In this document: positions 1 to 64,000 of the stretch, in pieces
Layout: every line of letters begins with the position of its first letter
Numbering within the stretch: position 1 is the stretch's first letter
Assembly: GCA_947168725.1 (NCBI GenBank)
Contig: CAMVNA010000006.1
Coordinates: forward strand, 1-64,000
Direction of reading: 5' to 3'
Length of the DNA stretch: 64,000 bases
DNA from: an uncultured bacterium
GTDB lineage: Bacteria > Patescibacteriota > Gracilibacteria > Absconditabacterales > Absconditicoccaceae
Notes under the pieces: model-generated
The model's input: the letters and a program-made list of their open reading frames with translations, nothing else
Databases searched by the model: none
Told to the model about the DNA's origin: nothing
Program-made: the position numbers and the translations under genes

Positions 1-241
1 ACAAACATATGTATGAAATGAAGTATGTGAATGGGAATGTGATAAAGATTATCATGAAGAGACAGATGAAACATGAGCAAAGATGTGTGTAAGCGATAAC
101 AAAGATGAATGAGTAGAATGTAAACAAGAATGAGCACCAGAACATGCGACATATATAGTAACAACATGAGCATGAACATGGAATGGACAAACATATGTAT
201 GAAATGAAGTATGTGAATGGGAATGTGATAAAGATTATCAT
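1..241 (+). repeat. 62-codon direct repeat in the surface protein gene
   Basis: Bases 1-55 and 187-241 are identical, with period 186 bases, which keeps frame. The copies encode QTYVGNEVCEWECDKDYH, with Cys positions conserved. The first copy begins at the window edge, so more copies may lie upstream. Confidence 0.85.
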
Positions 242-1603
242 CCAGAAGAAGTTCAAAATGAAGAATTAGTAGCACCAGCTGGATTTGTAGTAAATCAGTT
301 TGCACCACAAAATATAGACGCGGAAACAACTACAGAAAATCTTGTATGTGTACCTAATACAAGAGAAGAAACATGTACAACATGAGAAGTTGCAAATGGA
401 CACTATGTAGAAACTTGAGTAACAGCAACATGGGAAAATGGAAAATGGAATATACCAGCATGTACAGAAATAGTATGTGATAGATGATATCATCTAAATG
501 CAGATAAGAATACTTGTGAAAAAGATAATAATCCATGATGAGGTGGAGGATGAGGATCATGAGGAGGTTCATACTCTTGTAAATGAACAATCCCAGCTCA
601 TGCTACAGCTAATGGTACAACAACACGTGATAGTTCAAAAACAGATTACGCTTATGGAACAGATTCATGATGTACATTCCAATGTGAATCTGGTTATACT
701 TGGAATGGACAAGAATGTACTAGATGAGGTGGAGGATGAAATGACGATGAAGAAATAGAGTTAGGATGACAGGTTAGTGATAAATGTTCAGTAGAATGAT
801 TCGAATGATCAGAAGAAGAAAAAGCAGCATACTTGTATGCATGTGAAAATGATATCACTACTATTAGAGATATTAATGAAGCTAGATTAAAAGATTTCTT
901 GACTAGAGCTGAAATGGCAAAGATGGTTTCAGTATTTGCTACTAAAGAACTCTGAATGAAACCTAATACATCTAAAGATTGTTCCAACTTTGCAAACAGT
1001 ATCTCTCATTACAATCAAGAAATGAAAGATTATATGGTAATGTCTTGTCAGTTAGAATTAATGTGAATTCATACAGTTGATTATAAGGCAATCCCTGACT
1101 TTATGCCAAGTAAACGTGTATCTAGAGCAGAATTTGGAACTGTTCTTTCAAGAGTATTACGATGAAATAAATATGAAGGAACAAATAGTAATTACTATAT
1201 CAATCACTTAAATGCTTTGAAAGAAAATAATATTATTACGAATATTAATCCAAATATCACTGAATATAGAGCTTGGGTATTCTTGATGCTTTACAGAGCT
1301 GTAGAAGCTATCAAAGTACTTAAATCAACAAACGGTGTAGCAATAGATCAGCAGGTTAATGAAGAATTACAAGAAGAATGAAAAGCTGAAACATGATTAG
1401 TAGTAGAATATGATTCAGGAAGTGTAGTTCCAGATATGGCTACAGTGACTGAAAGCTGAACATTAACTACAGGTTCAGTTGTAGCAGATAAAACATGAAC
1501 TACGATTGATACTCAAAGCTGAAATACTGTTACATTATCAGGTGATGAATCATCAAAAGAGGTATCAACTTGATCAGTGAATAGCTGAAATTCTAATAAT
1601 TAA
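1..1603 (+). CDS. Cys-rich surface protein with SLH-like domains (5' truncated)
   Basis: Open from the window edge to TAA at 1601-1603 only if TGA is Gly. The N-terminal part is rich in Cys and holds short units such as GYTWNGQECT and NGQTYVGNEVCEWEC, followed by a Gly-rich linker (about 180-190). The C-terminal half carries two SLH-like motifs, LTRAEMAKMVSVFA (about 301) and VSRAEFGTVLSRVL (about 377), then a Ser/Thr/Gly-rich tail. SLH domains usually anchor proteins to cell-wall polymers, so this is probably an exposed envelope protein. A 55-base segment at 1-55 recurs at 187-241, a 62-residue period. A paralogue with the same SLH pair lies at 26071-27198. The family is inferred from motifs; binding partners are unknown. 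Confidence 0.75.
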
Positions 1604-1620
1604 TTAGATTGTCTAGATAA

Positions 1621-1658
1621 AAAGTCTTATTACTCTATGAGAGTGATGAGACTTTTTT
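1621..1658 (+). terminator. Intrinsic terminator of the surface protein gene
   Basis: A long stem (1621-1636 with 1641-1655, loop ATGA) runs into seven T residues, 18 bases after the TAA. Confidence 0.8.
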
Positions 1659-1761
1659 TAATTCTCATCAATACAAAATTTAAGAAAGACCTTGAATTTT
1701 AAAGCTAAAAACATATACTCAAAAACATAGAAAAAAATAACTTTTCTCATTCATAATATAA

Positions 1762-1836
1762 AACAATAAGAAGTTGAACTAGAGATCGTGAGATTTTTTT
1801 TCAGCACGAAGGGTGTGGTATTCCACACTCTTTTTC
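1762..1836 (+). ncRNA. Small-RNA unit A of a five-unit array
   Basis: No ORF is visible. A TAATAT -10-like box lies at 1754-1759. Hairpin 1 pairs TCGTG (1786-1790) with CACGA (1805-1809) around a T-rich loop containing GAGATTTTT. Hairpin 2 is a terminator, GGGTGTGG-TATT-CCACACTC (1811-1830), followed by T5. The unit closely resembles unit C in both hairpins. Function unknown; the small-RNA reading is inference from the promoter, structure and terminator pattern. Confidence 0.5.
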
Positions 1837-1904
1837 TTTGAATGCTTGATGTTTAGTAGAAAAAATATATAATAAACAAGCGATAGTTTATTTTTTTCAT
1901 TTCT

Positions 1905-1996
1905 TTTAATAATATTCTGTCGAGAGATAGCTTATTATTGTATCTTTCGGAGTGACAACACTCCGCTGAAAGGGCTTGTATATCGAGCCCTTTTTC
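1905..1996 (+). ncRNA. Small-RNA unit B of a five-unit array
   Basis: Three consecutive stems are visible: GAGAGATA (1922-1929) with TATCTTTC (1941-1948), CGGAGTG-ACAA-CACTCCG (1948-1965), and a terminator GGGCTTG-TATAT-CGAGCCC (1972-1990) followed by T5. A TATAATA box lies upstream at about 1867. It shares the GTCGAGAG core with unit E and the terminator type with unit D. No coding potential seen. Confidence 0.5.
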
Positions 1997-2069
1997 CTAA
2001 AAAGAATTGAAAATATTCTATAATTCCATATATACAAACATATATACTCATTTTTTGCAATTGATGATA

Positions 2070-2147
2070 AAGCACAAAACTATTGAGCAGAAGTCGTGAG
2101 ATTTTTTCTCAATGCTAAGAGTGTGGTATTTCCACACTCTTTTTTTG
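2070..2147 (+). ncRNA. Small-RNA unit C of a five-unit array
   Basis: ATTGAG (2082-2087) pairs with CTCAAT (2108-2113) around a loop holding GTCGTGAGATTTTT, nearly the same loop as unit A. The terminator AGAGTGTGG/CCACACTCT (2118-2140) runs into T7. Upstream, TATAAT occurs at about 2019. A and C look like duplicates. Confidence 0.5.
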
Positions 2148-2244
2148 GAGCTTAGCTATTGATTTTTTGTGGATATTTGCTATACATACCGTAGCAGATG
2201 GATAAACTTTTTCATTGAGACTTTTCATACGTACCTGCTTTTGT

Positions 2245-2310
2245 TATCTTTTTTGAGGAAATCGTCGAGATGACGGTAAACCCAAAGGGGCTTGTTTCAA
2301 GCCCTTTTTC
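2245..2310 (+). ncRNA. Small-RNA unit D of a five-unit array
   Basis: A small hairpin CGTC-GAGAT-GACG (2263-2275) is followed by a perfect terminator GGGCTTG-TTT-CAAGCCC (2288-2304) and T5. Terminator type and TCGAGA core match unit B, so A-B and C-D may be a duplicated pair. Confidence 0.45.
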
Positions 2311-2394
2311 TTAAAAAGTATTGTTTTTTAAGAAAAAATAATTAAATTAAAGAGTGGAAAGTAACTTTTTGTTCTTTTCTAAGTTTGTCATTGT

Positions 2395-2490
2395 AATTAT
2401 GTGAGATTGTGTTTTGTCGAGAGGCAAATCATCAGTCGTAGTAGCGTCACAATGCTACTAAAAGGAGCTTATATGTAAGCTCCTTTTTTC
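2395..2490 (+). ncRNA. Small-RNA unit E of a five-unit array
   Basis: Three stems: TTTGTC-GAGA-GGCAAA (2413-2428, with a GNRA-type tetraloop), TAGTAGC/GCTACTA (2439-2460), and a perfect 8-bp terminator GGAGCTTA-TATG-TAAGCTCC (2464-2483) followed by T6. No ORF. Carries the GTCGAGAG core of unit B. The remaining 2491-2602 holds a possible sixth weak hairpin (about 2554-2573) before nusA and nothing else recognised. Confidence 0.5.
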
Positions 2491-2602
2491 ATAATTCATT
2501 TATTTAAGAATAAAAAACTCTTGCAATAAAAATCTGAATCTATACAAAATTATTGGGGCAGATTTTCAGTCCCTTTTTCTTTATTTGGTATTGCTTAAAC
2601 TT

Positions 2603-3631
2603 ATGAAACTAGACGGTAAAGCAATTCAAGCTGCAATGATGGAGCTTATAGATGATTATAAGCTAGATCCAAACCAATTATTGGAAATTTCAATGCAGTG
2701 AATTAAAGCTGGATTTAAAAAAGATTATCCAGAATATAAAAAATCTGAAATTTTAGTTGATATTAAAGCTGACTGAGCTGTTGCTATTTATAAAGCTACA
2801 GATGTGGTAGAGGAAGTAGAAGATCCAGAAACTCAAGTTTCTCTCAAAGATGCTAAAAAGATTAGAAAAGATGTAGAAGTTTGAGAAAGATTACTTGAAG
2901 ATGTAACTCCAGAGTCTATGGAACTTAGTAGAATTGCTACAATGACTGCAGCGCAAACTATCAAACAAGCTCTTAAAAATATCGAGAAAGAGAAATTCTA
3001 CGAAAAATTTCAATGAAAAGAATGAGAGCTTCTTAAAGCTAGAGTTACAAGAGTTCATGGTGATAGTGTAGTATTGGATATTAATTGAACAACTGTTGTT
3101 CTCCCTACTGAATGACAAATCCCATGAAAAAATTATGAACCAGGAGAGGAGATTGCAGTATTCCTAAAATGAATGAAATCAGAATGATGAGGAAGTAATC
3201 TTGAAATATCACAAGCTAATGCTGATTATATTGCAGCTATTCTTGAAAAATGCATTCCAGAACTTGCAAATGGAACTGTAAATATTGAAAAGATTGCTCG
3301 TATGGCATGAGTGAAGACAAAAGTAATTGTTTCAACAAATGATGAAAAAGTTGATCCAGTTGGAGTTATGGTTTGATACAAGTGAGAAAGGATTAGTGAA
3401 ATACTTTCACTTCTTGATGGAGAAAAAATAGATTTTATTGAAATTGATGACGATCCTGAAGTGTTTCTTAGAGATTTACTTAAACCAGCAAAGGTTCAAT
3501 CAATAGAAATTAAGGACAAAAAAGCAATAATTAAAGTTGAAGAAGATCAGAAACCAATTGCAATTTGAAAAAAAGCTTCAAATATCAAATTGGCTTCGCA
3601 AATTATGTGAATGACATTAGAAATTGTGTAA
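2603..3631 (+). CDS. nusA: Transcription termination/antitermination factor NusA
   Basis: 342 residues. An acidic N-terminal RNA-polymerase-binding domain is followed by an S1 domain (about 130-200, LLKARVTRVHGDSVVLDING) and two KH-type segments (about 210-340, including DPVGVMVGYKGERISEILS and GKKASNIKLASQIMG). This is the usual NusA order without C-terminal acidic repeats. NusA binds RNA polymerase and nascent RNA and modulates pausing and termination. The ATG has no clear Shine-Dalgarno sequence. It is a separate transcript: an intrinsic terminator follows at 3661-3694. Several conserved Gly are TGA. Confidence 0.93.
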
Positions 3632-3660
3632 TTAGTATAGAAGAAAGAATTTTTAAACAA

Positions 3661-3695
3661 AAAGGCTGATTCTAAACTTTGAGTCAGCTTTTTTA
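3661..3695 (+). terminator. Intrinsic terminator of nusA
   Basis: AGGCTGATTC (3663-3672) pairs with GAGTCAGCTT (3681-3690), followed by T-rich sequence. It belongs to an AAGCTG...CAGCTT hairpin type also used after rpsA, pflB and alr. Confidence 0.75.
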
Positions 3696-3702
3696 TGGAA
3701 AA

Positions 3703-3733
3703 CAAAAAATCGGACAAGCAACACTTATCCGAT
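3703..3733 (-). terminator. Intrinsic terminator downstream of the 53-residue minus-strand gene
   Basis: On the minus strand ATCGGATAAG (3733-3724) pairs with CTTGTCCGAT (3718-3709), followed by TTTTTTG. It starts 28 bases after the in-frame TGA at 3762-3764, the spacing expected of a gene that really stops there. Confidence 0.75.
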
Positions 3734-3761
3734 CGCCACAAGAATAAATAGGTTTCAGATT

Positions 3762-3924
3762 TCATCTTTTTTCATTTCTCATTTTGTCGAGAAGAGAAAG
3801 AAGATTACTTACCATGGAAGATTTATCTAATCCCACAGTCTTACGAGCCTTGTTTTTGTTCCGCTTTCTTTCCTTGTTGAGAATGCTTCGCAAAGCTTTC
3901 CGCTTTTGTTTACATTTACGCATG
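3762..3924 (-). CDS. Small basic protein ending at TGA, with a strong Shine-Dalgarno
   Basis: Standard-code reading gives 53 residues, MRKCKQKRKALRS through KMRNEKR, very rich in Lys and Arg, with no internal TGA. It has an unusually good signal set: TTGACA (3989-3984), 16 bases, TATTAT (3967-3962), then AAAGGAGG nine bases before ATG. Most other genes here lack a Shine-Dalgarno. It stops at TGA. If TGA were Gly, the frame would run 23 residues through the terminator at 3703-3733 to a TAA, which is implausible for a designed terminator. I do not recognise the protein; nucleic-acid binding is only suggested by its charge. It could instead be a small RNA locus. Confidence 0.5.
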
Positions 3925-3961
3925 ATTAACATCCTCCTTTCTATTTTGTTTAACGCAATAT

Positions 3962-3989
3962 ATAATAAAAAAGTATTTGTAAATGTCAA
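3962..3989 (-). promoter_or_regulatory. Sigma70-type promoter of the 53-residue gene
   Basis: Perfect -35 TTGACA and -10 TATTAT with a 16-base spacer on the minus strand. Confidence 0.65.
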
Positions 3990-4023
3990 ATGTTTTTTTA
4001 GAATCAATTTAGATGGATTATAA

Positions 4024-4212
4024 TTATACTCATTAAAATATATATTGGTTCAAAAATAGTTCAGCTTGAAATTAAGTAGTAAAAAAATAATATAGACTGC
4101 TCGAATTTTAGATTATATTATACACTTCATTTGAGCATAGACTCATCATTTTAACGGATTCGCCACTGTTGATGTATGGGTTAATACATTTTATTTCTTT
4201 ATCTATTTTATC
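4024..4212 (+). promoter_or_regulatory. Upstream region of rpsO with a possible structured leader
   Basis: 189 bases without an ORF. TGCTC (4101-4105) can pair with GAGCA (4133-4137) around an AT-rich loop. Ribosomal protein S15 is known to control its own mRNA through structured leaders in several bacteria, so a leader element is plausible, but no known S15-leader motif could be recognised. Confidence 0.25.
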
Positions 4213-4461
4213 ATGGCTACAGAAAAAAAAGTTAAAGCAACTACTGGAAAAGACACATGATCTCCAGAAGCACAAATCGAAAGATTAACTGAAGAAATCA
4301 CTGCTTTACAAGGACATGTTGCATCAAACAAAAAAGATTACGATGCCAAGAGAGCTTTACTTCAGAAAGTTGCTAAAAGAAGAAGATTTTTAAGGTATCT
4401 TAAGGAGAATCATCTAGATAGATATGCTGAGATTAGCAAGAAAACAGGATTAAAAGTTTAA
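4213..4461 (+). CDS. rpsO: 30S ribosomal protein S15
   Basis: 82 residues, usual S15 length. The family core is visible: GSPEAQIERLTEEITALQGH, then DYDAKRALLQKVAKRRRFLRYL. S15 binds 16S rRNA early in assembly of the small-subunit platform. The Gly of the GSPEAQ motif (residue 16) is TGA, which supports table 25 in a universally conserved protein; other Gly codons are GGA. It is followed by a short hairpin terminator and then rpsA, so the two lie in one ribosomal block. Confidence 0.96.
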
Positions 4462-4472
4462 TCCATTATTAC

Positions 4473-4506
4473 ACATGATTTCAAAAAAAGAAATCAGATT
4501 TTTATT
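4473..4506 (+). terminator. Weak intrinsic terminator between rpsO and rpsA
   Basis: TGATTTC and GAAATCA pair around a seven-A loop, followed by a T-rich run. Confidence 0.5.
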
Positions 4507-4525
4507 TCTTTAACGTTTTATTTTA

Positions 4526-5746
4526 ATGCCAAAAAAAGCAAAAGAGCAGAGCCTATTCAATGTGCCTGTGATTAAAGAAGGACAAAAAGTAAAATGAGTA
4601 ATCCTTCGCGAAATTGAAAACTGAATTTTAGTTAATTGTGAGAATGGTGCTTTCACTGGAGTTATTCTTGCAAAAGAAGCTAAAGAGTTAAAAAGATCTA
4701 ACGTAGAATTATCTTCAGGAACTGAACTTGAATTAGAGATAATCAATCCAGCTATTAGACATGAAGATGGATATTACATTGTTTCAGTTACAAGATTATT
4801 ACAATACGATGTATGGAAGTCGATTATCGATAAATTTGAAAAGGATACAATTATTACAGTTGTTCCTACAGAAGCAAATCTTTGAGGACTTCTTATCGAT
4901 ATGCACGGAATCAAATGATTTATTCCTTTATCTCAATTGGCTCCTATTCACTACCCAAGAGTAGAAGATGGAGATCAAGATGCTATCTTCGATAAATTAT
5001 TAGCTCTTATCGGAGAAGAAATCAAGGTTAGAGTTATCAATATCGATGAAGAAGAAAGAAGAATTATTCTTTCTGAAAGAGAAGCTTTACGTGAAGAAAG
5101 AGAGAAAGTTCTTTCTGAACTTGAAGTTGGAAAGGTATTTGATGGAGTTGTTTCAGGAGTATCTTCATACGGACTTTTCGTTACAATCGGGGGAACTGTT
5201 GAAGGACTTGTTCATATCTCAGAAATTACTTACGGACACGTTAATAATATCGACAAATTAGGAAAAATCGGAGATAAGATGAAGGTTAAGGTTATCGGAT
5301 TAGAGAATGGAAAGATTTCATTATCTGCAAAACAATTGAAAGAAGATCCATGGGAGGCTTTACCAAAGAAATACAGCATTGGTGATGTATTTGAAGGAGA
5401 AGTTATCAGATTCGTTCCTTATGGAGTATTCGTTCGTGTATTCGATGATATTAACTGATTAGTTCACCTTAGTGAATTATCTCAAAAAGCAGTTAACAAT
5501 CCAAATGAAGTAGTTAGAATCGGACAGAAAGTTAAGGTTAAGTTAATCTTAATCGATCCAAAGAATAGAAAGATCGGACTTTCAATGAAAGATTTAGATG
5601 AAAATAAAGAAGCTGCACCTAAAGCAAGCAAAAAAGCAGACTTAGCTGATATCGCTGATAAATTAGAAAAAGAAGAAGCAGAAAAGAAAACTACTAGAAA
5701 ACCAAGAGCTAAAAAAGCTGATGCTGAAGAAGAAACAGTAGAATAA
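4526..5746 (+). CDS. rpsA: 30S ribosomal protein S1 (four S1 domains)
   Basis: 406 residues. Four S1 repeats can be read, starting at about residues 17, 104, 198 and 285; typical blocks are GVVSGVSSYGLFVTIGG and GLVHISEITYG in the third and GEVIRFVPYGVFVRVFDDING in the fourth. The tail (about 365-406) is Lys/Ala/Glu-rich. S1 binds mRNA and helps load it on the 30S subunit, useful in a genome where most genes lack Shine-Dalgarno sequences. Most Gly are GGA and only a few TGA, as might be expected of a highly expressed gene. The ATG follows a T-rich leader. Confidence 0.93.
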
Positions 5747-5763
5747 ATAAATTCTCAGATAAA

Positions 5764-5795
5764 AAGCTGACTAGAGATGGTTGGCTTTTTTTTAT
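5764..5795 (+). terminator. Intrinsic terminator of rpsA
   Basis: AAGCTGAC (5764-5771) pairs with GTTGGCTT (5780-5787) and is followed by a run of T. Confidence 0.8.
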
Positions 5796-5861
5796 TTTCT
5801 TGAAAAAATCAAATATTTAACTACATTAATAAACGATATTTTATTATTCAATTCCTAAACT

Positions 5862-7682
5862 ATGACATACAAAACTTCACGAAATTTTGACCATTTAACT
5901 ACTACTCCAACTCCAGAATATCGAGCACAGCAGAGACAAAAAGCTGAAGAAATATTTTCTTCATTCAAGAATAAGCGAGAAAATCGTGAAGATTACTTAT
6001 TAGATTCAAAAGCTTTAAAAGAAGCTTTAGATGAATATGAAAAAATACAAGACTGAACACGATGAAATGGGTTTTGATGAGATTTTGGTGTGATATGATC
6101 TGAAAGTTTTTACTATCGAATGCAGACTTGTCTCCATTCTGAAGACCAGGGAATGCGTGCAAAATCAAACCAAGCTGATGATTTTGCTATTAAACTACAG
6201 AATGAAATTTTATTCTTTGAACTAAAATTAGCTAGAATTTCACCAGATAAGCAGTCTGAATTCTTATCTGATTCTTTACTAGCTCCATATCACCATTTTC
6301 TAGAAAAACAATTCGCATCATCAAAATACTTACTTTCTCCAGAATGAGAAAAAATGTTGAATTTGCTTTCCAAGACTTCATACGAAAATTGGGAATCAAT
6401 GACTGCAAAATTTCTTTCAAAATCTCAAAGAGAAATTCAGCTCCCATCATGAAAAAAACAAGCAACTCTTGAAGAACTTTTAACATACACATGTGATAAA
6501 GACGAAAATATTCGTAAACAAGCTATTCAGGCTGTGAATGAAATTCATTTAGAGGCTAGAGAGATGGCAGAAAATGAAATCAATTCAATTCTTGAATACA
6601 AGAAAACTACTGATGAACTCAGATGATTTTCTTCTGCTGAAGAATTCTTAACAGTTCGTGATGATATCTCACTTTCCACAGTTCAGACGATGGTTGATGC
6701 TGTGAAAGATGCTTATGATTTTTCACATGATTTTTACAAATTTAAAGCTGATTTATTCTGAGTGAAATCATTTTCTTATTCCGAAAAGAGTCTTCATTAC
6801 GGTTCCCTAGAAAAACAGTATTCCTTTGATGAAGCAGTGCAGCTTTGTCAGGAGACTTTATGAAAATGGGACTCAGAATTATTAGATATTTTCAATAAAT
6901 CACTCGAAGACTGAATGATAGATGTTTTCCCACAGAAATGAAAACATTGATGATGATTCTGTACAGATAGCTCTAAATGATTGCCAGTTTATATTTTAAT
7001 GAATTACACAAATAAACTCAGAGACGTTTCTACTTTAATTCACGAATCATGACATAATGCATGTAATCAATTGCAGAAAAAAAATCTGAACGCACTTCAA
7101 TACTGAGCAGCTATTTCATTAGCAGAGACTCCATCTACATTTTACGAATCATTGCTCCAAGATTCTCTTCAGTCAACATTAACTGATGAAGAATTGCTAG
7201 TTTATCGTGTGGGAGTTTTAGATGATATGGTAGCTACGGTTTCACGTCAGGTCGCAGAATATCGTTTTGAGCAGGATTTACACAAATTATTCTGCCAAAA
7301 GTGATATTTGTGAGCAGATGAAATCTGAAAATTATTTATTCAGCATATGTCAGACTATACATGAGAATGAATACATTATGATGAATACGATGCAAATCGT
7401 TGGATAAGTCGAAGCCACACTAGAATGTTTTTTTATGTTTATTCATATGCAAGTGGATATTTGATTTCCCAGTCAATGCTTAGAAAATTGAAAAACTGAA
7501 CTCTGACTATCGATCAGGTTAAAAAGTTTTTTGCTTCATGAAGCTCTAAATCTCCAGAAGAAATCTTTATGGATATGTGAATAGATATTACCAAAAAAGA
7601 GTTCCGAGATGAAGGATTAGATTCATTGAAAGAATATTTAAACGAAACTAAACAGTTAGCTAAGAAGTTAGGGAAGATTTAA
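5862..7682 (+). CDS. pepF: M3 family oligoendopeptidase (PepF-like)
   Basis: 606 residues, the usual length for oligoendopeptidase F. The zinc-binding HExxH motif reads LIHESGHNACNQL at about residue 398, where the Gly is TGA, with the family's downstream Glu in ISLAETPSTFYES. These cytosolic metallopeptidases cleave short peptides to recycle amino acids, which suits an organism that imports host peptides. It is a single-gene unit after the rpsA terminator. Only a weak AT-rich hairpin follows. It could be called another M3 member; the catalytic class is clear. Confidence 0.9.
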
Positions 7683-7748
7683 AATATAAAAAAATTAGCT
7701 AAATTTACATATATGTAGATTCAGATTTTTTTATTTAAAAAAGTTATT

Positions 7749-7776
7749 AAAAATTTGACAAATGAAAATTTTATAT
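7749..7776 (+). promoter_or_regulatory. Sigma70-type promoter of the repeat protein gene
   Basis: TTGACA, a 16-base AT-rich spacer, and TATAAT, about 45 bases before the ATG at 7822. Confidence 0.6.
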
Positions 7777-7821
7777 TATAATATAATATATAAATATTTT
7801 ATTTTTATTATTTTTTATAAA

Positions 7822-9876
7822 ATGGCTACAGAAAGCAAAGAATCTATTAACAATAGCAGAAGAGCTGAACTCCAGCGTCAAATTTGAGATTTACAAGAAG
7901 AGTTGAAAACAAAACAAAATCTTGAAGAAAGACTAGCTCAGTTGGAGAAAGAATTAGCAAAATTAAATGAATTAGACGCTGATAAAATAGATAATTCAAA
8001 AGAAAAAAAGGAAGGGGCATTTCGAAATGAAAGAGAAAGGAAAATAAATGGAATTTATAGATATATAATAACAAAGGAAGATGGTAGCGTAGAAATAGAT
8101 AAAGAAAAATTAAAGGATGGTAAAATAATAATATGAGAGACAGAATATCCAGAATTATGAGATTGACAAACATGACAAGGATATAAGATAGTAGATAATA
8201 GAATTATAATAGGTTGCTTCAATGAAGAATGAAATACTTCTTGAGAAACAATAATAATTTGACAAAGATGAGGCATATCGATATGAATGATGGAAAATTG
8301 AAAGCAAAAATGATCTTGGTTCTTCCAGAAGAAAGATACATCAATTGTTACTATTGATGAGAACTGAAAAGAGAGAATAGTAAAAAAAGATGTTTTATCG
8401 AATAGTCATTATTGAGAATTTTTAACAAAAGAAAAGAACTTGAATGATGAAGATGAAATAAATATATCTTCTCAAGAAGATTTAAAAAAATATACAAAAG
8501 ATAAAAAAATATTGGCTATATACGATGAAAGATATTTCAGAGAAAAAACATTATCTTTAAAATATTTTGACAATAGGAATAAAGCTCATCGAATTAAAAA
8601 AGCAGAAAAAGTATGAGAGGATAAAATAGATGTTACATACACAGAATGATTAGAAAAAAGTCCAATAGGGAAAACAGATTGATTATTTTTATTCATAGAA
8701 ACGAATAAGTCAGAAAAAGTGAATCGAGTAAAAGAAGATAAAGAAAGTAAGGAAAATGACGAAAAACTTGGTAGAGAAAGGAAATTAAATGAAGTATATG
8801 GATATATAATAACAAAGGAAGATGGTAGCGTAGAAATAGATAAAGAAAAATTAAAGGATGGTAAAATAATAATATGAGAGACAGAATATCCAGAATTATG
8901 AGATTGACAAACGTGACAAGGATATAAGATAGTAGATAATAGAATTATAATAGGTCGCTTCAATGAAGAATGAAATACTTCTTGAGAGACAATAATTCTA
9001 GCAGATTGAATTGTGATGATTTGAGAAATGGAAAATTGAGAAAAAAAATGAGAGTGGATAAAACAGAATATAACGAAAATTATTACTATTAATTGATCTG
9101 AAGAAACATGAAATCAAAACGAAGATAAAGAAAGACAATCATTGGAAAGTTCTCAATATTGAAAATTTGACTCCATGTTGTTATGATTCAACCAAGAGAT
9201 AGAAATTAAATCAAAAGCTCAGTTAAAACGGTATGTAAAAGATCAAGATGTATTTAATGAAATGTCAATAAAGTACAATGATGAATATTTTGAAACAAAA
9301 TCTTTATCAGTGAAATGAGTTGCTAGTCCAAAATCAGAAAGGGAAAATCTCGAAATAAAAAAAGTAGAAAAAGTATGAAATAAAGTTGATGTAACATATG
9401 AAACCAATGTTTACACAGGAATTACACCATCAATTGCTTGAACTTGTTTATTTGTAGAAATAAATAAGTGAGATGAAGTAAATCGGATAAAGTCAAAAGA
9501 GGAAAGTGGGGAGATAGAAGATTGAGAAAATAAAATATCTGAGGAAACTATGGAGCGTATAAATTCACTAAAAGAATGTACAATATTTGCAGATGGTTTA
9601 GTATGACTTGATAAAGAAAAATTACAAGATAATAAATTGAAAATATGAGATACCGAATATTCAGAACGAATAAAAGGAAGTGAGTGAAAATTTTATGAGC
9701 TAATAGAATCTAAATCTGTATCAAAAGAATGAAAAGAATACACTATGGGAACAAAACTCATTGTTTGAGAATATGATAAATATGGTAATCCAAAATGAGA
9801 AATGATTATGATTGATAGTAATTGAATTATAACTGTGTGAAATATATTGCCAGAATCTTTGCCAAGGTCATCATAA
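7822..9876 (+). CDS. Large repeat protein with duplicated MORN-like modules
   Basis: 684 residues, not assigned to a known family. Residues about 1-60 are a charged coiled coil (LQRQIGDLQEELKTKQ). Two modules follow that start with YIITKEDGSVEIDKEKLKDG (about 78 and 325) and contain glycine-turn strands such as GRFNEEGNTSGETI and GEMENGEKKGEW, reminiscent of MORN repeats. A third, more diverged unit lies near residues 590-680. No signal peptide or membrane segment is evident, so it is probably cytoplasmic. It is monocistronic, with its own promoter and terminator. Many of the turn glycines are TGA. The MORN assignment is tentative. Confidence 0.7.
8062..8997 (+). repeat. Near-identical internal duplication (about 190 bases, offset 741)
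   Basis: Bases from about 8062 to 8255 recur at about 8803 to 8996 with only a few differences, in frame (offset 741 is divisible by three). This is recent duplication or gene conversion between modules. Confidence 0.85.
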
Positions 9877-9900
9877 AAATTATTCAATAGAATTTATAAA

Positions 9901-9930
9901 AAAAGCTGGTATCGTATGCCAGCTTTTAAA
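9901..9930. terminator. Bidirectional terminator between the repeat protein and pnp
   Basis: AAAAGCTGG (9901-9909) pairs with CCAGCTTTT (9919-9927). Runs of A before and T after allow it to work for both converging genes. Confidence 0.7.
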
Positions 9931-9949
9931 AAACATTTTTAACGTTTTT

Positions 9950-12085
9950 TTATTTTAATCTCTTAACTGCGATCTTACCATCAGTTCAAATTGATGAAAT
10001 TACACACTTTAACCTTTCTCAAACTTTGAAATGGTTCGCTAATCAATCTGTAAATCTTTCTCACATATTTGATACATGACAGAGTCATAATTTACCTTTA
10101 GGTAACTTTACAAATACTCCGTAGTCTTCAACTCTAGTAATTTCAGCTTCAAATTCTTGTCAGACTTCTAAATCCGTGGCTATTTCAAGAATAAGAGCTT
10201 TAGCTTTATCTATCATAGCTTGATCTGGATGAGTTAGGAAGCATGTTCCATCATCTTCAAAATCAATTTTAATATTATCGCATTGTGCAATGATATCATT
10301 GATAACATCTCCTCATTTTCCAATAACTTCTTTAATTTTTTCAGGATCGATTTTGAATACATGAATTTTTGGAGCATATCTACCAACGTGATCTCTAGGA
10401 GCAGGAATAGTCTCAAGCATTACATCCATGATTTCATTATATCCTTCGAAAGCTTGGTCAATAGTTTCAAATACGATAGATAGAGGGATTCACTTTAATT
10501 TAGTATCTAATTGGATTGCATTAACTCAGTCTCTAGTTCCAGCTACCTTGAAATCCATATCTCCGATAAAGTCTTCAGTTCCCATAAGGTCAGTCAATAC
10601 CATATGGTCAGTAATATTTCCAGCTTCGTCATGATCTGTGAATAGTCACATAGCCACTCCAGCAACAGGTTTTTTAATAGGTACTCATGCATCCATTAAT
10701 GATAGACAAGACCCACAAACTGACCCCATTGAAGTAGAACCTCCAGAACCTAAACATTCAGAAACAACTCTGATTGTATAAGGGAATTCTTCTTTAGAAG
10801 GAATCATATTTTCTAGAGCTTTTTCTGCTAATCTTCCGTGTCAGATCTCTCTTCTTCCTGTTCCACGAATTCATTTAGCTTCTCATGTAGAGAATGGAGG
10901 GAAATTGTAGTGATGAATATATCTTTGGGTATCTCAGTCATGTTCCATATCATCCAAGATTAGATATTCCATAGGTCCTCCGAGAGTTACAGTTGAAAGA
11001 ACTTGAGTATCTCATCTCCAGAAAAGTCCAGTTCCGTGAGTACGTTCAAATAATCCAACCTCACAGTATAATGGACGAATATCTTTTTGAAGTCTATCAT
11101 CTACTCTTTTGTGCTGAGAAAGAGTTCTTCCACGAATATGATATTTAGTCACATTGAAGAAAGCCATCTTAATTTTTGATTCTGTATGTTCCTCATCTTC
11201 TTCATCTTCGATCTGATCTTTGAAATGCTCTACACATTCTTTTTCGTATTGAGCAAATTGTTCATTGAAAGGAACTTTTGTATTTCACATCATTCCTTCT
11301 AATCTATCTTCTCATAGGAAATTTCTAACTTCTTCTTCGAGTTCGTGAGATGGTTTATTAAACATTACTTCTTTCTCAGTAATATTTAATTCTTTCAAAA
11401 ATTCTAATTGGAAATCGCAAGATCTATTGATTTCTTCTTGTCAAATTTCAAAAGCTTTTTTCAAAATATCCAAAGGAATTTCTTTAGATTCATCTTCGAT
11501 CATGTTGATTGAATCTCTTTTTCAAGCTACCAATAAATTTAATTCAGCTTTTTCTAATTCTTCACGAGTAGGATTTACGATAAAGTTTCAATCTAAATAA
11601 GCGATTTGAGCAGCTCCAACTGGTCCATCAAATGGAAGTCCAGCAGCCATAATTGAAATAGATGCACCAATGATTGAAATTACTCCAAGTGGATATCTAG
11701 GATCCATCGCCATAGGAGTAGATGTCATTACTACATCATTAATCATTCCTTTTGGGAACATTGGTCTAATTGCACGGTCCGTGAGTCTAGCATTGAGAAT
11801 CGCTTGATCAGAAGCACGTCATTCTCTTCTTCTATAAGCGGCACCTCAAATTCTTCCAGCAGCAGAAAAGGATTCTCTCATATCTACCATCAAAGGTAAG
11901 AAATCTGTAGTAGGTACAGGATTTTTGTTCATTACAGTAGTGAATAGCACAGCCCAATCTTCGAATTTCACGGTGATTCCAGAGTCTGCTTGCATTGCTA
12001 GTTTACCTTGTTCAAAGGTTAATTTTTTACCAGCTCGATCAAACGATTTGCGGTTCTCATGAACCTCTCTTTTAAATGTTGGCAT
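9950..12085 (-). CDS. pnp: Polyribonucleotide nucleotidyltransferase (PNPase)
   Basis: 711 residues, full length. Order: first RNase PH domain ([14 protein letters not shown] near the start), helical domain, second RNase PH domain (about 330-540, with [18 protein letters not shown] and [18 protein letters not shown]), KH domain ([19 protein letters not shown]), and S1 domain ending [13 protein letters not shown]. PNPase degrades RNA from the 3' end with phosphate and works with RNase J, also in this window. I chose the ATG at 12085; an upstream in-frame ATG at 12121 would add a hydrophobic stretch foreign to the family. It stops at TAA 9950-9952, just before the shared terminator. Confidence 0.95.
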
Positions 12086-12302
12086 AAGCAAAAATATAGA
12101 AAATAAAAGTTTGAAATTCATTTCTGGAAACTGATTATAGAAAAGAATTCTTAAAAATTTTCATTTAGAACTCTTTTTTGTAATCACCTTCCTCTGAAAT
12201 GATTTCATCAGGAATATATTTTTTTACCTGATAAATGCAAATTAAAAGGTCAAAATATTATATCATAAAAAGCCAATAAAGCAAATTAAATATTAAAATA
12301 AA

Positions 12303-12349
12303 GTCCGATTTTTTTTGCAAATTTTGGGATTTTGAACTATAATTGCCAT
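12303..12349 (+). promoter_or_regulatory. Promoter region for the TrbL/VirB6-like pair
   Basis: TTTGCA, an 18-base spacer and TATAAT precede the ATG at 12374. On the opposite strand a TATAAT-like box at about 12260 may serve pnp. No other element was seen in 12086-12373. Confidence 0.5.
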
Positions 12350-12373
12350 GTACTTTATGTCGTAAAAATATTT

Positions 12374-14674
12374 ATGAAAAAAATATTTATTCAAGTCAAA
12401 GAGTGGATTTTAAAACATAGGAGAGGATTGATTTATGGAGTTTTAGCTTCTTTTGTATTCGGATTTTGTTTTTTTCATTTGTGAGGAATCTGAGTAGAAA
12501 ATGTAGTATTTGCTGAAGATCAACAAAGTCAACAAACACAAACTGATGTTGGTCAAAAAAAGGCGACAGAATGGTATAACGCACTCTCATTTTTGAATAA
12601 AATAATGTATGTTTTAATATATCCAATGCTATTATTAGCAGGGAAATTAGTAGACAATTCTCTCGTATATTGAGAAGTTCTTTGATTTGATGCCGTTTTG
12701 TGGCAACTTTGGAATATTGTAAAAAATCTTGCAAACTTTACTTTATGATTTTTCTTTCTATATAAAATTTTTAAGTATTTGATAAGTTGAAAAGAGAGTG
12801 TAAAAGAAATACTTTTGAGAGCGTTGATTGCATGAATTTGAATTCAAGCTAGTTGGTTTATTATAGCAACATTAATTGATGCTTCCACTATTTTAACATA
12901 CTGAGTATGATGACTACCAATTTCTGTGCTAAAAGAAGCTGGCGAAGATATTACTGACACTGAAAGTTGGAAATATAATCCTGCTGTATTAAAAAATATA
13001 ATTTATGTTGATGTAAAAGATTTGGATACAATTCATACTTATCTGACTAGTACTACAACATGAGATATTCTCATATCAGAGTGTGATACTTTTGATTATG
13101 GATGAAAGGGATCGGGAGAAAAGCTTATTTTAGCACCAAAAATGATATATTACAGCAACTCTGGAACAGACATAACAACAGATGCAAAAAGATGTCATTA
13201 TTATGGTCAGGTTTACTATTTTGGGGCTCAGCCAAAGGAGCTTAATGATTTTCTAAACTGAAATAAATTTAGATGTGATGGTTCTGGATGTAAAGAATCG
13301 CAGAGTAGTTATGAAAGAGCGTTAATACAGATTAAAAGCAATATAAATACAGATGAAGCAAACATAGTAGATTTAATAACAAAGTGAGAGGTATTGCAAA
13401 TAAGGGATGCACATACATGATGAGCACTTTGAGTGTTATGGACGGGTGTATATGATGATAATCAAATGCGAGGTTTGGACGTAGACAATAAGTGGACACG
13501 AAGTTGATGAACAACAAGTAGATTACAAAACATTATGGATGGTAATTCATATGTATGAGTATTCACAGCATTATATTCATCTTTGATGAATCTATGAAAA
13601 TGAATTATACCTCCAGAAGCGTGATGATTCGCATCTTTATTGAATACTGCTCTATCATTTTGATATGTTCTGGCAATTTGAATTCCGCTAATCGTAGTTT
13701 CTATTGTATTTATGATTAGAATTTGTGTGTTGCGATTAGCTGTCGTTTTGTCGCCTTTTATTGTTTTAGCTTCAGCATTTAAAGAAATTTGAGAAAAAGT
13801 GTTTAAATGAGATTTTTTGGAATATTTCAAGTTAGAGCATTTAATTCCAATTATATTTTCTCCTGCAATTATTTGCTTTGCAATAAGTGTGTCGACAGTT
13901 TTAATTACAATAATATCAGGAATTAATGCTAAAGAAATAGCAACGAGCGGAAGTGAAATTTTGTGATGATTGATTACTTTAAATATATGATGATTAAGTT
14001 TGCCACTTATGAAGCTTGTTATTTCAGTATTCGGTGTTGCAATAACTTGGTTTATTGTACGAGCAGCAATAGAATCATCTAAAATCTGAGAATCTAAAAT
14101 TATCACATCTCTAAAATGATTAGCAACATCTACATTATGATCTATGCCAATAGTACCAATACCATGAAAAGATGGTAAGGGAGTTTCATATGTATGAGTT
14201 AATAGTGCGTTTGGTTTAGATGGTCAAAGATGAATTGTGAATCAGATTTCTGATAAAATGAAAGCAAACGCATCTCAGGAACACGATATTGCTATGCAAC
14301 AACGATTGGATCCAAAAAAAGCACAAGATGATGCAAAAAAAGCACAAGATGCAACACAAAAGGCACAAGAGGAAAAATTAGGTACAGACTTTCTAACAGC
14401 AATTCAGGCACAAAAAATTAATGGAGACTGGACTCAGATGTCAATAGAGGTAACTATAGATGGTACAAAAGAGAGTATGAGATTTAACGACCTTTCAAAT
14501 GTATCCAAAAAAGCAGTAATTGATGGAATTAATACAATAAAAGAAGCAACCCAGAGACAAAAATTCAAAACAAGTGGAGAAATACAGATATGAAATGATA
14601 AATATAAATTCAACAATAATACTAATAAATATGAAATTGAACAAGCTCCACAAACTTCACAATCACAACAATAA
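12374..14674 (+). CDS. Polytopic membrane protein, TrbL/VirB6-like (copy 1)
   Basis: 766 residues. A signal-anchor segment near residues 20-37 is followed by a periplasmic stretch, hydrophobic segments around 75-180, an extracytoplasmic region (about 190-405) with several Cys, then at least five more membrane segments (about 410-590), and a hydrophilic Gln/Lys/Asp-rich tail repeating KAQDDAKKAQDATQKAQ. The block LANFTLGFFFLYKIFKYLIS plus AGIGIQAS is shared with the next gene, 22 bases downstream. Proteins of this layout in related bacteria are annotated as type IV secretion TrbL/VirB6 components; no ATPase or pilin gene is adjacent here. The assignment is by layout, not by a diagnostic motif. 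Confidence 0.6.
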
Positions 14675-14696
14675 ATTATTTAACTAATTAATATTA

Positions 14697-16715
14697 ATGA
14701 CAAAGAAAACTCTAATAAAAGTAGGAATAATAATCATAATTACATGTGTAATGTGTTTTTCTGATTGGAGTTTTGCAGCAGAATGAAATAATTTTGACGT
14801 TATGTGATTTTCTCTGAATTATATAGTAGCCGTTTTAAGTTGGATATGGATACTTTTTGCAAAACTGGCGGGGACTTTTTTAACCAATAATTGGGTATAT
14901 GGTGAAATTTTATGATTGGATGCGCTGATGCGAAGATTTTGGAACGTGATGAAAAATATAGCGAATTTTTGATTATGATTTTATTTTGTATATGTAATAT
15001 TCAAGTGATTGATAAGTAGTAAGGAGGATATAACTCAAACATTGAAAAAAATTATTGTATGGCTTTTGATAGCATGAATCGGAATTCAGGCTAGCCGATT
15101 TTTTACGGCAGCTATTATCGATGTGTCGACCATAACACTTTCTGCAGTCGGAGCATTTCCATCACAGGTAATATCTAGTAGTCCATATGTAAAATGATCC
15201 TTGGAGATGTCTATGCCAGAATATCTTAATCCTAGCTTTAATTATGTTGAAACAGGCACAGAGTATACCCTTTTTTCAAAAAATTGAGATAAGTCAAATC
15301 TTCTCGAATCTACAAATGTTCAGTTACTTCACCCACAAACGCTTAGTGGTTTGGTAGATTCCCTTATGCCAAATGCAGACGATGTTTCCTGACCAATGTA
15401 TTATATTTGATTTTCTATTTTAAAAACAAATGTGCTTACGAGCATAGATACATCTAGTGAAAAATGAATAAAAGCAACAATACTTAATACTATTATTCAA
15501 TGATGAACTACTATAATATTTTCAATTGAAATGATGGTTCTATGTGTTTTAGCTATAATGAGAATTATATATTTATGGATGTTTATTATTTTGTCTCCGA
15601 TAGCCATTTTATTACGGTGTATCGAAAAATCATGACAAAAATTATGAAGTGATGATAAATCATTTTTAGCTAAATTCACCAAACAAATAAATTTTAAATC
15701 CTTTTTTATAAATGTATTTAAACCGACAATTATAGTTTTGTGATTTTGAATAGCAGTTCTGTTTGTTTCATTAATGAATAGAGTTGTATTAGATTCATGA
15801 AAAAGATCAATCGATCTCGGATGAGCTATTATAACAAGTACAGCAAATGGACATTTAAATAGCGGAAACGAATGAGATAATACCTATACAACTAAAATAG
15901 ATAATAATCTTATCAGTTTTACATTAGCTAATACGTGAAAAACGTTTTTAGAGATAATATTATCAATAATTACAGTATTAATTGTATATTTTATCCTTAA
16001 ATTCGCTGTTAAATTTGGAGAATGAAAAGATTTTGTATCAAAGAAGATTTGAAAAGTTCAAGATGAAGTCAAATCACTTATGGAAATGACACCAGTAATG
16101 CCTGTAGCTGGATACGACAAAGAAGGAAGACCAGTTACACGTTATTTGAATGCTGGTCAAGTATTTGGTTTATGAAATAAAGATTCTTTGTTAGGAGAAA
16201 AAATCAATCGATATGGAAGAAAAATCCAAGATAAATATAGAGAATCTGATGATATTGTTCGTTCTTGGTTTGGAGATAATACATGATCTTTATCTGAAAC
16301 CGAAAAGCATGCAATTGAAAGAGCGGGGGTAGGGCAAAATTGAATTAAAATATTGGAAGATAAAAAAGCTAAGATTTCAAAGACTGAAGAGTGAAAATGA
16401 ATGACTCTAAATCCACAGACAGCATCAAATGACGGATTTTGGATAGAACAATTTAAAAAATGGTTAAATAATGTTAATGATAACGGTCTTTCTTCAGAAC
16501 CAACACGGCAAAATATGGTTCAAGCATGGAAGAATCAGGGAGAAGAAGAAAAAAGAAGTTTGGATAAGTTATTCGAAAAAAATTCAAGTTATGTACAAGC
16601 ATATGCAAAATTTTTCTTCGATGAAGGTGATGATAGACGTAATATAAAAGAATGGAGTGTTTTAAAGAATGAAGATATCTCAAAGAAAAAAGAAACCAAG
16701 GATGAATCTGGATAA
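14697..16715 (+). CDS. Polytopic membrane protein, TrbL/VirB6-like (copy 2)
   Basis: 672 residues, paralogue of the preceding gene and probably cotranscribed with it. The N-terminus carries a signal-like segment (IKVGIIIIITCVMCFSDWSF), then VYGEILGLDALMRRFWNVMK and ANFGLGFYFVYVIFKGLIS, matching copy 1. Further membrane segments lie at about 265-310, 345-370 and 420-445. The C-terminal third is soluble and charged, ending in a Lys/Glu-rich segment. The shared core and divergent tails suggest an ancient duplication giving two subunits or alternative forms of one channel. Function in secretion or DNA transfer is inferred only. Confidence 0.6.
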
Positions 16716-16749
16716 AAAACAGAATAATACTCAAAAATATAAAATTAAT

Positions 16750-16777
16750 TGCATTCAGATTTCGTTTGTTTATAATA
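16750..16777 (+). promoter_or_regulatory. Sigma70-type promoter of dnaJ-ruvC
   Basis: TTGCAT, a 16-base spacer and TATAAT, about 50 bases before the dnaJ ATG. Confidence 0.55.
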
Positions 16778-16829
16778 TCACTTACTAGACAAAAGTGCTA
16801 CATTTTAGTATGATAAATAAAACATAAAA

Positions 16830-17891
16830 ATGGATTTTGATCCTAAAAAGAATTATTACGATATACTATGAGTGAGTGAATCTGCCTCTACAGATGAAAT
16901 AAAAAAAGCCTTTAGAAAGCTTGCTATCAAGCATCATCCTGATAGATGATGAAGTAAAGAAAAATTTCAGGAAGTAAATGAAGCTTACCAAGTCCTTTCA
17001 GATGAAAAGAAAAGAGGGCAATATGATGCATTTCGTAAATGATGATTTACGTGATGATTTGGTGGATGAACGTGAGGTTTTGATTTTGGTAATTTTGGAT
17101 GATTTGGTGGATGAGCAGTCGATTTTGATATTGGAGATTTGCTTGGATGAATATTTGGATGAGGATTTGGAGGTTGATGAAGTAAAGTGCGTAAGTGAGA
17201 AGATTTGAAAAAGATTATAGAGATTAGTTTCGAAGATTCATACCTTGGATGTGAAAAGAAAATTAGTTATACTAGGATGAAAAAAGTAGAATGAGCAACT
17301 GAAGAAGTTTGTTCAAATTGTAATGGAAAATGAAAAGTTCGTCAGCAGGTACAGACAGCTTTTGGAACTATGCAGACATCTAGTGCATGTAAAACATGTG
17401 GATGAATCTGAAGAATATACAAAAAAGGTTGAAAGACTTTGGAGAATTGATGACTAGAGGAGGTGAAAGAAACTATTGATATCAAAATTCCAGCATGAAT
17501 TAAGGAAGATGCATTTATCAAATATTCATGAAAGTGAGATGCTGGAATATGAGATGCTCCGGATGGGGATTTATATCTAAAAATTCGTATAATTCCAAAT
17601 AAAAAATATCGCCGTGAATGAGATGATTTGTATGTAAAGGCATCAGTGACTATTTTTGATTTGGTTCTTTGATGAGAAGTTGAAGTTTCACATCCAGAAT
17701 GAAAACTTAAAGTAAAGATTCCAAAATGAACTCAAATTTGAGATAAAATTAGGATATCTGGAAGATGATTCGGAGAAAAATGATTATTCAAGAGTAAGTG
17801 AGATATGATAGTGGAAACAGATGTCTCCATCCCAAAAAAATTATCAAAAGATGAAGAAAGTCTTTGGAAAAAGCTTAGAGATGGAAAATAA
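16830..17891 (+). CDS. dnaJ: Chaperone DnaJ with a reduced zinc finger
   Basis: 353 residues. The J domain (about 8-65) has the HPD motif (IKHHPDRGGS), then a Gly/Phe-rich linker (about 70-110) whose glycines are mostly TGA, a Cys-rich region, and two C-terminal substrate-binding domains. Only two CxxCxGxG motifs are present, CSNCNGKG and CKTCGGIG, where typical DnaJ has four, so just one zinc site can form. DnaJ stimulates the ATPase of DnaK and delivers unfolded proteins to it. No dnaK or grpE is in the window. ruvC follows after 18 bases and is probably cotranscribed. Confidence 0.92.
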
Positions 17892-17909
17892 TTTATTTAT
17901 TTTTGTAAA

Positions 17910-18383
17910 ATGTATTATCTCTGAATAGATCCATGAGTTAGAAAATTGGGTTATGCATTGATAGATGATGATTTAAAAATCATAGATGCAGGGATTTTAT
18001 TACAAGATAAAAAATCTCCTACAAGAGAGGATCAATTCCAAAGAGCAAATCAGATTTTGGAATTTTTTGAAAAATTATTGAAAAAATATCCAATAGAAAA
18101 AGTGGCCATCGAGAAGCTGTTTTTTACTGATTATAATCAGAGTAATGCGGAATTCGTGTATGCAATTAGATGAGCATTGATGATGTTATTTTTGAGAAAA
18201 AATATTTCAGTTTTAGAATATACCCCAATAGAACTCAAAAAATTTATAACATGAAATGGAAAGGCAGATAAGATGCTAGTTCAAAAAACGATTAGAAGGT
18301 TTTATAATCTTCAAGATATACCTGAATATAATGATGCAGCAGATGCGCTTTGATTTGCATATTTAGCAAAATTAAGAAAATAA
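17910..18383 (+). CDS. ruvC: Holliday junction endonuclease RuvC
   Basis: 157 residues, normal length. The catalytic acidic residues are in the expected places: Asp in YYLGIDPGVRKLGYA, Glu in EKVAIEKLFF, and the acidic pair in NDAADALGFA near the C-terminus. RuvC resolves four-way junctions during recombination, normally with RuvAB, which is not in this window. It starts with ATG 18 bases after dnaJ and ends before a strong terminator at 18406-18438. Confidence 0.95.
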
Positions 18384-18405
18384 GGATTAATCTCTAAAAA
18401 TCAGT

Positions 18406-18438
18406 AAAAATCGGATAAAAAAAGTCTGATTTTTTTTG
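18406..18438 (+). terminator. Intrinsic terminator of dnaJ-ruvC
   Basis: AAAAATCGGA pairs with TCTGATTTTT, followed by T residues; it overlaps the next promoter. Confidence 0.8.
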
Positions 18439-18464
18439 ACTTTTTTGTTGATTATGTGTATAAT
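18436..18464 (+). promoter_or_regulatory. Near-consensus promoter of the secreted protein gene
   Basis: TTGACT (18436-18441), exactly 17 bases, TATAAT (18459-18464), 37 bases before the ATG. Confidence 0.7.
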
Positions 18465-18501
18465 TTTGTGAGGAAAATTTTTACTTTTCTTTATATAAAA
18501 A

Positions 18502-20367
18502 ATGAAAAAAAATTGGTTATTGAAAATTGGATTAACTGTATTTTCTATATGATTGTTCTGTCCATTTTTTACATCGGCAACAGTGTTTCATTTAACTTGA
18601 TTGAAACAGATTTATGCTTTGTCTCCAGATAGGATTTTGGACAATATGATGTATATACATTTTGCAGACAATTGAAATGATTTTGGAGGATTTATGTATT
18701 TTTCTAATAATTTATGAGATGAAGAAGATATGGAATCTGATGAAATATTTGAAGTTGCAGCTACCGGACATGATTCTAGTTATGAATGTAGAAGTCAAGT
18801 TAAATGATTTTATTATAATGCGGAGAGATGAGAGAGGTTACGGCCACTTGATAATGAAACATGGAGTGGTTTAAGTGAAGATTGATTGCAGATGACATGA
18901 TGAATATATACTTTATGTGCACAATCTGGATATCAAGCAGCACTCGGTGAGTGTGAGAATGGTATTTATTCCGGATGTGAACAATGTGATTATAATGAAT
19001 GTGTGGCAAAGGTAAGGAATGATTTTAGTGCAGGTGGATATGGATATTATTGAAGTATACAGCATGTTTATAAGTGAATAACTGGTAATCTCATAATGTG
19101 AGTAGAATATGATGCTAATGATAACAACAAGTTTATTTCTATAAAATCTGGATCGGATTTATCTTCAACCTTCGTAAGGCTTAATAATAAAATCCCAGTT
19201 TGATTTATATATGATAATAAATGATGATTAGGACTTGCATGATGTATGTTTGGTTCTGGTTATTTAACATGAGGTTCAATGAAAAATCTTGTTAGAGAAG
19301 TGAAAGAAAAATGACTGGCTGAAGTTTTTCATCCAGCAGGGACGTGATATATCGAATATGTATGAAACCTGTCATGAATTACGTGTACTGGTATTTCTTT
19401 CCAAGATATGTTAACAAAAATCTTGATAGAATGAATAATGTGATTAAGCAACAGTGGTACATGATGAGATACAAAATTCTGAACTATAGGTAACTCAAGT
19501 GATACAAAAATGCAATATTTTGCTACAAAGAGCGTGAGTAATGTTACGATGATGAATTATGTTAGAAGAAGAGCAGAATTGTTGTGTAGATGAAGGTGGA
19601 TGGATACTTTTCCAGAAAATATTAATTCTGGATGAGAAATTATATGTTTAAATATGAATAATGGTAAAGTAACCAAGACACAATCATGAAAATCAAAAGA
19701 GAATAAAAAAACTTTGATAGTGAAGAATGGGGATGTGGAAGTCAGTTCGATGAGTGAGGAAGATATAAATGCTAATGAATATTATGATATATTTATTTTG
19801 AGCGGAAACTTATTGATAGACGAGGAAAATGCTAATAAGTTTGTAATTGATAATAAAGGATTTATTACAAATGAAGATATTGCTGATTTTAAAAAATCTG
19901 TTATAGAGCGGAATATTAGTAACCTGTATGGTAGTATAGATACGGCTTCAGGAGCTCTCAGAGAATGTATCGTTAATGGAGGAGATAAGTATTGTAGCTC
20001 TTGGATGGATATTAATAACGATTGATTTACTAATGAAGATGATATTGTAAGTCTTGGAAATCTTGGAGGTCTTAGTGCAGGATCTGATAAATATGTTGCA
20101 GTAGCTTCAGTGATTAGATGAAACTTTATTGTTAATTGAAATATAAAGGCGGCAAGTGGAAATACATTGGATAATAAGTATTTCCTTTATGGAAAGTTTA
20201 CAACAAAAGATACAATTGGTACATTAGAGAACGTATTTGCATGGAGATGTAATAATGAGATGGGTAGTGATGGAAATTTCTGTCCTAAATTTGATAAAAA
20301 TCCATACCGAAATGCATCACTTATAGTGATAGATCAGAATTATCCTTCTCCATTGCTTCAGTCCTAA
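18502..20367 (+). CDS. Large secreted or surface protein with dockerin-like calcium loop
   Basis: 621 residues. An N-terminal signal peptide (KNWLLKIGLTVFSIGLF...) is followed by a Cys-containing extracellular region. At about residue 503 there is DINNDGFTNEDDIV, matching the DxNxDGxxNxxD loop of dockerin type I and EF-hand-like calcium sites; a weaker relative, DNKGFITNEDIADF, lies about 50 residues upstream. The loop glycine is TGA. Cys pairs such as CENGIYSGCEQCDYNEC suggest disulphides. I do not recognise the whole protein. A filament or surface-associated role is possible. It has its own strong promoter. Confidence 0.7.
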
Positions 20368-20496
20368 ATGAATATAGAAAATAAAATTGACAAAACGATA
20401 GATGATGAATTATTAAACTTGAAGATAAGTTGAAATTTAATACAAACGAATTCGCGCGAAAATTTTTTAAGGAGCTTATTATATTTCAATATATAA
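20368..20496 (+). CDS. Possible 42-residue protein between the secreted protein and pflB
   Basis: An ATG follows directly after the TAA of the previous gene (TAAATG) and opens 42 codons in table 25, with one TGA. The product is hydrophilic at first (MNIENKIDKTIDDELLNL) with no recognised motif. It could equally be untranslated leader of pflB: an inverted repeat TTCGCGCGAA followed by T residues and a TATAAT box (about 20492) lie inside it. Confidence 0.25.
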
Positions 20497-20518
20497 TTAA
20501 AAATTTTATTTCTTTACG

Positions 20519-22726
20519 ATGAACACGATGTCTATAAATGTAAGACAATTTGTTTACGACAACATTACTCCATATGAAGGAGATGCTTCATTTCTTCAAG
20601 GTCCAACTGAAAGGACAAAAAAACTATGGGATAAGTGTCGTGAATATCTCAAAGAGGAGAGAGATAATAATGGACTCAGATCTGTTGATCCATCTACTAT
20701 TTCTACTATTACTTCTCATAAGCCAGGTTATATTGATAAAGACTTGGAAACTATTGTTTGACTTCAAACTGATGAACCTCTCAAAAGAGCAATCAAACCA
20801 TTTGGAGGGGTGAGAGTAGTAGAAAAGGCTCTTAATGAAAGATGACTTGAACTTGATCCTAGAGTAAAAGAAATCTTCAAATATGCCAAAAATCACAATG
20901 ATGCTGTATTCTCAGCATATGATCCAGAAATTAGAACTTATAGATCAAAACATGTTTTAACATGATTGCCAGACAATTACGCTAGAGGTAGAATTATTGG
21001 AGATTACAGAAGATTGGCTCTTTATGGGACAGCTAAACTTATCGAAGAAAAGAAAGCAGACTTCTTAGCAATTGAATGAGAAATGGATGATGCTAAGGTT
21101 AGACTTAGAGAAGAAATTTCTATGCAGATAAGTGCATTAAATGATATTGCTGAAATGGCAAAAAGTTATGGATTTGATGTAACTAGACCAGCTGAAACAG
21201 CTCAAGAAGCTATTCAATGGGTTTATTTTGCTTATCTTTCAGGAGTGAAAGAACAAGATGGAGCAGCAATGTCTCTAGGAAATGTTTCTTCATTCTTGGA
21301 TATCTATATCGAAAAAGATTTAAAAGATTGAAAAATTACTGAAAGTGAAGCTCAGGAAATGATAGACCATTTTGTGATGAAATTAAGGCTTGTAAGACAT
21401 CTTAGGATGGGAAGCTATGATGAGGTATTTGGATGAGATCCAACTTGGGTAACTGAATCTATCGGAGGAATCTTTTCTGATGGTAAAGTAAAAGTTACAA
21501 AAACTTCATTCAGATTTTTACAAACTCTTTATAACCTTGGACCATCACCAGAGCCAAATCTAACAGTGCTTTGGTCAGACCAATTGCCAGAAGGATTTAG
21601 AAGATTTTGTGCTCAGGTTTCTATCGATACTTCATCAATTCAATATGAAAATGATAATTTGATGAAATCAGTGAGATGAGGAGATGACTATGGAATCGCG
21701 TGCTGTGTTTCATATCAAGAAATTTGAAAAAGAATTCAGCATTTTGGTGCTAGATGTAATTTAGCTAAAACTCTTCTTTTGGCTATCAATGGTGGTAGAG
21801 AAGAAGATGAATGAGTTCAAGTAATGGATGCTTCATTGTTCGACAACTGTGATAATGAAGACTGAACTTTGAACTTCGACAAAGTATATGAAAACTTCAA
21901 AAAAGCTATGGCTAATACAGCTAGAGTATATGCAAAAGCTATGTATATTATTCACTATATGCATGACAAATATTACTATGAAAAAGCTCAAATGGCTTTC
22001 ATAGATTCTGGATGCGGAATCGACATTGCCTATGGAATCGCTGGAATGTCAGTTGTGCTTGATTCTCTTTCAGCTATCAAATATGCAAAAGTTAAGGCAG
22101 TTAAAGATGAAAACTGATTGGCAAAAGATTTTGAAATAGAAGGAGAGTATCCAATGTTTGGAAATGATGATGATAGAGTAGATTTGATGTGAAAAGAAAT
22201 CCAAGAGTATTTCATGTCAGAATTATCTAAACATAAGGCTTATAAAAATGCAAATCCTACATTATCACTTCTTACAATTACTTCAAATGTAATGTATGGA
22301 AAAAATACTGGATCTACTCCTGATGGAAGAAAAGCATGAGAACCATTCGCTCCTGGAGCTAATCCAATGCATGGAAGAGACCATTCATGAGCAATCGCTT
22401 CATTGAATTCTGTGGCTAAACTTGATTATCATTTTTCACAAGATGGTATTTCAAATACATTCTCAATAGTGCCAGCTTCACTTGGGGCAAATAAAGATGA
22501 GCAAGTAACTAATTTAGTAACAATGCTTAATGGATATTTTAATAAAAATGCTCACCATCTAAATGTAAATGTACTCAACAGAGAAACATTGATGGACGCA
22601 TACGAACATCCAGAAAATTATCCACAATTGACTATTAGAGTTTCAGGATATGCAGTTAATTTTGTGAGACTATCAAAAGCTCATCAATTGGAGGTAATTA
22701 AAAGAACATTTCATGATAGAATGTAA
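20519..22726 (+). CDS. pflB: Formate C-acetyltransferase (pyruvate formate-lyase)
   Basis: 735 residues, full length. The catalytic Cys pair is in [15 protein letters not shown] (about residue 402) and the glycyl-radical site is [17 protein letters not shown] near the C-terminus. The enzyme splits pyruvate and CoA into acetyl-CoA and formate without oxygen. It needs a radical SAM activating enzyme, not seen in this window. The radical Gly itself is GGA, although many other Gly in the protein are TGA. With gpmI and pyk this gives phosphoglycerate to pyruvate to acetyl-CoA. Starts at 20519 or the in-frame ATG nine bases later. Confidence 0.95.
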
Positions 22727-22748
22727 TTTATTTCCAAAAAAAAATTAG

Positions 22749-22783
22749 AAGCTGGTCGTGATGGTCAGCTTTTTTTTGTTTGA
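22749..22783 (+). terminator. Intrinsic terminator of pflB
   Basis: AAGCTG and CAGCTT flank a TCGTGATGGT core and a T8 run. The same core recurs after alr at 36323-36347. Confidence 0.85.
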
Positions 22784-22833
22784 ATTTTTAAAATAATTAT
22801 TTAATAGAGTATTGTTTATTTGAGTTGTGGTTG

Positions 22834-23871
22834 ATGAAAAATTTTTGGAAAGAAAGCTGAATTGTTATTTTATTGGTGATTTTTGTTTTACTCGTATTCT
22901 TTTTAATCGATGTAAAATGGTGACCGTGATATGAAAAAACTCCACAGAAAGAAGAATTTAATTCTGAAAATTTTTTGGAAAATCTGCAAATGATTTCGTG
23001 AACGATACTTCAGTGACCAAGTAATGACTTATATTCTAGATATTGAGAATTCCTAAAAAATACTGATGAATACTTAAAACTTGAAACATACGACTTTACC
23101 AATAAATTTTTTAAAACTCGTTTTCAAGATATTTCAAATCGCTGAGTTCCAGTTCAGATAATCCTAGAAAATAATAAATATCAAGAATATGGAAATACTT
23201 TTCGTGAATTACAAAATTATTTTTCATGAAATGAAAACATTGAACTGCGTTCAGACGAACAAATGTGAACAATGTATGTTCATGCGAAAGTAACTTTAAA
23301 TGAAGATGCTTTCTGGGTGCAGACAGCTAATCTTACCAAATCAAGTTTTGAATCGAATCGTGAGCATTTCTTTTATTCAAATGATTCAGATTTTCATGAT
23401 AGTTTAGAAAAATTAGTCGATGCTGATCGGGTTTGAGATGATTTGTCGACTTTGAATCTTCATCCAAATTTGGTAGTTTGCCCATTTAACTGTCGTGAAG
23501 TGATAAAGACTTTACTTGAAAGTGCAGAAAAATCGATAGTGATTCAGACACAGTATATTATGGATGATGAAATTCTCGACATTCTTCACAAAAAATCTGA
23601 ACAAGTAGACATGGCAATAATTGTCGCAGATACGGATGATAATTATGATTTGATTTCGTATTTTTGACCATGAATTGCAAGAACTTTGAAAACTCGTTAT
23701 AATCATACAAAAATGATTTTGATTGATGAAAAATATTTGCTTCTTGGGTCGATGAACTTATCATCAAATTCGCTAGATAAAAATAGAGAAATTTGAATTA
23801 TATTGATGGATACATGACATATTTCAGAGTTTGTGAAATGGTTTAAAAGAGATTGGAATCATAGTATTTAA
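22834..23871 (+). CDS. Membrane-anchored phospholipase D-like protein
   Basis: 345 residues. One N-terminal membrane segment (about 9-28) is followed by two PLD-type halves. The HxK motifs are MYVHAKVTLNE with QTANLTKSSFESNRE (about 148-178), and YNHTKMILIDE with GSMNLSSNSLDKNRE (about 287-318). Each HxK is followed by the Asn and Glu positions typical of PLD folds, although the Asp of HKD is shifted. Such proteins act as phosphodiesterases on lipids or nucleic acids; the substrate cannot be told. The anchor places the enzyme outside the membrane. The gene stands alone between two terminators. Confidence 0.8.
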
Positions 23872-23875
23872 AATC

Positions 23876-23900
23876 AAAAAACCGTTCGAAAACGAACGGC
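23876..23900 (-). terminator. Intrinsic terminator of the 69-residue membrane protein gene
   Basis: Perfect CCGTTCG-TTTT-CGAACGG stem on the minus strand, followed by T6. Confidence 0.85.
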
Positions 23901-23919
23901 AAGTAGTTAGGATAGAGCT

Positions 23920-24129
23920 TTAAGGCTTGTCGAGTAGTTGCAACCCGAGAGTAAGCGCTCCAATTACGATGGTGTTTAATACAGAGAAGATAAACACAGC
24001 CCAGGATATCTTCCAGCTGCTATCTTTTGTTTCCTTTTTTTCGATACGGGCTACGGCACCGAGAAAAACAGATGCGAGGAACCAGATTGTTGTCAGGAAT
24101 ACCCCTAAAATTATGAGAATAATTTTCAT
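23920..24129 (-). CDS. Small two-span membrane protein, TGA-free
   Basis: 69 residues (MKIILIILGVFLTTIWFL...) with two hydrophobic segments (about 2-27 and 43-66) joined by a charged loop (RIEKKETKDSS). All four Gly are GGN codons, and base composition is less AT-rich than neighbours. Stops at TAA. It has TTGATT/TATATA promoter boxes (24204-24199 and 24182-24177, spacer 16), an A-rich leader with ACAAAAAAACAAAAT before the ATG, and its own perfect terminator. Not recognised. It belongs with the orphan genes at 47445, 51187 and 62377. Confidence 0.65.
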   Translation of the reverse strand: MKIILIILGVFLTTIWFLASVFLGAVARIEKKETKDSSWKISWAVFIFSVLNTIVIGALTLGLQLLDKP

Positions 24130-24338
24130 ATTATTATTTTGTTTTTTTGTTGGTTATTTATTTGATGATATTAGTATATATACGGATTTTTCTAAAAAAA
24201 TCAATTCTTTTAATAAAAAACCACAAAAGTCAATAAATATAAAATTGTAGATTTTCTTTCAAATTTAGAAATCCTTGTTTTTTTATGATGAAAAAATAAT
24301 ATTTTAGTCGAATTTTTTAATCTTTTAAAAAATTGATT

Positions 24339-25994
24339 ATGGCAACTTGGTATGATGTAGCACAGTTATTACTTCCAGGAGTAGATTCAGATATTCAAAA
24401 ACTTCTTGATAAATATCCAGAACGTAATTGTGTATGTACTCGTATTGCACCATCTCCAACTGGATTTTTGCATTTTGGAAGTTTATTTACAGCATTGATA
24501 AACTGGAAATATGCAAAGCAAAATAACTGAGTTTTCTTTTTGCGTATAGAAGACACTGACCAAAAAAGGGAGGTAGAATGAGCTGCCACATCTTTAGTTC
24601 AATCACTCAAAAAATTCTGAATTGAAATAGACGAATGACCACTCGGAGAAAATGAATCAGATAAATGAAATTATGGTCCATACATTCAATCAAAAAGGGC
24701 AGATTTTTATAAAGTTTTCATAAAATATTTAATCGAAAAATGACTAGCATATCCATGCTGGATGAGTGAAGAGGAATTGAATGAAATTCGTGACCAACAG
24801 ATGAAAAATAAGCAAATTCCTGGAATTTACGGAGAATTTTCAAAATATCGTAAATTATCTCCAGATGAAGTAATCGCAAAATTCCATGAAATGTGAGATA
24901 CTTTCTCTGTAATCAGATTTCGTTCTCCTGCAGATTTGACCAAAAAAATCATTTTTTCTGATGAGCTTAGATGAGTAGTTTCTATGATAGACAATTATAA
25001 TGATATCGTAATTCTCAAGTGAGATGGATTACCAACATATCATTTGGCACATATCGTAGATGATACTTTGATGAGAACTTCTCTCGTGATGAGATGAGAT
25101 GAATGGCTTACTTCAGTTCCACTTCATTTGCAATTATTTCAGGCATTTGGACTAACAGCACCTAAATACTGTCACTTGGCACCAATTTCTAAATTGGATG
25201 AATGAAAAAAAAGAAAGCTGAGTAAAAGACACGATCCAGAAGCAGATGTGAGAATTCTATTTGAAAGATGATATTCTGTTCAGTGATTGATAGATTATAT
25301 ATTAAATTTAGCTAGTTCTTCATTCGAAGATTGGAGAAAAGAAAATCAATTAGCTGATATTTCAGAGTTTGATTTTGAACTTCAGAAAATGTGAGTAGCT
25401 GCTCCACTTTTTGATGAAACTAAATTACAATGGATAAATAATCAATACCTTTCAGCTATTTCTACTGAGAAATTATTTGATGAAACTTTGGAGCGAGCTG
25501 AATGATTTGACAGTGAATTTGCTGAGCTTTTGAAATCTAATCCAGATTATTATAGAGCTGCTATGAATATCGAACGCCATACTGAAAAAGATCCAAAAAG
25601 ATTTACAGTTTATCCAGATGTAAAAAATCAGATTCTTTTCTTTGATGATGAGAACTGGAAAAAATGAGCAGAAACCAGATATAATTTATTAGCAGAAAAT
25701 GAAAATTTCTCAAAATTACAGGATTTCGTTCGCACTTATATCGAAGAAGTAAAACTGGAATGAGTAGACACATTATGACGATTTGAACAGCTCAAAGAAA
25801 TCTGAAAAAGATTTGGTTATGCAGCTAATAATGCAGAATTTAAAGAGTGATGATATGTAGGAAAAGTCGGAGATTTGGCAATGTTTCTCCGTATCCAGTT
25901 ATGTAATGCAAAACAAACTCCAGATTTGTTTTCATTAATGTGTGTTATGTGAAAAGATAGAGTGGTAGAGAGATTAAGCGAGTATTTATTATAA
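24339..25994 (+). CDS. gltX: Glutamate-tRNA ligase
   Basis: 551 residues. The HIGH-class signature is [19 protein letters not shown] (about 34-53) and the KMSKS loop reads KRKLSKRHD (about 289). Charges tRNA with glutamate; in bacteria lacking GlnRS it may also make Glu-tRNA-Gln. An extra N-terminal stretch of about 30 residues precedes the catalytic core. I chose ATG 24339 over an in-frame TTG six bases upstream. It is preceded by a gene-poor gap (24130-24338) holding only the divergent promoter of the minus-strand gene. Confidence 0.94.
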
Positions 25995-26070
25995 TATTTT
26001 TTGGTATATTTTTCGATTTTTTCGTACTATTATAGTAGAGATAACTTTATTTGTTTGTTATATTAAAAAA

Positions 26071-27198
26071 ATGAAAAAACTCTGACTATTATCTACTCTA
26101 TTAATTTGAGGATTATTAATTTCTGTAGCTTTTGCTAATTATTCTATGGAAGAAAAACAAGCTTATAATTACGCTCACATAAATGGTATTACTACAATGG
26201 ATTCAATTGATAAGGCTAATATGTGATGAAATTTAACAAGAATTGCAATGGCAAAAATGTTATCTCAATATGCTATCAATATTCTTGGTAAAGAACCTGC
26301 TAATATGATAGTACCAGATTTCCCAGATGTAGATGCTAAACTTAATGAAGATTATAATTATGGAGTTTCTTTAGCTTATCAATTAGGAATTATGTGAATA
26401 GGAATTGATAAATTCAGACCATATGATTGAGTAACAAGAGCTGAATTTGCAACAGCTTTATCTAGAATGCTTTATGGATTAGAAGATGGTAATCCTTATT
26501 ATGCAACTCACTTAGCTAAATTAAAAACTGAGTGAATTATTACTAACGATAATCCAAACCTAAAAGAAATAAGATGATATGTTATGATTATGTTAATGAG
26601 ATCCAATAAAACTGATAACAATAAACCTCAGCAAGAAATAACAGAAAATAATGATACTAATACATTTTATACAGAAATAGTTCGAACATGAAATATCGCT
26701 GATTATAGAAATGAAGAATATGGATTTCAATTTACACTTCCTGAAACTTGGAATGATTGTTCAATAGCTCACCAGCAATCAATTAATAAAGAAACAAATA
26801 AAATAGAATCAGAATCATTTCAATTAATATGCCCTCGAGAATGACTTAAGCAGGATGCTAATTCATATATTCCAGATTGATATGATAGGTTGATTGATTT
26901 GATAGTTATTTGATCAGATACAGATGAATGGACTTTAAATAGTGTTTCTGACCAAAAATTAATAGAAAATAATAAATATAAATTTTGATTTGGTATTTCT
27001 GATGCAAGTAAAGATATCTTTAATTGAAAAGTAAATCCTAGTGATTTGGAATGTTGAAAATATCCTAATTGTACTTGTCTTGAAAAACAAAATTATCAGG
27101 TTTGAGATTTCTGGGATAAAGTTCCTAATAACTATCAAGAAATTGGATGTTTTATTACAACTATAGTAAAAGACCATATTGAAATATTTGATGTTTAA
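26071..27198 (+). CDS. Secreted protein with SLH-like domains (paralogue of the first gene)
   Basis: 375 residues. A signal peptide (KKLGLLSTLLIGGLLISVAFA) is followed by two SLH-like motifs, LTRIAMAKMLSQYAINI (about 55) and VTRAEFATALSRMLYG (about 127), matching in order and spacing those of the gene at 1-1603. The C-terminal part (about 205-375) has several Cys and could be a lipid- or ligand-binding domain, for instance YGFQFTLPETWNDC. The predicted place is the cell surface. A good intrinsic terminator follows at 27233-27262. Confidence 0.8.
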
Positions 27199-27232
27199 TT
27201 TTAAAGTGTTATTATTTAAAAAAATATTCTTG

Positions 27233-27263
27233 TGTCCCCCTTTATCAAGAGGGACTTTTTTGA
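27233..27263 (+). terminator. Intrinsic terminator of the SLH protein gene
   Basis: GTCCC/GGGAC with an extended CTT/AAG stem across a one-base mismatch, followed by T6. Confidence 0.8.
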
Positions 27264-27335
27264 CTATTTTTCCATTGAAAAAGTAAAACATAACACTAAA
27301 ATTAAAGCTAGATTTACTATTTCAAGTGAAAAATA

Positions 27336-28358
27336 ATGTTGGATCAAAATGTGATTCTATGAGAATTAGAACAAGTAAAAACTGCTGAAGCTTTGGAAGA
27401 GCGATTTCAGAAATATTTAGGTAAGAAATGACTTTTGCCTGCTGAATTTAAAGTAATGGGATCATTGTCTCCTGAAGAAAAAAGAGAAAAATGACAGCAA
27501 CTTTCTGCTCTTAAAACAGCATTAGAATCTGCTTATGAGAAGAAAAATAGTGAAATGGCATCAGCTGCTATCAATGAAATGCTTGAAAAAGATTTGGTAG
27601 ATATTTCTCTGCCAGGTGCTAAACTGGAGCAGTGATATTACAATTTATTGGCAAAGACTAGAAGAGAAGTGGAAGAAATCGCACAGTCTCTAGGATTTAT
27701 AGTTGAGAATTCTACTGATGTAGTTAGTAAATTTGAAAATTTTGAATCTGTAAATATTCCTATTACACATCCTGCGACTGAGATGCATGATACAATTTAT
27801 GTAGACAAAAAAGATGATAGATGAGAGCAATTTGTTTTGAGAACTCATACTTCATCTGCTCAAAATTATGCAATTAAAAAGCATGGAGTACCTCTAAAGG
27901 TTGTACTTCCAGGAAGATGTTATCGTTTCGATGAAATGGATGCCACTCATGATACAATGTTTTATCAATTGGAATGACTTTACATTGATAAGGATATTTC
28001 TATCGCTAATTTCAAAAGTATTATTACTACATTTCTTTCAGCAATTTTGAAAAAAGATGTAGAAATCAGAATGAGACCAGCATTTTTTCCATTTACTGAG
28101 CCTGGATTTGAAATCGATGCTAGATATGACATGATAGATCCTAAAACTTGAACTAAAACAAAGTCTAAATGGCTTGAAATTTTGGGAGCAGGAATGGTTC
28201 ATGAAAATGTACTAAAGGCTGCATGAATAGATGCAGCACAGTGATGGACTGGTTTTGCTTTCGGAATGTGAATTAATAGAATAGCTGCGATGAAATATTG
28301 AATCAGAGATATTAGATATTTTACAAATGGAGATCTTAGGTTTGTAAAAAGTTTTTAA
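27336..28358 (+). CDS. pheS: Phenylalanine-tRNA ligase alpha subunit
   Basis: 340 residues, normal for PheS. An N-terminal tRNA-binding coiled coil (about 1-85) precedes the class II core: motif 2 includes GRCYRFDEMDATHDTMFYQLEG, read here as GRCYRFDEMDATHD with a following QLEG, and motif 3 reads TGFAFGMGINRIAAMKYGI. It forms the alpha2beta2 enzyme with PheT; pheT is not adjacent, which is unusual since the two genes are often paired. lemA and htpX follow on the same strand. Confidence 0.95.
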
Positions 28359-28422
28359 TTATTTGCAAAATGGATTTGTTTTGCTTATAATTATGTAGTT
28401 TTATTTAGTAATTTTATGCGAA

Positions 28423-28968
28423 ATGACGGCTGTATTAGTTATTGTAGTGCTTATTGTGCTAGCATTTTTGTACTATATTAGGTTGAATAATACGATTGTG
28501 AAATTAGAAGAAACTGTAGGAAATGCATGGTCTGATATTGATGTTCAACTTAGATTGAGATTTGATCTGGTTGATAATCTAGTTGAAACTGTAAAATGAT
28601 ATGCTAAACACGAGAAAGATACATTTAAAGAAGTTGTTGAAGCAAGAAATAAATTTGCTACAGCAACAGATGTAAAATCGAAAGCTGAGGCTGATAATAT
28701 GTTGACTACTTCATTAAAATCTTTATTCGCTCTCTCTGAAGCATATCCAGAGTTAAAAGCTAATGAAAATTTCCTTAATTTGCAGTCAGAATTGTCTGAT
28801 ATTGAGAATAAAATTGCTTCAGCAAGAAGATATTTCAATGCAGCAACAAGAGAATATAATACGTTAATTAAACAATTTCCTGCAAATGTATTATTCCACA
28901 AAGAGCCAAAAGATTATTTTGAGTGATTGGAAGAAGCTAAAAAAGCACCAAAGGTTAAATTTGATTAA
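28423..28968 (+). CDS. lemA: LemA family membrane protein
   Basis: 181 residues. One N-terminal membrane helix (about 2-18, [15 protein letters not shown]) is followed by a helical domain with family motifs [19 protein letters not shown] (about 31), [17 protein letters not shown] and [14 protein letters not shown]. LemA proteins are membrane-anchored helical bundles of unsettled function, often encoded beside the protease HtpX, as here. It starts at the second nearby ATG (28423), since the one at 28416 is in another frame. A terminator follows at 28992-29017. Confidence 0.92.
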
Positions 28969-28991
28969 TCAAATCCGATTTCAATTTGATA

Positions 28992-29017
28992 GGCGAGTTA
29001 TATGACTCGCTTTTTTT
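28992..29017 (+). terminator. Intrinsic terminator of lemA
   Basis: GCGAGT (28993-28998) pairs with ACTCGC (29005-29010) and is followed by T7. Confidence 0.8.
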
Positions 29018-29080
29018 ATTGTTTTTTTATGGTATATAAGTAAAATTTCGGCTGTGTGTTTTATATAAAAATTGTTAAAA

Positions 29081-30070
29081 ATGCCTTACCAATGAATGCA
29101 GGCTTTTAAAGCAGAAAATCAAAGAAAAACTGCTTTATTATTGATTCTTTTCCCAGTTTTGTTGCTTTTAATTTTTTGGATTGTATTTACATTATTTTTT
29201 ACAAATACTGGTTCGTGGGAAGAATGATGGAATATTGTGATGAAATATTTTCCTTTGGCAATAGTAGGTTTGATAATTCGATGAGCAGTATCATTTTTTT
29301 TACAAAAAGATATAATGTTTTGACTCTCTGGAGCTAAAGCCATTACTAGAAAAGAAAATCCTGAGATATATAATATAGTTGAAAATTTGTGTATTTCGAA
29401 ATGACTTCCGATGCCAAAAATTGCGATAATGAATGAGCCATGAATGAATGCATTTGCAACATGATGGAAAAAGGATGACTCACGAGTAGCTTTTACTTCA
29501 GGTTTGTTACAAAATTTAGATAAAAAAGAAATAGAGGCAGTTGCTGGTCATGAATTAACACATTTGATAAATAAGGATTCACTTTTGATGTATGTAGCTT
29601 ATGTGTTTGTTGGAGTCGTAACTTTAGTAGGAGAATATCTTGTTAGATCCATGTATTATTGATCAAATTTATCGGATAATTCTGAAAATAAAACTGAAAA
29701 TAAAGATAGATGAAAGCTTATTTTATGATTTGCATTTTTAGCTCTTTGATATTTATTTTACCCTTTAGTTAGGTTGGCAATTTCCCGTAAAAGGGAATAT
29801 ATGGCAGATTTGGGATCAGTAGAGTTAACAAGAGATAATCAATCAATGATTTCAGCCTTAAGAAAAATTTCAAATGATTCATATGTAGCTAAGGCAAATA
29901 CTTGAATTTCATCATTTTTTATAGCAGATCCTAAAGTTTTAAATTGAAGAATTATTAGGACTAGATATTGAACTAAAAGTTATGCAGCAAATGGTATAAA
30001 AACAAAAACATCGATATGGGATTCTCATCCTAGTATCGAAGATAGAATAGCAAGATTACAAAGTTATTAG
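29081..30070 (+). CDS. htpX: Membrane zinc metalloprotease HtpX (M48)
   Basis: 329 residues. Two N-terminal membrane segments (about 19-40 and 55-75), then the zinc motif [12 protein letters not shown] (about 151) and the third ligand in [12 protein letters not shown] (about 243), with two more membrane segments between them. HtpX degrades misfolded membrane proteins from the cytoplasmic side. It follows lemA, a conserved pairing in many bacteria, although a terminator separates them here. Ends at TAG, six bases before the convergent stop at 30076. Confidence 0.93.
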
Positions 30071-30075
30071 TGTGG

Positions 30076-30450
30076 TTATTTTTCAGCGAGAAATTGTGTT
30101 CTTTTCTTCTTTGCTTCTTTTTCCTTTTCTTTATTCGTTTTTAAATAATAGTATTTTTTTATGGAGAGATAGAGATAAATAATGATAGTTAAATATATTT
30201 CTCATAGTGTAATGTATACTAAAAATTCATAATGAAATTGAGAAACTCATAGTATGAAGAATAATAATGAGGAAATTAATCGAAATGAATAATTTGATTT
30301 ATTGTTGTATCACATAATTTTTTCATCCTCTTTTGAACACCCAGGAATAAATGCTATAAAATTTCAAATCCCAGATATTCAATAGGCTGTGATTAGGATT
30401 CGCAGAACGATATTAAATCGAAATTGATCTAGGGGTAAAGGTAGATTCAT
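30076..30450 (-). CDS. Small membrane protein downstream of sortase
   Basis: 124 residues, not recognised. Possible membrane segments at about 10-30, 54-67 and 75-95, with the last 25 residues very Lys/Glu-rich and probably cytoplasmic (KTNKEKEKEAKKKR). An in-frame TAA upstream of ATG 30450 fixes the start. It lies 23 bases after the sortase stop on the same strand, so the two are probably cotranscribed. A role linked to sortase is suggested only by position. Confidence 0.65.
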
Positions 30451-30473
30451 GAAGTTTTTTTAATTTATATAAA

Positions 30474-31301
30474 TTAAATCTTTTCTGCAAAAATCATCAT
30501 TCTTTTATCAGTTCTTCCGATAGGGTAACATCACATTAGGGTTATGTATTCTTTTCCCTCTTCTCAGAATTCGACATAAGTATCATTTACTTCTTTGGGT
30601 CTGACTATAACGGTTTTTACAACTTTGTATTTATACAATACTCACTCCCATACTACTTGAATTTCATCGTTTTCTTTTAATTGAGGTATGTTGCGAAACA
30701 CTGTTCAGTATGGGTTCTTTTTCCAATATTCTTGTGATGTATGTCCAAAGAAGAAAGCATTTCATCATTCTCATGGATTTGGTGTAGTTGGATATTTTAC
30801 CACTCAATTTTCTAAATCTGAATCAAAACTTGTTTCTGTAAAATCTTTATATGTTACCACGCTACTTTCCACCAAAGGTACATCTAAATTGATTGTTGGA
30901 ATAATTAATCTATTTGTTGGAGGGAGTAAATTAAATGAAAAATCATAACTATCTAAATTTTGTTGTAAATAGTGGTCCATATCTGTCGCGACTTCTTGTT
31001 GTACGGAAACTACACCTTCATATTGCGAAATAAGATTTTCCACTTCTTGTGTAGATCAATGTTGTCCATTGAAAGAAGAATTTATATTATTTTCAGAGAA
31101 TCAGAAAACCTCATTCGGAGAAAAGTGATCATTAATATTATCAATTATCAATTGAGCATTAGTAATTATGTATGTTCATAGAAAAAGGACGATAAAAATC
31201 AGTCCTAAAACTTTTAGTTCTTTGAAGATCTTAGAAAATTTGTAAAATTTACTTTTGGGTTGTGTTAGTACGTATTCTAATTCGTCTAAAGTTTGATACA
31301 T
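30474..31301 (-). CDS. Sortase family transpeptidase
   Basis: 275 residues. A membrane anchor at about 32-50 (VLGLIFIVLFLGTYIITN) is followed by a linker and the sortase barrel (about 125-275). Catalytic residues are visible: His in FFFGHTSQEYW, Cys in ITLMGCYPIGRTDKRMM, with the Arg five residues later. Sortases join surface proteins to the wall or to each other at a sorting motif. No clear sorting signal was found in the window's secreted proteins. The subclass cannot be fixed by eye. Confidence 0.85.
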
Positions 31302-31360
31302 GTATTAAATAATTCAATATAAATCAGTACTTAATTATATTCACGAAAAATAAAAAAAGC

Positions 31361-31391
31361 AAAAAATCGGATACATTTTGTCCGATTTCTT
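31361..31391. repeat. Hairpin AAATCGGA/TCCGATTT upstream of sortase
   Basis: Perfect 8-bp stem flanked by A and T runs, so it may terminate transcription in either direction. Related in sequence to the hairpins at 3709-3733 and 18406-18438. Confidence 0.5.
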
Positions 31392-31470
31392 TATTCAAGT
31401 TAAAAATCTTGTTAAAATTTTATTGACATAATTTATTTTGGAAGATGTTTTGATAACTTTTGGTTATAGA

Positions 31471-31498
31471 AAAACCGATATTTTAGTATCGGTTTCTT
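31471..31498 (-). terminator. Intrinsic terminator of the SufB/D-HIT operon
   Basis: AAACCGATA and TATCGGTTT pair and a TTTTT follows on the minus strand, 19 bases after the HIT gene stop. On the plus strand a TTGACA box (about 31432) and a small ATAAC/GTTAT hairpin precede it, so a plus-strand small RNA is conceivable. Confidence 0.65.
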
Positions 31499-31516
31499 GG
31501 TTAAGGTTGAAAAATT

Positions 31517-31981
31517 TTAATTTAATGCAGATCAATTTGTGATTTGAACCTGAATGGCTCAAAGTTCTTCCATGTCTGCTTGATCTCACATTTGAGTAGT
31601 TAAGTATCCAGGATATTTATCAAAGAAAACATGTCATGGACACTCATTAGGTTGTCGATTTTCTCCTAATCAGTACATTGGATATAATTTTAAATGTAGG
31701 TGATTAACTCACATTCATTCCATAATCATTCATACACGTTCAACTTTTAGACTTTTTTTAAGCATGTCTGTTACTTCTTTTGTAGCACTCATTAATCTTC
31801 AATAAAATCCCTCGTCATTAATCAAAAATAAATCTGAATCGAAATGTTTTTTTGGAATGAGTAGAGTTTGTCATTTTACATTTGGCATAATATCCAAAAA
31901 TGCTAAAAATTCATCATTTTCCCAGATTTTGAAACATGGAGATTCTCCATTGGCAATTCTACAGAAAATACAATCAGACAT
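31517..31981 (-). CDS. HIT family protein
   Basis: 154 residues. Starts MSDCIFCRIANGESPCFKIW, the usual HIT beginning with a possible zinc Cys pair, and has the HIT block as VNHLHLKLYPMYG near residue 92. The last His of HxHxH is Lys, a variant that keeps the nucleophilic His. HIT proteins hydrolyse or transfer nucleotides from phosphoramidates or dinucleoside polyphosphates. It is the last gene of a four-gene minus-strand cluster with the SufB/D-like gene. Confidence 0.85.
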
Positions 31982-32006
31982 TGTTGAATAATTAGTAACT
32001 AAAATA

Positions 32007-32426
32007 TTAGCAGAATATTAATTCAGAATTATGATTTTTTGCCCATTCTTGAATAATTTTTTTGTCATTATTTGCTAGACTTCAAAAACTGATGGCATCG
32101 AGTATGAATAATGTATTATTTTCATTTTCCATATCTCATTCTATTATAGAATTTAATATATTAAGCGATGTTTTGGTATTTGTGTTCAATTTTTTAGTAC
32201 TAGTTATATCTCATGTGGCTAAAAAATTATCCAATGAAATTTTATCGTTTAGTAAGTCATCGTAAGCATCAAATAAAAATCAGACCCTATGCGCAATTTT
32301 TAAATTTTTATCTCATCTTTCTTCCAATTTCTTTGCGCTGGTTGATAATTTTTTCTTTTCATTCAAAATCAAATCGTAGTTTTCTGGTCGGAGTAATTCG
32401 AGTAATAAATCGAAGTATTTTTGCAT
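32007..32426 (-). CDS. Hypothetical protein in the SufB/D-like operon
   Basis: 139 residues, not recognised. Hydrophilic, rich in Lys, Asn, Asp and Leu, mostly helical in appearance (MQKYFDLLLELLRPENYDL). No signal peptide or membrane segment. The ATG lies two bases after the stop of the SufB/D-like gene and its own stop is 25 bases before the HIT gene, so it sits inside the operon. Confidence 0.65.
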
Positions 32427-32428
32427 AA

Positions 32429-33049
32429 TTATTGTATCATAGAATAAAATTCAGATTTTTCTTTTTCGTTTAATTCTAATTTATCTATAATTTGTTCTGA
32501 ATATGAATTTATAATCATATTAATGGCTTTTTCTTGGGATAATCAACGACTTTGCATATAGAATAGTCTTTTTGGAGAAATGCGTTGAATTTTTGCTCAA
32601 TGAGAAGCTTTTACATCAGGAGAATCTACTCTAAGTCAGGGGATTAGTGATATATATTTTGCATTTCAGATTAACAAAGTTTCTTCATATAATTTTGCTT
32701 CAACATTTTTTATATTTTTTTCGATATGAAGATTCCCATTCAGAGTAATTGATGCATTATCTGAGGCTAATGCAATGACATTGATTCCGACTTTTGTATT
32801 GTTTACTTTAAAACTTGTGTTTATATCTAGTTGTACATTTTGACTTTCGATAGCAGGGATTAGGAAATAGCATTCGATATTGGAATTCTCATTTTGAATA
32901 TCAAATTTGAATGAAATCTGACTATTTTTAATTACAGCTCAAAATTTTATATTTGAATTTTTATCGGGGATAATGTGAAAAACATCTTCTTCATTTTCAA
33001 ATTTACGTAAAATATTTTTTTCAGATTCTTTCCAAAAAATTTCTTGCAT
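32429..33049 (-). CDS. Short SufB/SufD-like Fe-S assembly scaffold protein
   Basis: 206 residues. The C-terminal half carries the SufBD signature: SPDVKASHGAKIQRISPKRL then FYMQSRGLSQEKAINMIINS, and the upstream part reads as the stacked beta-strands of the SufBD core (TLNGNLHIEKNIKNVEAKLY). Full SufB or SufD proteins are about 400-480 residues, so the N-terminal domain is missing. In the Suf system SufB-SufD with the ATPase SufC builds Fe-S clusters. sufC lies nearby on the other strand (34442-35158). This single short protein may form a homodimeric scaffold; inference. Confidence 0.75.
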
Positions 33050-33333
33050 TATTGATTTTCAGGATTAGTAAATCAGTATTCTCATTCCACATCTTCATAT
33101 CAATTATTATTCCCAAAAAATCATTCTAAATCATTCATCACATCTTCTTCAAAAGTATCTGATTCAATATTTGTATCTTCTATATTTTGTTCGATATTTT
33201 CTTTTATATAAGTTTGTTGACTATCATCTGTAATTTCGATGGCTGGTTTATAGTTTCAAAACATAAGCCAAACTACAGCAACAATGACTAGAATTAAAAT
33301 AATGTACAATGTGATTTTTATTCGCTTTGGCAT
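33049..33333 (-). CDS. Small membrane-anchored acidic protein
   Basis: 94 residues, not recognised. One N-terminal membrane helix (about 7-26, ITLYIILILVIVAVVWLMFG), then an acidic tail rich in Asp, Glu and Asn with Gly/Tyr near the end. Its TAA overlaps the ATG of the SufB/D-like gene by one base (TAATG), showing translational coupling. It is the first gene of the cluster and faces the plus-strand gene at 33482. Confidence 0.65.
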
Positions 33334-33481
33334 TATTAAATATAATGAAAATAAAATACTAAAATAATTATATATTTTCATAGAATCAATTCAAATAGTG
33401 AAATTTAACAAAATGATTTTTATTTGACTTTTTTGGTTTTTTATATATCATATATTATATTTATTTGGTAAGGATAATAAT

Positions 33482-34372
33482 ATGGAGACTCTAGAACAAC
33501 GTTTTGAAAGAATAGAGGCATATTTAAAACAGAGATTACATGAATATAACCAAGTTATGCCTGTAAAAGGGTGAGAATGAGTAACCTTGCTAGAAATCTA
33601 TTGAGAATGGATGGATTATTTAGTAAAAGAGAATGTGAAGGGGAAGAGTAATTTTTTGTTAAAGTGGGAAAGTTTTTTAATGCAGCGTAATACAGATGCT
33701 ATTGTGGATTTGTTAATTGGTTTTTTTGAGGCTAAAAGACGCTATTGAAGAGATCAAGAAAGATGAGAACATAAGCGAAATTGGTTTGCATTATGCAAAA
33801 ATTATTGTGCAAAATGGTGATGGAATTCCGATGAAGATTTACTTTATAGTTTTTTTAGTTCTTATTCTGCAGCAGAGAGAAGGATTTATAAAAAAGCAGA
33901 AGCTGGTGAAGTATTGGCAGACACATCTAAGTCTTTATTACAGATCATGGCACTAAATAGAGATGAAATAGCTAAAAAACAAGAAGAGAAAAAAAGGAAG
34001 GCGGAGGAGAAAATGAAGAAAGAGGAAGAGAAGAGAAAAAGAAAGGAGAAAAGAGAAAAAAAGGCTGAAGAAAATAAATTAAAAAAGCTTCAAAAGAAAA
34101 AATCTAAGAAAGAAGAACTTATAGAAAAAAAATCAGAAGAAATTTTAGAAGATAATGAAAAAGAAGTTGACCCAGATTATCCAAAAGCACCGGAATGATG
34201 GAGTGGACCTACAGATTCGAGGTTTAATTGACCTATATTTCAAGCAGATGAAGAAAATTGAAAGGCTAAAGAAAATGTAGACAACTCAAAGAAAGATACT
34301 ATAATTAGGGATGAAAATTGAAATTTGAGGCGTACTAGTGATGGTCAGTATTTGTTAGATTTTGGTGAATAA
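33482..34372 (+). CDS. Hypothetical protein with a long Lys/Glu coiled coil
   Basis: 296 residues, not recognised. A compact N-terminal region (about 1-150) contains Trp- and Cys-bearing helices (RNWFALCKNYCAKWGWNSDE). It is followed by a highly charged helix of about 80 residues made almost only of Lys, Glu and Arg (about 160-240) and a short tail with a Pro/Gly-rich turn. Probably a long single helix or coiled coil. No membrane segment. A perfect 11-bp terminator stem follows at 34396-34425. Confidence 0.65.
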
Positions 34373-34395
34373 AATATTTCTATTTTATTTTGTTT

Positions 34396-34429
34396 AAAAA
34401 TTCCTATCCTATGGTAGGAATTTTTATTT
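34396..34429 (+). terminator. Intrinsic terminator after the coiled-coil gene
   Basis: AAAAATTCCTA (34396-34406) and TAGGAATTTTT (34415-34425) form a perfect 11-bp stem. Confidence 0.8.
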
Positions 34430-34441
34430 TGAATTGAATTT

Positions 34442-35158
34442 ATGCTTTCAATAAAAAATCTTTCAATATCTGTATGAGAAAAAGAAATATTAAATCAGAT
34501 TTCTTATGATTTTGAACTTTGAAAAAACTATTGCATATTATGAAAAAATTGAAGCTGAAAGTCATCATTAGCAATGGCATTAATGTGAAATCCAAGATAT
34601 GAAATAACTGAGTGAGAAATAGTATTGGATGGTGAGAAAATTTCGGAATTATCGCCAGATAAAAGAGCTAAACTTTGAATTTTTTTAGCTTTTCAAAACA
34701 TTCCAGAAATTCCATGAGTTAAGTTATTTGAATTTTTAAAATGAGTTTATGATAACGCAGTCAAAACCACAACATTTATGGAATTTAAAAAATTGATAGA
34801 ACCAATACTTGAAGAATTACAGCTTTCAAAAGATTTTCTTTGGCGTGATTTGAATGTTGGATTCAGCGGATGAGAGCGTAGAAAATTGGAAATATTACAA
34901 ATGAAGCTTTTGAATCCAAAATACATAATTCTCGACGAAATAGATTCATGATTAGATGTTGATGCGTTCAAAGTAGTTGCTGAATTGTTGAAATCAATGT
35001 CAACCAAAGAGAATTCATTTATAATTATTACGCATATTTTTACGATACTTGATTATTTAAATATAGATGAAACGATGGTTTTAGAACATGGAAAGGTTGT
35101 AGAAACTTGATGATGAGAAATAGCTAAAAGAATTAAGGAAAGCTGATTTAAAAAGTAA
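34442..35158 (+). CDS. sufC: Fe-S cluster assembly ATPase SufC
   Basis: 238 residues. The Walker A motif is LGKNGSGKSSLA with all three glycines coded TGA. The SufC-specific Q-loop region reads FLAFQNIPEIPGV, the ABC signature FSGGERRKLEILQ, and Walker B YIILDEIDSGLDVDA. SufC drives cluster assembly on SufB/SufD in the cytosol. A short SufB/D-like protein is encoded about 1.4 kb away on the other strand. No sufS or sufU is seen. alr follows after 21 bases and may be cotranscribed. Confidence 0.92.
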
Positions 35159-35179
35159 ATTTTATTTTATAATTATAGT

Positions 35180-36313
35180 ATGATGAGTATTAGAGATTGG
35201 TTTAAACCGAATATTGAACCTATGAATCATATTTACGTTAGTAAATCCAATATATTATATAATTATAAATATTTACAGTCATTAAAACCTCATGCAGATT
35301 TATTTCCCGTGATTAAGTCTAATGCGTACGGACATGGAATAGACCAGATTCTACAGATTTATAAATGATTACCAATAAGGTATGTTGTTGTAGATTCATT
35401 CCCAGAGTATAATATCGTACGTCGTCATAGTAAATTTAACGTTTTGTTGTTATGAGAAACCTTGCCAGTGAATTATAGTAAATTTAATTTTAAGAGGACG
35501 GCATTTTGTGTTTATAATCTTGAAACTTTGCAGGCTTTGGCAAAACTTAATAAAAAGTTGAAAATTCATCTATTTCTGAATACAGGAATGAATCGTGAAT
35601 GAATAGATGCAGATTTGTTACCAAATGCTTTGGAGTTCTTGAAAAAATATCCAAAAATTATTATTGAGTGAGTTATGTCTCATTTGTTTTCGACTAACAA
35701 ATTGGATGTAGAAAAGCAAGTCGATGCATTTAAAATGATGTATCAACTAATTATAGATTATGGACATGTACCAACATATCGTCATATTTGAGCGAGTGCA
35801 TGATTATTAAAACTTCAAGATGATTTTTTCAATGCATATCGTCCAGGATTAGCTCTTTATGGATATAATCCATTATCGGAGGATGATTCAGATTTTGATT
35901 TATGAGAAAAATTACAGCCAGCACTATCTTTATCTTCAATTATTATTGCTATAAATTCAGTACCATATAATGAATGAGTTTCTTATGATTCACAATGGAA
36001 ACAATTAGAAAAGGAAGATAAAATCACGGTTACAGTTCCGTTTGGATATGCGGAATGACTACCTCGTGCAGTTCGTGAAAAACTTAATATTAATCATGAA
36101 GATGGTGATTTGAGACAAATATGAAATATATGTATGAATCTCTCATGTTATCTGTGAAATGAAAAAGTGCTTATTTGAGATAAGGTTCGGTTATTAAGAA
36201 AGGATCAGAAATTGGAGAATTCAATTTTATGATGGGCAAAAGCTTCTGGAACTATTCCTTATGAGATATTAGTTCATTTGGATAGAGGAATTAGGAGGGA
36301 AATTGTAGAATAA
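35180..36313 (+). CDS. alr: Alanine racemase
   Basis: 377 residues. The PLP-binding Lys is in FPVIKSNAYGHGIDQ (about residue 46). The barrel continues with FLNTGMNREGID and the C-terminal domain has VPFGYAEGLPR and the GNICMNLSCYLG block that corresponds to the family's C/M-D motif, here with Asn. It makes D-alanine for peptidoglycan and pairs functionally with murF at 53441. It follows sufC by 21 bases. A terminator lies at 36321-36350. Confidence 0.9.
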
Positions 36314-36320
36314 AATAATA

Positions 36321-36350
36321 AAAAGCTGATCGTGATGGTCAGCTTTTATT
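36321..36350. terminator. Terminator between converging alr and pyk
   Basis: AAGCTGATCGTGATGGTCAGCTT with flanking A and T runs, so it can serve both strands. Its core is the same as in the pflB terminator. Confidence 0.8.
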
Positions 36351-36356
36351 TTAAAT

Positions 36357-37775
36357 TTATTCTACAACGGTAATTCTAATTAAAGGATCTGTTTCTTGTC
36401 ATCTTTTTTTATCTCAAATAATTATAATTTTTTCTCAGATAGAAATCAAATTCTTTTCTTTAAGGATTTTTAGAGTTATATCTTGATTTTCACTTGTATG
36501 TTCTTTCCATTCTTCCATTTTAATTCATTGAATCCCTGCGAGAATATTCATTCAATCTACAATCTTTTTATCAGGGCAACAGGCAAATACATGTTGATTT
36601 GGTTTAAATGCTGATACAAATTTTGCTAAATGTCAGCTTGTTGTGAAGACTAAAATATGATTAATTTTTAATTCGTCTGCTAGTGATAAAGCGTGTTTAA
36701 CGAGAGATTTTTTTCATAAGGATATTTCATCATTTTGCACTAATTCAAAATCCTTATGTGAATACACTAGATTTTTTTCTGCTTCTTCAATTGCTTTGCT
36801 CATAGTTTCTACTGCTTGTACTGGGAATTTTCAAACAGCAGTTTCTTCACTAAGCATAAGTACATCTGCTCATTGAATTCTGGAATTATAAACATCTGAA
36901 ATCTCTGCTCTAGTTGGTATTGGAGAATTTACCATGGTCTTCAATAATTCTGTAGCCATAATAGCAGGCTTTCACCATTTTCTACATGCATCTAAAATAT
37001 ACGTTTGATAGTATGGTAATTTGAAAATTGGTACTTCAATTCATAAATCTCATCTAGCAATCATAATGGCGTCAGATGCTTGAGTAATTTCATCGATATT
37101 TTCTAGTCATTCTTGATTTTCTATTTTTGCAATAATTTGCACATGGTCTGCATTATTTTCGTGAAGGAATTCCCTAACTTCTTCAATATTTTTTTTAGTT
37201 CTTACAAAAGAGATTGCTACAAATTCTATTCAGCATTCTAAACTGAATAATAAGTCTTTTTTATCTTGTTCAGTTAATCATGGAAATTTTAAACTCATTC
37301 ATGGAAAATTCATATGTCTTCTAGATCAGACTTCGAGATTATGCTTAGAAATTACTTTAATAAAATCTGAATTTACTTCCGTTACTTCTACTTCCATTAG
37401 TCATGATTCGATTTCAATTTTATCTCAAATTTTAATATCTTCTAGTAAGTAAGGATAGTCACAGAACATATCTGAATCTTCATTCATTAAAGATTCATCT
37501 ACAAATATTCTAAATTCTTCTCATTTTTGGTATGAATATGGTTTTTCTCTGGCTCATGTCCTTACTCAGGGTCATTTTGTGTCTACTAAAATTCAGAGAT
37601 TAGTCAATCATTTTTTATTTAATTCATGGATAAGCTTGATTACAGGAGCTGTGGTATCATATTGAGCATGCGGGAAATTAAATCTGACTATATTTGCTCA
37701 AGCATTATAAATGTTTATAAGATCTTGTTCTTTGTAGGTGTCTCTAATTGTTGCAATAATTTTTGCTTTTTTCAT
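36357..37775 (-). CDS. pyk: Pyruvate kinase
   Basis: 472 residues, normal length. Visible motifs: [10 protein letters not shown] near the start, VDTKGPGVRTG, the active-site region [17 protein letters not shown], and IMIARGDLGIEV followed by [20 protein letters not shown]. Transfers phosphate from phosphoenolpyruvate to ADP. With gpmI (51848) and pflB (20519) it supports lower glycolysis. It is the downstream partner of the AMP phosphorylase gene on the minus strand, with a 114-base gap. Confidence 0.95.
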
Positions 37776-37889
37776 GGTATATCATTTTTTATTTAAAATA
37801 TAAAGCTTCATTTTCAAATCATTCTGAATATCAAGTTTAGTTAATCATGCTAATTATGTTTAACTGCATAAAATTAATAAGTCAGATTT

Positions 37890-39596
37890 CTAATTGTCTT
37901 TTCATTTTTGTTTTTTTGTAGGGTGTGTAGTTTTTTTTGACTTATCTTTTATTTTATTGGCTACTTTTGACAAAGAGTTTAAAATTTTTCATTCTTTATT
38001 AGCTCATTTTACGAATGGAGCAAAAGAGGATATTTGAAATGGATTTTTCTCTTTTAAAGCTTTAATTCCTGCTTTTAAATTAATATCATCTTGAGCATAT
38101 AAAGTTGCAATTACGTCACCTTTTTTAACAGAACTTCATGTTTTTTTATAAATATACATTCATGCCTGATCAATGATAGGGCAACCTAGTCTTCTACAAA
38201 CAGAATTTACATCGTGTAAATCCATTCATGAAATCTTTCATTCTTTTTCGGCAAGTACATCATAAGTATGTTTACCCAATTTAAGAGATTCTGAGTTAAC
38301 ATCTGGATCCCCTCATTGAGCAGCTATAATTTCTTTCATTTTATTTCGAGCAGCTCCAGTTTGTAGCTGATGTCTTGCTAAATTCATTGCACTTTTACCT
38401 GTTACTAATCAGATATTTTCAATAAGTTTACCTCAAAGAAAAACTATTTTATCTTCTAGATCTTTTGGTCTATCTGGGTGTTGTTGTAATACTCTTAAAA
38501 CTTCACGAACCTGTAGTACAGCTCAAACCCCATTTCAAATAACTTCATTTGCTTGTGTAATTTGAACTGACATTTTCATTCAGAGTTTTTTTCCAACGAT
38601 TTCAAATCTTTTTTTCCAGTCTTTTGCCTCTTCCATGCTAGTTACTTTAGCTGTTGGTCACACAGGAATATCTATAAGAGAGTGAGTAACTCACATTGCA
38701 TATTTCTTAGCCATAATTGAGCTCACAACTTTAGCTTTTGATTGCATAGAAAGAGGATATTGAACTTTGATTAATTTATCATCAGCTGGTGCTAAATCCA
38801 ATCCTCATCACCAAACTAAACAACAATTTGTTTTTTGTACTAATTCTTCAATGCCTTCTTTATCAAAATTAATATTCATAAGAACATTTACACATTCTCA
38901 TGTGGCAGCAGGTGATGTGATAGATTTAGAAAAGTTTTTTGGAATTTTGATTCATAAACTTGCAATTAAAGGGATTAATACCATTGTTGTTTCGTTCCCA
39001 GGCACTCATCAAATACAGTGTTTATCTGCAATGATTTCTCATTTTGGATATTTAAACATAGCCCCACATTCAGCCATTGCTTTTGCTGTAAGATATGTTT
39101 CTTCATCAGATGTTGGGTAAAAATAACTGGAAGCAACATAATAAGTCATCATTGTATCATCGACTTTATTTTCAGAGATGTCTTTAATTATTGAGTAAGT
39201 TTCCTCATAAGTAATAGGTTCTCACCTCATTTTTTTTCTAATAGCATTTGTCGTTATAGATGCTCATTCAGTAAGGCAAATCCCAACCATTTCCAAATTT
39301 TTAATTTTATATTTTTTTGCTAATTCATCTGAAACACCTATAGTTCAAATTGTTACTCTGTTTGAAAATGACACATCAGCAACAATTTCTTCTCAATTAA
39401 TTCTTATAATACTTACTTTATTGTGTACAGTAATACCATAGGCCATTGCCTGGTTAGGATTGAGAAAAGCAATCATTCTTTCTCCATCTTGCATGTCACT
39501 GATAAAGATTCTTGCTGTAAAATATGAATCAGGATCTTCTCTAAATGCGTGATAGTTTTTTCTTCGTTTATCAACTTTTGAAGCAAATCGTCCCAT
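37890..39596 (-). CDS. deoA: AMP phosphorylase (thymidine phosphorylase family)
   Basis: 568 residues. An N-terminal domain of about 85 residues precedes the phosphorylase core, as in archaeal-type AMP phosphorylase rather than ordinary DeoA. Core motifs include MAECGAMFKYPKGEIIADKH, GGVPGNETTMVLIPLIAS and VWGGGLDLAPADDK (about 294). The Lys/Thr-rich tail (about 540-568) is longer than usual, and ends KKQKGKDN because TGA is Gly. AMP phosphorylase turns AMP into adenine and ribose 1,5-bisphosphate, which with an isomerase and form II/III RuBisCO gives 3-phosphoglycerate; those two partners are not in the window. Confidence 0.85.
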
Positions 39597-39752
39597 TTTT
39601 TGTTTTTATTAATATAAATAAAAAAGATATCTGATTATATCCCAAAATATAAAAAAATGCAAATTTTGAGTTCGTTTTTTTAAGATATTCAAATATTTGA
39701 AAAATATAGATAAAACTGTATATTGAATTTGGTTTATATTGGATTTCAAATT

Positions 39753-41021
39753 ATGCTTTCACTTTATATTCATATTCCATTTTGTGTAAAAAACTGTCCA
39801 TATTGTAGTTTTTCTGTCGTTCAAAATCCAAGCGACGAAATGATGCAGACTTATTTAGAAAGATTACATAATGAAATAGATGAGTGGTGAAACGTATTTT
39901 GAAAGGTAGAGATTAGAACGATTTATTTTGGATGAGGGACCCCAAATTTGATATGAGCAGAAGAAATAAAAAAGCTGATTCATCATTGTGAAGATGTTTT
40001 TGATTGTGAAAATGTAGGTGAACTGAGTTTTGAATGTAATCCTTTCCCGCAAAATCAGGTTTATGAATTTGTTTCAGAACTTCAAAAATCATTTAAAAAA
40101 TATCCAAGAGTTCGTTTTTCATTTGGAATTCAGAGTTTGGATAATTGAGTCTTAGAAAATGCATGACGTCCATATACATTTCCATGAATGGTAGACTTCT
40201 TACGTGGATTACGTGATTTAAAACTAGAAAATAGTGTATATAACTTTGATTTTATGGCGTTCGGAGTTTTTAATCAAACAAAAAAATGAGATTTGCAACT
40301 TTGGACTCCATCAGCTTTAGAATTTTTTCATGACTTTGTAAATTCATGATTTGCAGATAGTTTTTCATTATATATGTTAGAATTATTTGATCATCAAAAA
40401 TGGAAGAAAAATTCTAATTGAAATTCCATTCATTCAGGGAAAAATTGAATATTTTGAAATGAAGATGAGATATATGAAGAGTTTGATGTCTTAAAGAATA
40501 TTGTTCAAGAATGATGATACAAACGTTACGAGATATCAAATTTTGCGGCAGTAGGGAAGTCTAGTATCCACAATAGAGTTTATCGAGAGATGGAAGATTA
40601 TCTTTGATTATGACTTTCTGCTTCATCATTTATAAATAGCAAAAATCAGTATTTTTGAGATGTTCTTAAATATTTAAAACAAGAAGATGTCTCACCTTAT
40701 TCAAAAAAACAATGAATACGTTGGACGAATACACCATATTATCCAAAATATATTTGAAATGAAAAAATATCAGAATCTGCTATTCAGCTCATGTCAGAGT
40801 TAGATTATTTAATTGAATCTTTCTTTCTTTCATTACGCACTGATAGATGAATTAATGATATATCAAAATTTGAGGCAGTTTTAGTTAAAGATTATTCAGA
40901 GAAAATAAAATTATATGAAACCAATGGATTTTTGAAGTTATATGAGAATGGATTCGTTCTTACTGATGAATGAATGGACTGCTATAATGGAATAATTACA
41001 GAATTACTTATGAAAATTTAA
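39753..41021 (+). CDS. HemW-like radical SAM protein
   Basis: 422 residues. The radical SAM cluster motif is HIPFCVKNCPYCSF (Cys at about 11, 15 and 18), followed by IRTIYFGGGTPNLIG, the usual glycine-rich SAM site, where two of the four Gly are TGA. A HemW-type C-terminal domain follows (FFLSLRTDRGIND). Family members were called oxygen-independent coproporphyrinogen oxidases; many are heme chaperones. No heme genes are nearby, so the role is open. The last four bases overlap the convergent gene's stop. Confidence 0.85.
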
Positions 41022-43195
41022 ACGGCGAGTTTCTCTAAATTAATAAAATCTCAAAGATCTCATAAATTGATAACATAAAAATTAGGGTATCAATATCATT
41101 TTTTATCCTCTGTATAAAAACTGATGCTATATCCTTCATTGTTAGTATCCAATGCAGTATTTCTAAGAGTGTCTGAAGTTGAAAATCTTCTTATTTTATA
41201 AGCATTCTTATCATGGAGTTGTTGGGTTGTAATTAATCAGTGAAATCAATCACTTTCTTTGTTGATATAAAATATTTTATTTTTTTTGATGAAATAATTC
41301 AAAATTAAAGGAATTAATTCGTCAAATCTATAAGTGTTTTCTTTTGTTCTGTAGACTAGTCAATCTAAAGGAAGTTTTTTACCATCAATGACTAAATATT
41401 TATAATCATCGTTCTTTGGTTGTGGTAAAACTCATCTTTTTATTTTATCTTCATAAATATCGATATCAAACGAAATATCTTTGAGAGTGCTTTCGGTGAA
41501 ATATCTTAGCCTGTTTAATGATATAGATTTTCATAGCTCTGGATCATTCATGTTTTTTACTCTGTTGAAGATTCTTTTTTCCAAATCTAAAAAATTGTGG
41601 TTTCATATTCCTAAATCATTGCTATGTGGATAAAAAGAAATTTCTTGATATAGTGAAACATCTTCATCAATCTTATCACCATTACTTCACTCATTGTATT
41701 CATCTTTATTGATTGTATATTTTACGATTAATTTGAAATCTTCATATTTACCATTTGCTCATCTTTTGACTTCTCATGATGCAATTTTATATGCCTGTTT
41801 CATTCATTGACTAGGATTCTTTTGGTTTAGTGAACGATAAATCTGAGATATGCTATCTATTTTTGAGCTTTTATTTAATGTTTTTACTCTCTTTGTTATT
41901 TCAATGTTTTCATCATCAAATCCAGACAAATAGTCTTCTAATTCGTTAAGTATTTCACTTTCAGTCTTTTCATCTATGAAATCTCATTTTTTGTCCGCTT
42001 GAATGCTTTCAATATATATTCATTTAGTGTTAGATATCTTATCTAGATAATTTTTGCATAAAGCAATGATTGAATTTTTAATTTCTTCAGGAGCCTTCTC
42101 TTCTCAATAAAAAGTAGCTCTTATTCAAGACTCATCTTTTATTTCTTTAGTTCTTCATCAAATTTTTAACATCTTTGATGCATCAGTCTTATATCTGGCA
42201 GTGAGGTCCCAATTTTGAGAATCTTCTAATCATTCTTTGCTTGAGGTTCGTTGTTCTGTAAGTTTTTTGTGAATTATTCATTTATCTGATAATGATCATT
42301 TTGTGTGTTCTTCTCTTAAATTGATTGTTGTATACAAATTATTTAAGAATGATTTTCTAGATTTGTACCACTCGTTTGCTCATTCTGGTCATCATTCTTC
42401 ATACGCATTAAAACTATTAGGTTCCATGAGATACATTATAGCTTTTACATAATGATCTAATGTTCATATAATTGGTTCTCATCTGGAGTTTTCTTTTCTT
42501 AAAAAATTGAAATCTCAATCATGAAAGATTTTATGAAACGATTTAGAAGATCATGAATTTGGTATATTTTTTATTGTTTTCAAAAAAACTCGTCAAATAT
42601 ACTCTAATCATCATTGAGTAATTTGTCATTCTTTGTCTATGTAATCATGATTTTTATCGTATAGAATATTAGCGAGAGCTAAACATATGTCATTATATAG
42701 TATTCATTCTTTTGGAGACATCTTTCATTCTTTTACCAGTTTTTTAGATAATAAGGTATAATATTTGCGAAATCTTTTATGGGGAAGATGTTTTTTGTTT
42801 TCTAAATCTATTCTAGAAATTATAAAGTTTTTCCTGATAAAATCTCTGATTCAGCTTTTTAAATGTTCTTTATCAGATTTTTCAATTATTTTAGATTCAT
42901 CTATTTTGGAATAAGCTTTATTACGGATGTTTATTATGTTAATTTCCTCAATATTTCATAAAATATCAACTGCTCATTTTTTTGGAGAATCTTTTCTTTT
43001 GCTTTCTGAGATTTTCCAATCTTCGTCGTATGATAATTGGGCAGTATCCGATTGTCATTTATTCCCCGTCTTTAATTTATACAAAATTAAGGCAGCTTGT
43101 ATCTGTGAAGTGATGGGATTGATTACTTTTCTATATTTTCGTTGCTTTTCCTCTGTAAATTTTCAAGTTTCATTTCTTAGTTCTTGCTTGTTCAT
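41018..43195 (-). CDS. 725-residue orphan protein, possible RelA/SpoT-like segment
   Basis: Very hydrophilic, Lys/Asn/Asp/Glu-rich, with no membrane segment or signal peptide. The middle (about 345-385) reads LTARYKTDASKML then KEIKDESGIRATFYGE, which resembles the R-K-S and (I)xDxxGxR pattern of RelA/SpoT-type nucleotidyltransferases. The match is short and could be chance. The C-terminal region (about 600-725) has alternating strands. It has a near-consensus promoter and no cotranscribed neighbour. Abundant in-frame TGA shows it is native. A nucleotide-signalling or toxin role is a hypothesis only. Confidence 0.6.
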
Positions 43196-43230
43196 CGGTA
43201 TATTATGATATAATATAAATCTGTACTTAT

Positions 43231-43258
43231 ATTATAAACAAAATACACAAAAAGTCAA
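43231..43258 (-). promoter_or_regulatory. Near-consensus promoter of the 725-residue gene
   Basis: On the minus strand TTGACT (43258-43253), 16 bases, TATAAT (43236-43231). Confidence 0.7.
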
Positions 43259-43276
43259 CTTATTTTAAGCAATATT

Positions 43277-44470
43277 TTATGAAAATAATCCTATAAATAA
43301 TTGAGGAGCAAACTCGAAAATCATTCTTAAAGATGCAAATAGGAATAGGAATATTCATTCGACCTTAGATAATTTCCATCATGTTCTCATAAATATCAGA
43401 GTAATTACAAGTGTAAATATTAAAATCAACATGGAAAATATGTTGTCATACATGAAGCTTCCTAAAAAAGTTTCACAATTTCAAATTAAACATTTAGGAG
43501 TTAGGTGTAAAGGTGTAATTACAGATGAGATTCATACAATTCATAGGATATTAAATATATCGGATCAAATTACATTTCATACTCACATATCGTATTTTTT
43601 CTTTATAATTGCGGCTAGTGTGGCTGCCATTTCTGGTAGACTAGTACCTGCAGCGATAATTGTTGCTCAAATAGCCCACTCAGATATTCAAAGTGTAGTA
43701 GCAACATATACGGCGGATGCTACAATTATATCAGATGACATCACTAGAAGTCATATACTCGCAATTATTTTAGTTATATTTAACAATATTCAATTTTCGT
43801 GCTCCTTTCTCCTTTGTTTCTTTTTGTTGAACAAAGATAAAAAGAATAAAAATAGGAGTACGCACATAAATATAGTAGAATATGCTGACAATCAAAATTT
43901 TATATTAAATCAGTTTTCTGTGTTTATATTTGTTATAGATAAAATGAAAATACATACAAACAGATACATGAAATTTTTGATTTCAGGGAGTTCTATTCCA
44001 TTAGCATTTCAGACTTCTTCCATTGGATCTTTTTTAATCCATAAGTATCAATTATAGCAAACAAGTAAACCTAGGCATATTGCTCATTCTCGTCATAAAA
44101 GTTGCTGATCCCAAAGAAATACGAATAATAAACATGAAATTAAGAATAAAAATAATCCATCTCTATAAACAAGTTTTTTTTGTATAATAATTGGTACAAA
44201 TATCGCACTGAGTCAAAGAATAAATCATAGATTAAATATGTTTGAACCTACGATGTTTCATACTGATAAAGATCCACTCCCATTTATAGCTGACATTGCC
44301 GAAAGAAACAATTCAGGTGCAGATGTTCCTATTGCTAGAATGGTTAATCCTATGAATAAAGGAGATAATTTAAATATTTTAGCGACTCTTACACTTGAGT
44401 TAATTAATTTATCTGCAGAAAATCATAACAAGAACAATCATAATAATAGTACAATAATAGCCAGGACCAT
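43277..44470 (-). CDS. Na+/Ca2+ exchanger family antiporter (CaxA/YrbG-like)
   Basis: 397 residues, about ten membrane segments. Both alpha repeats of the family are clear: AIGTSAPELFLSAMSA with VGNIVGSNIFNLGF (about 47-82), and AAGTSLPEMAATLAA with VGNVIGSDIFNILG (about 272-310). The acidic residues in these motifs bind the cations. A charged cytoplasmic loop (KKKQRRKEHE) separates the halves. Exchanges Ca2+ for Na+ across the membrane. It stands alone between RNase J and the 725-residue gene, in the same direction. Confidence 0.92.
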
Positions 44471-44532
44471 ATTTTTATATATAAGATAAACACTTAATTC
44501 TAGTGTTCTATGCTAAAAATACAAGCAGAAGA

Positions 44533-44562
44533 AAAGAGCCGATTGATTTCAACCGGCTCTTA
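44533..44562 (-). terminator. Intrinsic terminator of rnj
   Basis: AGAGCCG and CGGCTCT pair, with an inner TTGA/TCAA, and TTTT follows on the minus strand. Confidence 0.75.
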
Positions 44563-44591
44563 GTTTTAATTAAATGAATTTTGTGGTTTGT

Positions 44592-46754
44592 TTATTCATC
44601 TCCACCTTGTTCTTCAAGAGTCATTCCAATGATTTCTTCTTCGTCATTTTGCTGTGCTGGAGTAGTGAGAGCTTCTCTATTGATATAAACATACATTGGA
44701 ATAATCATAGGCACTCTTCAAATAATCTTTTCAATTTCTCATTCTAGCAAATCTTTGATAGTTCTGAGATTCTCTTTTATATCCATTTTCTTTTTCAGAT
44801 TTTTATTATATTCTGCTCTGGCCAATTCAACTATTTGAGTATGAATTGATTTAACTTCACTTGAATAAACAAATCATCTAGATTCGATTTGTAAATTTCA
44901 AACTAATTCTTTAGTTTTTGTATCTATCTTGAATATCAAGGCGACGACTCCATCTTGTCACATGATTCCACGAGCTTTAGTTACATATTCTCAGCTTAGA
45001 TGTCATTGTCATTTACCGTCAATTGTAACTGTATCGAGTTTTAATTTTTTCTCTGATAATAATACACATTCATCATAAAGTTCAACAATCTGACCGTTCT
45101 TTGGAAGTAAGATTTTTTCTTCAGGAATTCTCATATCGAGAGCAATTTTTTTATGTGCATGTCTCATTAAAGCTTCTCAGTGAATAGGACAGAAATATTC
45201 AGGTTTTAAAAGTGCCATCATTTCTTTCATGTCTTCCTGGCAAGCATGTCCAGAAGTGTGAAGTGCAAGAGTTGGCTCATCAACCAAATCAATTCCCATA
45301 TCTATCAAAGTATTCAATAATGATCATACAGCTTTTTCATTTCCTGGAATAGTATGAGAAGATAATAATATACAATCTCCAGGTCTAATCATAAAATCTT
45401 TATAAGTATTTGTAGCCATTCTCACAAGTGCACTAAATTCTTCTCACTGAGATCCAGTACAAACTATCATCACTCTTTCATCAGACATTTGATCAATTTC
45501 ACCAGAAACTAGTCTAATCATATCTTTTGGTACATTGATATATCATAGTTCCTGACAGAGCTGAACATTTCCAACCATAGATCTTCCAGCAAGGAAAATC
45601 ACTCTATTATGTCTTACAGCACTTTCAATAATCTGAATAAGTCTTCAGATATTTGATGCAAATGTTGAAATAACGATTCTTTGATTTGGATGATTTCTGA
45701 TTACACGATCAAGGTTTTCTCCAATCAATTTTTCACTTGGAGTATGTCATGGAGTCCTAGCATTTGTAGATTCTCACAAGTATAATTTTACTCATTCCTG
45801 ACCGATTCTACTAATTTTTCCCAAATCAGCAGGTTTGTCAATTGCAGGTACAAAATCGATTTTAAAGTCTCATGAATGAACGATATTCCCTTTTGGAGTG
45901 TGAATTGCGTATCACATTGATTCAGGGATTGAGTGGTTTACACGGAAAGGTTCAACCAAAAATTCTCAAAGTTTAATTATATCGATGTCTGGATCGATAA
46001 TTTTATATTTCATCTTTTTCTGATCTTGGTCATTCTGACTTCTCTTAATCAATCCTAATGCTAATGGAGTAGTATAAACGATAGGATAGTCCAATTCTGA
46101 AAGAATATGTTTAATTGCTCCAATATGGTCAAGGTGTCCATGAGTAATAAGGATTCCCTTAATATTTTTTTTCTTCGATATTAAGTAAGAAATATCAGGA
46201 ATGATATAATCTACTCCGTGCATATCAAAACTTGCGAATTCAAGCCCAGCATCTACGATAATAATGTCATCTTTGTACTCGATTACTGTCATGTTAATTC
46301 AAATTTCTTCTAGTCATCAAAGTCCAAAAACTCTGACTGGAACCTCATCTTTTTTAACCAACTTTTTCAAATCTGCTATTGATTGAGTAGGAGCTTGATT
46401 TCTGTGCTTTAAAAAATTTGCTGAAGATAAAGTTTTATCTGCTCATTGTGTATAATTTGTTCTTGATGTAGCTCTAGTAGTACTCGTTGTTGTGCTTGCT
46501 GTTCTCGTTGAATTTACAGCTCTGGTATGAGTAGTTCAATTTGTAGAAGTTGTAGTCGTTGAGTGAGTAGTTCTTCTAGTAGTAGGATTTTTTAATTGAC
46601 CATTCACAGCCTGTGCATAAAGACTTTGACTAGAAGTGTTTCTGGAATTGTAAGTTCTAGTTTCTGTTGGATAGTTCCTTTTAGAATTGTTTTTTTTGCT
46701 TAAATTGATAGAAATGTTTGAGTGCATTTCTCTGTCACCTTGTGTTGTAATCAT
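44592..46754 (-). CDS. rnj: Ribonuclease J
   Basis: 720 residues. A Ser/Thr/Asn/Arg-rich, probably disordered N-terminus of about 130 residues precedes the metallo-beta-lactamase core. Zinc ligands are in ILITHGHLDHIGAIKH, with later motifs HSGDFKIDF and HTSGHACQED of the beta-CASP domain, then the C-terminal domain. RNase J degrades and processes RNA from 5' ends and by internal cuts, and works beside PNPase, also encoded here. The low-complexity N-terminal extension is longer than usual. In-frame TGA occurs at conserved Gly positions. Confidence 0.93.
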
Positions 46755-46819
46755 AATTTGATATAAATAATATAAATTTTTGTTTAGAATGAGAACTTTA
46801 TATATTTACTGTTTCCTCA

Positions 46820-47359
46820 ATGTTGGATTTATTAGATTTACGTAAGACATGTGAAGATAGACATATACCATTAATTTCCATTCAGACTCAAGATTTTCTT
46901 GTTTCTTGGCTTGAGCGTCATCAACCTAAGAGAGTTTTAGAAATTTGATCCGCTGTGTGATATAGTAGTATTGTCATTTCTCAGACAATCTCCAAGCGAT
47001 GAGGAACCTTGACATCATTTGAAATCAGCTATCCAGCCTACCTTGAAGCATTGAAAAATATAGAAAAAGCTGAAATAAATAATGTAGTTCTCTATCCTTT
47101 TGATATTAATGAAATCTCGCTAGAAAAGTTTTTTTCTCAGAAATTTGATGCAGCATTTATTGATGCTCAGAAGAGTCAATATTGAGATTATCTGCAGAAA
47201 ATTCGATCACATCTTGCACCAGAAAATACGCTTTTACTTGACGATGTCATCAAATATCAAAACAAACTAACTTGATTATATCAATTCATCGAAAAAATGC
47301 AAATAAATTATAAGATTTTTGATACTGAGCCAGGTGATGGGGTTATGTTGATAAAATAG
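46820..47359 (+). CDS. O-methyltransferase family protein (TrmR-like)
   Basis: 179 residues. The SAM-binding motif is RVLEIGSAVGYSSIVIS (about 40-56), and the metal-dependent O-methyltransferase block FDAAFIDAQKSQYGDYL lies at about 109. It is a little shorter than typical members (about 210). Bacterial relatives methylate 5-hydroxyuridine in tRNA or small catechols; the substrate is not certain. It stands divergent from rnj with a 65-base gap. Confidence 0.85.
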
Positions 47360-47374
47360 AGTTATTAATTTTTA

Positions 47375-47402
47375 TTGACATTGAAAATAAAATTTTTATA
47401 AT
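47375..47402 (+). promoter_or_regulatory. Consensus promoter of the 121-residue membrane protein
   Basis: TTGACA (47375-47380), 16 bases, TATAAT (47397-47402), both perfect. Confidence 0.8.
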
Positions 47403-47444
47403 ATAAGCAACGAGGAAAGAAGTTGAACTAAAAAAAACAAAATT

Positions 47445-47810
47445 ATGAAAAAATTAAGTTTAAGTGAATCAAAAAAGCTTATATGGCTTACTTGGTTCTT
47501 GGTTATTTTTGTAGGATTTGTTGTTTATTTTTCAGTGAATCCGACAAGATTGTGGGGATTGATTGTTGCGGGAGCTGTTGCTCTGGGCTTGCTTATCAAT
47601 TTCTGGGTAAAATCAAGAAGGATTCCTTCATCTTTGGATGAAACCTTGCCAACTCTATTTTCACCTACTGCATTTCTCATGATGCTAGGAACGTTTGTGA
47701 GTTCTTTTGCCTCTAAAGAGGGAACAATTAATCCTCTATCTTTGGCGTTAGGTACGGTTACAGTTATTTGCTTTATTTGTGTCTTAATAGAAATGCGATA
47801 CAGCGAATAA
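47445..47810 (+). CDS. Four-span membrane protein, TGA-free
   Basis: 121 residues, not recognised. Hydrophobic segments at about 10-30, 35-52, 68-87 and 97-115, with short basic loops (KSRR). All seven Gly are GGN; no TGA in frame. It has perfect -35 and -10 boxes, an A-rich leader (ACTAAAAAAAACAAAATT before ATG), and a terminator at 47830-47862. Composition is visibly less AT-rich than flanking genes, and it fits the same cassette pattern as 23920, 51187 and 62377. Ends TAA then TAG. Confidence 0.65.
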   Translation: MKKLSLSESKKLIWLTWFLVIFVGFVVYFSVNPTRLWGLIVAGAVALGLLINFWVKSRRIPSSLDETLPTLFSPTAFLMMLGTFVSSFASKEGTINPLSLALGTVTVICFICVLIEMRYSE

Positions 47811-47829
47811 TAGATTGTCTATTCACTAT

Positions 47830-47862
47830 AAAATCTGCCATATTATCGTATAGCAGATTTTT
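47830..47862. terminator. Terminator between converging genes
   Basis: AAATCTGC and GCAGATTT pair around a 14-base loop; A and T runs on both sides allow use by either strand. Confidence 0.75.
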
Positions 47863-47870
47863 AATAATAA

Positions 47871-48167
47871 TTAATATAGCTCCTTGTATGTGATTTTAAT
47901 AAGATTGCTTAGATATTCAGAATTATCAACATTGTCTACATAAATCATAGGTCTAGCTCACGGATATGGAATTTGCATTTCAAAATTTGTAATCAGATTT
48001 TTTACTTTTTCTGTTGGCTTCAACAATAAACGATTATCGTAAATTTAACCAATAATTTTTCAATGAAAATATAAAATATGTTCTCACATCATTTTGCGAT
48101 AAGAGATTTCTGGTAAGTCTGATAATTGATCCAGAATAAACTGTAAATAATCAGGGGAACTAACCAT
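47871..48167 (-). pseudogene. TfoX N-terminal domain-like gene broken by one TAA
   Basis: Begins MVSSPDYLQFILDQL and reads RKMMGEHILYFHGKIIG, then an in-frame TAA (48047-48045), then IYDNRLLLKPTEKVKN and a further 38 residues in the same frame to TAA at 47871. The pattern fits the TfoX_N fold (R-x-M-F/M-G-E ... G ... D-x-L-x-L-K). The stop sits where a residue, plausibly Gly, is expected; TGA(Gly) to TAA would be a single transition. Without it the protein would have 98 residues. It follows sua5 by 16 bases. A sequencing error is an alternative. Confidence 0.65.
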
Positions 48168-48183
48168 GAGAAGAAAATTATGA

Positions 48184-49254
48184 TTAAACCTCAGCACTTC
48201 TTTTTACTCTATTCATAATTCAGTAACCGATTCATTCTTCTGGTAAATTTTCCACGAAAAGTAGATTAATTCATGATTTTTCAGCATTATGATATTGATC
48301 AAATAGTGAATGAGCACAACTTGCTAAATTTGATTTGGTTCACCGTGGGATAATAGTAATTCAGTTTTTTGAAAAATCCTCGATTATATTTTTATTGTTG
48401 TGTATTAACTCCTGTGTTAATAAGATTCAGATTTTTGTATTTTGTGCTTCGAATTCTTTAGATAATGTTGGTATGTCTGTAAGATTATCAAATATTCTAA
48501 CATGTCATGAAATGCTATAATGTTTATATCTCATTCAAGGAGATAATTCAGGATTTTTGGTAGTATATTCTACTTTTATTTCGTGATTGAAACAATCTTC
48601 TAAATCTTCTTTAGTCAAAAATCCTGGACGAAGAATTTGAATTTTTAATTTTCAGATTTTATCTTCATCTGGGACTACACGCATTACGCTCGATTCAATC
48701 CCAGCAAATGATTCTCAGTCATCAATAATCAGAGGTACATTATCATGTAAATTATCATAAACCATTTGTGCATTAGTTGGACTAGGCTTTCAACTTATAT
48801 TTGCACTTGGAGCGGCAACTGGCAATTCTGCGACTTGTAAAAATTTTTGCGCAACAGTGTTTGATGGTAAACGAATTCAGAGATAATCTAGTGGACATGA
48901 GCGATTTGAAATAGTTCATTCTTTTTTCTTTAAGAGGAGAGTCAAAGGTCCAGGTATTAGTTTATCGATAATTGTTTGTTGAATTTCGTTTTCTATTGTT
49001 GCATAATCTTTAATCTGCTCTTTATATCATAAATGAGTAATTAATGGATTGTCTTGCGGCCTTCATTTTAATTCAAAAATTGAAAGCACAGCTTGGTCAT
49101 TACGAGCATCAGCACCTAATCAGTAAATCGTTTCAGTTGGGAAAACGACTAATTCTCAGTCTTCAAGCAGTTTTTTTGCTTGTTTATAAACTTCAAAAGA
49201 AGGTACTTTAATGTTTGAGTGTCCTGAAGATTTTATGTTTCTTTGAGGATTCAT
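48184..49254 (-). CDS. sua5: Threonylcarbamoyl-AMP synthase (Sua5/YrdC)
   Basis: 356 residues, the long Sua5 type. The YrdC domain (about 15-215) has VVFPTETIYGLGADARND, GPLTLLLKKKEG and PVAAPSANISGKPSPTNA; the C-terminal Sua5 domain begins near SPGMRYKHYS and ends GIGYGIMNRVKRSAEV. It makes threonylcarbamoyl-AMP for the t6A37 modification of tRNAs reading ANN codons. The gene overlaps gtrA by 47 bases, so the two are translationally linked. Conserved glycines such as in IYGLGA are TGA. Confidence 0.93.
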
Positions 49255-49702
49255 CTTTTAGAGAATCTTTAAAAGTTAATGATCTATTAGCTAAATAGAG
49301 GGGAATGGACATAATCATGATTTGCATGAATTTTGCTATAGCATTTGGAATTCATATTATTTCTATGAAAAAATATACCATACTTGTAGATATAGCAGTT
49401 CATATTAGAGATATTGTAAAATAAGATATGAATCTCATTCTAATATGGTCGTTCATATTAAAATTCTTTTTAAGATTTAACGAAAAAGATGTGAACATTC
49501 AACATATACCACTTATTATGTTTGAGGGAATAATGTTTAGTCATAAAGAAGTGAGAATTATAAAACTTATACAGTCTACAATTGCTCAAACAGCCGATAA
49601 AATTAAATATAAAAAAGCGTGTCGAGCCTCTTCTTTTGTTTTTTTACGAAAATCATCATCATTTATTACTTCCAAAACCCGATCTAGAAGCTCTTTTAAC
49701 AT
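49208..49702 (-). CDS. GtrA-like membrane protein
   Basis: 164 residues with four membrane segments (about 28-50, 54-72, 90-110, 118-136). The family pattern is visible: FLYLILSAVGAIVDCISF at the first span and LANRSLTFK after the last. GtrA-type proteins help move polyprenyl-linked sugars across the membrane for cell-surface glycans. The C-terminal tail overlaps the start of sua5 by 47 bases. It lies 62 bases downstream of tyrS on the same strand and may share its transcript. Confidence 0.82.
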
Positions 49703-49764
49703 CTGAATATATTTTTTTGGAAAATTTTTAATACTATTCCATGTATTGCACATATTTACACCAA

Positions 49765-51009
49765 CTATCCTAAAATTAATTTATAAGTTTTCTTTCATTT
49801 TCTAAGTAGAGCTACTCCGTTAATCAAATCACTAGATTTTACAGTCTTTTGGATGTCTTCAACTTTTTCTTCATTGAAATATATCGATCCAGCCTGAATC
49901 ATCTTTTTAGTTTCTCAATTAGATGAAGCTAAACCTGATTCAACGATTAAATCCATTAGTCTAATCTCACTTCAATTCATTTTTACACTTCCGGTTTCAC
50001 GAGCAAGTGCAGATTTTTCATCATCAGACATATTTGAAATGATTGTTAATTTATCTCAATTTCAGAATAATACATCAATAATTTTTTGAACTTTTTCATA
50101 TTCAGCTTTCCCATGAAGATCTGTAATAAATTCTTTAGCCAATGTTTTTTGTGCTAGTCTATTTTCTGGAGCTTCGTTATGTTTCTTCATAATTTCTATA
50201 ATTTCATCAGGAGTTAGAAATGTGAATACTTTCAAATATTCTTCTACTTTGCTATCATCACTATTTACCAGATATTGATAAATCGCATAGGCACTGGTCT
50301 TATTTTTATCTAACCACAAAGCATTTCCTTCACTTTTTCAGAATTTATTTCCAGCGCCATCTAAAATTAAAGGCATAGTAAAAGCATATGCAGTCTTACC
50401 TAGTTTTTTATTGATAAGTTCAATTCCTGTAGTAATATTTCCCCACTGATCTGAGCCTGCAGCTTGCATGATACAGTTTTTTGTTTCATATAGATGTAAG
50501 AAATCATATCACTGTAATAGAGTATATGTAAATTCTGCAAAAGTTATACCAGATTCCAATCTTCTACTGATTATATCTTTGTTGAGCATATAACTTACAT
50601 TGATATATTTCCCAATTTCACGCAAAAAATCCAAAATTGTAACATCTTTGGTCCAGTCATAATTGTTTACAACTTCTACATTCCCATCAAATAAATCTGT
50701 CACTTGTTTTTTTAGTCATTCAAAGTTTTTTTGAACAGTTTCATATGCTATGATTTCTCTTTCAGCCGTGGGTCTTGGATCTCAAATTAATCCTGTAGCT
50801 CATCAAACAAGTAAAATTGGATGATGACCAGCTTTTGCAAGACGTTTTACAGTAATTAAACTACTATAATGTCCAATATGTAAACTTTCTGCCGTAGGAT
50901 CCGTACCCCAATATAAAGTAGCATTACAACTATTGATAACTTTTTCTAAATCATCACCTGCTGTATCTTTTATTAAACCACGTCGCTGTAGCTCTTCAAA
51001 TAAATTCAT
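49765..51009 (-). CDS. tyrS: Tyrosine-tRNA ligase
   Basis: 414 residues. The class I HIGH motif reads [10 protein letters not shown] (about 43), the substrate region [18 protein letters not shown] and [17 protein letters not shown], the KMSKS loop KFGKSEGN (about 238), and an S4-like RNA-binding domain at the C-terminus (about 350-414). Charges tRNA with tyrosine. It starts 178 bases from the orphan gene at 51187, in the same direction but behind that gene's terminator. Confidence 0.95.
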
Positions 51010-51104
51010 TTATTATTAATAATGAAGAATTAAAAAAATTAATTGTTAGTTATAACTATATTATTTTGATATGGATATGCAAGATGATATATGGAGTATT
51101 ATAT

Positions 51105-51135
51105 TAAAAAAACTCCTAGTAAAACACCAGGAGTA
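51105..51135 (-). terminator. Intrinsic terminator of the secreted orphan gene
   Basis: ACTCCT and AGGAGT pair and TTTTTTT follows on the minus strand. Confidence 0.75.
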
Positions 51136-51186
51136 AAAGATACACTACTAGGAAATGTTGATCGTGGAAGATAGAGTTAAAAGTGT

Positions 51187-51615
51187 TTATGGACCAGATA
51201 TCTCTAATATGTGTTGAACCATGCATACTATAGATGTCAGATCTATGAGTTCTCTACTATACGGCTCGGCTTCTGCTTCAAGCCATCCATCCTTTGTAAG
51301 TACTTGAATCTCTAGAAACTCTCCATCTTCGTCTTCCTGAATGAATATCACATCGAAGTAATCATCATCAGGAATTAGAATGATGAGCTTCCCTTCACAC
51401 GCATAAGTTTCTTCGTAGATTGACGCAATAATGTCGAATTGCTCGCCAGAAATAGTATCGCTATATGCGATTATCTCGGCCAACACAGGGACAGAGATGC
51501 TTATTTCACCTCCAGTTTTATTGGTAAGTGAGATGGTGGATCCACTATCTCCTCGAGCAAAGGCAATTGTCACCAAAGTGACGATGAACACGATAAATAT
51601 TACAGTTCTTTTCAT
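51187..51615 (-). CDS. Secreted orphan protein, TGA-free
   Basis: 142 residues, not recognised. A signal peptide (KRTVIFIVFIVTLVTIAFARG) with a possible cleavage site near residue 21 is followed by an acidic, beta-rich domain (VIFIQEDEDGEFLEIQVLT) with Cys near positions 73 and 131. All nine Gly are GGN. The base composition is clearly richer in G and C than neighbours. Promoter TTGACT/TATTTT (51685-51680 and 51663-51658, spacer 16) and leader ACAACAAAAAAACAACAAA precede the ATG. Probably horizontally acquired or under unusual codon selection. Confidence 0.65.
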   Translation of the reverse strand: MKRTVIFIVFIVTLVTIAFARGDSGSTISLTNKTGGEISISVPVLAEIIAYSDTISGEQFDIIASIYEETYACEGKLIILIPDDDYFDVIFIQEDEDGEFLEIQVLTKDGWLEAEAEPYSRELIDLTSIVCMVQHILEISGP

Positions 51616-51847
51616 AGGTTTTGTTGTTTTTTTGTTGTGTATCTTTATTTTGCAAATAAAATATGTTATTTTAATACAAAGTCAAGACATTTTTTGTATT
51701 ATTTCTTTTAATTTATTCTTAAATTTTAATTGATATTTTCAATCTTTATTTTTCCTTCTTGAAAAAAATGTTTTGAATAGTATATTGTAATTAAGGGTAT
51801 TTTGTAATGTTATATGTGGTCATTTTTTTATTTTGATATAAGAAGCT

Positions 51848-53383
51848 ATGTCGAAAAAAGTTGCTTTAATTGTTTTGGATGGATTTGGTTTAACAGATTC
51901 TAATCCTGATAGAAATTCTGTCGTTCAGGCTAAAACTCCAACATTTGATTATTTATTCTCAAAAAGTTATGCAAAAATAAATGCTTCATGACGTGCTGTA
52001 GGATTGCCTAATGGACAAATGTGAAATTCTGAAGTATGACATACAACTATTTGAACTGGTAGAATTATCAAGCAATCATTGGTAGAGATTTCAGATTTAT
52101 TTGATGAATGAAAATTTGCAGATTTAGACCCATTTAAGAGATGAATTGAACATGTTAAAAGAAACTGATCTAATTTACATTTACTCTGATTATTTGGTCC
52201 AGGTGGTGTTCACTCAATAGATACTCATATGACTAGCATGATAAAAATTATTCCAAGCGATGTGCAGACTTATATACATTTTTTCCTTGATGGACGTGAT
52301 GTCCCACCTCAATCAGCTGATTGATTTATGAAAGATTTTGAGGAATTTTTAAAAGATTACCCAAATGTAAAAATTTCTACTTTATGAGGTAGATACTGGT
52401 GAATGGATAGAGATAACAACCGAGATCGTGTACAAAAAGCTTATGATGAAATTGTTTTCCAGCAAACTCAAACCTCAGATACTCCTACTGAATACATCCA
52501 AAAGCGTTATGATGCATGAGAATCTGATGAATTCCTTACTCCTGTTACTTTTTTATGAGCTGAATGAATCGATGATGGAGATGCCGTTTTCTATCTAAAT
52601 TTTCGTGCAGATAGGGCTAGACAAATGACACAGGCTTTAATGGTTTCCCAGAATTCTAAAAAAGCTGAATTATATGAAAAATGGAATAATGCATTTATTA
52701 CGAAAAATATGCCAAATCTTTATTTTGTAGCTATGACAAAGTATTATAAAGAATATGATTGACCAACTTTCTTAGTCCCAAAAGATATCAAAAATACACT
52801 TTCAGAAGTATTATCAAACCATGACATTCGCCAATTTCACCTAGCCGAAACTGAAAAATTCGCTCATGTTACAAAATTCTTTAATGCTGAAAAAGAGATA
52901 GTTTATGATTGACAAAAAAATACAATTATTCCTTCTCATAAGGTAGCCACTTATGATTTGGATCCTGCGATGTCCGCTCTTGAAATATTGAAAACTTTAC
53001 TTGAAGAGAGCTCAAATTTTGATGCGTTTATAGTAAATTTTGCAAATGGAGATATGGTGTGACATACTGGAATTTTACCAGCTGCTATAAAAGCTGTAGA
53101 GACTTTAGATGATGTTGTATCTAAATTACTTAAATGGAGTAAAGATGAAAATGTAGATATTTTAATCACGGCTGATCACTGAAACTGTGAAGAAATGTGA
53201 CCAGAGTCTCAACCCAAGACTTCTCATACTACAAACTTGGTTCCATTTTGGTATATCCATGATTGAGAACCTCAAGACAATATTGAAAAAGAATGATGAT
53301 TATCTGATATGGCTCCTACAATGTTAGCATTATTTGGAATTGAAATTCCAAGTGATATGACTGGACATTCTTTGATTAAATAA
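51848..53383 (+). CDS. gpmI: 2,3-bisphosphoglycerate-independent phosphoglycerate mutase
   Basis: 511 residues, full length. The phosphoserine site is GQMGNSEVGHTTIGTGR (Ser about 62, two of its glycines TGA). Metal ligands are visible in LIVLDGFG, in FANGDMVGHTG and in LITADHGNCEEM. Interconverts 3- and 2-phosphoglycerate with two Mn ions. Upstream of pyk in the pathway. It is a single-gene unit with a terminator at 53398-53430. Confidence 0.96.
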
Positions 53384-53397
53384 AATTATCCAAAATA

Positions 53398-53431
53398 AAA
53401 AATCTCTTCATTTGTTGATGAGAGATTTTTA
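53398..53431. terminator. Terminator between converging gpmI and murF
   Basis: AAATCTCTTCA pairs with TGATGAGAGATTT; A run before and T run after. Confidence 0.75.
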
Positions 53432-53440
53432 AGTATATTC

Positions 53441-54802
53441 TTATTTTAAAAAGTTTTCTTTTTTCTTCATCCAAAATTCTGATTGTCTAGTTAATAGTTT
53501 TTCATCTTCTTTATTTTTTAAGAAATATTTTACTGATTCTTCCAGAAAGATTGTATTCTGACTTCATTTGAAGACTAAAATGACAGGATTTTTATCAGAG
53601 TTTTCTTTTAATTTGTTTTCAATTGTTTTGTTCAACTCTTTCAACGATTTACAAACTGTTAAGTTGTTGTTCACTCAGACTTTATTAAGTTCATCTGCTA
53701 GATAATTATGCATAGATTTTCCTAGTAAGAAAATCTGATCGCCCGATAAAGAAACATATCCAGCGAGTTTACGATGTTCGGTTTCTGTTAGATCTCATAG
53801 TTCTCTCATATCTCATAAAATTAGCCGAATGTCACTACTCAGAAAACAATTGTTTTTGATGGCATAGACTGTATCGATAGTTTTTCTGACACTTAGGGGA
53901 GATGCATTGTATGTAGAATCAATTATTAATGTATTATATTTCCCATCAAAAATCGACAATCTTCCAGGTTGAAGTTTGTACGTTAATTTTAAGTTTTTAT
54001 TGTTTGGTAAATGTAAATTAAATTTTCGTCGATAGGCTAGAGTTTCGGCGATTCATATTGCCACTCCGATATATCCGTAGTTCATTTTTCCAAATAAATT
54101 TGTTTCGATTTCATACTTGTGTTCTTTGATATGGAGAGAAAAGTGTGATATTAAGTCAGAATTTTCTTTTCATTTTTTGAAAGAATGTTGGTCAAAATAT
54201 ATATCAGCTTTTATGTTATCTGTATCAAATGTTTTGTACATAAGTTTGTCTACTTTGATTTTTGGAGCTAATTGTTGTGCGTATTCATCATTGGCATTTA
54301 AGAACACAAGAGATTTTGTATTTAAAGCCATTTTAATTTCTTCACTAGCAATTTTTTGTGGGTTTCCAAATTGTTCACTATGTACAGCATCTATAGCTGT
54401 AAAAACCCCAATATCGGGATGTGCAATTTTTAAAATAAAGTCCATCTCTCACGGGTTATCAATTCCATATTCTAAAATAATCGCATCATAGTGTTTTTTT
54501 CAGAAGAGCGACATAAATAAAGCTTTAAGACAAACTTTAAGCATATTTTTGAATGATGGAGATCGTTGAGTAATTTCAAAGACACTCAATGAAAGTCAAA
54601 ATTCTCCATTGAAATTTTTTGGAGATGTTGATATCTTTTTCTCTGGAAAAAATTTTTTCAAAGTTTGAAAAATAATCATACGACATGAAGTTTTTCACAC
54701 ACTACCATTTACTCAAATCACGATAGGTTTGTGACGTTTAATATAACGATGCGCACATTTTACTAAAAACAGATAACATGTGCGAAGTAGTTTCTTTTTC
54801 AT
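53441..54802 (-). CDS. murF: MurF-like Mur ligase (UDP-MurNAc-tripeptide D-Ala-D-Ala ligase)
   Basis: 453 residues. The ATP-binding P-loop is IGVNGSVGKTSCRM near residue 32, followed by STSPKNFNGEFGLSLS, the substrate loop typical of MurF, and the C-terminal domain has IIDSTYNASPLSVRKTI and RLILGDMRELG. Adds D-Ala-D-Ala to the peptidoglycan precursor, so it depends on alr for D-alanine. The N-terminal domain is short compared with the usual MurF, so another Mur ligase of the family remains possible. Last gene of rnpA-AI-2E-murF; 23 bases from the gene before it. Confidence 0.82.
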
Positions 54803-54825
54803 TGTAATCCATATTTACTTAAAAT

Positions 54826-56172
54826 TTATTTTTTTGAGATTTTTCTTCTTTGAAATGTTGAATTTTTTTCGATTTTTTTAACGCTTTTTTCTAATTCATC
54901 AGCTTGTGGTACATGAAAGGCTAATGAAACAATTACCGCCATTGGAACGGCTAGTAATACTCATAAAAATCACATTATTGTTCCACACAGTATCATACAT
55001 AGAAAAACTATTAAAGGACTAACTCATAAAGTTTTTCACATCAAAACAGGAACTAAAAATTTTTCTTCTGATTGTTGGATTATTAGATATAGAATTATAA
55101 CAGCTAATAATCCCCATCAACCAGAAAATATTATAGCAGATATTGCGGCTGGTAAACATCATAAAAATGGTCAAATATATGGAATTATTTCAAATAATCA
55201 TGCTAGGATTGCGAGAGTTCATTTTTGTGGAATACTTATACCAAATAATTCTAAAACTCGCAGTCATAAATATGACATAATTCATATAAACAAGCATAAA
55301 AAAAGCTGACTTTTTAACCAAGTTGTGATTCATGAATATGCCAAATCTATTCTTGGTAGTACATTAGTATAGTGACGGAATATGTATTTTAGTCCATATT
55401 TGATATCGTAATGTGCTATAGAGAAGAATATACAAAGTGTAATTACAATTGAGAGGTCTATTATGATTGAGAATATATTTCAGAAAAATATTATGGCTTG
55501 TCATGCAATTGATTTTACATATCCACTAGATGTAGACATAATACTTCAAATATTTTCTGTAATTACATTTAGAATACTGTCAGAATTTGAATTTTGCATC
55601 CATTGAATTAATTCATCTTTCAAGAAAGTTGGAATCCAATTTGTTTCTTCTATGTATCATGGAACTCATAATTGAGTGAGCGAAGACTGAAGTTTTAGTA
55701 ATCATGACATTAATGATTGTAATAACTCAGTTCATCGATTAAAAAAGAATGGAATAAGTATTATAAATCCAGACAGCACAAAAAAAGTAGTTAATAGATA
55801 AGTAATTAAAATTCAGATTCATCTACTTTTTGTAATTCTCTGCCAAAAGATTATGCATCATTCCAAAGCAAGGGATATGATGAATGCTGCTATTACCATA
55901 TATATGTACGATAGAGAGATGTACATCATATATCACAAAATAACAGTAGCCAATCCAATTAACCAAAATTTCACGATCAATCTAGTCGTTTTAGTTGATT
56001 GTAGAGTTATTTCATCTTGATTTTTTTCTAAGAGGTGAGTCGTAGGTTTTTCCATCTTTGGAGTAGGAAAACGTTCTGCATACTTTTTTTTCAAATTATT
56101 TTTTCGTCATTGAAAAGTTTGTGCAAGATTTTGCTTTCTTATATTCCAATTTTGTTTTAGTTCTTTCAGCAT
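54826..56172 (-). CDS. AI-2E/PerM family membrane permease
   Basis: 448 residues. A charged N-terminal segment (about 1-62) is followed by about eight membrane segments. The family blocks are visible late in the sequence: GTLAILAGLFEIIPYIGPFL and EEKFLVPVLMGKTLGVSPL, then a proline-bearing last helix and a Lys-rich tail. The family exports small molecules or takes part in Na+/H+ exchange, and substrate naming is unreliable. The start overlaps the end of rnpA by 16 bases. Confidence 0.87.
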
Positions 56173-56561
56173 AGAAATGATTGAAAAGATGTAAAAGATG
56201 TTCAGAATTCTTCTTTGAAATATGTATTCCATTCAGATTTTTCGTGTTCTTGGATATATTTTATTAATTCTGGCAATTTGTTTTTGTCTAGATTGACGAA
56301 TATTTTGTAGAATTGTCAGTTGATGGGAATTGATAAAAAATTGCCGTCTCTAATATAATTCATAATAGTTCTTCTAAGTTGATTCCTTATTGTGGCATTT
56401 TTGCTTAATTTTACGCCGATATGGCAGGAAATCTGATTAAATTGTTTATTCGGGTACTGTTTTATCCATCGAAATCCAAAAAATCATTTTGTACAATTTT
56501 GTCTTTTTTTGGTTAAATAACGTACATCTTTAGTTCTTAAACGAAATTTGTGTTTAATCAA
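56157..56561 (-). CDS. rnpA: Ribonuclease P protein component
   Basis: 134 residues from a TTG start. The N-terminus reads IKHKFRLRTKDVRYL and the RNR signature is GVKLSKNATIRNQLRRTIMN (about 67-86), which binds the RNase P RNA. It assists removal of 5' leaders from tRNA precursors. No ATG occurs between the upstream in-frame TAA and this motif, so TTG at 56561 is the only likely start. rpmH, often its neighbour, is not seen. It overlaps the AI-2E permease gene. Confidence 0.85.
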
Positions 56562-56643
56562 AATACAACAAAAACATATAAATCAAGTTCATTACCTTTA
56601 AAGATTAGTAAAATTTAGTTTCTTTGCAAGATTTTTTCTTTTC

Positions 56644-56670
56644 AAAAAAGTCTATTCATCATGAATAGAC
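56644..56670 (-). terminator. Intrinsic terminator of the lipoprotein gene
   Basis: GTCTATTCAT and ATGAATAGAC pair and TTTTTTG follows on the minus strand. Confidence 0.85.
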
Positions 56671-56688
56671 CTCTATATTATAAATGCC

Positions 56689-57975
56689 TTATTCTTCGGT
56701 ATTTTCTATTTCTTCTGTAGTTTCTGGTTCAGTTGTTTCATTTTCTTCTAAATCTTCGGTGTTATCTACGTCTAAGCTATCATTATAAAGAGCTTCATAG
56801 TCTTCATTTCCAACATTTCCTCACATTATTCCTCATAGATATGATGATAGTACTTCAGTTAAATCTTGAGCATTATCTGGAGTAGTGGTCGTAAATTCAG
56901 GAATAGAATCATACTTCCAAGATCCTTTGAAAGGAATTACGGTATCGGGTTGTCATTCAGATAAAGATTTTATAGTTAAAGTCGCATTAAACTTTAAGCT
57001 AATCTTAGATGTGGATAATTTTGGAGATATGCTTCATTCTATATATATTGTATTTGCTATATTAGCAGAAATTTTATACTTAAAAAACTTTTTCTTAGCA
57101 GAAATTTTTATCAACGATTCTGTGTCGTTATACATGTTTATTTCATAATCTTTTCATGCGTATCAATTTGCATTCATAACTGTTTCGCTATCTTGTATTT
57201 GCATATTTTCAATAACAGTTGTTACTTTATCTTTTCAAGTGATGATTAAATATCATTCAAAATTCTGAATATTTATTTCAGGTATTTCTCATGTAAGCTC
57301 ATCACTTAATTCATTATTCATAGTATTGTAGTATTCTTTTACTAGTTCATTTAATTTTTCGTTATCTAGTGATATTTTTCGAGCATTGTATCCATTGAAC
57401 TGTGAAAATTTTCAGCTGTAAACTATTGCTCATTCATTTACTATAATATCTTTTGCTTTACTATTCAAATCTTTAGAATCCTTTAGAATAGAAAAAGTAT
57501 TAGGCATGTCGCTCAATCCAGACATTGGGATAGAGAACCATTGATTTTTAAATCCATCGACCATCATTCCTACCACCGCTAAATTATCGCTTCATGTCAA
57601 GTCGAGAGATGCAAGATTTAAATACAAAGCATCATTAACTAATTTTATATCTAGAGCTCAGTTTAATTTTACAGATTCGCCAGAAGAGCTAATATTTGCA
57701 CTAAATTTAGTAGAAGATTCAGAATTTTTATTATTAAGATTCTGCTTGCTATTAGAAGAAATCTCAGCATTTATTTTAGTTTTGTTTGCGTCGTAATTCC
57801 CAGAGATGTTAAAATTTTGTGCAAAAATGTCATTTTCTGATAAGATATTTTGTAACTCAGAATAATTTGCAGCATCTAATGCATCTTCAAATGACATGTT
57901 GAAATTTTTGGATCCACAGGCAGACACACAAACAGCGGTAGTAAGTAATCCTAATAAGAAAAGAGATTTTTTCAT
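56689..57975 (-). CDS. Lipoprotein of unknown function
   Basis: 428 residues. A lipoprotein signal peptide (KKSLFLLGLLTTAVCVSACGS) ends in the lipobox VSAC with Cys 20. The mature part is rich in Ser, Asn, Asp and Glu, with long beta-like strands (GEIPEINIQNFEGYLIITGK), and ends in a very acidic Thr/Glu tail (about 390-428). Likely anchored on the outer face of the membrane. I do not recognise the domain; the layout resembles several secreted LppX/LolA-like or DUF proteins but no diagnostic motif was seen. It has its own perfect terminator. Confidence 0.75.
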
Positions 57976-58084
57976 TTTGTATATAAAATAGTAAAAAATA
58001 AAAATCTTTTATCGAAAAGAAGTGTATGATAAATTGTGTAAAAATCAAGAAAAACTATTTTTAACAATTTTGAAAAACTTGAAT

Positions 58085-58540
58085 TTATTCAATTTTAACC
58101 TCAACTTCTTCTTGGTTGTCTTGAGTAGCATCTTCAAATGACATTTCATCAATTTGAGAAAGATTAATCCTTTTTCATTCCATTTCTAATTGGTCCAACT
58201 TTTTGGAAACAGATTCATCAAGGAAAATTCGTGTATTCATATCACAAACCTCATCTAATTCCAAAACTTCTGGAGATTGAATTATTGCAAAAGATGTTCA
58301 TTCATACGTTAATAAATAATTTAATTTACCTCAATTTCACACAAAAACTTTTATGAATGCTCAGTTAATGTCATATTCTCATGGAAAATCAATTGATAAT
58401 AGATTCCCTCTATCATAAGCCATTTCTTCTCAAATGATAGGCATGAGATTAATAATTCAGATTTCTATTTCTGTAGGGCTGAACAAAAACTTATTTTCTA
58501 TTAAAATTCAATTTTCAGTTTTTTTGATATCAAGAGCCAT
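58085..58540 (-). CDS. Small protein resembling a truncated metallo-beta-lactamase fold
   Basis: 151 residues. The part SIDFPGEYDINGAFIKVF (about 50) resembles the GPGEYEV-type strand found in small MBL-fold hydrolases of related bacteria. Zinc-binding HxHxDH is absent, so if related it is not a normal hydrolase. The tail (about 120-151) is acidic. A promoter TTGCAA with a 17-base spacer and TATTAT lies upstream on the minus strand. Family assignment is weak. Confidence 0.55.
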
Positions 58541-58698
58541 AATAAATTAATATCAACTAAAATAATTAACACTGATTATAATATAATATATCAAAAAAAA
58601 ATTGCAAGAGATTTAATTTTAACTTACTTGCATTTTAGTATAGGATTAATACAATTAAATATTGCATTTAAAAACTTTTATCATTCATTCACAAATAA
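58541..58698. promoter_or_regulatory. Divergent promoter region
   Basis: For the minus gene: TTGCAA, a 17-base spacer and TATTAT. For nptA: TTGCAT (about 58630), a 16-base spacer and TACAAT. No ORF. Confidence 0.5.
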
Positions 58699-60390
58699 AT
58701 GCGGGAGTGAATATTACAGTTTTTATGAGGAGTTGGGTTTTTTCTTTTTGGGATAAATTATATGGAACAAGCTGTTTCAGGCTTTTCCAATTGATGATTT
58801 AAAAATTTTATGAAAAAATTTACCTCATCAGTTCCAAAATCTTTTTGAAGTTGAATTTTGATTACTACGATTTTGCAAAGTTCTAATGTTATGTCTATTT
58901 TGGTGTTAGCTTTTGTTTGAACAGGAATATTGTCTTTGACTTCAGCGTTGGCTGTAATCCTTTGAGTGAATATATGAACAATGATTCCTACTTCAATTTT
59001 ATGAATGGTCTGACTGAGCTTAGACGTATCTATGATAGCGTTTCCTTTGATACTAATCTGAGCGGTATTTATAAATTTCTTTTCTCGTTGGAGTAAAGTC
59101 GAATCAATTGGGAAATTCTTACTTAGTTTAGGTCTGATTTTTCTTGCATTCTCTTTTATGAAAAATGGATTAAATTTTCTTACAGATGTAGATATTTCAA
59201 TATTTTCGTGAATGAGTCCATGGTTATTCTTTCTTTTTGGATTAATGTTAACTATTTTGGTTCAGTCGGGAAGTATTACGTTTATTGTCGTATTAGCAAC
59301 TGTGTGATCATGAATACTATCTCCCACATTAGCATTGCCAATTATATTTGGAGGATATTTAGGGTCTACAATAACGATAATAGTGTGATCGATGTGAAAA
59401 AATTCATTAGCAATAAAAAAGCAAGTAGCGATACGGCATGTGTGATTCAACTTGGTTACTGCAATTGCATGAATGTTGTTGCTTCCATTAATCATAAAAT
59501 TTTATACATGAGTATTGGAGCCTAATGTATCAATTATTGTATGATTTGCTATTTTGTGGGTATGATGGCGCAGTATATTTGCATTAATATTTTTGCCTTT
59601 AGTAAAACCAGCTTCAAAATTATTACAAAAGAAAATAAAAAATAAAAAACAAGGTGTAGAATTAGCAATACACAAAATATTTAATGTGGACGATTTGACC
59701 CCTGTGGTGGCTCAAATGGCAGTAAAACAAGATATGTTAGTGTTGTTTTGGAATGCTATTAAATACAATTTAAATGTTCGAAATTTTTCTCCAGTTACGA
59801 TAAATCCATGAGATTCTGTAGAAGAACATTTAGCTAATACATTATCATTTCAATGAAATTTTGATAAAAATGATTTATCAAAAGTTTATCGTGATGTGAA
59901 GTACATTCAGAATGAATTATTGGAATTTTTGGTATCATTGCCTGTCTCAGAAAAAAGTACAGAAAATGCTGAATTATATCAAAGTGTCATCGATACGCTT
60001 GATTCATGTAAAACGATAAAAGATGTTCAAAGTCATATTGAAGAATGGCAGTGGAGTGGAAGCGTTAATTTACAGGAGGACTATGAATCTACTCGTGAAA
60101 TGGTTATAGTATTTTACAGTACCGTTTTGCATTTGTATCAGCGTTTTGATAGTAAAAAAGCTTTAGCAGATGCGCAACAAGCGTTGGAAACATTACAAAA
60201 AGAAAATGATGAATATTTAGCACAGCTTCGTCCACATAAAAATGATGATATTCCCTTGACATCGCTTATTCAGGTTAGACGTTATTTTGTACAATCATGT
60301 AAGGATTTGTTACATGCAATGGAACTATATAAAGCTGGTCCTGATGAGATAAAGTATTTTAAAGAAAATATGGCGAATTTTATGAGGTAA
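58699..60390 (+). CDS. Na+/phosphate cotransporter family protein (NptA-like)
   Basis: 563 residues. The start at 58699 gives MREGILQFLGGVGFFLFGIN, the family's usual first helix; the later ATG at 58762 would lose it. Two inverted repeats carry the signature TTILQSSNVMSILVLAFVG (about 57) and LTILVQSGSITFIVVLATVG (about 182). The soluble C-terminal half (about 320-563) has PhoU-like helices. Moves phosphate with Na+; in bacteria it often exports or balances phosphate. An ABC-F gene follows after eight bases. Confidence 0.88.
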
Positions 60391-60398
60391 AAATAGAG

Positions 60399-62300
60399 AT
60401 GACACTAGAAGAAGCAATCGATCAATCAATTACTCAGATACTCGAATTAAATCCAGATTTAACTTATGCAGAAGTCTATGAATTATGTTCAGATTATCTT
60501 TTGAAATTTAATAAACCAACTAAAGAAGAAACCAAAATTAAAAGTCTGAAAAAATATTTAAGTAAATTTTTTGAATTAGATTTGTTCGCGAATGATGAAC
60601 CTAAACTGGAAGATATTCAGCCTAGTCTATCTCCTTTACAGTCTATTCCAAAACAATATTTTCAGGAAAGATCATGGGCTAAAAAGGATTATATAATCAA
60701 AATTCATCACTTAGATAAACAAATTTGAAAAACTATTCTTTTTGATGATGCAAATTTGCAGTTGCGTTTTGGAGATGAAGTAGCTATGATATGAAAAAAT
60801 GGGAGTGGTAAATCTACACTTTTGAAAATGTTGATTTGAAAAGAAGAATCAGGATTTTGAATGATTGAAATAGCTGATTGAGTCAAAATATGATATCTTT
60901 CTCAGGATTTATTCTGGGCAAATGATGAGCATACTGTAGAAGAGGAAATGAAAACATGTTTTCCTGATATTAAATTGGCTATGGAAAGATTAGACGAAAT
61001 TGGAAAATTATTACTTGATAGTGATTCTGACCATCATGCATTAATTGAGGAGCAGAATAAATTACAAGATTTTTTAAGAAAAGAGAATGGATATCAAAAA
61101 CGATGAATGCAGATTGAAATCTTGAAATATTTCTGATTTTCTAAAGCTATGCTTAATTTCAAGATTAAGCAACTTTCATGAGGAGAACAAACTAAACTCC
61201 AAATTGCGAAATTTTTGATTCAAGAAGTGGATTTATTATTACTAGATGAACCAACAAATCACCTAGATATTGAATGAATTTTCTTTTTACAACGTTTCTG
61301 TGAATTGTGGTGAAAAACTTTGATATGTATATCACACGATAAAAAGTTTTTGAATTCATGTTTTAATCGTGTAGTAGAAATTAGCCAGAGAAAATTACAT
61401 CTTTACGAGTGAAATTATTCAGATTATTTGCGTCAGAAGGAAAAGAATTTGGAAATTCAGCATAAAAACTATGTAGCACAGCAAAAATATTTACAGCAAC
61501 AAGAGAAATTTATTACAAAGTTTCGTTATAAATCCAGTAAAGCTGCACAGGTTCAGAGTAGAATAAAAATGCTAGATAAATTAGAAAGAGTAGAAGCTCC
61601 GGAAACAGAATCAGATCCCAAAAAAATCAATTTTAAACTTTCTCAGAGATTGCCAAATCTGATTATGCAGATTGAATGATTGACCGTATGATATCCATGA
61701 AAAGAATTGGTTACTTTGCCAAACAAAATCGAAATTACCAAAGAGATGCATATCTGAATAATCTGAAAAAACTGAATCTGAAAAACGACTTTGATAAAGA
61801 CAATTCTTGGTCAGATTTCTCCACTTCATTGATCTGTAAAAGTTCATCCAGATTTGCGTATTGGCTCGTATTCACAGGTTTTTGATGATTTGCATCCAAA
61901 TGATACTGTAATAGAAGCAGTAATGTGAGTAGGGATTTCTTATCAAGATGCGAGAGCTTTTTTGTGAACATTAAAAATCGATGTAGAAAAGATGGATCAT
62001 AAAGTTTCATCGCTTTCGTGATGAGAAATGGCAAAAGTTGCGGTAACCAAAATGCTATTGCAAAAACCTCATATTATCATAATGGATGAACCAACAAACC
62101 ATTTAGATTTGGGTTCAAAAGAGACTATCAAAATGATGTTACAGTGATTTAATGGTGTGACGTTGATTGTTTCACATGATAGAGATTTCTTAGAATGAAC
62201 TTCAAATATGCTATGGTGAATATGGGATAATCGTTTGACAGTTTTTCATGATTTACAGAGAGGTTTTCAGGAGTTAGAAAGTAGCTGTTGGAAATGATAA
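60399..62300 (+). CDS. ABC-F family ATPase
   Basis: 633 residues, two ABC domains without membrane segments. Walker A motifs are MIGKNGSGKSTLLK (about 129) and IIGKNGIGKTTLIK, signatures LSGGEQTKLQIAKF and LSGGEMAKVAVTKM, Walker B with LLLLDEPTNHLDIEG and IIIMDEPTNHLDLGS. An N-terminal extension of about 100 residues precedes the first domain. ABC-F proteins act on ribosomes to resolve stalls or protect from antibiotics. Many Walker glycines are TGA. Next to nptA, likely one transcript. Confidence 0.93.
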
Positions 62301-62332
62301 TGATACTTTTGTATTATGGAGTTAATAAAAAA

Positions 62333-62353
62333 GACAGTATGATGCATACTGTC
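62333..62353 (-). terminator. Intrinsic terminator of the 153-residue orphan gene
   Basis: Perfect GACAGTATG/CATACTGTC stem with T6 on the minus strand. Confidence 0.85.
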
Positions 62354-62376
62354 TAAGTGGTGTGTGGTGTTAAAAC

Positions 62377-62838
62377 TTAGAATTTTTTGAGCCAAGTGTT
62401 AATTTCGTTGCTTATCCTTGCACCTGAGATGGCTAATATTGGCAGGAATGGTAAAGCTTCTAACCAACCATTTGCCGTGAGTATGATGATTGGAATCATG
62501 AACTCTGAGGCAAGGATAAACCATCCAAGGATATCAGTTGTAAATTGATAAGACCGTGATCGATACCATTTTTTATACCGATGATTTCGGCAGTATTTGT
62601 TTGGCTCCGAAAGTTCTGCCCATATAAACAGAACCATTAGTCCGTAACATGCAATACATAGCATCCACCATGATGGGTGGAGAATGCCAAGTGTTGTGAT
62701 AATCATGGAGATGACACCACATGGAACAACAACTGGAAGGTTGTTCCTCCCATTAAACTTTTTAGTGCGTGCATAGAGTATGCACGTTGCTATTGTGAGG
62801 AATCCCACAATTAGCATGCAGATTTCAAAATAGCTCAT
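62377..62838 (-). CDS. Four-span membrane protein, TGA-free
   Basis: 153 residues, not recognised. Hydrophobic segments at about 4-22, 33-53, 56-76 and 104-140 with a central basic loop (KYCRNHRYKKWYRSRSYQF). Cys and Trp are frequent, unusual for this AT-rich genome. All eight Gly are GGN; no in-frame TGA. Promoter TTGACT (62915-62910), 18 bases, TATTAT (62891-62886), and an A-rich leader with ACAAAACTAAAAAAACAT precede the ATG. It carries its own terminator, as the other orphan cassettes do. Confidence 0.65.
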   Translation of the reverse strand: MSYFEICMLIVGFLTIATCILYARTKKFNGRNNLPVVVPCGVISMIITTLGILHPSWWMLCIACYGLMVLFIWAELSEPNKYCRNHRYKKWYRSRSYQFTTDILGWFILASEFMIPIIILTANGWLEALPFLPILAISGARISNEINTWLKKF

Positions 62839-62920
62839 AAATTATATGTTTTTTTAGTTTTGTGTTTTTTATTTTTGATATAATCATAATATATATTTTT
62901 TATACAAAAAGTCAACCTTT

Positions 62921-63012
62921 TGTCATCCTGAACGAATGCCTGCCCAGCTTAGCTGGGTGAAAAGGATCTTAGGTATAACGCATAAGATTCTTCGTCGTCA
63001 TTATATTCCTCC
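62921..63012. repeat. REP/MITE-like inverted-repeat element
   Basis: Outer arms TGTCATCCTGAACGA and CTCAGAATGATA are imperfect inverted repeats. Inside are a CCCAGCT/AGCTGGG palindrome (62943-62957) and AAGGATCTTA paired with TAAGATTCTT. No ORF. From memory this resembles a short extragenic palindromic repeat found in several bacterial genomes. The rest of 62839-63078 holds the promoter of the minus gene only. Confidence 0.5.
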
Positions 63013-63078
63013 TCAGAATGATAGTTGAGATATGCAATAAAATGTCAATCTATTTTGTCATAATAATTTTGTAAATTT

Positions 63079-63960
63079 TTAGTCAGATTTTTTTTGGTCT
63101 TCAATAAAGCACAATATTTTTTCTTTTATTTGCTTGGTTTTAGATCTTTTTTCAACGAACCATATTCATATGTTAGCTTTTCAGTCTGAGTCGTATTTGT
63201 AGTCAATTTTATATTTTATTCATATATAACTTTTGAAATAAGAAACGGTAGAGGCAGATTTTACGTGGAAAATTTTGTCTAAGAAATCTTTTAGATTATT
63301 TGAAAATTCTCAAAAAGAATCTTTAAAAACTTTGGGATCATAGATGATTGTTACAGAATCTTTTGTATGACCGTTTAGAGATAGGTCCACTTTTGTAACG
63401 GGATTCTCTCGCATTTTATAATTTGGTATTCTAAAAAATTCTCACGTGTTTTCTCACGAGTCATTTTTTCAGGATAATCAGACATGAAGCACCTTGATGT
63501 ATAATATTTCTCCTTGTATATTTTCTCCATTTACTTTAACTTTTATGGTGTCTCATATTCTATAATTTTTGATTAATAAAAAGTAAGAAAATAGAGAAAT
63601 TGAAAAACTCTGAAAAGTAATCAAAATTGATCATACTCAAACAGCCCAGACAGTTCAGACTATTGTATTCTTGGTTAATAAGTATATGAAAATTAGGATA
63701 ATTCAGATAAAAGTTCAGAAAATATCGACATATTGTATTTTTTGGTAATATTTTACGTAATAATCTTTATTTTCTGTATTTCATCATCGTTCGTATGGAT
63801 CTATGTATCTTTTTTTGTAGCGAGATTTTAGTACATGGCAAACGGATGATAATATTAGCAAAAGTAAAATAATCACAAAAATGAATGGCTGTTCGTAAAC
63901 AAATGTATTTACGCTATTCCAGACATATTCAAATGAGTTTAAAATTTGTTTTCGTCGCAT
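63079..63960 (-). CDS. MscS-like mechanosensitive channel protein
   Basis: 293 residues. Three membrane segments (about 22-42, 77-95 and 103-128) are followed by the MscS pore and beta domain: GVGSILITFQSFSISLFSYF, then NYRIGDTIKVKVNGENIQGE (about 132-152), then a soluble C-terminal part. Such channels open on membrane tension to release solutes. The pore helix lacks the classic Gly/Ala pattern of MscS, so it is a divergent member. The ATG at 63960 lies near the window edge with a plausible AT-rich promoter after it. Confidence 0.75.
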
Positions 63961-64000
63961 TTTTGTATTTATAATATGATAAATATTATTTAGGCAAAGT

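Follow-up and report, generated by a model that had tools for sequence, protein, structure and literature searches.

Sibling small RNAs such as LhrC1-5 of Listeria and the csRNAs of Streptococcus are encoded by several related genes, each under a promoter of its own and some arranged in tandem (PMC5880928, PMC4211561), and in LhrC three CU-rich target-binding regions are common to all five copies (PMC5880928). A comparable arrangement is predicted in the window analyzed here, a 64,000-nucleotide stretch of DNA from an uncultured member of the Absconditicoccaceae in whose genome (G000) TGA is read as glycine. Between a gene for an SLH-like surface protein (stop codon at about 1603, own terminator at 1619-1657) and nusA (ATG at 2603) lie five units, A to E, all on the + strand, and each follows one plan: promoter (TTGNNN-16 nt-TANNNN), variable leader, hairpin tipped by C(GNGA or GNGAT)G, and intrinsic terminator, with an extra second hairpin in units B and E (Table 1). 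The units are about 100-135 nt long, and their leaders, of 30-60 nt, are different in every unit. The distance from unit to unit, given as 95-175 bases in the initial annotation of this DNA, is corrected here to about 134-174 nt.

In size and terminator the LhrC/csRNA-type siblings are similar to A-E, and the likeness extends to tandem placement, mutual homology and, as predicted, a promoter and intrinsic terminator for each copy. In contrast to those siblings, A-E hold the hairpin constant while the leader varies, lack a common target-binding region or C-rich seed, and belong to a family that has gained and lost units among close relatives. Tandem sibling sRNAs are thus the known kind (PMC4211561, PMC5880928), the points of difference being the conserved part and the turnover. 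In our literature search no account of regulation by small RNAs came up for these reduced-genome bacteria with TGA as glycine, and the data suggest a fast-changing regulator set that has not been described before. As the initial annotation had supposed, no known RNA family covers the units: no Rfam 15 model matches above its gathering score in the window, and a permissive search of 1600-2620 gave only matches far below gathering scores.

Table 1. Predicted features of the array between the surface-protein gene and nusA (positions in the window)
Feature	Positions	Strand	Remark
Promoter of unit A, TTGAAT-16-TATACT	1692..1719	+	spacing is that of the genome's promoters
Leader of unit A (start inferred)	1726..1773	+	no similarity to other leaders
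Hairpin of unit A, apex TC-GTGA-GA at 1786-1793	1774..1805	+	
Intrinsic terminator of unit A	1808..1836	+	
Promoter of unit B, TTGATG-16-TATAAT	1846..1873	+	
Leader of unit B	1880..1906	+	
Hairpin of unit B, apex TC-GAGA-GA	1907..1940	+	
Second hairpin of unit B, ACAA loop	1948..1965	+	
Intrinsic terminator of unit B	1968..1996	+	
Promoter of unit C, TTGAAA-16-TATATA; alternative -10 TATACT at about 2043	2007..2034	+	missed by strict pattern
Leader of unit C	2049..2080	+	
Hairpin of unit C, apex TC-GTGA-GA	2081..2114	+	
Intrinsic terminator of unit C	2117..2146	+	
Promoter of unit D, TTGATT-16-TATACA	2159..2186	+	
Leader of unit D	2194..2250	+	
Hairpin of unit D, apex TC-GAGAT-GA (pentaloop)	2251..2287	+	weakest fold among the five
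Intrinsic terminator of unit D	2284..2311	+	
Promoter of unit E, TTGTTT-16-TAAATT	2321..2348	+	
Leader of unit E	2355..2404	+	2377-2392 antisense to HxlR-type regulator start codon (lead only)
Hairpin of unit E, apex TC-GAGA-GG	2405..2436	+	
Second hairpin of unit E	2439..2460	+	
Intrinsic terminator of unit E	2461..2490	+	
Whole variable block	1659..2508	strand-neutral	no nucleotide similarity to syntenic G004 block; flanks align at 80-88%

All five small-RNA-like units described by the initial annotation are present where it placed them, fold far more stably than dinucleotide shuffles (z of -5.4, -7.3, -6.4, -3.0 and -6.0 for A to E) and end in intrinsic terminators. In the first hairpin an outer and an inner stem, separated by an internal loop, carry a tip UC-GNGA-GA (GNGAT in D), with the tips at 1786, 1920, 2094, 2265 and 2417; in unit D alone the minimum-energy fold lacks the expected hairpin, which forms once its closing pair is imposed. 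A core TCGWGAGA had been proposed as common to all, of which TCGWGA indeed occurs in all five whereas the last GA does not (D has TCGAGAT, E has TCGAGAGG). In the fold this core caps the first hairpin: a GNGA tetraloop (in D, GNGAT) on a C-G closing pair. The units were also said to hold no open reading frame, and none of at least 50 amino acids fits inside a unit; the one + strand frame, at 2007-2279, runs through both a terminator and a promoter. A scan of both strands of the 1.05 Mb genome (2.1 Mb in all) for a TC-GNRA(T)-GR hairpin of -8 kcal/mol or lower with a terminator within 110 nt returned five matches, exactly A-E and no others. Because the pattern was derived from A-E themselves, this means that the genome holds no further copies and is not a blind P value.

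The TATAAT-like boxes that had been seen upstream of several units turned out to be -10 elements, each belonging to a complete promoter whose spacer has the genome's usual length of 16 nt. The pattern TTGNNN-N16-TANNNT occurs in 35.6% of gene upstream regions versus 4.6% on the opposite strand. (This spacer is unusually strict genome-wide, neighboring spacings reaching 7-14% as against 35.6% for N16.) Five of nine distinct units carry the strict pattern, as against an average of 1.1 and never more than 4 over 300 shuffles. Genome-wide, a slightly wider pattern picks out 30 orphan promoter-to-terminator units, among them tRNA genes and all of A-E. Since each of A-E has an organism-type promoter and a terminator, they are very probably five independent small RNA genes, so far as can be judged from sequence.

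Covariation among the units and homologues in related genomes had both been named beforehand as what this reading depends on, and both were found. Across the 14 first hairpins, covariation is strong (score 0.66 versus 0.25 in shuffles, with slid controls at or below 0.20), and the alignment holds 51 double-changed cells versus 19.5 in shuffles. The C(GNGA/T)G tip is present in 14/14 units as compared with 2/313 and 1/317 terminators. A covariance model of the hairpin led in its first round to units in two related genomes, G004 and G005, and in its second to units in a third, G003. At the surface-gene locus G000 has five units, G004 three, including a tandem pair of nearly identical copies, each about 193 bp long, and G005 one, which adjoins dnaG and faces it from the other strand. 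The alignment of G000 with G004 at this locus runs to 1658 and resumes at 2509, and the blocks between are without nucleotide similarity. At mscL, from which the units are divergent, G000 lacks them, G003 and G004 have one each and G005 has three in tandem; the flanks are 77-88% identical and the site in G000 is cleanly empty. One more unit of G004 adjoins serS. By comparison, orphan RNA units outside the family (tRNAs, a 147-nt structured RNA and a 55-nt RNA) mostly show 77-100% identity when G000 is set against G004.

Taken together, these comparisons place A-E in what appears to be a family in four genomes of one genus whose cassettes are gained, lost and tandemly duplicated, and we consider the cassette-like gain and loss highly likely. 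This goes beyond the initial annotation, in that the family is spread over several loci with a variable number of copies and is tied neither to nusA nor to the surface gene; its view of the units as tandem small RNAs is itself supported by the organism-type promoters, the terminators, the covariation and the homologous arrays in relatives. An obligate tie to the surface gene was rejected, as units also lie at serS and mscL and none lies in the scanned flanks of paralogous surface genes. Wide conservation was likewise rejected: the matches to the hairpin from other genera proved to be ordinary GNRA-looped terminators (L172-L174) or to fall within coding sequence. A multi-locus RNA family that keeps only its tip and fold, while leaders and copy number shift between close relatives, would be an unusual case of sRNA evolution, and A-E give concrete transcripts to seek in metatranscriptomes.

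To separate constant from variable parts, six paralogous pairs were compared part by part (A-C, B-D, G4a-G4c, K1-K2, K1-K3 and K2-K3). Leaders are at shuffle level in all six (z of -0.8 to 1.9). The hairpin is homologous in every pair but B-D (z of 3.7-7.9), the terminator in A-C, B-D, G4a-G4c and K2-K3 (z of 5.2-11.9), and the promoter clearly so in G4a-G4c, K2-K3 and K1-K3 (z of 5.5-7.2); promoter similarity is weak in A-C and K1-K2 (2.6-2.7) and not significant in B-D (1.7). The kinship of A and C that had been noted from the letters, in a U-rich loop and a GTGTGG terminator, is a true homology of hairpin and terminator. The proposed duplication of an A-B pair stands for A-C, homologous in both parts, and falls short for B-D, which are related in the terminator only. 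Among A-E as a whole, structure and tip are common to all, and sequence is shared by A-C and partly by B-D. A random-looking leader joined to a constant hairpin suggests that the leader carries specificity and that the hairpin is a handle, although random leaders are equally expected from relaxed selection or from a leader without function.

The explanation we favor, with a probability of about 0.42, is that the units are sibling sRNAs that act by base-pairing through a leader that varies, and that share a constant hairpin as a handle. Under it A-E would act in trans as Hfq-independent siblings, the leader being the part that pairs with mRNAs and the hairpin a handle and stability element, either bound by a protein or needing none; tandem duplication followed by leader change would yield new specificities. 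They would differ from Hfq- or ProQ-dependent sRNAs, as no match to Hfq, ProQ or KhpA/B was found in their own genome, which is 91% complete, so that the absence may reflect missing data (control genomes were positive). In a simple scan, most genes of this genome were without a Shine-Dalgarno sequence.

Two lines of analysis bear on possible targets. First, energies of leader duplexes with translation starts were no better than those of shuffled leaders or gene-internal controls, and a C-rich leader of G004 gave no convincing pairing site at translation starts. No conserved target region can be named, because the orthologous arrays have no sequence in common. Second, when pairing is kept in register with start codons, the CATs in the leaders of A-E outperform 1000 control intergenic CATs at true gene starts (P of 0.003-0.006 in G000). 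This anti-start-codon pairing is suggestive in G000 but does not repeat in G004 (P of 0.82-0.89), and the test was devised after the leaders had been seen; we set it aside as a general rule. The leader of unit E contains 16 nt perfectly antisense to a site spanning the start codon of a gene for an HxlR-type regulator (G000 C2:136832), a gene that lies upstream of MacA/MacB-like genes. We treat this pairing as a lead, not a result.

The same constant tip could instead titrate an RNA-binding protein, copy number setting the dose and leaders being left to drift. Decoy RNAs of the CsrB/RsmY type carry repeated hairpins with a constant loop, many in one transcript, with GGA in the loop. The A-E family likewise repeats hairpins with a constant loop, and that nothing but tip and fold is conserved across genomes, that the mscL-locus units of G003, G004 and G005 have two such tips, that copies are many and variable in number and that the leaders gave no target signal are all as a sponge would have it. 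Unlike the decoys, however, A-E are predicted to be separate transcripts and their loop is GNGA, the GGA of CsrA sites appearing (as GGGA) in only two units, both of G004. There is also no candidate protein, and a leader of 30-60 nt and a terminator for every tip would be superfluous. Moreover, the decamer GUCGUGAGAC occurs in 23S rRNA too, so that a sponge would compete with an abundant rRNA; we consider this explanation unlikely.

The 23S copy, which the hairpin model finds in five genomes, lies in helix H93, and a near copy lies in 16S helix h36. These rRNA GUGA hairpins have the same apex as the units, GUC-GUGA-GAC/U, but only this short apex is shared. As two different rRNA helices carry it, the apex is probably a generic stable cap. 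Mimicry of h36 was rejected, since the model matches H93 too and so is not specific.

A bolder variant of the favored base-pairing model is that the array is a copy-variable cluster of guide-like RNA cassettes, with constant promoter, hypervariable guide leader and a constant GNGA handle plus terminator. The cassettes would diversify more quickly than the genome around them, in the absence of the usual sRNA chaperones and with a protein partner reading the handle. This we hold to be doubtful.

Redundant terminators insulating nusA from the surface gene, with promoters arising by chance, would account for six strong terminators between two genes in a cluster that is unique in the genome, the array being the single place where at least four of the 313 strong terminators fall on one strand within 800 nt. 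But an organism-type promoter in every unit would defeat insulation, a constant upstream hairpin is unnecessary for termination, single units adjoin serS, mscL and dnaG, and no such units occur at the paralogous surface-gene loci scanned, all of which makes this account improbable. Equally improbable is a mobile DNA element whose hairpin, as folded DNA, serves a recombinase or Y1 transposase, with transcription incidental. Integron attC sites and REP hairpins show cassette-like gain and loss, variable stem sequence and conserved base boxes, and the A-E family resembles them in its gain and loss with variable stems, its clean presence or absence at mscL and its dispersal over several loci. It differs in being conserved at the tip rather than in base boxes and in retaining promoters and terminators; furthermore, the one empty site read showed no target-site duplication or terminal repeat, and stems that change wholly yet keep pairing, with a conserved loop and G-U pairs, point to RNA. 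That the units are cis-acting leaders or attenuators of a downstream gene (nusA here, serS in G004), as a hairpin followed by a terminator upstream of both might suggest, is very improbable given that the G005 unit faces dnaG on the opposite strand, the mscL unit is divergent from mscL, nusA has its own promoter-like sequence after the array, and the nusA 5' leader (2518-2599) is conserved in G003 and G005, where the array before nusA is absent. Two further candidates were rejected, a hairpin of the DGR type (considered for its GNRA loop; terminators and promoters speak against it, as judged on architecture) and a phage or plasmid origin, for which phage and plasmid collections held no similarity.

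Several other RNA-like elements were observed. The stretch at 2518-2599 of the window, a promoter-like sequence and leader of nusA, is 87-93% conserved in three relatives, and a small hairpin with a T run at about 2555-2579 within it is a possible attenuator. A possible sixth member in G000 lies after recA (L131:2007-2039, in C2) and consists of a lone promoter and a AATTATTTAATC-GTGA-GATTAGAATAATT hairpin with a weak terminator. In G004 two tandem orphan units lie at C1:31111 and 31379; the second has a leader in common with a C13 array unit (86% of 29 nt) and a different hairpin. The 147-nt structured RNA, with promoter and terminator, lies at L126:4400-4552 (G000 C2) and also at about C2:23959; it is 98% identical in G004, where it has a paralogue, and its long closing stem recalls 6S RNA, though it has no Rfam match. 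Two 55-nt units, G000 C3:127289 (+) and C3:82109 (-), start with CGTGTGGTAGAACCTTATAGAA, have different terminators and are both 100% conserved in G004. Finally, a 96-nt orphan unit at G000 C2:114797 (ATATATGCCCC...AAGGGGACA...) is 83% identical over 69 nt in G004.
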